From: Bacteroides sp.
Lineage (GTDB): Bacteria; Bacteroidota; Bacteroidia; Bacteroidales; Muribaculaceae
NCBI GenBank assembly: GCA_014802045.1
Contig: JAAVDA010000022.1
Coordinates: 103,956 to 136,122, forward strand
DNA length: 32,167 nt
Direction: 5' to 3'
Position numbers and translations under genes: made by a program. A model generated the notes under the pieces. It did not search any database. It saw nothing but the letters and a program-made list of their open reading frames with translations, and was not told where the DNA came from. Shown piece after piece: positions 1-32,167 of the stretch. Position 1 is the first letter of the stretch. Each line of letters begins with the position of its first letter.

Positions 1-509
1 CCTCCTCCGAGCTCTTCGTTGAGATGGTCGATGCGCGAATGATATTTGCTGCCTTTCTCTACATAGACTTCTCTTCCAACGAGTTCGGTGACATCCGATA
101 TGCGTTTTTCCGATTTAGGCTGCACGAGCACCTGGTGGGTCACCGTCTCTATGCCGCAGGCCACCACCTTCGATCGATATTCACCCGTGACAGGCACTTC
201 GTAGGCCACGAGATCAATCAATCCGGAGTCGAGCATCTCGATTACGCGCCCGAGGCTTGGAGCAACCTCAAGTTTCAGCACCATCCCTTTGTCGGCCGCC
301 AGACGTGTGGCGAGGTCATAGTCATAGCCCATCGGCTCCTCCTGATAGATGAAATAGGAGGTCGGACTATAGAGTGTGCCGACCCGGAGAGTGTCGGGAA
401 GAGCATGACTCATTGTGTCGTGCCCTTCCGGAGAACCACCCCGGCCGGAGTGTCCGCATGATGTCAGCATCAGGGCGGCAGCAACCGCCAAAGGGGAGAG
501 GAGTCTCAT
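1..509 (-). CDS. MltF-like lipoprotein, periplasmic solute-binding domain (partial, N-terminal part)
   Basis: The minus strand opens with ATG at 509 and stays open to the window edge, giving about 169 residues. The protein starts MRLLSPLAVAAALMLTSCG, a lipoprotein signal with lipobox LTSC, so it should be lipid-anchored in the cell envelope. After a short linker it continues DTLRVGTLYSPTSYFIY and then PMGYDYDLATRLAADKG, the usual start of a bacterial extracellular solute-binding protein family 3 domain, with the GYDYDLA ligand-pocket motif. In Bacteroidota this arrangement is typical of MltF-type murein transglycosylases, where an SLT lytic domain follows. That domain would lie outside the window, so the enzyme assignment is inferred. 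The start is only 17 bases after the purM stop, so it is probably cotranscribed with purM and cdsA. Confidence 0.75.
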   Translation of the reverse strand, partial: MRLLSPLAVAAALMLTSCGHSGRGGSPEGHDTMSHALPDTLRVGTLYSPTSYFIYQEEPMGYDYDLATRLAADKGMVLKLEVAPSLGRVIEMLDSGLIDLVAYEVPVTGEYRSKVVACGIETVTHQVLVQPKSEKRISDVTELVGREVYVEKGSKYHSRIDHLNEELGG

Positions 510-526
510 GATGCCGGAGATGAGGA

Positions 527-1693
527 TTAATATTCGAAGGTGCCGAATTCAGACTTTATGGTGAGGCGGTTTGTTGCGGCTTCCTCAACTCGTCCGATAA
601 TCCGAGCCTCTATGCCAAACTCTGAGGCAATCTCCATCACTCGCTGTGCGTGCTCCGGACGAAGGTAGATTTCCATGCGGTGACCCATATTGAACACCTT
701 GTACATCTCCTGCCAGTCGGTGCCCGACTGTTCGCGAATCAGACGGAAAAGCGGAGGAACCGGAAACAGATTGTCTTTAATCACATGCTTGCCCTCCACA
801 AAGTGCATCACTTTTGTCTGCGCTCCGCCGGAGCAGTGCACCATGCCGTGGATATCCTTGCGCATCTCCGAGAGGATGCGTTTAATCACCGGAGCATATG
901 TGCGGGTGGGTGAAAGCACCAGTTTGCCGGCGCATAGCGGAGATCCCTCCACAGGGTCTGTAAGGCCAACCTGGCCGGAATAGACGAGTTCTGACGGCAC
1001 GGCAGAGTCAAATGTCTCCGGATAGCGATCTGCTACTGCCTTGCTGAACACATCGTGGCGTGCAGAGGTGAGTCCGTTGCTGCCCATACCGCCATTATAT
1101 TCTTTCTCATAAGTGGCCTTACCATAGGAAGCGAGGCCCACAATCACATCTCCGGCAGCGATATTAGCATTGTCAATCACTTCATCGCGACGCATGCGGC
1201 AAGTCACCGTGCTGTCGACAATGATGGTTCTGACGAGGTCGCCCACATCGGCAGTCTCGCCGCCGGTGGCATACACTCCCACCCCCATATCGCGGAGTTC
1301 GCTGAGGAGTTCCTCTGTGCCGTTTATAATGGCTGCGATAACTTCGCCGGGAATGAGGAGTTTGTTTCGCCCGATGGTGCTGCTCACGAGAATATTGTCG
1401 GTGGCTCCTACACAGAGCAGGTCGTCGATGTTCATTATCAGCGCGTCCTGAGCGATCCCTTTCCACACGCTCAGGTCGCCGGTCTCACGCCAATATGCAT
1501 AGGCAAGCGATGATTTTGTGCCTGCGCCGTCAGCGTGCATTATGTTACACCAATCCGGATCGCCGCCGAGTATATCGGGAATGATTTTGCAGAATGCCTT
1601 GGGGTAGAGTCCTTTGTCGATATTCTTGATGGCGTTGTGCACATCTTCTTTCGATGCGCTCACTCCGCGGAGGTTATAGCGTTTGTCGGTCAT
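527..1693 (-). CDS. purM: Phosphoribosylformylglycinamidine cyclo-ligase (AIR synthase)
   Basis: This 388-residue cytosolic protein matches PurM, which converts formylglycinamidine ribonucleotide to aminoimidazole ribonucleotide with ATP in de novo purine synthesis. Visible family features are the N-terminal glycine-rich ATP segment HADGAGTKSSLAY (about residues 53-65), the IAQDALIMNIDDLLCVGA stretch, GVYATGGETADVGDL in the middle and the C-terminal FNMGHRMEIYL motif. The length fits the somewhat long Bacteroidota version, which begins RYNLRGVSASKEDVH. It sits 32 bases downstream of cdsA and 17 bases upstream of a lipoprotein gene on the same strand, suggesting a three-gene transcript. No frameshift or missing motif was seen. 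Confidence 0.95.
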   Translation of the reverse strand: MTDKRYNLRGVSASKEDVHNAIKNIDKGLYPKAFCKIIPDILGGDPDWCNIMHADGAGTKSSLAYAYWRETGDLSVWKGIAQDALIMNIDDLLCVGATDNILVSSTIGRNKLLIPGEVIAAIINGTEELLSELRDMGVGVYATGGETADVGDLVRTIIVDSTVTCRMRRDEVIDNANIAAGDVIVGLASYGKATYEKEYNGGMGSNGLTSARHDVFSKAVADRYPETFDSAVPSELVYSGQVGLTDPVEGSPLCAGKLVLSPTRTYAPVIKRILSEMRKDIHGMVHCSGGAQTKVMHFVEGKHVIKDNLFPVPPLFRLIREQSGTDWQEMYKVFNMGHRMEIYLRPEHAQRVMEIASEFGIEARIIGRVEEAATNRLTIKSEFGTFEY

Positions 1694-1725
1694 ATTCGGG
1701 AGTTACTTATATATGAAGCGTTGGG

Positions 1726-2580
1726 TTAAATATACATTAGAATTACGATGAAACAGAGAGTTGCGGGAGCTACGAAAAGCAGCGAGTCAATGCGGTCGAG
1801 TATGCCGCCGTGGCCGGGCATCATGCGGCCGCTGTCTTTCACTCCGAGTGTGCGTTTTATGAGCGACTCAACAAGGTCGCCCCATGTGGCGAACACACAG
1901 ACTACTATCGCATAGACCACCATTGCCCACAAGCTCATGCCGGGAGCATAGGTGCCCATGCAACACTTAATGACTATTGCTGCGATGATGCAGAATGTCA
2001 TCCCGCCGAAAAACCCTTCCCACGACTTTTTGGGAGAGATGCGTTCGAAGAGCCTTCGGCGCCCGATGCGCGACCCCACGAGATAGGCTCCGGTGTCGTT
2101 GAGCCATATCATGATAAACATGGTGAGGATTATGCCGGGGCCGGAAATCAGATAGACGAGCGATGCGAGCGAGAGCGGAAACGCTATGTAGAGCAGGCCG
2201 CCAAGCGATGCGGTCCACGACACGAGCGGCGACACCGAACGGATGTATAGCTGCATTGTGAGCCTCGCGAGCAGACAGGCTGTAAATGCCCCGAGCATCA
2301 GGGCGCCGATGTTGAAAGCCGATGCCGCAGGGTTGCCGGCCGCGTGGAGAATCAATGCCGGCGATGCAGCGATAATCAGCGCACCGATGGTGTCGGTGAC
2401 AATGATAGCCGAAGGTGACGAACCCTGCGAATTGCAGAGATGGCTGAATTCGATTGTAGCAAGAATGGCAAACAGGCAGCACAATGCGGGAAATCCCCAT
2501 CCTCCGCCAAATATGATAGAGCAAACTATCAGAGCCACATACACGGTGCCTGTCATGGCACGCAACAGCATATTGTTCAT
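1726..2580 (-). CDS. cdsA: Phosphatidate cytidylyltransferase (CDP-diacylglycerol synthase)
   Basis: The 284-residue protein is an integral membrane enzyme with about eight hydrophobic segments. It makes CDP-diacylglycerol from phosphatidic acid and CTP, the branch point of phospholipid synthesis. The C-terminal family signature is clear: GDLVESLIKRTLGVKDSG followed by MPGHGGILDRIDSLLF (about residues 234-269). The cytosolic motif ISPKKSWEGFFGG before it is also typical. The first methionine is used, in the string MNNMLLRAMTGTVYVALI, where the first membrane segment begins directly. A Bacteroidota -7 element lies 55-62 bases upstream. It heads the run with purM and the MltF-like lipoprotein gene. 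Confidence 0.95.
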   Translation of the reverse strand: MNNMLLRAMTGTVYVALIVCSIIFGGGWGFPALCCLFAILATIEFSHLCNSQGSSPSAIIVTDTIGALIIAASPALILHAAGNPAASAFNIGALMLGAFTACLLARLTMQLYIRSVSPLVSWTASLGGLLYIAFPLSLASLVYLISGPGIILTMFIMIWLNDTGAYLVGSRIGRRRLFERISPKKSWEGFFGGMTFCIIAAIVIKCCMGTYAPGMSLWAMVVYAIVVCVFATWGDLVESLIKRTLGVKDSGRMMPGHGGILDRIDSLLFVAPATLCFIVILMYI

Positions 2581-2634
2581 TGTCTGTCGGAATATATGCC
2601 GTGAATGCTCACGGCCGATGTTGAAACTATGTTA

Positions 2635-2642
2635 CAAAGGTA
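2635..2642 (-). promoter_or_regulatory. Bacteroidota -7 promoter element of cdsA
   Basis: On the minus strand the bases read TACCTTTG, an exact fit to TAnnTTTG. The element lies about 55 bases before the cdsA start. No clear TTG -33 box is visible at the expected 19-21 base spacing, so only the -7 part is supported. Confidence 0.55.
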
Positions 2643-2671
2643 GTGATTATAATTGAAAAAAGAGTGCTAAA

Positions 2672-2698
2672 ATGAGAAATGAAATATGAGAAATGAAA
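2672..2698 (+). repeat. Two-copy tandem 13-mer in the cdsA / Omp85 intergenic region
   Basis: The word ATGAGAAATGAAA occurs at 2672-2684 and again at 2686-2698 with one base between, followed by a third partial GAAAAATGAA. It lies in the divergent intergenic region and has no evident coding role. It may be simple slippage sequence or a binding site. Confidence 0.6.
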
Positions 2699-2790
2699 AA
2701 TGAAGCGCCGCATGGTGGCATATTTTCTGTGTGTGGTCGTGATGGAAAGGTTATTTCCAATTTCTACCAGCGAATATGGAGATAAATGCC

Positions 2791-2798
2791 TAAATTTG
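2791..2798 (+). promoter_or_regulatory. Bacteroidota -7 promoter element before the Omp85-like gene
   Basis: TAAATTTG followed by CA fits TAnnTTTG. It overlaps the first possible start (2786), so a transcript from here would begin about 2803-2806 and could only use the ATG at 2807, with almost no leader. This is the main reason to place the start at 2807. No clean -33 TTG was found. Confidence 0.5.
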
Positions 2799-2806
2799 CA
2801 CGCGAA

Positions 2807-3970
2807 ATGAAGTCGATACGATTATTCCTCACATTATGTTTGCTTCCGGTGGCCATGCTCTCTGCCTTCGGAAGAGAACCATACGCCAATCCCGGAGATG
2901 TCCCCGATTCGCTTGGAAAGAAAAATATAGTGTCGCGAATCATAGCTTATTTTGAAGACACCAATAAACCGAAGACCAACAAGCGGTTTGATATCAGTTT
3001 TATCGGTGGACCGCATTTCTCTTCCGATACCAAACTTGGTCTCGGCCTTATGGCTGCCGGCACATATCGCCATGACAAGACTGATACTATAGTCAATCCT
3101 TCAAACGTGTCGCTCTATGGCGATGTGTCGACGGTGGGCTTTTATTTAATAGGTATTAAGGGCACTCATATATTTCCGCACGACCGCTATCGTCTGAACT
3201 ACAATCTATATTTTTATTCCTTTCCTACCAATTTCTGGGGGATAGGGTATGATATGGGTAAATACAGCTCCAATAAGACCAGCTTCAAGCAATTTTATTT
3301 CAAGGGGGCTGTGTCGGCTCTTATGCGTGTGGGGGGGCATATGTATGTCGGTCCGGCCATGGAGTTTGACCGTATAGATGCACGAAAGGTCGAGAACCCG
3401 TCCTTGTGGCTGGGGCAGAAATTGTCTACGACGACTGTCGGCGCGGGAATAGAGATGCAGCTCGACACTCGCGACAGCCGCACCGAACCTCATTCGGGGT
3501 GGTTTGTGAGCGTGGAGCAGAAATTCTGTCCGTCATGGTTGGGCAACACCTACGGATTCAGTTTCACTTCCCTAAAAGCCAGCCACTACCGTGAGGTTTG
3601 GAAGGGTGGTGTGGTGGCCGGCATGGTGAGCGGACGGTTCACATATGGCGATGTGCCTTGGGGCATGCTTTCCACATTTGGCGGAAGCGGCACGATGAGA
3701 GGCTACTATGAGGGCCGCTATCGCGATAAATGTGGGCTTGACGCCACGCTTGAACTTCGTCAGCACATATGGCGGCGCAGTGGAGCGGCGGTGTGGGCCG
3801 GAGCCGCAACGGTCACTCCGAGTCTGGGAGATCTTTCATGGCGCAAGGTGTTGCCTTGTTTCGGTGTTGGCTACAGATGGGAATTCAAGCAGCGCACCAA
3901 TATCCGTCTTGACTTCGGTGTGGGCCGCGGTGAGACAGCATTTATTTTCAATATCAATGAAGCATTCTGA
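2807..3970 (+). CDS. BamA/TamA-family (Omp85) outer-membrane beta-barrel protein
   Basis: The start at 2807 gives 387 residues beginning MKSIRLFLTLCLLPVAMLSA, a good Sec signal peptide. An in-frame ATG at 2786 would add MPKFARE, but the promoter-like element between the two argues against it. The mature protein is rich in alternating beta-strand patterns. It contains TFGGSGTMRGYYEGRYRDK (about residues 290-308), the Omp85 (V/M)RG(F/Y) motif region, and ends in the aromatic residue typical of barrels (FNINEAF). No POTRA repeats are visible, so it looks like a barrel-only member, as seen in patatin-linked or stand-alone Bacteroidota proteins. Function, whether translocation or lipid handling, is unknown. 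The next gene overlaps its end by 14 bases, so the two are very likely coexpressed. Confidence 0.8.
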   Translation: MKSIRLFLTLCLLPVAMLSAFGREPYANPGDVPDSLGKKNIVSRIIAYFEDTNKPKTNKRFDISFIGGPHFSSDTKLGLGLMAAGTYRHDKTDTIVNPSNVSLYGDVSTVGFYLIGIKGTHIFPHDRYRLNYNLYFYSFPTNFWGIGYDMGKYSSNKTSFKQFYFKGAVSALMRVGGHMYVGPAMEFDRIDARKVENPSLWLGQKLSTTTVGAGIEMQLDTRDSRTEPHSGWFVSVEQKFCPSWLGNTYGFSFTSLKASHYREVWKGGVVAGMVSGRFTYGDVPWGMLSTFGGSGTMRGYYEGRYRDKCGLDATLELRQHIWRRSGAAVWAGAATVTPSLGDLSWRKVLPCFGVGYRWEFKQRTNIRLDFGVGRGETAFIFNINEAF

Positions 3971-5657
3971 AAACCCGCCGACATCAAACAGACTGTCGGT
4001 ATCACTTTTTGTCTGGGCGCTGATTGTTTGCGCGCTCCCCAATTTCATTCTTGCGTTTACGGAGCAGATGACTCTTTTCCAGAGGCTCACCAATGCACTT
4101 CTCCCGGTGGGGATATGGTGGATGCTTCTGTCGCTGTCGCGCAAAGTGGGCAGGAGTGTGTTGTGGATGTTTCCGGTGATGTTTTTCGCGGCTTTTCAGA
4201 TTGTGCTGGTATATCTCTACGGACGGTCTGTGATAGCTGTCGATATGTTTCTCAACCTTGTCACGACAAATCCGGGTGAGGTGGGTGAGCTGCTTGGCAA
4301 TCTCGGGCCGATTATAGTGACGGTGATAGTGCTTTATCTTCCCCCCATCACGGCCGGTGTGATAGCATGCGTGAGAAGATGGAGATTGCCGGAGAGATTT
4401 GTTGCCGCAAACCGTAAGCTCGGTATGATTCTCACAGCGGCAGGAGCATTGTGTCTGGTGGTCGGATTGTTTTCATCCCGGCCCTATCGTCCGCTGAAAG
4501 ATTTGTATCCTCTAAATGTGATGTGCAATGTAGGTATCGCAATAGACCGCACTGCCCGTATGGCAGACTATGCTCATACCTCGGAGGCCTACACGTTTGC
4601 ATCGCGCATGGATGTGCAGCCCGACTCTCTTCGCCGCATCGTGGTGCTCGTGGTGGGAGAGACCACCCGCTCCGACCACTGGCAGATAAACGGATACGAA
4701 CGACCCACCTCGCCGGAACTGATGGGCGATTCCGCTTTCATCTCATTTCACAAGGCTCTCTCTGAGTCAAACACCACCCATAAGAGTGTGCCGATGCTGC
4801 TGTCGCATCTCAGCGCCGATTCTTTTGCCGATTCGATTTACAATGTAAAGAGCGTGGTCACTGCTTTCGGAGAGGCCGGTTATCGCACGGCATTTTTCTC
4901 AAATCAGCGCTATAATCATTCGTTTATAGACAGTTTCGGTTTCGAGGCAGACACCACCGTATTTATAAAGGAGCTTGACGGGAAAGACCATTTCGACCAC
5001 GAGCTTGCGGGGCTGCTTGCCAGTGAGGTGGAGCGGGGCGACAGTCTGCTTCTGGTTGTGCTCCACACTTACGGCTCTCATTTCAGTTATGCCGACCGTT
5101 ATCCCGGTGATGCGGCACGCTTTGTGCCCGACGGCCCTCTTGAGGCCACCGGAGCAAACAGAGATGTGCTTGTCAACGCGTTTGACAACACGGTGGCCTA
5201 CACTTCCGCGCTTCTTGATTCGGTGGCGGAGATTCTTTCGCGCAGCGAGGCTGTGGCATCGATGATTTATGCGAGCGATCACGGCGAGGATATTTTCGAC
5301 GACTCCAGAGGGCTGTTTCTCCACGCCTCGCCAGCTCCGAGTGCTTATCAGATTCATGTGCCGGTGATTATGTGGTTCTCGCAGCCGTTTGCCGGCAGAT
5401 ATCCTGAACTAATTGATGCAGCCCGAAGCAATGCCGGTAAAAACGTGAGCTCATCGCAATCATTTTTCCACACGGCTCTTCAGCTCGGTGGATTAGTGAC
5501 TGCTGTGTCAGACTCTACTCTGTCGCTCGTTTCAACCGGATATGCCGAACCCTCGCGCCGCTATCTCAACGACCACAACGAGGGGGTGGATTTGGGCGAA
5601 TCTGGTTTCCAGGCTCAGGATTTCGAAAGACTCGATTCTCTCGGCATCAGCCGATAG
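3957..5657 (+). CDS. EptA-like phosphoethanolamine transferase (sulfatase-fold, inner membrane)
   Basis: Starting at ATG 3957 gives 566 residues; upstream in-frame codons lie inside the preceding gene. Five hydrophobic segments (about residues 15-35, 45-62, 68-88, 117-140, 155-172) precede a periplasmic alkaline-phosphatase-superfamily domain. Metal and catalytic motifs are visible: VVGETTRSDHWQINGYERP (E235), the SNTTHKSVPMLLS segment (T273/T274, probable nucleophile region), LHTYGSHFSY (H370, H375) and ASDHGEDI (D441, H442). Family members move phosphoethanolamine from phosphatidylethanolamine to lipid A or other envelope glycans, often changing polymyxin sensitivity; the exact acceptor here cannot be read. 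It is translationally coupled to the Omp85-like gene. Its last 11 bases overlap the 3' end of the convergent nfeD-like gene. Confidence 0.88.
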   Translation: MKHSENPPTSNRLSVSLFVWALIVCALPNFILAFTEQMTLFQRLTNALLPVGIWWMLLSLSRKVGRSVLWMFPVMFFAAFQIVLVYLYGRSVIAVDMFLNLVTTNPGEVGELLGNLGPIIVTVIVLYLPPITAGVIACVRRWRLPERFVAANRKLGMILTAAGALCLVVGLFSSRPYRPLKDLYPLNVMCNVGIAIDRTARMADYAHTSEAYTFASRMDVQPDSLRRIVVLVVGETTRSDHWQINGYERPTSPELMGDSAFISFHKALSESNTTHKSVPMLLSHLSADSFADSIYNVKSVVTAFGEAGYRTAFFSNQRYNHSFIDSFGFEADTTVFIKELDGKDHFDHELAGLLASEVERGDSLLLVVLHTYGSHFSYADRYPGDAARFVPDGPLEATGANRDVLVNAFDNTVAYTSALLDSVAEILSRSEAVASMIYASDHGEDIFDDSRGLFLHASPAPSAYQIHVPVIMWFSQPFAGRYPELIDAARSNAGKNVSSSQSFFHTALQLGGLVTAVSDSTLSLVSTGYAEPSRRYLNDHNEGVDLGESGFQAQDFERLDSLGISR

Positions 5658-7014
5658 GAGTCACATAGAGCTGGGCGTTTTCGTGGCGCACCACTTTTAC
5701 GGTCGTACCGGCTTCGATATAGCCCATCAGCGATACGGCATCGAGCATCTCGCCATCAATCTCTATTTTTCCCGATGGATGGAGGTCGGTGATGGCTTTT
5801 GCTCTATGACCTATGTAGGCGCTTACGGAGGTGTCTACTCCGATGTAGCCGTCTTCCACCTTTTGCGAGAGGGTGAGTTCAGAGGGAATGGCAAGCCATT
5901 TAGGAGCAAATTTTGACGACAGATAAGCTATAGCGGCTGCCCCCAGAGCAATTCCGGAGATTAAAGTGGCGAGTGCCCGCCAGAGGCTTCCCATGTCTAT
6001 GTGTCCGGGATGGAAACTGAAATTCTCAAGCAGTCCGATGAATATCGCGGCCACCATCAGACCGATTCCTGAAAATCCGGCTATTCCGAAGCCGGGGATT
6101 ACAAACAATTCGAGAAGTAGCAATATTAGGCCTCCAAGAAACATCAGTACGACCCAACTGCTCACGATTCCGGTGAGATATAATGGCAGAAAATAGAGAG
6201 CGGCGGCAGTAATGGCGGCCACTGATGGAAATCCCATGCCGGGGGTCTGGAGCTCGAAATATATCCCGCCGATGATTATCATGATAAGAAATGCCTGCAC
6301 GGCAGGATTCGTGAAAAATCCCATCAGGGAGTCAATCCATGTGGGGTGGAATGTGGCGGTGCTATAGTCGTCAATGCCGAGTTTTCGAACCACATCGTCA
6401 ATGCTTTCCGCTTTTCCGTCAGCATAACCCCACTTCATAGCTTCGTCGGGAGTGAAGGTCAGCACTCTCGATGAATCGATTAGTCCGGGCACAACCACAC
6501 GGTGGTCTACCATGGCTTCGGCAATCAAGGGGTCTCTACGCCACCGCCATGTTGAGTCAGATGCGCGGTATTTGCCATGTCGCTCGGCTGTGGCCCGCAT
6601 CATAGCCCGCATGTATGACTGATATTTATCCGGCATAGCCTGCCCGTCGTTGCCGTTTACCACGGTTGCCGCACCCATGCTGCCGTCAGGACGCATATAA
6701 ACCGTGTCGCATGCGAGAGCTATAAGCGCTCCGGCAGATGCGGCGTTGTTGTCAACAAAAGCCACCACAGGCATCTTGCAATGGAGCAGGGCAGTGCGTA
6801 TGGAGTCGGCATGCACCACAGCTCCGCCGTAGGTGTTGAGGTGCACGAGGAGTATATCAGCCTTCATCCTGTCCGCCTCTTCTATGGCCCGGCGGGTATG
6901 CAGCCATGTGGTAGACCCGATTTCGTCATCAATCGGTAGCACATAAATGAGTTGGGTGGCTGCCCCCCATAGGGAGGCAAGCATGATTGCCAATAGAGTA
7001 AGAGTCTGTTTCAT
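5647..7014 (-). CDS. NfeD-family membrane-bound ClpP-class serine protease
   Basis: The 455-residue protein begins with a signal or anchor segment (MKQTLTLLAIMLASLWGAA). A ClpP/crotonase-like protease domain follows: LLVHLNTYGGAV (about 55-66) and VDNNAASAGALIAL with the likely nucleophile S93, then MRPDGSMGAATVV. K130 or a nearby lysine would complete a Ser-Lys dyad, by analogy with NfeD1b proteases. Four or five membrane segments fill about residues 230-360, and the C-terminal NfeD OB-fold domain is represented by GYIGVDTSVSAYIGHRAKAITDL and the end GTTVKVVRHENAQLYV. Such proteins work with flotillin/stomatin partners in membrane quality control, but no flotillin gene is present here. The start overlaps the end of the upstream membrane-protein gene by four bases. 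Confidence 0.9.
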   Translation of the reverse strand: MKQTLTLLAIMLASLWGAATQLIYVLPIDDEIGSTTWLHTRRAIEEADRMKADILLVHLNTYGGAVVHADSIRTALLHCKMPVVAFVDNNAASAGALIALACDTVYMRPDGSMGAATVVNGNDGQAMPDKYQSYMRAMMRATAERHGKYRASDSTWRWRRDPLIAEAMVDHRVVVPGLIDSSRVLTFTPDEAMKWGYADGKAESIDDVVRKLGIDDYSTATFHPTWIDSLMGFFTNPAVQAFLIMIIIGGIYFELQTPGMGFPSVAAITAAALYFLPLYLTGIVSSWVVLMFLGGLILLLLELFVIPGFGIAGFSGIGLMVAAIFIGLLENFSFHPGHIDMGSLWRALATLISGIALGAAAIAYLSSKFAPKWLAIPSELTLSQKVEDGYIGVDTSVSAYIGHRAKAITDLHPSGKIEIDGEMLDAVSLMGYIEAGTTVKVVRHENAQLYVTPIG

Positions 7015-8042
7015 TGTTTATGATGGTTGCGCACTCCCTGTTTCACCCATGAGGGAATCATCAGAGCGCCGGTGGCGAGATAGACATAATAGGTGATGAT
7101 GCGCCAGCATATGGCTATGACAAGCGCTACGGAGGCATCTGAGATGAGGTCGCCGTAGTAAGCCGTAAAGAGCCATTCGCTCACTCCGCTTCCGCCCGGA
7201 GTGGGGCTCACGGTGAGCAGTGTCCACACCACAAACTGGCGGGCGAACACCACCAGCTGTGAGGCGCCAGTGGCAAAGGCTACGAAGAGGGCATTGACCA
7301 CAAGATAGCGCGACACCCAGGAGGTGACTGTTGCAGCAATCGCTTCAGTCCACCATTTCCATGACCGTGTCTTTATCTCTTCAGATGTTGTGACCATGCT
7401 ATGGGCTATCCCGGCAATATCTTTTTCCCATCTTCTGAGCCACTTCAAGCGAAACAGGCGTGTGAGCCATTCCCCCACTTTATGCGGCCTGAGGAAGATT
7501 CCCGCGAAAAGCAGCAGTGTCCAGAGCACAATCCCGCAATACACAGCCCAGAATGCCCAGCGGATACCGCTCCCCACGCTTCCGGTGTCAAAACCAAACA
7601 ACACAGACGATGGAACAAGAAGAAATATTACAGGACACATCACTACGAAAAACGCTTCGTCAAGAAACAGTGTACACATCATCAGTGTCGTGGCTCTGCC
7701 TCCTGAAATTCCCTCACGGTTCATGAACACCATGCTCAGGGCGCTCCCGCCTGCAGTTGTTGGAGTGATGGCTGAAGTGAATTCGCAGAGCATAGTCACC
7801 TTTATGGCTTGTTTCCATGAAAGGTCGCGGTCGGTCATGCAGCGGAAACGCCATGCCAGTCCGGCTTCACGGCCTGCCATGAAGAGCCAGGCGGCTCCGA
7901 TGGCAAGAATAGTATGCAGATTCCATGGTATGCGTTTCCAGTCGGCTATATCAAATTCAGATGCGAAAAGCCACACTACCACGGCCAGGCCGATAGCCAC
8001 CGGCAGGAGGGTCTTTAATAGCAGACTGTTGGCTTTATTCAT
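7011..8042 (-). CDS. YbhN / lysylphosphatidylglycerol synthase transmembrane-domain protein (flippase-like)
   Basis: ATG at 8042 gives 343 residues starting MNKANSLLLKTLLPVAIGLA. Forty more in-frame residues exist upstream but fall inside the preceding gene and are not membrane-like. The protein has about eight membrane segments and the paired motifs of the UPF0104/LPG_synthase_TM family: FTSAITPTTAGGSALSMVF in the first half and TVSPTPGGSGVSEWLFTAYY in the second. Relatives include MprF-type flippase domains and YbhN; the substrate cannot be told from sequence. The ATG overlaps the stop of the SDR-like gene (ATGAATAA arrangement), and its own 3' end overlaps nfeD by four bases, so the three genes form a tightly coupled operon. 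Confidence 0.85.
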   Translation of the reverse strand: MNKANSLLLKTLLPVAIGLAVVVWLFASEFDIADWKRIPWNLHTILAIGAAWLFMAGREAGLAWRFRCMTDRDLSWKQAIKVTMLCEFTSAITPTTAGGSALSMVFMNREGISGGRATTLMMCTLFLDEAFFVVMCPVIFLLVPSSVLFGFDTGSVGSGIRWAFWAVYCGIVLWTLLLFAGIFLRPHKVGEWLTRLFRLKWLRRWEKDIAGIAHSMVTTSEEIKTRSWKWWTEAIAATVTSWVSRYLVVNALFVAFATGASQLVVFARQFVVWTLLTVSPTPGGSGVSEWLFTAYYGDLISDASVALVIAICWRIITYYVYLATGALMIPSWVKQGVRNHHKQ

Positions 8043-8667
8043 TTGGAGGGTTGTTGATGATGATTTTACTTCCGGATATGCACCGGGCCCAGGGGAGAGA
8101 CAGATAAAGGGCAGTGCGGGCAATTGCTGTGGCAGTGTCCGGCAATACCGGCTCATCTGCAATACAGATTGTATTGAAAGTGAGGATAGGAGCTTCTGCC
8201 GTAATTACAGGGACTGAACTCTCTTTATCGGCTATGCTGATCACTCTAAGGCCATATGAGTTTGGAAGAGGCAATTTTTTGCGTGCGTCTGATATAGCGG
8301 CGATTATATTTTCGATTCCGGCGCAAAAGCTATATCCGATATTATTAAAGATGAGGATATCCACATCGTGCCACACCTTAAGCAAGCTTTCGATTGCTTT
8401 TGGAGAAGAGAGGCTGATTATGCGTATGCCGCTGTAGAGTGCGCACAGTTCGTGTGTTTCACATTCTGTGAGCAACGCCACCCGGCATCCCGATTCTGAG
8501 TAAATCTTCAGCAAGGCTGCGGTGAGTGGGGAGGGTGATCCAATCACGGCCACACGTTTTTCGGGCATGCCGCAATCAAGCGCATTGCGCTTTCTGGTGG
8601 CACCTGCGGGTCGCATTGCTGTGGCCCGGTGTTCTACCATTTTGTTTTCAAGGTATCCGTCTGCCAT
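8035..8667 (-). CDS. SDR-like Rossmann-fold protein, probably catalytically degenerate
   Basis: The ATG at 8667 gives 210 residues. An upstream extension to 8751 would read through a promoter-like element and adds a basic, poorly structured stretch, so it was not chosen. The core has KRVAVIGSPSPLTAALLKIY (a variant dinucleotide-binding turn), then DVDILIFNNIGYS where short-chain dehydrogenases have NNAG. The C-terminus, RCISGSKIIINN, resembles the SDR ending with ITG. The catalytic Tyr-x-x-x-Lys is not evident, so it may bind a nucleotide or act as a scaffold rather than be an oxidoreductase. It begins the operon with the YbhN-like and NfeD-like genes. The assignment rests on fold-like motifs only. 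Confidence 0.55.
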   Translation of the reverse strand: MADGYLENKMVEHRATAMRPAGATRKRNALDCGMPEKRVAVIGSPSPLTAALLKIYSESGCRVALLTECETHELCALYSGIRIISLSSPKAIESLLKVWHDVDILIFNNIGYSFCAGIENIIAAISDARKKLPLPNSYGLRVISIADKESSVPVITAEAPILTFNTICIADEPVLPDTATAIARTALYLSLPWARCISGSKIIINNPPNE

Positions 8668-8675
8668 AGTATTTG

Positions 8676-8683
8676 CAAAGTTA
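8676..8683 (-). promoter_or_regulatory. Bacteroidota -7 element of the SDR-like operon
   Basis: The minus strand reads TAACTTTG followed by C, an exact TAnnTTTG match. It lies 8 bases before ATG 8667, implying a very short or absent leader if both are correct. The next in-frame ATG is at 8643. Confidence 0.5.
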
Positions 8684-8832
8684 ATAAATCTTTTGTAAGC
8701 GCTCTTGCTCTCCGTTTCTTTATTTTGGAGGATCCGCACACTCCGGCGCACGATGTCTGATCATTGTCTGATTCTTGCGTGGCAGGAAAAGAATCTTTGT
8801 AGGCTGAGAGTGATGCTTTCGTTTATTTTGAC

Positions 8833-8840
8833 TAATTTTG
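8833..8840 (+). promoter_or_regulatory. Bacteroidota -7 element of the glycosyltransferase gene
   Basis: TAATTTTG followed by CA matches TAnnTTTG and lies 16 bases before ATG 8857. A -33 TTG at standard spacing was not found. Confidence 0.5.
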
Positions 8841-8856
8841 CAGTCAATAGAATTAT

Positions 8857-10062
8857 ATGACACCATCAGTTTTTTTCTCCATAGATTTATCGGCAGAAGC
8901 ATGGGCTGCAATAGGGCTCACAATGCTGTCGGCTCTTTATCTTCTCTGTTTTCTTCTGCCCCGGCTCAGAAGAGTCAGCAACACTTCTGCCGGGCAGAGT
9001 GAGGATTTGGGCGAGATGAATGATGATAGTTTTCCTCCGGTCTCGGTGATTGTTTATTCGCAGAATGATGCTTCAGGACTAAAGGAGCTGATACCTGAGA
9101 TTTTCGCACAAGACTATCCTGCGGAGATAGAGGTGATAGTGGTGAACGATGAGGGCAGCGAGGCTACCGAGGATGCCGTGAAGGAACTCCGGCTTAATTA
9201 CCCCGACCTCTACCTCACCTTTTCTCCTTCGCTTTCCCGCAATCTAAGCCGCAGAAAGCTGGCTATTACAATCGGTATGAAGGCTGCTCATCACGATGCG
9301 GTGGTGTTCACCTGTGGCAACTGTCGGCTCAATTCAAGCCTCTGGCTTCGTGCGATGGCACGCCATTTTGCAATGGGCAAGGAGGTGGTGCTGGGCTATG
9401 GTGTGATAGTAGGCAAGAATGGAGAAGATGAAGACAATGGTGGGTGCCGGAGAGCATTTGATAAGGTGTTCACCTCCGTGAGATGGATTTCATCTGCTCT
9501 ATCCGGAAAGCCTGTCATGGGGATGTATTTCAATCTGGCCTACACTCGCCGGCTGTTTTTCAGCCATAAGGGTTTCTCCAAATCACTGAGTCTGTTTTAC
9601 GGTGACGACGACATATTCATCAACGAAATCGCCGATGCCGACAACTGTGCGGTTGAAATCTCGGAAGAGGCGAGGGTGGAATTCCGCGACACTATGCCGG
9701 CCTACATTCATAAAATGGAGAGTGTGCGTAGGGCATTCACATCACGTTTCATACCGCGCGGAGGCTACAGGCTGTTCGGCAGTTTTAGCCTCGCCACATG
9801 GATTTGGCTGCTCTCATCTGCTGCCGCTTGCTTCCTGGCTCTTCCGTCGTTGGTGGGGTGTATGGCTGTGGTAGTGATAGCAGTGGGGCTCTGGTGGCCT
9901 CTTATGGCTGCATGGCGCAGGGTCTGCGGTGCTCTGGGTGTACGCAGGCTTCTGTTTGCGGTGCCGTTTCTTTCGCTTTGGCACCCGTTTTATGCCGCAA
10001 AGTTCAAGCTTAAGGCTTTGAAAAAGAAAAATCTCAATTATACCTGGGGAACGCTCCGCTGA
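8857..10062 (+). CDS. Membrane-anchored family 2 glycosyltransferase
   Basis: The 401-residue protein has one N-terminal membrane segment (about residues 15-36), a cytosolic GT-A domain and two C-terminal hydrophobic segments (about 310-350). The GT2 core is visible: PPVSVIVYSQNDASGLKELI at the domain start, EVIVVNDEGSEATEDA as the nucleotide-sugar binding strand, the DAVVFTCGNCRL stretch where DxD normally sits, and FYGDDDIFINEIAD (about 247-260) as the probable acceptor/base region. The architecture fits processive or lipid-linked sugar transfer at the inner membrane, but donor and acceptor are unknown. It is monocistronic, convergent with folB six bases away, and preceded by its own promoter element. 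Confidence 0.85.
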   Translation: MTPSVFFSIDLSAEAWAAIGLTMLSALYLLCFLLPRLRRVSNTSAGQSEDLGEMNDDSFPPVSVIVYSQNDASGLKELIPEIFAQDYPAEIEVIVVNDEGSEATEDAVKELRLNYPDLYLTFSPSLSRNLSRRKLAITIGMKAAHHDAVVFTCGNCRLNSSLWLRAMARHFAMGKEVVLGYGVIVGKNGEDEDNGGCRRAFDKVFTSVRWISSALSGKPVMGMYFNLAYTRRLFFSHKGFSKSLSLFYGDDDIFINEIADADNCAVEISEEARVEFRDTMPAYIHKMESVRRAFTSRFIPRGGYRLFGSFSLATWIWLLSSAAACFLALPSLVGCMAVVVIAVGLWWPLMAAWRRVCGALGVRRLLFAVPFLSLWHPFYAAKFKLKALKKKNLNYTWGTLR

Positions 10063-10067
10063 TTCTG

Positions 10068-10424
10068 TTACCACTCCACCATACAGGCCACTTCGGCGAG
10101 CTGAACTCCACATGGAGGGCAGAGTTTCGCCACTTTTATCCAGCCCCCTTCTATTTTCGGGAATCTCTTTATGAGAGCTTCTCTGATTCTGCCGGCCACA
10201 TGCTCGATGAGATCCGAAGGCACGGCCATCTCGCTTTTTACGGTTTCTATCACTTCGGCATAATTCAGAGTGTCGGCCACATTGTCTGAAGATAAGGCTT
10301 CCTGAGCGGGATAGCGCAGACGCAGGCTGATTTCGAAACGGTTACCCACAACACGCTCCTGCATAGCCACACCGTGATGGCCATACAGGAGCAGTCGTGA
10401 AATCTCGATAGTGGTTGTGAGCAT
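10068..10424 (-). CDS. folB: Dihydroneopterin aldolase
   Basis: The small protein (118 residues from ATG 10424) matches FolB, which cleaves dihydroneopterin to 6-hydroxymethyl-dihydropterin and glycolaldehyde in folate synthesis. Recognisable are IEISRLLLYGHHGVAMQERV at the N-terminus, the LNYAEVIETVKSEM segment, LIEHVAGRIREAL with the family's substrate-binding glutamate, and the C-terminal strand with VAKLCPPC. The in-frame codon just upstream is TTG. ATG 10424 shares one base with the rnr stop (TGATG), a classical translational-coupling arrangement, and decides the start. Confidence 0.92.
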   Translation of the reverse strand: MLTTTIEISRLLLYGHHGVAMQERVVGNRFEISLRLRYPAQEALSSDNVADTLNYAEVIETVKSEMAVPSDLIEHVAGRIREALIKRFPKIEGGWIKVAKLCPPCGVQLAEVACMVEW

Positions 10425-12697
10425 CAATGCTTTCGGCTACGGGTTTTCTGACGTTGGTTTCCGCCGTTGTTGCGCCGTTTCTGCGACTGCTTAGACAGAG
10501 CCTGGCGTACGCTGACAGTCTTTCCGGCCGTATCTTCATCTCCACGGCGCGTGCGGTCGTCGAGCAACACGAAGTCGAGCTGCCGCTTCTCGAGACTCGC
10601 ACGGGCTACCTGAACCTTAACATTGTCGCCAAGACGATAGCGCACATTGTTGCGGCGCCCCACGAGGCAATAGTTTTTCTCGTCGAAATCATAATAGTCA
10701 TCGGCAAGATCGCGCACCGGCACCAGACCCTCACACATATTGTCGGTGAGCTCAACATAAAGTCCCCATTCTGTCACGCCGGATATCACACCGTCATACA
10801 CCTCTCCCATATGGTCGCCCATATACTCCACCTGCTTATATTTGATAGAGCTTCGTTCGGCGGTGGCGGCAAGCTGCTCCATATTGCTGTCGTGCTTGCA
10901 TTGCTCTTCGAGTTTTTCAGCGTTGACACTCCGGCCACCATGCAGATAGCGTTCGAGCAGACGATGCACGAGCATATCGGGATATCTGCGTATAGGCGAT
11001 GTGAAGTGGGTGTAGAAGTCAAAACCAAGACCGTAGTGGCCAACATTTTCTGTGGTGTAGATGGCCTTGGCCATAGAGCGGATGGCGAGAGTAGACAGGA
11101 AGTTTTCCTCGCCCTTGCCCTTCACGTCGGCCAGCATTTTGTTGATGGAACGGTTCACTTCTTTAGGCGAGCCGGTCTCCTTTATTTTATAGCCGAATGT
11201 GCGGGCCACTTTGGCGAGCTCGGCAAGCTTTGTGGGGTCTGGCATATCATGCACACGGTAGACGAATGCCTTGGGCTTCTTTTTAGCCGCGGGTTTGCCT
11301 ATGGCTGTGGCCACGGTTTTGTTGGCGAGAAGCATGAATTCTTCGATGAGCTTGTTGGCGTCTTTTGATTCCTTGAAATAGACATCAACCGGATGGCCGG
11401 TCTCGTCGATATCGAAGCGCACTTCCGCACGGTCAAATTCCACTGAGCCCTCTTCATAACGCTTCTTTCGCAGTATCTTGGCCAGGCGGTCGAGGGTGAG
11501 GATTTCGTCGGCATAGTCACCCTTGCCTGTCTCTATCACATCCTGCGCCTCCTCATAGGTGAACCGGCGGTTGCTGCGGGTCACGGTGCGCACAATATCT
11601 TTGCGCACCACGTTGGCGTCGTTGTCCATCTCGAATACGCATGAGAATGTGAGCTTGTCTTCGTCGGGACGAAGAGAGCAGATGCCGTTGCTGAGATGCT
11701 CGGGAAGCATGGGCACCACGCGGTCAACGAGATAGACAGAGGTGGCACGTTTCTGAGCTTCCTTGTCGATGATACTGTCGGGCTTCACGTAGTGGGTCAC
11801 ATCGGCAATATGCACCCCCACCTCATAGTTGCCGTTGGGCAGGAGGCGGAAAGAGAGAGCGTCGTCAAAATCCTTTGCATCTTTCGGGTCGATGGTAAAG
11901 GTGGTCACATCACGCATGTCTCTGCGCTGGGCCACAACCTCGTCGGTTATGCCCGGGCCGATATGTGAGGCGGCTTTCTCCACACTCTCCGGATAGCGGT
12001 AGGGGAGTCCGTATTCGGCAAGGATGGCGTGCATTTCGGTGGTGTTTTCGCCGGTGCGTCCGAGTATGTCGAGAATCTCTCCTTTGGGATTCTTCTCCTC
12101 GTCGTCCCACGAAGTGATGCGGGCCATTGCCTTGTCGCCGGTTTTGCCACCCTTGAGTTTGCCTTTGGGAATGATGATGTCTGTGGCGAGAAATTTGGAG
12201 TCGGTCACCAATATGCCATATTGTTTCTCCACACGGAGGGTGCCGATAAAGGTCTGTTCTTTCTTTTCGATTATTTCAAGCACTTCGGCTTCGGCTTCCA
12301 TGCCTTTGCGGCGGGCGGCCACGATGATTTTCACCTTGTCGCCATTGAGTGCGTGCATCGAATTGCGTTCGGCCACAAAAATCGTTTCGCCGTCTTCGTC
12401 GGTCACCACACTGTTCTTCCCGTTGCTTCTTCTTACGAATGTGCCGGTGGTGACATTGCTGCGTTGCGGAGCCTTGTATTTGCCGGGCGACACTTCAATC
12501 AGGTCGCCGTCAAAAGCGAGTTCGGCAAGCTGCAGAGCTATGATCTTATGGGCGGCCGGGGTGTCTGCACCGATGGCAAAGGCCACCTGCTTATAGTTGA
12601 ATGTATTGTTTTTCTGTTCGCTAATATATTGAAGCACTCGTGAGCGGAGTTCCTTGGCCGAGGGCTTGGCGGAATTGGTATCTGTTGAACGTGCCAT
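10424..12697 (-). CDS. rnr: Ribonuclease R (RNase II/R family 3'-5' exoribonuclease)
   Basis: The 757-residue protein has the full RNase R layout. An N-terminal winged-helix segment (about 12-75) is followed by two cold-shock OB domains (about 80-215). The RNB catalytic domain starts near 255 with FTIDPKDAKDFDDALSF (residues 267-283), whose aspartates bind the catalytic magnesium. The domain ends around the HFTSPIRRYPDMLVHR motif. A C-terminal S1 domain (GEVYDGVISGVTEWGLYVEL) and a basic tail ending QRQKTRSRKH follow. It degrades structured RNA, rRNA and mRNA in the cytosol. The gene is directly followed by folB with a one-base overlap and lies downstream of a terminator behind gyrB. The long antisense frames over this gene are composition effects. 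Confidence 0.96.
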   Translation of the reverse strand: MARSTDTNSAKPSAKELRSRVLQYISEQKNNTFNYKQVAFAIGADTPAAHKIIALQLAELAFDGDLIEVSPGKYKAPQRSNVTTGTFVRRSNGKNSVVTDEDGETIFVAERNSMHALNGDKVKIIVAARRKGMEAEAEVLEIIEKKEQTFIGTLRVEKQYGILVTDSKFLATDIIIPKGKLKGGKTGDKAMARITSWDDEEKNPKGEILDILGRTGENTTEMHAILAEYGLPYRYPESVEKAASHIGPGITDEVVAQRRDMRDVTTFTIDPKDAKDFDDALSFRLLPNGNYEVGVHIADVTHYVKPDSIIDKEAQKRATSVYLVDRVVPMLPEHLSNGICSLRPDEDKLTFSCVFEMDNDANVVRKDIVRTVTRSNRRFTYEEAQDVIETGKGDYADEILTLDRLAKILRKKRYEEGSVEFDRAEVRFDIDETGHPVDVYFKESKDANKLIEEFMLLANKTVATAIGKPAAKKKPKAFVYRVHDMPDPTKLAELAKVARTFGYKIKETGSPKEVNRSINKMLADVKGKGEENFLSTLAIRSMAKAIYTTENVGHYGLGFDFYTHFTSPIRRYPDMLVHRLLERYLHGGRSVNAEKLEEQCKHDSNMEQLAATAERSSIKYKQVEYMGDHMGEVYDGVISGVTEWGLYVELTDNMCEGLVPVRDLADDYYDFDEKNYCLVGRRNNVRYRLGDNVKVQVARASLEKRQLDFVLLDDRTRRGDEDTAGKTVSVRQALSKQSQKRRNNGGNQRQKTRSRKH

Positions 12698-12716
12698 TTT
12701 GGTTATTTTATTAAAT

Positions 12717-12748
12717 GGGGAGCCGAACTGTTGAAAGTCCGGCTCCCC
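12717..12748 (-). terminator. Hairpin terminator behind gyrB
   Basis: GGGGAGCCG (12717-12725) pairs with CGGCTCCCC (12740-12748) around a 14-base loop. On the minus strand the hairpin follows the gyrB stop and is followed by an AT-rich but not purely T stretch, so strength is uncertain. Confidence 0.7.
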
Positions 12749-12826
12749 GGTTGTGATGCATCAGTTTTCTATATTAACGCCCTGATGTAGGGATATGTTC
12801 CTCTCGGATAAGGTTTGGCCTCGATT

Positions 12827-14785
12827 TTAGGCGTCGATTGTGGCGTATTTAGCGTTTTCTTCAATGAAATCGCGGCGGGGTGCCACCTCCTCGCCCATGA
12901 GCATGGAGAATATGCGGTCGGCTTCGGCCCCATCCTTTATGGTCACTTGCTTGAGAATGCGGTGTTCGGGCGACATTGTGGTGTCGCGGAGCTCCTGGGC
13001 ATTCATCTCGCCGAGACCTTTGAATCGCTGCACCTTCACCTTGTCGCCATATTTCATGATGAAGCTCTGCACCTGGGCCTGCGTCCAGCAATATTCCTCG
13101 GTCTTGCCGCGTGAGCATTTGTAGAGCGGGGGAGTGGCGAGGTAAAGATAGCCCTGTTCAATGACGGGACGCATCTGGCGGAAGAAGAAGGTCATCAGCA
13201 GAGTGGCGATATGGCTACCGTCTACATCGGCATCGGTCATGATTATGATCTTATGGTAGGCAATGCGCGAAATGTCTGGCTGGGCTGAATCGTCGTCGGC
13301 GTTGTCCTTGCGTTCGGCTGCGGGGGTCACACGCAGAGCGCGGAAAAGGTTGGTGATTTCCTGACTGTCGAATATCTTGTGCTCGGCGGCTTTCTCCACA
13401 TTCAGGATTTTGCCACGCAGAGGAAGAATAGCCTGATACTGGCGGTCGCGGCCCTGCTTGGCTGTGCCGCCTGCCGAGTCACCCTCGACGAGGAAGAGCT
13501 CACACTCCTCGGCAATACGGCTTGAGCAGTCGGCGAGTTTGCCGGGGAGTCCGCCTCCGGCAAGAGGGGTCTTGCGGAGCACCTTTGCTCGGGCATCGAG
13601 CATGGCTTTGCGTGCCTGGGCGGCGAGAATCACTTTATTGACAATCGCGCGGGCTTCATTGGGATGCTCTTCGAGAAAGTCGCGGAGAGCTTCGCTCACA
13701 GCCACCTGCACCGCACCCATCACCTCGTTGTTGCCGAGCTTGGTTTTGGTCTGACCTTCAAACTGCGGCTCCATCACCTTGACCGAGATAACGGCTGTGA
13801 GGCCCTGAGTGAATTCGCCGGCCGACACGTCTTTGCTCTCGATTTTAGCTTTCTCAAACATCTTGTTGTCGTCGGCATATTTCTTGAGCGTTGTCGACAG
13901 TCCGCGCAGGAATCCGGTGCGGTGTGTGCCGCCTTCTATAGTGTTGATGTTGTTCACATAGGAATACACACTCTCGTTGAAGGTGGTGTTGTAGGTGAGT
14001 GCCACCTCCACAGGTATGCCCTGACGCTCCGTGTTGAGATGAATCACACTCGGAATGAGGGGCTCTTTGTTTGAGTCGATATATTTCACGAACTCAAGCA
14101 GACCCTCGCGAGAGAAGAAAGTGTCTTTGCGGGGTTCTCCTTTTTCGTTGCGGTCGCGCAGGTCGGTGAGAGTGAGGGTGATGCCGGCATTCAGGAATGC
14201 GAGGTCGCGCAGACGGTTTGACAGGGTGGAGTAGTCGTAGGTGGTGACGGTAAAGATCGAGCCGTCCGGCTTGAAGGTGATGCTGGTGCCGGTGTGGGTG
14301 CTCTCACCGGTAATCATAAGTTCGGTAGTGGGCTTTCCACACGAATATTCCTGCACATAGCATTTGCCGTTGCGGTGCACCTCGGCCCGGAGATAGGTGG
14401 AGAGCGCGTTGACACACGACACACCCACACCGTGGAGACCGCCCGACACCTTGTAGCTGCCTTTGTCAAACTTACCGCCGGCATGAAGCACCGTGAGCAC
14501 CACTTCGAGAGCGCTCTTATGCTCCTTCTCATGCATGTCAACCGGTATGCCGCGGCCGTTGTCTATCACGGTGATTGAGTTGTCCTCGTTGATTGTCACG
14601 TCGATATGGTCGGCAAATCCTGCGAGAGCCTCGTCGATGGAGTTGTCCACAACCTCGTAGACAAGGTGGTGGAGTCCCTTCTCGCTGATATCGCCTATAT
14701 ACATGGCCGGACGCTTACGCACGGCCTCAAGTCCTTCGAGCACCTGAATATTACTGGCGCTGTATTCTTCCTGTTTTTCTGCCAT
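12827..14785 (-). CDS. gyrB: DNA gyrase subunit B
   Basis: The 652-residue protein begins EYSASNIQVLEGLEAVRKRP, as in GyrB rather than ParE. The GHKL ATPase shows EVVDNSIDEALAG (E44, D47, N48), DNGRGIPVD (75-83) and GGLHGVGVSCVNALS (115-129). The Toprim domain shows EGDSAGG (434-440), PLRGKILN (455-462) and TDADVDGSH (517-525). The C-terminal tail contains QRFKGLGEMN. With GyrA it introduces negative supercoils using ATP. Length is normal for Bacteroidota, without the long insertion of proteobacterial GyrB. It is transcribed alone, from a near-consensus promoter about 90 bases upstream to a hairpin terminator. Confidence 0.97.
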   Translation of the reverse strand: MAEKQEEYSASNIQVLEGLEAVRKRPAMYIGDISEKGLHHLVYEVVDNSIDEALAGFADHIDVTINEDNSITVIDNGRGIPVDMHEKEHKSALEVVLTVLHAGGKFDKGSYKVSGGLHGVGVSCVNALSTYLRAEVHRNGKCYVQEYSCGKPTTELMITGESTHTGTSITFKPDGSIFTVTTYDYSTLSNRLRDLAFLNAGITLTLTDLRDRNEKGEPRKDTFFSREGLLEFVKYIDSNKEPLIPSVIHLNTERQGIPVEVALTYNTTFNESVYSYVNNINTIEGGTHRTGFLRGLSTTLKKYADDNKMFEKAKIESKDVSAGEFTQGLTAVISVKVMEPQFEGQTKTKLGNNEVMGAVQVAVSEALRDFLEEHPNEARAIVNKVILAAQARKAMLDARAKVLRKTPLAGGGLPGKLADCSSRIAEECELFLVEGDSAGGTAKQGRDRQYQAILPLRGKILNVEKAAEHKIFDSQEITNLFRALRVTPAAERKDNADDDSAQPDISRIAYHKIIIMTDADVDGSHIATLLMTFFFRQMRPVIEQGYLYLATPPLYKCSRGKTEEYCWTQAQVQSFIMKYGDKVKVQRFKGLGEMNAQELRDTTMSPEHRILKQVTIKDGAEADRIFSMLMGEEVAPRRDFIEENAKYATIDA

Positions 14786-14873
14786 TTTATATTATGAGTC
14801 GGAAAATCTTAAGCTAATGATTGGTCGATTGCCTCTGCTCAGGCAGGATAGGCAACCCCTCTCTTAGGGCATA

Positions 14874-14905
14874 CAAAATTAATGCTTTTTCGGCGGATGG
14901 CAAAA
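14874..14905 (-). promoter_or_regulatory. gyrB promoter (-33/-7, Bacteroidota type)
   Basis: The minus strand has TTTTG (14905-14901), a 19-base spacer and TAATTTTG (14881-14874), matching the TTTG-N19-TAnnTTTG pattern. It leaves a leader of about 80 bases before gyrB. The leader includes a small inverted repeat around GCCT/AGGC at about 14831-14844. The rest of the 14786-15159 gap holds only this promoter and that of the tRNA. Confidence 0.75.
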
Positions 14906-15108
14906 TTTTTGACCCTCTTATATTAATTAAGGTATGCCGGTTTGAAGGCATTTCCGGGTGGTGGGGGCTCACGGCGTAGTGGTGTTATTTTCTGTAAATT
15001 TAAGGGGTTATTTTATACCCATGTATGTTTACTAATGCTCGTAATAGGGCTGATTTATTGAAAAACGCAACTAAATAGCAAAAATAAGTGAAATTTTTAT
15101 CGAAACAC

Positions 15109-15139
15109 TTGCATGTTTCAAAAATTCCCCCTAACTTTG
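15109..15139 (+). promoter_or_regulatory. Promoter of tRNA-Pro
   Basis: TTG (15109-15111), a 20-base spacer and TAACTTTG (15132-15139) match the Bacteroidota promoter pattern. The tRNA begins 20 bases after the -7 element. Confidence 0.7.
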
Positions 15140-15159
15140 CATCGCTTTTGAAACCTAAT

Positions 15160-15233
15160 CGGGGTGTAGCTCAGTTGGTTAGAGTACGCGTCTGGGGGGC
15201 GTGAGGTCGCTAGTTCGAGTCTAGTCACCCCGA
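15160..15233 (+). tRNA. tRNA-Pro (anticodon GGG)
   Basis: The 74 bases fold into a full cloverleaf. The acceptor is CGGGGTG with CACCCCG, the D-stem GCTC with GAGT, the anticodon stem CGCGT with GCGTG around loop CTGGGGG (anticodon GGG), and the T-stem GCTAG with CTAGT around TTCGAGT. The discriminator is A and no CCA is encoded. The C1-G72 start is typical of bacterial tRNA-Pro. It sits at the boundary between core genes and the accessory operon, a common integration position, but no second copy of its 3' end was seen in the window. Confidence 0.95.
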
Positions 15234-15248
15234 CTAAAGCAAAAGCAG

Positions 15249-15281
15249 TTCAGGCTCTTAAGCACCGCTTAAGAGCCTGAA
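15249..15281 (+). terminator. Perfect 15-bp hairpin downstream of tRNA-Pro
   Basis: TTCAGGCTCTTAAGC (15249-15263) pairs perfectly with GCTTAAGAGCCTGAA (15267-15281) around a three-base loop. It lies 16 bases after the tRNA and most likely ends that transcript. A clean T-run is missing on the plus strand; the minus-strand side (CTGCTTTTGC) is slightly more T-rich, so it may work in both directions. Confidence 0.65.
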
Positions 15282-15295
15282 TACTTATATCGGAC

Positions 15296-15557
15296 ACCGT
15301 TCCCACACCCGGCCCTCTCCGCGCCACGACCTGGCAGCCACGCCAAGTCTGGGTCATTAGGGGTCAGCTGCAAAAGCCGGTTGAATTGTTAAAAAACTAC
15401 CCGAGTGTAAGATTGTTTTCAGTAGCAAAAGTCTACGGTGCTCCTTGATACGCTTCGGAGAAGCGTAAATAGTTGGAAACCCGACATGTAGCGTAGCGGA
15501 ATGTGGGGATAGGGAAGACGGGTAAATTATTGAGCGTCGGAGATGCGACGTTCTCCA
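15296..15557. other. Gene-free stretch with several small inverted repeats, unidentified
   Basis: No convincing coding frame was found in this roughly 260-bp region. It contains a perfect 8-bp hairpin TACGCTTC/GAAGCGTA (15449-15456 and 15460-15467, loop GGA), and an ACAT/ATGT pair around a TAGCG duplication near 15484-15504. It also holds the weak terminator-like hairpin annotated separately. The first third is GC-rich and the rest AT-richer. It could be a remnant of a mobile element next to the tRNA, or a structured RNA, but no family was recognised. Confidence 0.4.
15533..15552 (-). terminator. Weak hairpin after the accessory operon
   Basis: AGCGTCG (15533-15539) pairs with CGACGTT (15546-15552), including one wobble pair, around a six-base loop. 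It lies just beyond the stop of the last gene of the minus-strand operon. On that strand it is followed by CAATAATTT rather than a strong T-run. Confidence 0.35.
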
Positions 15558-15851
15558 TCAGAAGTCATCCATCATATCATAGTCATCCTGCTCCTCGTGA
15601 AAATCGTCGTAGGCAGGAGAATCACATTCATCATCCAAGCCAATTGATGATGAATAAGACGAGCTGTCATAATCCGTATCGTCCGTTGTGCCCCACGAGA
15701 CAGAACTGCTATAGCTACCGCAATCAGACTCAGAGTAAGGATTGTCAGCTTCCTTTTCCTCTTCCCAATAATATGTCCGACTCCTTCGGCTTAGCCTGTT
15801 GAATAACCACCTAACAAGCAAAAACTCACCAACGCAACTCCAAAACCTCAT
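15558..15851 (-). CDS. Small acidic Ser/Tyr/Asp-rich protein, unknown function
   Basis: The 97-residue frame has no recognisable family. Residues 1-26 are hydrophobic then basic (MRFWSCVGEFLLVRWLFNRL, SRRSR), which could sit at or in a membrane. From about residue 30 the protein is low-complexity and strongly acidic, with many Ser, Tyr and Asp residues (clusters such as YSSSVSWGTTDDTDYDSSSY) and an end of DYDMMDDF. It is the last frame of the minus-strand operon, 87 bases after the PP2C stop, with a 13-bp hairpin and repeat structure in between. An acidic, hydroxyl-rich tail next to a kinase and a phosphatase makes a phosphorylation target conceivable, but that is inference. Existence as a real gene is likely, not certain. 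Confidence 0.5.
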   Translation of the reverse strand: MRFWSCVGEFLLVRWLFNRLSRRSRTYYWEEEKEADNPYSESDCGSYSSSVSWGTTDDTDYDSSSYSSSIGLDDECDSPAYDDFHEEQDDYDMMDDF

Positions 15852-15862
15852 ATCCGTCTCAT

Positions 15863-15912
15863 TTTACAGTATCACTTTACAGTATCACTTACGTCCATTG
15901 TGATACTGTAAA
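15863..15912. repeat. Three copies of a 13-mer forming a direct repeat plus hairpin
   Basis: TTTACAGTATCAC occurs twice in tandem (15863-15875, 15876-15888) and once inverted as GTGATACTGTAAA (15900-15912). The second and third copies form a perfect 13-bp stem with an 11-base loop. The first copy can pair with the inverted arm instead. It lies between the PP2C stop and the small acidic gene. It could attenuate or terminate the transcript, protect the upstream mRNA, or be a regulator's binding site. Confidence 0.75.
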
Positions 15913-15938
15913 AATGCAGCTCTAATTTCAGATGCAAA

Positions 15939-16751
15939 TCACTCATACATTACTGCCAGAGAGTAATCGTCAAGAGCCAATAGTCCTTTCTCTTGTAGAG
16001 AGCCAAGCCATTTCTTATAATAGTGCTTATCGTATACGGCCTTCCGCAGTCTGTCAATCACCTCTTTTTCAAATTTGAAGGTTTGCAGACTCATACCTTT
16101 TTTTATTATGTTGCTATTTTTTGATGCTGCTGATACCGCATCATATAGTTCTGACGCATATTCATTTTGCATGGAAAGTTCATACATCATCAGAATATAA
16201 TGAGACAAAGCATCACTTGCCACGAATACAAAGGATTCATTGGTCATTCTGAACTCGTCGCACTTGAATCCTGAAAGATTCAGCTCGTCCTTGCAGTTTA
16301 TCAAGTGAGGAGGCCGGTTGAAATCAGCCAAAGCGGTAAATGAATGGCTTAATCTTTTAGTCTTGTAATTGTAGTGAAAAACGACGCTGTCACCATATGT
16401 CATCCATCGGCAGATGCCATCCGGTAATCTCCAGACTGCCGCAAGGGTGGCAAATGATCCTTCGTCATAAAACTTGTCAAGCGCCATGCCTCCAAGTTTC
16501 TTTGCCGACTGCTCAGCCTTTGCGTAATATGCTTCCCATATCCGTCCTATCCACTCATCAAGCTGTTCTGCCGACGTAATCGGTTCTGTCGGAAGATTAT
16601 GCAAAAGATATTTTGACCATCTGTCGGCAAAAAGTCCTCCTCCGCCGGCTCCATCCGACACTGCAATCATATTTCTACGGGCCTCTGCCGCATCTTCATT
16701 TAGTGCGTTCCTCTCCGGTTTTCTGATGGTAATGCATCTGGTCTTTATCAT
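15939..16751 (-). CDS. PP2C-family Ser/Thr protein phosphatase
   Basis: The 270-residue protein has the PP2C metal-binding landmarks: NEDA near residue 18, MIAVSDGAGG (S32 to G37, D33 a metal ligand), GSFATLAAVWR (98-108) and MTYGDSVVFHY (117-127). FVFVASDALSHYI (D180) and the C-terminal LDDYSLAVM (D261/D262) complete the set. It should remove phosphate from Ser/Thr residues in the cytosol; no membrane segment or signal is present. In E. coli the similar PphC (YegK) acts opposite the YegI kinase and is encoded beside the vWA protein YegL; the gene set here is parallel. Its start overlaps the stop of the vWA gene by four bases, indicating coupled translation. Confidence 0.85.
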   Translation of the reverse strand: MIKTRCITIRKPERNALNEDAAEARRNMIAVSDGAGGGGLFADRWSKYLLHNLPTEPITSAEQLDEWIGRIWEAYYAKAEQSAKKLGGMALDKFYDEGSFATLAAVWRLPDGICRWMTYGDSVVFHYNYKTKRLSHSFTALADFNRPPHLINCKDELNLSGFKCDEFRMTNESFVFVASDALSHYILMMYELSMQNEYASELYDAVSAASKNSNIIKKGMSLQTFKFEKEVIDRLRKAVYDKHYYKKWLGSLQEKGLLALDDYSLAVMYE

Positions 16752-18193
16752 TTTGAGGCACTGATATTTGTGGGGGTTCCTATATCCATGAGTTTTATGA
16801 GGGTAGACATATCCGCGTTGACAGCCATGGCGCTATGCCTTACCGTAGCATCTGTGGCCTTGAGTTTGCAGATCTCCTCATTATAGCGAAGCGGCAGCAG
16901 GCTTGAGATGTCAAACAGGTCCATGGCATACGAGTTGCCCTGCAGCTCTTCTCTCGATTTCGGGAAAGTCAGGCCGCCATTGTTATTGGCAGTGATGTGG
17001 ATGTTGAACAGCAAAACATTGCCGTCGTTTGTAAACATCGATTTCAGCTCATTGGCTTTCTGCTGTATCTCTTCCTTTGTAGCGCCGTTATACACTCCGT
17101 CCGTTATGTGGATTATGGTCGGCGGATAGCAGTCCTTGTCGTGGTGTTTTTCCATCCACTGCTCAAGTAGCCTCTTGGCATGGTCAAAAGCCTTGTGGAA
17201 ATGAGTCCATGACCCTGAGTGGGTCGGGTCAATCCACTGCACCTTTTCCACCTCCTTAAGCTCCACTCCCTTGCGTGTGCGTTTCTCTTCTTTGACTGTA
17301 ATCCGTTTATAGGGGTTGTCGCGCAGCTCCTGCGGCGAAACGAAATCACGTCCTTTGAGGTTCCCCTCCCAGGCGCTGTAAGAGCTGTCGCCATAGCCCA
17401 CAACGGCGATATCGAAGTAGTGTCTCACCTCATTAGCCTTTATGCAGCGGAGCACGAGCTCATTTATCTGGCGGTTGACAATCCTTGCCACAGCCTCCGA
17501 CATTGCCATCGTCTCTCCCATGAGCGTGGTCTGCTGCCTCATGCTCACCGAATGGTCAAGCAGAAATATGAATGCCGTTGGAGTGGAGCGTGTGATCTGC
17601 GCTGTGTAGGGCACCTTGCTTTGAATCTGCCGGCTGACAGAGGGAATCGTAATTCCGAAATTACCGATATTGAGAATCCTTTCGAGAGGGATGAAATTTT
17701 TCACGAGTACCTCCGCCTGATAAAACTGCTGTTCGTCGGCATCGAGGTCAAAATGTTTTCTAACCTTGAGAGATGCGAAGTGTATCTTTTTGAAGTCTTC
17801 AATCGTCCCTCCTACATTAGCGCCGTTGCGCGTGGCGTTGCGGTCGGCAAACTTAGTCTCCTGCTCAAAGATTACCTCCGGGTCTATTTCAAGAATCACC
17901 GGGTTTGTGATGCGCCCGTCGTTCATGGCCACATACATCATCGGATGCTCGGTGACAAAGCTCACCCTCACATAGTTTTGCAGATTGTCTCTTCTGTCGA
18001 GCGACTTGGAGAGATCACCCCCTCCGGGCTTGGGAATCTGTATTCCCTTTGCCTGGCAGTCTGCCCACGAGTAAAGGCCGCCGTTGTCAATGATAGATTT
18101 CAGATTGTCGCGGTCGGTGAAATGGTAGAGTCTCTTGATATTATGCTTGTCAATCAGCTCCTTGAATTTCTGGAAATCATTGCGTTTTGCCAT
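16748..18193 (-). CDS. DarT-like ADP-ribosyltransferase domain fused to a vWA domain
   Basis: The 481-residue cytosolic protein has two parts. Residues about 20-180 resemble DarT (DUF4433) ADP-ribosyltransferases: KRLYHFTDRDNLKSIIDNGG (H24, the NAD-binding start of the family), NYVRVSFVTEHPMMYVA, KFADRNATRNGA and QAEVLVKNFIPLERI, whose E161 aligns with the catalytic glutamate. The arginine of thymidine-specific DarT in the PMxY segment appears replaced (TEHPMMY), so activity or base choice may differ. Residues about 205-430 are a vWA domain with an intact MIDAS: FIFLLDHSVSM (D213, S215, S217), SGSWTHFHKAF (T330) and IIHITDGVYNG (D365). The vWA part resembles TerY/YegL-type proteins. It starts 12 bases after the preceding gene and overlaps the PP2C start by four. 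DarT enzymes modify DNA bases; the target here is unknown. Confidence 0.72.
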   Translation of the reverse strand: MAKRNDFQKFKELIDKHNIKRLYHFTDRDNLKSIIDNGGLYSWADCQAKGIQIPKPGGGDLSKSLDRRDNLQNYVRVSFVTEHPMMYVAMNDGRITNPVILEIDPEVIFEQETKFADRNATRNGANVGGTIEDFKKIHFASLKVRKHFDLDADEQQFYQAEVLVKNFIPLERILNIGNFGITIPSVSRQIQSKVPYTAQITRSTPTAFIFLLDHSVSMRQQTTLMGETMAMSEAVARIVNRQINELVLRCIKANEVRHYFDIAVVGYGDSSYSAWEGNLKGRDFVSPQELRDNPYKRITVKEEKRTRKGVELKEVEKVQWIDPTHSGSWTHFHKAFDHAKRLLEQWMEKHHDKDCYPPTIIHITDGVYNGATKEEIQQKANELKSMFTNDGNVLLFNIHITANNNGGLTFPKSREELQGNSYAMDLFDISSLLPLRYNEEICKLKATDATVRHSAMAVNADMSTLIKLMDIGTPTNISASK

Positions 18194-18205
18194 GGCTGTG
18201 AATGT

Positions 18206-18811
18206 TTAGTCGTCAAAAGGGAGAGTCAGCTCTTCTGCCTCGGTTTTTGTTTTGTTCTCAGATTCGTAGGGGTATATCCCTTCCACGTAGGCCTTGATGA
18301 GATAGGCGTGCGAGAGAGGTTTGGTCGGGCTGTCTACCTCGCAACATGTATTGTAGTCGAGGAGCACTATGGTCTTATCTTTAGCAGCTATTCTTAGCCG
18401 CTCTATTATGTCGGCAACCTTATTCTCCAGCACCCATCTGAATGTCGGTATATAGATTTGATGCTTGGCCTCTACATAGCCTAATATCTCTCTGCCGGCT
18501 ATCCCTTTCTGATGTCCCAGGACTTTTCCATGTTTTCTCACAGTGCGCTTCAGGTTTTTCATCGTCCCGTTTCTCAGCATGGTCGGATCGATGCCTTCGG
18601 TTTCAAACACCTTCAGCGCTTGCCATATCCCCTCTACGCACTCGGCAGTCGCTCCGTCGCTGAACGGCACCGGAATGCCACCGTGAGGATAAAACGGACT
18701 CAATTTCACCAGGCCATCCTTGGCGTTGCTTGTCACATCCGCAATAATCGCCTCCGGATACTTCTTGAGAATATTCTCTATTTTCTTACGTTTCGATTCA
18801 ATCACTATCAT
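18206..18811 (-). CDS. NADAR-like conserved protein, possible ADP-ribose hydrolase
   Basis: ATG 18811 (MIVIESK) gives 201 residues. An in-frame TTG at 18826 lies inside a promoter-like element and was not chosen. Residues 35-70 read VKLSPFYPHGGIPVP and then CVEGIWQALKVFE. The spacing recalls the NADAR/YbiA pattern LSNFxP...VEHxxQxxK. Later parts (KHGKVLGHQKGIAGREIL, EAKHQIYIPTFRWVLENK) are conserved-looking and rich in His/Lys. NADAR domains handle ADP-ribose linkages, and some reverse guanosine ADP-ribosylation made by DarT1-type toxins, so a reversal or antitoxin role beside the DarT-like gene is attractive. The similarity is distant and judged by eye; it could instead be an unrelated uncharacterised family. 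No membrane segments. It lies 17 bases after the kinase stop, within the same operon. Confidence 0.5.
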   Translation of the reverse strand: MIVIESKRKKIENILKKYPEAIIADVTSNAKDGLVKLSPFYPHGGIPVPFSDGATAECVEGIWQALKVFETEGIDPTMLRNGTMKNLKRTVRKHGKVLGHQKGIAGREILGYVEAKHQIYIPTFRWVLENKVADIIERLRIAAKDKTIVLLDYNTCCEVDSPTKPLSHAYLIKAYVEGIYPYESENKTKTEAEELTLPFDD

Positions 18812-18823
18812 AAATCCATCTCG

Positions 18824-18831
18824 CAAAATTA
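18824..18831 (-). promoter_or_regulatory. Possible internal promoter before the NADAR-like gene
   Basis: The minus strand reads TAATTTTG followed by CG, overlapping the kinase stop codon, with ATG 18811 only 12 bases further on. If active it would express the four downstream genes apart from the kinase. No -33 TTG at standard spacing was found. Confidence 0.4.
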
Positions 18832-21800
18832 ATACCTCACAATTAAAACTCCATCCGGAAACGCACGTTCACCTATATGTTTGATTGATTTTGGAATATT
18901 CACGCTTTGCAGTGACTTGCAATCACTAAAAGCGTAATCACCAATAGTCGTCACAGAGTCAGCTATTGTTATGCTCCGTAGTGCTGAGCACTTACTAAAA
19001 GCGCAGGCTCCTATAGTCGTCACAGAATTAGGTATTACCACGTTCTGCAGTGCCGAGCAGTCCTCAAAAGCCCCGTAATCGATAGTAGTCACAGAGTTGG
19101 GAATAGTTAAGTTCTGCAGCGACTCGCATTTGTAAAAAGCGTGGTCACCTATAGTCGTTACCGAGTCGGGAATTATAATTTTTTTAGACTTACCTATATA
19201 GGCAATAAGTAACCCGTTTGAGTCAGTCAAGAAATTGTTAGATACTAATTTGTAACTAGATTTCGGACTCAGGGAAATACATATATTGGAACAGCCTGCG
19301 AATGGATGTATGCCGATAGTCGTTACTGAATCTGGTATTGTCACGCTCTGCAACGACGAGCACATCTGAAAAGCACCGTCTCCGATAGTCGTCACAGAGT
19401 TGGGTATAGTCACGTTCTGCAATTTGCAGCAGTAAAAAGCCTCGCTTCCTATAGTTATCACAGAGTTGGGTATAGTCACGTTCTGCAGCGACTTGCAGCA
19501 CGTAAAAGTATTGTATCCGATGGTCATCACAGAGTTGGGTATAGTGACGTTCAGCAGCGACGAGCACCAAGAAAAAGCACTGTTACCTATAGTAGTCACT
19601 GAGTTGGGAATTGTCACACTCTGTAGCGACGAGCACGAAGAAAAAGCAGATTTCCCGATAGTAGTTACTGAGTCAGGAATCGTTACGCTCTGTAGCGACT
19701 GGCACGAAGAAAAAGCACTGTCACTGATAGTCGTTACTGAGTTAGGAATTGTTACGTTCCGCAGCGACGAGCACCAATAAAAAGCACTGTTACTGATAGT
19801 CTTCACGGAATTAGGTATTACCACGTTCTGCAACGACTTGCAGGAATAAAAAGCGTGGTTACCTATAGTCATCACAGTGTCTGGGATTATAATTTTTTTA
19901 GACTTACCTATATAGGCAATAAGTAGTCCATTAGAATCAATCAAGAAATTATTAGAGACTAATTTATAACTTGATTTTGGGCTTAGGGAAATACAGATAT
20001 TGGAACAACCTTCGAATGGATTTATGCCGATATGTGTTACTGAGTCTGGTATAGTGACTTTCAGCAATGACGTGCAGTTTCTAAAAGCGTTGTCACCGAT
20101 ACTTATCACTGAATTTGGAATTGTTACGCCCTGCAAAGCCGTACATTCGTCAAAAACTCTGTCTCCTACAGTAGTCACAGAGTTGGGAATCGTTACGTTC
20201 TGCAGAGACTCGCACGAATAAAAAGCAGATTTCCCGATAGTAGTTACTGAGTCAGGAATCGTTACGTTCTGCAGAGACTTGCACGAATAAAAAGCAGATT
20301 CCCCGATAGTAGTTACTGAGTCAGGAATCGTTACGTTCTGCAGAGACTTGCACAAATAAAAAGCAGATTCCTCGATAGTAGTTACTGAGTCAGGAATTGT
20401 CACACTCTGCAGTGACGAGCATGAAGAAAAAGCACTGTCACTGATAGTCTTCACGGAATTAGGTATTACCACGTTCTGCAACGACTTGCAGGAATGAAAA
20501 GCGTGGTTACCTATAGTCGTTACCGAGTCGGGAATTATAATTTTTTTAGACTTACCTATATAGGCAATAAGTAGCCCATTAGAATCAATCAAGAAATTAT
20601 TAGAGACTAATTTATAATTTGATTTTGGGCTTAGGGAAATACAGATATTGGAACAGCCTGCGAATGGATTTATGCCGATATGTGTTACTGAGTCTGATAT
20701 CGTCACGTTTTTCAGCCCCGAGCAATTTCTAAAAATAGTATCACCGATAGTAGTCACCGAGTCTGGTAAAGTGACTTTCAGCAACGACGTGCAGTTTCTA
20801 AAAGCGTTGTCACCGATACTTATGACTGAATTGGGAATTGTTACGCTCTGCAGTGCTGAGGACTCAAAAGCACTATTTCCGATGGCAGTTACTGATTTGG
20901 GTAGCGTAACATTTTCACGTTTACCTATATAGGCAATAAGTAGTCCATTAGAGTCAGTCAAGAAATTATTAGATACTAATTTGAAATTTGATTTAGCGCT
21001 TAGAGAAATACTGATTCCGAAACATCCGGCGAAAGGATTTATTCCAATAGTAGTCACAGAGTTTGGAATTGTAACACTCTGCAGAAAATAGCAATAACTA
21101 AAAGCGCCGTTTCCGATAGTTGTTACTGAGTCAGGTATTGTAACGCTCTGCAGTGCTGAGCACTCAAAAGCACTGTCACCGATAGTGGTCACTGAGTTGG
21201 GTATTGTCACGCTCAGTAACGCAGTGCAATATTGAAAAGATCTGTCACAGATAATCTGTGTGCCGAATTTGATAGAATATTTTCTTGAAGAGCTCCAATC
21301 CGGGTAATAAAGGAGGCGCTTGCCGTCGGGGCTGTAGATTACGCCATATTCATCAGCGACGCCGGCTTTGATGTCTTCTTCTGTGCAGGTGGTGTCTATT
21401 TTTTCGGGAGGGGTGGAGGCGACTCTTTTGTGTGCTGCCGGCTGTTTGGGCTTAGCAGTCATGAAGAGCCGGAATGAGAGGGAAGCGAGGCTGTTCTGAG
21501 AGAGGGCGATGTAGAAGATGCCTGAGAGAAGATCCAACTCCGTGTCGTTGGTGAGTTTCTGTATCTCCCTGAGCATGGCAGAATCAGCGGGAGAGCGGAA
21601 ATCGTCGGCTGAGAGGAGCATGGTGTCACCGGTGGCGGCGGATTTGAGCTGCGGGTCAAGGGCAATCGCTTTGAGTGAGAGCGCAATCACGGCAATCGTG
21701 AAGTCGTCGATATGCTCGTTGAAGTCGGAGTCTGTGCGCAGTGGATGGCGATAGTCGGGGCTGCCGATCTCTCTGGCCCGCTCCTCTTTCATGGTGGGCA

Positions 21801-22353
21801 CAAACATACCGTCGTAGTCAACCAGCGCGAGAGAGCCATCCTTGCGCACAAGGATGTTGTCGGGCTTCAGGTCGCCGTGGGCAAACGGCTGGGCGAGCAG
21901 CCACGCCGCCATGCGGTTGAACCGATAGCTAAGCATCCCGAGCTCATATTTATCGGTCAGATGGCGCTTCAGGTAGGCGTCAAGTGTCTCACCCTCTACC
22001 CACTCCATCACCACAACAGGGAATTCCTCGCGGGTGCATTGGGCGGAGTCGACAAACAGTTCGTTTTCGAGATACCGAAGCGGCAGAATGTAGGCCGACG
22101 ATATCACCTCCAGCTCATCGGCAATCTTCCGGTAGCTCTCATCGCGTCCTTTCTGGTCTTTGATGAAGCATTTCACCGCGTAGAGTTTGCCGTCGGTCTC
22201 ATCTTTCATCTTGAAGACAACTGCAAAATTGCCGCTTGACATCACGGGGTCACCGTGGCTGTCGAGCACGGGGCGGAGTGAGGTGAGTTCACTGAAATTG
22301 TCTTCAGCGGAAAGAATCGCCTCGCGATATTCCGAAATCAAAGGGTATTCCAT
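18829..22353 (-). CDS. Ser/Thr protein kinase fused to BspA-type leucine-rich repeats
   Basis: The 1174-residue protein has no signal peptide, so it should be cytoplasmic. Residues about 25-290 form a protein kinase: a loose glycine loop (SSGNFAVVF, 39-47), K61 in LYAVKCFIK, catalytic loop FAHGDLKPDNILV (H159, D161, K163, N166) and metal motif LVDYDGMFVP (D179/D181). HGDLKPDN and DYDGMFVP are like the YegI-type kinases found with vWA and PP2C partners. A linker (300-365) with a Pro/Lys-rich part follows. About 29 repeats of 23 residues, SAFxxCxSLxxVTIPxSVTTIG, run from residue 371 to 1162. BspA-type repeats usually occur on surface or secreted proteins, so the cytoplasmic kinase fusion is unusual. 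The repeats may sense a ligand or target. It is the first gene of the operon. Confidence 0.88.
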   Translation of the reverse strand: MEYPLISEYREAILSAEDNFSELTSLRPVLDSHGDPVMSSGNFAVVFKMKDETDGKLYAVKCFIKDQKGRDESYRKIADELEVISSAYILPLRYLENELFVDSAQCTREEFPVVVMEWVEGETLDAYLKRHLTDKYELGMLSYRFNRMAAWLLAQPFAHGDLKPDNILVRKDGSLALVDYDGMFVPTMKEERAREIGSPDYRHPLRTDSDFNEHIDDFTIAVIALSLKAIALDPQLKSAATGDTMLLSADDFRSPADSAMLREIQKLTNDTELDLLSGIFYIALSQNSLASLSFRLFMTAKPKQPAAHKRVASTPPEKIDTTCTEEDIKAGVADEYGVIYSPDGKRLLYYPDWSSSRKYSIKFGTQIICDRSFQYCTALLSVTIPNSVTTIGDSAFECSALQSVTIPDSVTTIGNGAFSYCYFLQSVTIPNSVTTIGINPFAGCFGISISLSAKSNFKLVSNNFLTDSNGLLIAYIGKRENVTLPKSVTAIGNSAFESSALQSVTIPNSVISIGDNAFRNCTSLLKVTLPDSVTTIGDTIFRNCSGLKNVTISDSVTHIGINPFAGCSNICISLSPKSNYKLVSNNFLIDSNGLLIAYIGKSKKIIIPDSVTTIGNHAFHSCKSLQNVVIPNSVKTISDSAFSSCSSLQSVTIPDSVTTIEESAFYLCKSLQNVTIPDSVTTIGESAFYSCKSLQNVTIPDSVTTIGKSAFYSCESLQNVTIPNSVTTVGDRVFDECTALQGVTIPNSVISIGDNAFRNCTSLLKVTIPDSVTHIGINPFEGCSNICISLSPKSSYKLVSNNFLIDSNGLLIAYIGKSKKIIIPDTVMTIGNHAFYSCKSLQNVVIPNSVKTISNSAFYWCSSLRNVTIPNSVTTISDSAFSSCQSLQSVTIPDSVTTIGKSAFSSCSSLQSVTIPNSVTTIGNSAFSWCSSLLNVTIPNSVMTIGYNTFTCCKSLQNVTIPNSVITIGSEAFYCCKLQNVTIPNSVTTIGDGAFQMCSSLQSVTIPDSVTTIGIHPFAGCSNICISLSPKSSYKLVSNNFLTDSNGLLIAYIGKSKKIIIPDSVTTIGDHAFYKCESLQNLTIPNSVTTIDYGAFEDCSALQNVVIPNSVTTIGACAFSKCSALRSITIADSVTTIGDYAFSDCKSLQSVNIPKSIKHIGERAFPDGVLIVRY
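18868..21243 (-). repeat. BspA-type LRR-encoding 69-bp repeat array with four longer units
   Basis: About 29 in-frame units of mostly 69 bases lie inside the kinase gene. Four units carry an extra roughly 32 codons (core YKLVSNNFLIDSNGLLIAYI), ending around 19150-19320, 19865-20035, 20515-20685 and 20890-21050. The first three of these are nearly identical at the DNA level, which favours recent duplication or unequal crossing-over. The array also creates several open frames on the plus strand that are not genes. Confidence 0.9.
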
Positions 22354-22374
22354 TTTTCAGCGCTACTATATATG

Positions 22375-22382
22375 CAAAGGTA
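22375..22382 (-). promoter_or_regulatory. -7 promoter element of the kinase operon
   Basis: The minus strand reads TACCTTTG followed by CA, an exact TAnnTTTG match 22 bases before the kinase ATG. A -33 TTG at standard spacing is not visible. It is the only good candidate for the start of the five-gene operon. Confidence 0.6.
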
Positions 22383-22407
22383 GTGATTTTTTTGAGATTG
22401 TACTTAT

Positions 22408-22450
22408 AAAAAGAGGGGAGGCTGCGCCATCGGGATGATGGGCAGCCTCC
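22408..22450 (-). terminator. Rho-independent terminator of the carboxyltransferase gene
   Basis: GGAGGCTGC (22417-22425) pairs with GCAGCCTCC (22442-22450), and inside it CCATC (22427-22431) pairs with GATGG (22437-22441), with one bulged G. On the minus strand the hairpin is followed by CCTCTTTTTAT. It separates the carboxyltransferase gene from the kinase operon promoter. Confidence 0.85.
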
Positions 22451-22493
22451 ATGCGGGGATTTCTTATATTGCCTCCTTGTGGGGAGGGACGGG

Positions 22494-24371
22494 TCAGTCG
22501 GCAAACTCGATGAGGGGGGCGTCGGCGGCGAAGCGGTCGCCGGGCTTCACGAAGATACGTTTCACCACAGCGTCGTGTTCGGCCTCAACGTCGTTTTCCA
22601 TCTTCATCGACTCGTAGACAAGGAGTTTCTGGCCTTTCTTCACGGCGTCGCCGGGAGCCACGTCGATTTCAAGGATTGTGCCGGGCATCGGTCCTGAGAG
22701 CACTTCGCCGGTGATGGGCTCCATCTTCTCTTCCACAACCTCCTCTGCCGGAGCGGCGGCCTTTTCGGCGGCCTGACGGGCGTTGAATTCGGCCTCGCGC
22801 TGCTTGCGCAGGAATCCGTTGGCCACGGAGGGGAGGAGCTCAAGCAGCAGGTATTCCTCATTGTTGGAGGCGAGTTTCACACCGCCAAACTCTTCGAGCA
22901 CGGGATTCTCGGGCTTCTTGTAGGCCGTGACGTCATAAGGCTTCTCGGTGGGATCGCCGGTGATCTGGCGGCGGAACTCGGGGTCGATGGCCACTGGTGT
23001 CTTGCCATATTCACCCTTGATGAGCGAGATAAACTGGTTGGAGGTGTTGGAGTAGTCGGGATTACCTTTCTTGCGGTCGAGCGCGAGGAACACAGCCTGG
23101 CTACCTACAATCTGGCTGGTGGGGGTAACGAGGGGCACGAGGCCGGCATCGCGACGCACCTTGGGGATGAGAGCCATGGCTTCGTCAAGCACATCCTCGG
23201 CTTGCAGAGCCTTGAGCTGAGCCACCATGTTGGAGTACATGCCACCGGGCACCTCGGCGTTTTTCACGAGCTCGTTGGGCTTCGGGAAGTGGAAATACTC
23301 TTCGATGGCGTGGCATGCGCGGAGCATTCCCTCCTCGTCTTCGCGTCGACCACACTCGATGGCTTCGTCGAAGAGACGGCTGATGTTGTCGGGCAGGGTG
23401 TCGGTGAGCGGGTCAAACTCGATAGGCATCTCCTTGACGAGGTCGAATGCGGCGAGCTCCTTGCGGGCACCGAGCAATTCGGCACGGATTTTGCCCACGG
23501 CCTCCATGTTGACGTCTACCTCAATGCCCATGCGCTTGGCAAACACATAGATGAGCTCTATGGCCGGGGCTGCCGATCCGCCGCCAAACCACCAGATGTT
23601 GGTGTCGAGGATGTCTACGCCGTGGAGCATAGCCATTACGGACGATGCGAGTCCGTAGCCGGGAGTGCAGTGGGTGTGGAAGTCAACATCTACCTTCAGG
23701 CAGCTCTTGAGCTTGGAGATGATAGATGCGGCGCGGAGTGGATTGACGAGTCCGGCCATATCCTTCAGGGTGATTATCTTGGCGCCGAGGGCTTCCATCT
23801 CGAGGGCTTTCTCCACGAAATAGTCGTCGGTGAATATCTTTTCGGGGGCTTTCTGTCCGCCGAATATAGATTTGAGCTTGGCGCCGAAGCCTTTCTTTTC
23901 TTCGGTGGCGTCTTTGGGGTCTACGGTGTAGCACACGGCTCCGTCGGCAATTCCGCCGAGGTGGTTGATCATGCCGATGGAGTCTCTCACGTTGTCGATA
24001 TCATTGAGTGCGTCGAAAATACGCATCACGTTGAGGCCGTTGTCTATGGCTTCTTTATAGAAACCTTCGAGCACGCTGTTGGGATAGGGCACGTAGCCGA
24101 ACAGGTTGCGGCCTCTCGACAGGGCTGAGAGGAGCGATTTGCCCTTCATAGCCTCGCTGCAACGGCGCAGGCGGTTCCAGGGCGATTCGCCGAGATAGCG
24201 CATCACTGAGTCGGGCACAGCGCCGCCCCACACTTCCATTATGTAATAGCCTGCGTTCTCATACAGCGGAAGCAGTCGGTCGATGGTCTGCTGGCTCATA
24301 CGGGTGGCAAACAGCGACTGCTGGCCGTCGCGGAGAGTCAAGTCTCTGATTTTGAGTTTTCGAGGTTCCAT
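22494..24371 (-). CDS. Biotin-dependent carboxyltransferase subunit (oxaloacetate decarboxylase alpha / pyruvate carboxylase B type)
   Basis: The 625-residue protein has three parts. An HMGL-like TIM-barrel carboxyltransferase domain starts KLKIRDLTLRDGQQSLFATR (D10, the RDGQQS signature) and includes MRIFDALNDIDNV, IITLKDMAGLVNP (the metal/biotin lysine region) and DFHTHCTPGYGLASS (metal-binding His pair). A conserved PYC-OADA helical domain follows (about 300-460). An Ala/Glu/Pro linker then leads to a C-terminal biotinyl domain with LVYESMKMEN, so the biotinyl lysine is K590, 35 residues from the end. The usual A before MKM is S here. It transfers carboxyl between biotin and pyruvate/oxaloacetate or a related acid. 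No biotin carboxylase or membrane beta/gamma subunits are adjacent, so the exact partner and symbol are left open. Confidence 0.88.
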   Translation of the reverse strand: MEPRKLKIRDLTLRDGQQSLFATRMSQQTIDRLLPLYENAGYYIMEVWGGAVPDSVMRYLGESPWNRLRRCSEAMKGKSLLSALSRGRNLFGYVPYPNSVLEGFYKEAIDNGLNVMRIFDALNDIDNVRDSIGMINHLGGIADGAVCYTVDPKDATEEKKGFGAKLKSIFGGQKAPEKIFTDDYFVEKALEMEALGAKIITLKDMAGLVNPLRAASIISKLKSCLKVDVDFHTHCTPGYGLASSVMAMLHGVDILDTNIWWFGGGSAAPAIELIYVFAKRMGIEVDVNMEAVGKIRAELLGARKELAAFDLVKEMPIEFDPLTDTLPDNISRLFDEAIECGRREDEEGMLRACHAIEEYFHFPKPNELVKNAEVPGGMYSNMVAQLKALQAEDVLDEAMALIPKVRRDAGLVPLVTPTSQIVGSQAVFLALDRKKGNPDYSNTSNQFISLIKGEYGKTPVAIDPEFRRQITGDPTEKPYDVTAYKKPENPVLEEFGGVKLASNNEEYLLLELLPSVANGFLRKQREAEFNARQAAEKAAAPAEEVVEEKMEPITGEVLSGPMPGTILEIDVAPGDAVKKGQKLLVYESMKMENDVEAEHDAVVKRIFVKPGDRFAADAPLIEFAD

Positions 24372-24414
24372 ACTTGTTTGGTTGTTTGTGAGTAAGTGTT
24401 GGAATTAACTGCCG

Positions 24415-24422
24415 CAAAGGTA
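24415..24422 (-). promoter_or_regulatory. -7 element of the carboxyltransferase gene
   Basis: The minus strand reads TACCTTTG followed by CG, 44 bases before the ATG at 24371. No standard -33 box was found. Confidence 0.55.
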
Positions 24423-24442
24423 GTATATTTTCAGCAATTAAA

Positions 24443-24481
24443 GAAAAAATTCCGTAATTTCCTTTGCCGGAAGTCACGGAA
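24443..24481 (-). terminator. Rho-independent terminator of the PCMD gene
   Basis: TTCCGTAATTTCC (24450-24462) pairs with GGAAGTCACGGAA (24469-24481), with one mismatch and one wobble, around a six-base loop. On the minus strand it is followed by a run of six Ts and CTTTAA, just after the stop of the PCMD-protein gene. Confidence 0.85.
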
Positions 24482-24493
24482 ATGTTGCGGATG

Positions 24494-25462
24494 TCAGAAT
24501 CCGAAGCCTACATTGTCTACGTAAAGTGTTAATCCTTCGGTGCCTACATAAGGCTCGCCATTGCCTGCGCTAAGCATCACGATTGCGTGAGTAGGGGTGG
24601 CATCGGCAGAGTCCCAGCCCTCCTCTTCCACTTTCACGAGCTTTCCTTTCGAGTTGCGGGCATAATAGGCATTGTCGCCTGTGCGCAGCGGCAACCAGTT
24701 GAGCTTAGGGTCGGCCGACACGTTGCCATATGTAATAGGTATATGCTGGGCGTTGAGCCAGGGGCTTCCTTGGGTGAACAGCTGACCTCCGGTGCCCACG
24801 CGCTTGGCATGAATATTACCCTCGGCGTCTTCCCACCTGCGCTGCAGCAGCACGAATACCACTGCCTGGTCTCTGCCGGGCAACACTTTCTTACTGCCGA
24901 ATCCGGTGGACTTCACGCGGGTGTCGGTCATGGGCATGTCTACCTTATAATCGAGCACAAGAGATTTGGGGCGCTTGGTATAGGGTATGCCCATCTCCAT
25001 CTTGCCATATGGATTTTTGGTGTTGGATATAGGCTCTACCATCTCTCCGAGAAACATCGAGCCTGCCACCATCACATTCATGTTTATCAGTCCGAGCACC
25101 TTGATATTGTCCATCTGGGTGCAGAGTTTCACGCATTTGTTGCCGGGGCGGCGTGTGTGGGGATAGACAGCGTTTGAAGCCTTCGTGACTCCCGACACTT
25201 TTGCATAGACGTTGCTCGTAGCCCAGGGGGAGCCGCCGAGGTTGTGATAAGGTATGTTTTCGTCTATTATAGCTGTAGGTCCAACCTCATAGAGAGTCTT
25301 CTGATGACCACCGATCACAACTGATTCTGTGATATGTCGGGTGACCCACTGCTCGAAATCGCCGAATTTTATCGGCTCTACCTGCTGGGCTGATAAGGTT
25401 GGTGAGCCAGCGGCCAGAACGGCGGCGAGGAGAGTGGTGAATATTGTGGGGCGTTGAAACAT
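24494..25462 (-). CDS. Exported PCMD-domain protein
   Basis: The 322-residue protein has a Sec signal (MFQRPTIFTTLLAAVLAAGS, probable cleavage near LSAQQ). The mature part resembles the PCMD family, named for putative carbohydrate metabolism. It shows FGDFEQW at the start, KLCTQMDNIKVLGLINMNVM and MFLGEMV in the middle, RPKSLVLDYKVDMP as the characteristic strand, and the ending GLTLYVDNVGFGF. Many Bacteroidota PCMD proteins are lipoproteins near polysaccharide utilisation genes; this one has no lipobox cysteine and no SusC/SusD neighbours. It is expressed from its own promoter element and ends at a strong terminator. The biochemical role is unknown. Confidence 0.72.
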   Translation of the reverse strand: MFQRPTIFTTLLAAVLAAGSPTLSAQQVEPIKFGDFEQWVTRHITESVVIGGHQKTLYEVGPTAIIDENIPYHNLGGSPWATSNVYAKVSGVTKASNAVYPHTRRPGNKCVKLCTQMDNIKVLGLINMNVMVAGSMFLGEMVEPISNTKNPYGKMEMGIPYTKRPKSLVLDYKVDMPMTDTRVKSTGFGSKKVLPGRDQAVVFVLLQRRWEDAEGNIHAKRVGTGGQLFTQGSPWLNAQHIPITYGNVSADPKLNWLPLRTGDNAYYARNSKGKLVKVEEEGWDSADATPTHAIVMLSAGNGEPYVGTEGLTLYVDNVGFGF

Positions 25463-25522
25463 GATGCGATATCTTTTTATGATGGTGAGAAATTTAAGAA
25501 GAGATTAGGAGTTTTTAGCATG

Positions 25523-25530
25523 CAAAGTTA
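25523..25530 (-). promoter_or_regulatory. -7 element of the PCMD gene
   Basis: The minus strand reads TAACTTTG followed by CATGC, 61 bases before the ATG at 25462. No -33 TTG at standard spacing. Confidence 0.5.
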
Positions 25531-25566
25531 GCTAATTATTCTCAGAGAGGAGTGGTCGGGAGGGTG

Positions 25567-26463
25567 TCAAAAGTTGTAGCAGATGGAAAAACCGGCTTCC
25601 ATACCTCTCTTTCCAGGCATCATCCATGTGTGGCCTGAGAATCCTTCGCCGGCACGGCGCGATTTCATGTAGCGCTTGGCACTCCGCTGATAGCCGCGGA
25701 AGTAGCCAATGGTTTCGTTGACAGGGTCGCAAAGCCAAGCCACGGCATAACCCAGCACAGGTGAGCCAAACAGGCGGTAGCCATTGTCAACTATATGACG
25801 CTTTATCAGGTAGAATCCTTCGCCCATGAGCGAGCCTACCACGGGGGTGATCACGAGGTCTTGCACCGATGGAATTTCGTTGAAAGCCTCAAAGCCATAT
25901 TCCCAGAAAAATGTCGAGATGCAGAAACTATAGAGGAAAGAGCCCCAGCAGTTGAACCCGCAGCTGCGCGCGCTCATATAGTAGGCGGCTCCGGCATAGG
26001 GATGGAGCACGTAGTTGAATATAAACTTATCGCCGTCCCACACCGGCCCCTCTTTCACATGGCGGAGCCAGCGTTTGAAAAGGGGAGTCTTGGAATTTTC
26101 GGCACGGTTCCATGCGGTTGATTCCTCCGGGAGAGCTTCGAGAATCACCATCGTGGTGATTCCGCCGGCCATAAGCACGGCGGTATTGCCCCAGAGACGC
26201 CCCCAGTTGGGCACACTCAGTGTGCGCGAATAGGGCAGGTCGTAGATATTGAGTGTCACAGCCGGCTTGAAATTCTTTGACATCGGAATCTCTTCGGCAA
26301 TCTCCCTGACAGCCGGAAGAGCCGGCGATTTCAGTTTGAGCTCTGTCTTCTCGAGGGGGAGTAAGGTGAGCGGTTCAACACCCTCTGTGGCGTTGATTCT
26401 CGTAAGGTTTCCAGCTAAAATAATAGCTGCTAATATAGCTGTAATGTGTGTGATGGCTTTCAT
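25567..26463 (-). CDS. DUF3943-domain protein, probably envelope-associated
   Basis: The ATG at 26463 gives 298 residues starting MKAITHITAILAAIILAGNL, a signal peptide. An upstream ATG at 26496 would put 11 polar residues before it and was not chosen. The central part matches DUF3943: NYVLHPYAGAAYYMSARS, then LYSFCISTFFWEYGFEAFNEIPSVQDLVITPVVGS and GEGFYLIKRHI. The family is common in Bacteroidota and Proteobacteria and is predicted to be membrane-associated, with no established function. The C-terminus ends in an aromatic residue (FSICYNF), which would also suit an outer-membrane protein. The 26497-26758 gap to the sigma factor holds its unresolved promoter and that of the sigma gene. Confidence 0.78.
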   Translation of the reverse strand: MKAITHITAILAAIILAGNLTRINATEGVEPLTLLPLEKTELKLKSPALPAVREIAEEIPMSKNFKPAVTLNIYDLPYSRTLSVPNWGRLWGNTAVLMAGGITTMVILEALPEESTAWNRAENSKTPLFKRWLRHVKEGPVWDGDKFIFNYVLHPYAGAAYYMSARSCGFNCWGSFLYSFCISTFFWEYGFEAFNEIPSVQDLVITPVVGSLMGEGFYLIKRHIVDNGYRLFGSPVLGYAVAWLCDPVNETIGYFRGYQRSAKRYMKSRRAGEGFSGHTWMMPGKRGMEAGFSICYNF

Positions 26464-26606
26464 AATAGTTGACGTGTTTGTATCATTGTAACACATTTGT
26501 AATAGATTTGTATCTGGATTTTCATATTTTTTCTCACGAATTTGGCAAATCGTATGATTTTAGAGTGACTACAAGTGTTAAAATCCTCCTTAAAAGCCTG
26601 TCAGTG

Positions 26607-26638
26607 TTTGGCGCATCGGAGCGAAATGCTTAATTTTG
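26607..26638 (+). promoter_or_regulatory. Promoter of the ECF sigma factor gene
   Basis: TTTG (26607-26610), a 20-base spacer and TAATTTTG (26631-26638) match the Bacteroidota housekeeping promoter. The mRNA leader would be about 115 bases. Confidence 0.75.
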
Positions 26639-26758
26639 CATACCCTGTGAGTTTAGAATTCATGCTCACGGTAGAAGCAATAAATCTTTCTATTAACTGC
26701 AAATCATTATCGCCTATCGAAACATCGCTACTCTAAAACGTTAAATATTAGAATAGTT

Positions 26759-27349
26759 ATGCGTGATTTGACTTCTCTGCCAGATGAGATTCTGGTAGCG
26801 GAATATGCAAACGGACGGAATGAAGCTTTTGATGTGTTGCTCAAGCGCCATCAGCAGCGTGTGTTTTCATATATCTACTCTGTTGTGCGCGATAATGATG
26901 TGGCCGACGATATTTTTCAGGAAACTTTCGTAAAGGTCATAATGACCATAAGGCAGGGGCGCTACAGCGAGAGCGGCCGTTTTGGCGCATGGTTGTCGAG
27001 AATTGCCCACAATCTGATTATCGATTATTTCCGTCAGCAGAAATCGGAAAACACTGTTTCGGCCGACAATGAGGAGGTGGATGTGCTCAATCGCCGCGAG
27101 CTTTGCGACGGCACGGTAGAAGATTTCCTGTGCAACATCCAGATAGAAGACGATGTGCGCCGTATCGTGGCAGCTCTTCCCGAGAGTCAGCGCGAAGTGC
27201 TTGAGATGCGTTTCTATAAAGATATGTCGTTCAAGGAGATAGCCGAGGTGACTAATGTGAGCATCAACACCGCTCTGGGCCGCATGCGTTATGCTATCCT
27301 CAATATGCGCCGCCTTGCCGAAAAGCACAACATCGCTCTGGCCGTCTGA
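26759..27349 (+). CDS. ECF-type RNA polymerase sigma factor
   Basis: The 196-residue protein has both sigma-70 regions of the ECF class. Region 2 runs from about 20 to 90 with FDVLLKRHQQRVFSYIYSVV, DVADDIFQETFVKVI (-10 recognition and core-binding helix) and GRFGAWLSRIAHNLIIDYFR. Region 4 (about 130-185) has LPESQREVLEMRFYKDMSFK and the helix-turn-helix NVSINTALGRMRYAILNMRR. It should direct polymerase to a dedicated promoter set. No anti-sigma factor or TonB-type transducer follows; the next gene is convergent. Its own promoter looks like the housekeeping type, not autoregulated. The regulon cannot be inferred. Confidence 0.92.
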   Translation: MRDLTSLPDEILVAEYANGRNEAFDVLLKRHQQRVFSYIYSVVRDNDVADDIFQETFVKVIMTIRQGRYSESGRFGAWLSRIAHNLIIDYFRQQKSENTVSADNEEVDVLNRRELCDGTVEDFLCNIQIEDDVRRIVAALPESQREVLEMRFYKDMSFKEIAEVTNVSINTALGRMRYAILNMRRLAEKHNIALAV

Positions 27350-27358
27350 TTCTCCCCC

Positions 27359-27387
27359 TCCGCAGATAGGGATATTTATGCTGCGGA
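27359..27387. terminator. Small hairpin between the convergent sigma and DUF262 genes
   Basis: TCCGCAG (27359-27365) pairs with CTGCGGA (27381-27387) around a 15-base loop in the 42-base convergent gap. No T-run follows on either strand, so terminator function is a guess from position. Confidence 0.4.
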
Positions 27388-27391
27388 AGAG

Positions 27392-29842
27392 CTATAATGC
27401 GTGGTTTGGATATAGGTTGCCATCTTTGGTCTGAATGCTGTTGCGCCATTTCTCATAATAGTCGATGCACTCATCGAGCACTTTCTTTATATCGGCCTCA
27501 GATAGGCCTTTTGAGGGGTCAATCAGTGAGGTCTCAAAACTACATCTGCCGGTGAGGGCTTCAATGTCCTGAAGCCGTTGGTTGTTGTCATACATGTCGG
27601 TATATCCCCAGTGCTGTAGTCGGAATTCATATCCACGATATTCTATGAAGAAATTTTCGGCTCTGGAATATAACTGACCATTCTGTGGGGGTGATACTTT
27701 TATTTCAGTGGAGTTGGCAAATTGTTCTGTCAGAGCTGTGATGGCGGTTAGACGGTCGGAGGCAAGAAAGTAGGTGTCGCCTTTTCTACTGCGCAGGTAT
27801 AAGCACATGCCCGAATCATACCATCTGATAAAATATCGGTCTCTATAAGCGGTGTTTATGGAGCTGAGATAGCCTCCTTTTATAAGAATGTAATGAGAGT
27901 TTTGACGATATGGGTCGGTGTCGGTCAGGGATATGGGAGAGGGAGCGAAGGAATTGGTGAGCAGCAACTGATGAAGCGGTTCGGTATAAGCAGGGTCGAG
28001 AAGAATTTCACGCCATTTTGTTGCGGAATGAGAAAATAGATAGATTTCTTTTTCTATCTGGTGTGACCAGTGGCGGCAATGTGATATTAGCTTTCTGGCC
28101 GCCTCATCTTTATTCTTAGCCTCTTCAGTGAGGCCTTCCCGGCAGAACAGTTGCCTGGCGGTGTTAAATTTCTGATTAAACGTGCTCCAATCAACCTCTT
28201 CCTTGCTGTTTAAGAAGAGGAAACGGATTGCGCCATTGAAAAATGCAAAGTTTTCGGCTTCGATTATTTGCTTTTCGAAACTGTTGTCTTCCAGTATCTG
28301 AGCGGCTTTGTGGCGTTCTTCGAGCAGAACTTGTTCTAAAGCTGATTTCGGCATATAATCCGAATGGATTTTTGCAACAAGAGTAGAATGAATGTCATCA
28401 CAGTCATGCAATGCAAATTCTCTGATTTTTTCGATAATAGTCAGATGGGTAGAGGTTTCGGAGTTGTGGTTTGTGTTTTCGGCAATGTTGCAGCACACCC
28501 TCATCCAGCGTTTGAGAGATTGCTCGTTGGGGTTCTTGGAGTTTGTCAGGTAGCAGACCATGGAATAAAACATGACCTGTTCGTTAATAGACAACGATCT
28601 CACATAGAAGTGACCTTCGGCATCTTTTTTGTCATCGTCTTTCAAAACCGGCAGGAATGAGAAATGAGATGAGTAGTGCGGTATGAAGCCTGATATGCTT
28701 TCGGGAGTAAGAAGTATGTTTGTCCGTTCAAACAATCTTTTCAGCAGTGATAATGAAGATGAGCCAAGGAGTGAAGATGAAATCTGAGTGTTATCTTTGG
28801 CGATCGGTAGATTGGCTATTTTGAAATCATCCAGCCCGTTAAATTCGAAATCATATCCCTCTTTATTCTCTTTAGCATATACGGTGCTGGCTCGTAGCTG
28901 TTTGCCGGCATGGTCCTTATTGTTTACTGAATCATTCAAGGCATCGAAAAGCCGGCAGAGGTAAAAACGGGTGTAGAAAGCCATCTTTCGCTGGTCAATC
29001 CCTTTAGTTTTCAATTTCTTATCCCAGAAAATCTCACTCCAGTCAGTGTCGATAAGTCGCGAAATTTCAAAGGCTTCGTCCTTGCTCTGTTGTGTTGTGA
29101 TGCTTTTTATCCATTGAGCCTTGAATTTCTCATATGGATTAAGGGCTTTTCCTCTGGCGTTCATTTTAATGTATAAAATGTCGGGAGTTCTCACCTCTAT
29201 ATTTTCTATGTTCAGATGGTCAAAATAGATAGGGCATTCCGGGGATATGAGTTTTTCCCATATTTGCATAAAGTTATGCTTTTCCATTTCGAGAATTGGC
29301 TGGATGCCATTTGCGTCGACCTTTTCAGTGTGATTTGTTCCGGCCAGAGTTGTCAGAAGTCCGGTCACAGTGGGGTCGTGCAGCCATGACTTGACAAACC
29401 AAGTGGAGTCTTTGATAGCCTCTGAAATGTTTCCTGCACCAACCAACGACTTGACATGCTCTGTTTTGCATAGCGAGTCTATGAAATCAGCTGAGGAATG
29501 ACGTGTGCGATATCTGAATTTAGACAATATATTGAGAGCGCCGGTTAGTTTGTCGTCCTTTAAGGCATGGATGGCAACATACCAGTGAAGCAGCCATAGA
29601 GTGGTGAGGCGTTGCAGTCCGTCAAGAGGGTTGGCCTCGCGGGGTGTTTCGCCAAATGAATATACAAAGTCAAGGCTCCCTTGATGAGGATTGCAAACTG
29701 TGTGAGATAGACTCCCGATAAGCTGTTTGAGGAAATCTCTGCGCAGTATGGCTTTTTCGGGTCTGCCCTGAGCATAATCGCGTTGGAAGATAGGAATTTC
29801 AACTGTTTTCTCGTTGAGAAGTGTCCAAAGTGTGTGTCTCAT
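27392..29842 (-). CDS. DUF262 (GmrS/ParB-like) protein, downstream member of a pair
   Basis: ATG 29842 lies two bases after the stop of the upstream DUF262 gene and gives 816 residues. An in-frame ATG at 29902 would overlap that gene by 58 bases. The N-terminus reads TVEIPIFQRDYAQGR (13-27), then NPLDGLQRLTTLWLLHW (71-87), a variant of the family's DGQQRLTT nucleotide-binding motif. ILYIKMNARGKALNPYEKFK is the second DUF262 landmark. The large C-terminal part has no recognisable HNH motif and ends with a Trp/Tyr-rich region. DUF262 domains in GmrSD use NTP hydrolysis to drive restriction of modified DNA. This member may act as a specificity or regulatory partner; that is inference. Codon composition is more AT-rich than in the core genes. 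Confidence 0.75.
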   Translation of the reverse strand: MRHTLWTLLNEKTVEIPIFQRDYAQGRPEKAILRRDFLKQLIGSLSHTVCNPHQGSLDFVYSFGETPREANPLDGLQRLTTLWLLHWYVAIHALKDDKLTGALNILSKFRYRTRHSSADFIDSLCKTEHVKSLVGAGNISEAIKDSTWFVKSWLHDPTVTGLLTTLAGTNHTEKVDANGIQPILEMEKHNFMQIWEKLISPECPIYFDHLNIENIEVRTPDILYIKMNARGKALNPYEKFKAQWIKSITTQQSKDEAFEISRLIDTDWSEIFWDKKLKTKGIDQRKMAFYTRFYLCRLFDALNDSVNNKDHAGKQLRASTVYAKENKEGYDFEFNGLDDFKIANLPIAKDNTQISSSLLGSSSLSLLKRLFERTNILLTPESISGFIPHYSSHFSFLPVLKDDDKKDAEGHFYVRSLSINEQVMFYSMVCYLTNSKNPNEQSLKRWMRVCCNIAENTNHNSETSTHLTIIEKIREFALHDCDDIHSTLVAKIHSDYMPKSALEQVLLEERHKAAQILEDNSFEKQIIEAENFAFFNGAIRFLFLNSKEEVDWSTFNQKFNTARQLFCREGLTEEAKNKDEAARKLISHCRHWSHQIEKEIYLFSHSATKWREILLDPAYTEPLHQLLLTNSFAPSPISLTDTDPYRQNSHYILIKGGYLSSINTAYRDRYFIRWYDSGMCLYLRSRKGDTYFLASDRLTAITALTEQFANSTEIKVSPPQNGQLYSRAENFFIEYRGYEFRLQHWGYTDMYDNNQRLQDIEALTGRCSFETSLIDPSKGLSEADIKKVLDECIDYYEKWRNSIQTKDGNLYPNHAL

Positions 29843-29844
29843 GC

Positions 29845-31944
29845 TTAAATACTGCTGATAAGCTTCAGGATTTTGGTGGTGACAAATAAAATTGGTTTCC
29901 ATTCTCTTGCAACTTTTACAATAGTTGGGAGATCGGATTCTGAGATGCAGGCTAAAAACGATTGCTCGTCAATGTCTGTATTTTTACGAAGTTTACGAAG
30001 CCATCGATAGGCTTTTGGCAAGTATATTTCGGTTTTAAGCTCTAAATCCAAAAGATACATTTTTGCGTCATCGTGAGTCCAGCTTATGAGAGTGTTGGGA
30101 GATTTGGAAAAAGCTTTAGTGAAAATCTTTTTTGTAATCGGAGGTATGAAAGATATGGCTTGTTGAGTGGTGGCAATTAGCGCCTTTCCGGTTTGAGGGT
30201 CAAGTTTCATGGTTGTTTTGATTCCGTCTTCCTTGTTGATTACATAAAGGCGTTTGAATGGAAAGACCGCGTTCTGATATTCTTGATTCGTGCCGGAATC
30301 AAGAAGGGTGAAATTCCAGATCATGTTCTTGTCATCCTCAGACCATTCCTCTTCCTTTAGATGATGCGCAATTTTCTGTTTGAGAATAGAAAATTGTTCC
30401 GGACTGTCATTGGAAGATTCGTCATATTGTTCGATTTCTTTGAGCAATATGTTGTCGTTGTTGATTCCAATCTTTGCCGCCGCCAGAAAATAGGCTTTTT
30501 GTTTTGCATCGTCGGCATCTCCGGAGTTTGAAGCTATATGCTCTATTTCCCATCCGTTTCTTGACCCTTTTCTCTCTTCTTTCTTATAGAGATGAAATGG
30601 AAACCGATAGAACGCTCCCATTCCAAACCGTTGCTCCTTTCGGAGATTCCGATTTTGCCATAGCACTTCTTCAATGTTGTGGAGAAGAAGCAGTGGAAGA
30701 CACTTTCTTTTTTCGTTTTCCTGATATCTTGCGGAGAGGTCGTTACAGCCCGAAAGTATATCCCCGGCAATCAAGTTCCGGAGATATGTGTGAAACCGGC
30801 TTTTGGTCATCCCTTGTTCAGACCATTTGGCATAAAGCTTTATCAATAGACCCTCTTTTTGATGGATGCAATAGCCAACGTGGTGATAGAGGGTGCTGTC
30901 TGAATACCATTCGGAGATAGCATTCAGAATAGACTTGGCTTTATTCCAGATAATCTTTGAACATTCTTCTAATCCGATTTCTTTATTATGCCTTATAAAA
31001 AGGTCGAAATATCTGAAAGTCTTGTGATTGTCATTTCCTAATCTGGTTTTATATTTGCTGTCTGTTTCTGAAAGACGGAGCAAATCGTTATTGCGAATCA
31101 AGTCAAAAATCCATTCTATGCGTGTAGGTTTGTGATAGTCAATGTCGTTTTGCATGAATAACCAGAACTCATCATCCTGGAGCTGATATTCAAATGTGTC
31201 CCATTCGGCCGCTCGCTCAAACATGGCTTTTCTTCCGTCATAGTCGCAATGAAGTATGAATGCTTTTATTAGCTCGGCGTCTGTAAGTCCGATTTTTCCG
31301 TCGTTCAAACGCCTGAAAACCAAAACCGGATTAGGGTCTAAGCTATGATACCATATGAATTTCACTTGAGTCAGCAGGGTTTTGGAAAAACGTGATTTGA
31401 AGGTCTGCTCTTTTGTCTCTTTTTCTGAAAACCAGATTCTGATGGTTTCATATGCCTCATGCATATGGTAGTAATCTTCATTTTGATCCTTTAGCTTGAG
31501 AATTTCTGCCCGGTGGTCAGGGATGCTCAGGTTTTGCAGGTAGTTCCAAGACCCATGGCGGGTTTCATATTCAAGGGAGTAGAAATTATCATCCGGTTTG
31601 TTGATGCCTAATGCCGAGAGAATCAGAAATATGGTGGTAAGGCGTTGCTGGCCGTCAATAACTTCAAGGCTTCTGTTTTCAAGCAGATGTTGTATCTCGG
31701 CAAGAGAGTCGGTTTCTTTGATTTTGTCTAATAAGGTTTTGTTGTCCTCTGTGTAACCCACCACAAGAGGCTGGATACAATATGTTTCGCCAATCTTTTC
31801 GTGGTCGGCATTCATAAAATCCTCAATATCATTGAGAAGATCAACAACCTGCTCTTTTTCCCACTTATATCCTCGCTGGTAGTTCGGGATGAAAAAACTT
31901 TTATCTCGAAGTGAAGAAACTGAACATAGTCTGAAATTTTCCAT
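29845..31944 (-). CDS. DUF262-DUF1524-like protein (GmrSD-type), upstream member of a pair
   Basis: The 699-residue protein has SFFIPNYQRGYKWEKEQ (16-32) and EVIDGQQRLTTIFLILSAL (94-112), the DUF262 signature. VLVFRRLNDGKIGLTDAELIKAFI (207-230) is the second family motif. Near the C-terminus RNGWEIEHIASNSGD (H469), NMIWNFTLLDSGTNQEYQNA and FPFKRLYV resemble the DUF1524 His-Asn nuclease motif (xExHIxx ... NxTLLxxxxN ... NxxFxxK). The same combination occurs in the type IV restriction enzyme GmrSD, which cuts modified phage DNA. The gene is directly upstream of the second DUF262 gene and downstream of a tRNA-Arg pair, a usual place for defence cargo. Substrate modification is unknown. Confidence 0.8.
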   Translation of the reverse strand: MENFRLCSVSSLRDKSFFIPNYQRGYKWEKEQVVDLLNDIEDFMNADHEKIGETYCIQPLVVGYTEDNKTLLDKIKETDSLAEIQHLLENRSLEVIDGQQRLTTIFLILSALGINKPDDNFYSLEYETRHGSWNYLQNLSIPDHRAEILKLKDQNEDYYHMHEAYETIRIWFSEKETKEQTFKSRFSKTLLTQVKFIWYHSLDPNPVLVFRRLNDGKIGLTDAELIKAFILHCDYDGRKAMFERAAEWDTFEYQLQDDEFWLFMQNDIDYHKPTRIEWIFDLIRNNDLLRLSETDSKYKTRLGNDNHKTFRYFDLFIRHNKEIGLEECSKIIWNKAKSILNAISEWYSDSTLYHHVGYCIHQKEGLLIKLYAKWSEQGMTKSRFHTYLRNLIAGDILSGCNDLSARYQENEKRKCLPLLLLHNIEEVLWQNRNLRKEQRFGMGAFYRFPFHLYKKEERKGSRNGWEIEHIASNSGDADDAKQKAYFLAAAKIGINNDNILLKEIEQYDESSNDSPEQFSILKQKIAHHLKEEEWSEDDKNMIWNFTLLDSGTNQEYQNAVFPFKRLYVINKEDGIKTTMKLDPQTGKALIATTQQAISFIPPITKKIFTKAFSKSPNTLISWTHDDAKMYLLDLELKTEIYLPKAYRWLRKLRKNTDIDEQSFLACISESDLPTIVKVAREWKPILFVTTKILKLISSI

Positions 31945-32008
31945 GAAAGAGTGTCGTTCGTTTGAGTTGAGTAAGGTGGTTTGTCTTCAAAGAGGGGGGC
32001 TGAAATGT

Positions 32009-32042
32009 AAAAAAAAGAGCATTTTCACAACCGAAAATGCTC
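32009..32042 (-). terminator. Rho-independent terminator of the tRNA-Arg transcript
   Basis: GAGCATTTTC (32017-32026) pairs with GAAAATGCTC (32033-32042) around a six-base loop. On the minus strand it is followed by a run of eight Ts. It sits 10 bases after the tRNA 3' end and about 65 bases before the DUF262 ATG, insulating that gene from the tRNA transcript. Confidence 0.9.
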
Positions 32043-32051
32043 CTTCTTAAG

Positions 32052-32125
32052 TGACTCCTACAGGATTCAAACCTGTAACCTTCTGATCCGTAGTCAGATG
32101 CTCTATTCAGTTGAGCTAAGGAGCC
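32052..32125 (-). tRNA. tRNA-Arg (anticodon ACG)
   Basis: The 74 bases on the minus strand fold as a cloverleaf. The acceptor is GGCTCCT with AGGAGTC (one G-T), the D-arm contains AGCTCAACTGAATAGAGC, the anticodon loop is CTACGGA (anticodon ACG, probably read as inosine at the wobble base), and the T-arm is ACAGG, TTTGAAT, CCTGT. Discriminator A, no encoded CCA. A second copy lies 21 bases upstream on the same strand. Confidence 0.93.
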
Positions 32126-32146
32126 ATCGCGTGTTAACTAATTTAG

Positions 32147-32167
32147 TGACTCCTACAGGATTCAAAC
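32147..32167 (-). tRNA. Second tRNA-Arg copy, cut by the window edge
   Basis: The last 21 bases repeat exactly the 3' end (acceptor and T-arm start) of the adjacent tRNA-Arg. This shows a tandem tRNA cluster on the minus strand, of which only this piece is in the window; its anticodon cannot be read. Confidence 0.75.

Follow-up and report, generated by a model that had tools for sequence, protein, structure and literature searches.

Genes and features of the locus

We analysed a 32,167-nucleotide stretch of a Bacteroides sp. contig (hereafter the window). Four genes on its minus strand form a cassette encoding a kinase with BspA-type LRR, a DUF6939 protein, a fusion of DarT with a vWA domain, and a PP2C-type phosphatase (Table 1). 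The gaps are 17 bases between the kinase and DUF6939 genes and 12 bases between the DUF6939 and DarT-vWA genes, and the DarT-vWA and PP2C genes overlap by 4 bases, a coupling as tight as an earlier note on this DNA had claimed. The start of DUF6939 was placed at the ATG common to its homologues (201 aa); an alternative TTG at 18826 would give 206 aa. On contig C37, 4441 bases of the cassette are repeated with 99.91% identity, which represents either a second cassette copy or a strain or assembly duplicate.

The earlier note described an operon of five genes. Its four conserved members stand, and we count four because DarT and vWA are parts of a single protein and the remaining open reading frame lacks support. 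This 97-aa frame lies 87 bases beyond PP2C, exceeds no family cut-off, and has no credible relative outside its own genome among the 234 loci examined. We dropped it as a fifth cassette gene because its sole outside match is a low-complexity one within an FtsZ-like gene of locus L101 (E-value of 5e-5 unfiltered and 0.72 filtered). It is not conserved and probably lies outside the unit.

Table 1. Features at the cassette and in the adjoining DNA.
Feature	Position	Strand	Description
Ser/Thr kinase + LRR	22353-18829	-	1174 aa; Pfam and PADLOC; putative sensor kinase
DUF6939 (NADAR-like)	18811-18206	-	201 aa; PF22075; putative ADP-ribose eraser/antitoxin
DarT-vWA fusion	18193-16748	-	481 aa; PF14487 and PADLOC TerY; putative effector
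PP2C-type phosphatase	16751-15939	-	270 aa; PADLOC PP2C
97-aa open reading frame	15851-15558	-	87 bases beyond PP2C; over no family cut-off
Promoter-like TACCTTTG	22375..22382	-	21 bases upstream of the kinase start codon
Terminator-like repeat	22415..22450	-	G+C-rich inverted repeat, then T run; our own reading of the sequence
tRNA-Pro(ggg)	15160..15234	+	adjoins gyrB; neighbour common to part of the genus

By our own reading, the terminator-like repeat upstream of the kinase may set the cassette apart from a biotin-carboxylase-like gene lying upstream. The element TACCTTTG weakly resembles the Bacteroidetes -7 promoter motif; a pattern scan near the cassette did not find the full two-part Bacteroidetes promoter. 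On the other side, we scanned 27 of 29 fetched gyrB loci, our own included, and 11 of these 27 have tRNA-Pro close to gyrB. The gene at the far side of the cassette has different downstream neighbours in relatives. We considered an island inserted at the tRNA, but no clean empty site could be demonstrated because the two genes flanking the cassette were not found side by side in relatives. As to the position relative to defence islands, raised in the earlier note, the flanks do include AbiH, AbiE, and a methyltransferase, but among otherwise mixed genes (87 of the 142 flank open reading frames are listed), and we therefore do not claim a defence island.

Identity of the components

The kinase, vWA protein, and phosphatase constitute a TerY-P-like triad within a single operon, as previously proposed, with PADLOC scores of 178.8 bits (STK_OB), 175.9 bits (TerY), and 47.1 bits (PP2C). 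The kinase also matches Pfam Pkinase (58.2 bits) and LRR_5 (726 bits). The STK_OB match is confined to its residues 1-268 (model positions 1-267 of 562), and its C-terminus consists of LRR_5 rather than a zinc ribbon or an OB fold. The HGD motif, Lys163, Asn166, and DYDG are invariant in the 56 aligned kinases; Lys61, the usual ATP-binding lysine, is present in 48 of them and replaced by Arg in the other 8. The C-terminal modules differ among these 56 loci (LRR_5 in 34, Sel1 in 12, WG in 6, and TPR_16 in 6). Because the repeats are the part that varies, we read them as putative sensors, as expected for such regions, which lends support to the same idea in the earlier note. The phosphatase scores 12.2 bits with Pfam PP2C_2, under the cut-off, and has Asp33, Asp121, Asp180, and Asp262 in all 18 aligned sequences.

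In the fusion protein, residues 23-199 match DarT (PF14487, 127.8 bits for a gathering score of 22.5), and the TerY-like vWA covers about residues 195-474, where the Pfam vWA match is under the cut-off. The DarT identity that had been proposed is thus borne out, and the sequence speaks against the lack of a DarT fold that was named as its disproof. The catalytic Glu161 is found in 50 of 50 rows, profile-aligned to 8baq, and the NAD-site residues Met86 and Arg68 in 46 and 44 of the 50. MIDAS-like residues occur in all 47 rows having a vWA.

The best solved relative of this protein is the DarT1 of E. coli C7 (8baq). A profile of 10 NADAR-linked DarT1s gave 117.8 bits to the window protein and 106.7-123.1 bits to 13 of 13 vWA-fused rows, whereas a profile of 9 macro-linked DarT2s gave 25.7 and 18.4-32.0 bits, respectively. 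In the reverse direction, the DarT-vWA family profile scored the 10 NADAR-linked DarTs at 8.4-127.0 bits and macro-linked rows at -1.8 to 12.6 bits; five of the former fall below 28 bits and overlap or approach the latter. The NCBIfam equivalog toxin_DarT, used to recognise DarTG2, scored 58 bits, below its cut-off of 150. The 13 vWA-fused DarTs form one group in the tree (support 99/98). The NADAR-linked DarT1s do not, and the fork joining 5 of the 10 to the vWA-fused clade has support of only 88/75. Given the profile scores and the tree, we rejected the DarT2/macrodomain type as less likely: the DarT of the fusion fits the NADAR-linked DarT1 type better. Asn119, present in 50 of 50 rows, aligns with Asn104 of DarT1, which is described as coordinating guanine in excerpts of PMC11543638. 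This residue is not diagnostic, since the macrodomain-fused DarT of 7omu has Asn there as well.

The DUF6939 protein matches PF22075 with 249.7 bits, a family of "unknown function" in Pfam. Profile alignment with hhalign relates it to NADAR at 74.6-89.7% (87.3% in one comparison), with E-values of 2.3e-6 to 2.6e-5 calculated for a single comparison. The confident match spans ~77-89 columns of the N-terminal half and includes Glu60 and Lys67. These two residues are invariant in 56 of 56 DUF6939 sequences and align with Glu88 and Lys95 of the E. coli C7 NADAR. For the third catalytic residue of NADAR, Asp171 of C7, the alignment is loose and points to DUF6939 column 158, which holds an acid in 51 of 56 sequences (Asp in 47 and Glu in 4, the window protein among the latter) and otherwise Asn (4) or Gly (1). 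The profile score was 44.2, whereas none of 200 column shuffles exceeded 25.0 and the reversed profile gave 11.4. We accept the kinship because this score exceeds those of all shuffles, and the NADAR-like character suggested in the earlier note is upheld. The similarity is significant and suggests that DUF6939 is a diverged relative, or branch, of the DarT1-associated NADAR antitoxins.

PF22397 (NADAR-DarT1) was matched at E ≤1 by 24 of the 56 aligned DUF6939 sequences (best 1.8e-5) and not by the other 32, among them the window protein. The L130 row scores 17.8 bits, below the cut-off of 27. Searches of PDB sequences with DUF6939, by phmmer and by profile, found no NADAR, and a search of viral contigs for canonical NADAR gave nothing useful. 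The AlphaFold2 model of DUF6939 has a pLDDT of 91.8 and a pTM of 0.85.

Distribution and proposed function

We searched family and order genome samples with DarT-vWA alone and then inspected the neighbours. All 10 full-length matches (two of them in our own genome) adjoin DUF6939, and 9 adjoin PP2C, so the gene order that the earlier note suggested looking for does recur in Bacteroidales, contrary to the rare co-occurrence that the note had named as a disproof. The order kinase/DUF6939/DarT-vWA/PP2C is conserved across distinct groups of Bacteroidales, and the co-occurrence is better than chance. Occurrences of the cassette are sporadic and span Muribaculaceae, Prevotella, Segatella, Parabacteroides, and Phocaeicola. 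DarT-vWA was identified in 9 of 198 family genomes (E-value of 1e-20) and 4 of 295 order genomes (E-value of 1e-60), our own included, and was absent from the 16 other genomes of the same genus that were listed.

The cassette looks like a toxin-antitoxin defence of a kind known from bacteria, but placed under the control of phosphorylation. We suggest, with a probability of roughly 55%, that it is a conflict system, most likely antiphage, in which a DarT1-like toxin, a NADAR-like eraser, and a TerY-P-like phospho-gate act together. The sequences establish how the cassette is built and that this layout is conserved, along with the homologies and the intact catalytic residues; the target base, the erasure, the direction of the phospho-switch, the trigger, and the defence role are our inference. 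The effector would be a DarT1-like ADP-ribosyltransferase, predicted to target guanine in DNA, tethered to a TerY-like vWA whose state would be set by the cognate kinase and PP2C. In the resting state, the NADAR-like hydrolase DUF6939 would strip stray tags and protect the cell. The exchangeable C-terminal repeats of the kinase, here BspA-type LRR, would detect a trigger. The phosphorylation state of the vWA protein, or else that of its partners, would then change, DarT would outpace the eraser, and replication would be blocked.

The same parts can be read in other ways. The DarT-DUF6939 pair is found without the kinase triad, alone in L033 and with unrelated Zorya-like genes in L130, L131, L134, and L138, and is therefore separable from the trio. 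A plain addiction pair might thus have been fused to a TerY-P module, with the trio acting elsewhere and the fusion just securing retention. We regard this as rather improbable because a mere hitchhiker should separate more often, whereas, in a DUF6939 sample biased to close kin, 71 loci have DarT nearby and 68 of them also carry the vWA, and PP2C comes directly after the fusion or overlaps it in 65 of 77. The grouping of the 13 vWA-fused DarTs in the tree also argues against it. A similarly small chance attaches to DUF6939 being NADAR-like without hydrolase activity, in which case it would inhibit DarT-vWA by binding or would sense ADP-ribosylated nucleic acid for it. The third catalytic acid is indeed loosely aligned and not invariant, and the reliable NADAR alignment is limited to the N-terminal half. 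Yet Glu60 and Lys67 are invariant, and some orphan DUF6939 genes adjoin NADAR, ADP-ribosylglycohydrolase, a NUDIX-like gene, or an ART-like toxin tip, which suits an enzyme.

It is also unlikely, if less so, that the cassette is a physiological switch rather than a defence, reversibly ADP-ribosylating DNA, RNA, or protein when the kinase repeats sense a stress inside the cell. Consistent with such a role, the defence neighbours are merely scattered, and we found no DarT-vWA relatives in viral contigs and no DUF6939 relatives in phage records. However, the distribution is patchy even within the genus, the sensor modules differ among loci, and the DarT-DUF6939 pair occurs on a plasmid (L138) and on a contig classed as viral (L134); conflict therefore fits better than housekeeping.

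Beyond the antiphage reading of this cassette, we tentatively consider, at somewhat less than even odds, a modular immune platform. Cytosolic kinases with swappable LRR, Sel1, WG, or TPR sensors, sometimes several per operon, would feed a vWA/PP2C phospho-switch that controls one reversible nucleic-acid ADP-ribosylating effector and its dedicated eraser, DUF6939, a new branch of NADAR; elsewhere, the pair would also be plugged into a Zorya-like motor. Should our main reading be right, sensors would be swapped much as in immune receptors, the Pfam family DUF6939 would have a likely function as a NADAR-like eraser, and the TerY-P trio a suggested role in gating a fused effector. The carriers of the cassette include common gut genera. 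If our reading holds, we know of no earlier case of a DNA-modifying toxin-antitoxin pair wired to bacterial kinase/phosphatase signalling.

Relation to known systems

Among the matches listed from the open-licence literature, no description of this combination was found, and several known systems share some of its parts. In Zorya, a ZorAB motor is joined to effectors, and relatives of DarT-DUF6939 precede ZorA/ZorB-like genes in the four Zorya-like loci mentioned above. ZorAB is absent from the window, and the ZorA/ZorB matches in those loci are weak. YbiA-YarT of myxobacteria likewise pairs an ART toxin with an antitoxin of the NADAR superfamily but, according to excerpts of PMC11125620, in which phosphorylation genes go unmentioned, it involves a different ART clade and a different NADAR subfamily. 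Type II and III-A CoCoNuT, as described in extracts of PMC11090510, also couple a TerY-P triad to a nucleic-acid-directed effector. The effectors there are GTPase and helicase/nuclease proteins, none of which is encoded in the cassette.

The cassette also has parallels with DarTG1 and with the TerY-P triad. With DarTG1 (DarT1-NADAR of E. coli C7 and Geobacter lovleyi), it shares a DarT1-type transferase adjoining a relative of the NADAR family in one operon; DarTG protects against phage, as stated in the excerpted text of PMC11543638. The cassette differs in that its DarT carries a fused TerY-like vWA, its operon includes a kinase and PP2C, and its NADAR relative is a DUF6939 protein that falls outside PF22397. 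With the TerY-P triad, including the version with an OB-fold kinase reported as antiphage in parts of PMC11090510 and PMC7699616, it shares the three signalling proteins recognised by PADLOC as TerY, PP2C, and STK_OB. Here, in contrast, LRR or other repeats form the C-terminal end of the kinase in place of a zinc ribbon or OB fold, the vWA bears a fused DarT as putative effector, and a putative eraser is added.

Gene order and domains of the cassette

The earlier note had proposed a five-gene operon. Four co-directional, tightly spaced genes were found; the fifth ORF scores below all family cut-offs. The claimed coupling is apparent in gaps of 17 (kinase/DUF6939) and 12 bases (DUF6939/DarT-vWA) and a 4-base overlap between DarT-vWA and PP2C. 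We rejected the fifth ORF as a member: among 234 loci, its sole match outside the source genome is a low-complexity stretch inside an FtsZ-like gene. A TTG at 18826 is also a possible start for DUF6939. By eye, the sequence ahead of the kinase gene shows an inverted repeat resembling a terminator, and a TACCTTTG element, so the cassette is probably transcribed from its own promoter. A pattern search near the cassette did not find the full two-part Bacteroidetes promoter pattern upstream of the kinase.

Features of the cassette and its surroundings (window coordinates)
Feature	Position	Strand	Basis or remark
Inverted repeat	22415-22450	minus	read by eye
Promoter-like element	22375-22382	minus	read by eye; resembles the Bacteroidetes -7 element
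Kinase with long BspA-type leucine-rich repeat tail	22353-18829	minus	ORF and domain models
DUF6939	18811-18206	minus	ORF and Pfam; ATG common to homologues
DarT-vWA fusion	18193-16748	minus	ORF, Pfam and PADLOC
PP2C	16751-15939	minus	ORF and PADLOC
Fifth ORF	15851-15558	minus	87 bases beyond PP2C; below every family cut-off
tRNA-Pro(ggg)	15160-15234		possible insertion site

The predicted kinase/vWA/PP2C trio was recovered by PADLOC: STK_OB at 178.8 bits (confined to kinase residues 1-268), TerY at 175.9 on the vWA half of DarT-vWA and PP2C at 47.1; the Pfam PP2C and vWA models scored under their cut-offs. Pfam gave 127.8 bits for DarT, in line with the transferase domain noted earlier, 249.7 for DUF6939, 726 for LRR_5 and 58.2 for Pkinase. 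The curated NCBIfam equivalog toxin_DarT gave the window DarT 58 bits (cut-off 150). Residues expected for activity are kept in the aligned relatives: DarT Glu161 and Arg76 (both 50/50), the MIDAS-like Asp213, Ser215, Ser217, Thr330 and Asp365 in the 47 rows possessing a vWA, the PP2C aspartates (18/18), and the kinase HGD, Asn166 and DYDG (56/56), with Lys61 in 48 of 56 and Arg in the other 8.

DUF6939 as a NADAR relative and the type of DarT

By profile comparison, DUF6939 is a relative of NADAR, as suggested earlier for the 201-aa neighbour. Compared with a profile of 11 NADAR-DarT1 proteins (reference row matching the Geobacter lovleyi NADAR 8bat, E 1.1e-35), it gave 74.6% (E 2.6e-5), rising to 87.3% (E 3.8e-6) when the set was made more diverse; against the DarT-vWA profile it gave 0.4%. 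The real score was 44.2, versus at most 25.0 in 200 column shuffles and 11.4 reversed. When 56 members were scanned with Pfam, PF22397 (the NADAR antitoxin family linked to DarT1) matched 24 of them with E no higher than 1 and a best value of 1.8e-5. The window protein was not among the 24, and the second-ranking family reached 5; the one row with bits given (L130) scored 17.8, under the cut-off of 27. The alignment is reliable in the first half only, where Glu60 and Lys67 lie opposite Glu88 and Lys95 of the E. coli C7 NADAR, which PMC11543638 describes as catalytic together with Asp171. Opposite Asp171, in a loose alignment, column 158 holds Asp in 47 members, Glu in 4 (the window protein has Glu), Asn in 4 and Gly in 1. 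Sequence searches of the PDB with DUF6939 recovered no NADAR; its AlphaFold2 model is of high confidence (pLDDT 91.8, pTM 0.85).

Some settings outside the cassette point to ADP-ribose chemistry for DUF6939. At L043:1-3128 genes for a phosphoesterase, an orphan DUF6939, a canonical NADAR (188.6 bits) and an ADP-ribosylglycohydrolase (94.8 bits) stand in one row. Another orphan copy, at L037, overlaps what reads by eye as a NUDIX-like gene, and one on plasmid L137 has both an ADP-ribosylglycohydrolase gene and a NUDIX gene close by. At L140:933-6549, an RHS-type protein with a DUF7587 tip (27.7 bits, cut-off 27; NarE/Scabin likeness weak and under cut-off) is followed by a 97-aa ORF and DUF6939, a possible toxin-immunity set. 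Other settings (L030, L034, L035, L139) are not suggestive of this chemistry. A very divergent relative (L040:8599-9213, 33.1 bits) lies on contig C17 of the source genome; the 704-aa protein encoded ahead of it matches WG repeats weakly.

The best solved relative of the window DarT is the E. coli C7 DarT1 (8baq), with two other DarTs lower. Scored with a profile of 10 NADAR-linked DarT1s, the window DarT reaches 117.8 bits and 13 vWA-fused rows 106.7-123.1; with one of nine macro-linked DarTs, whose neighbours read by eye as macrodomain-like from a motif, they reach 25.7 and 18.4-32.0. The reverse test, with a profile of the window DarT's own family, is less clean: NADAR-linked rows scored 8.4-127.0 bits (five below 28) and macro-linked rows -1.8 to 12.6. 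In a 40-row tree with unsettled bootstrap, the vWA-fused DarTs formed one group (99/98) and the macro-linked ones another (100/99), while the NADAR-linked DarT1s split: five adjoin the vWA-fused clade (fork 88/75), and the remaining five fall on the opposite side. Asn119, opposite DarT1 Asn104 and DarT2 His119, is kept in 50/50 DarTs, although the macrodomain-fused 7omu likewise has Asn. The predicted target is therefore likely guanine.

Elsewhere, a DarT relative is directly followed by an ADP-ribosylglycohydrolase (L228:1432-3554, 167.7 bits), possibly another partner type. At L041:1955-3046 and L042:8335-9351 the DarT domain follows an N-terminal region of ~180 aa, with no DUF6939 or NADAR seen alongside; the L042 protein has no further Pfam match.

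Distribution and modularity

DarT-vWA matched 9 of 198 family genomes (E 1e-20) and 4 of 295 order genomes (E 1e-60), both samples including the source genome; the family search found no cassette in 16 other same-genus genomes. The comparative check of gene order bore out the association: DUF6939 lies directly upstream in all ten full-length fusions (two from the source genome) and PP2C directly downstream in nine (exception L007). The remaining three family matches are DarTs without vWA, with DUF6939 at L008 and none at L009 and L010. A DUF6939 search of named genomes, from which the best 80 of 471 loci were kept (a set skewed to close kin), included Prevotella, Segatella copri, Parabacteroides distasonis, Phocaeicola and Muribaculaceae by record title; L063, L094 and L097, under other taxon labels, are perhaps misbinned. 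ORF calling detected DUF6939 in 77 of these 80 (missed at L067, L082 and L110). Of the 77, 71 have DarT no more than 1.5 kb away and 68 have vWA; PP2C accompanies 65 of them (limit 4 kb) and a kinase 59 (limit 6 kb). Of 12 vWA loci without a counted kinase, 11 have <1.5 kb upstream to the contig end and L072 has 10 kb. The six without DarT comprise two at contig edges (L063, L132), one with kinase and full-length DUF6939 (L081), two with shortened DUF6939 ORFs (L069, L122) and an orphan (L133).

Contig C37 of the source genome holds a second copy of the cassette end (L039:921-5361, 99.91% over 4441 bases), either a duplicate or a strain variant, with a transposase-like ORF beyond it (read by eye). 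Of the gyrB loci of the genus, 27 were scanned; 11, counting the window's own, have a tRNA-Pro nearby.

The 83 loci yielded 74 chains around DarT (9 lack it), with one kinase in 29, two to four in 24 and none in 21 (contig ends included). Kinase C-termini vary among LRR_5 (34/56), Sel1 (12/56), WG repeats (6/56) and TPR_16 (6/56). A ~416-aa family occurs in 24 of the 74 chains (L126:12942-14189 and 23 other loci); the representative examined has a DUF1810 domain and sits right after PP2C. The DarT-DUF6939 pair occurs without the triad at L033 and alongside ZorA/ZorB-like genes in four apparent Zorya-like systems with a putative ADP-ribosylating effector pair. In each, genes for a DarT with a much extended N-terminus, DUF6939, a ZorA-like and a ZorB-like protein stand in a row (L130:8515-12844, L131:8623-12842, L134:6769-10953, L138:4739-8861). 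PADLOC matches are weak (ZorA 20.5 bits at L130 and 28.6 at L138; ZorB 42.0 at L131 and 50.0 at L134), the ZorA position of L134 has none, and Pfam MotA, MotB and OmpA fall under cut-off.

Predicted function and known systems

Homology and context support well a predicted toxin-eraser pair of DarT and DUF6939. Since DarT is fused to vWA and shares the operon, phosphorylation would gate this pair, and the kinase tail, which differs between loci, may act as sensor. PMC11090510 gives it as a hypothesis that TerY-P trios serve as phosphorylation-dependent switches, and describes their OB-fold versions as antiphage. Such kin and the patchy distribution suggest that the cassette may be antiphage. 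In an uncontrolled scan of 87 of the 142 listed flanking ORFs, AbiH matched three, and AbiE, methyltransferase and candidate defence models matched single ORFs, amid many metabolic genes.

Searches of open-access literature listed no paper on the kinase/DUF6939/DarT-vWA/PP2C combination, and none of that literature mentions DUF6939. We rate the cassette as a putative merger of a DarTG1-like pair (DarT and DUF6939) with a TerY-P-like trio (kinase, vWA and PP2C), a new combination of known kinds.
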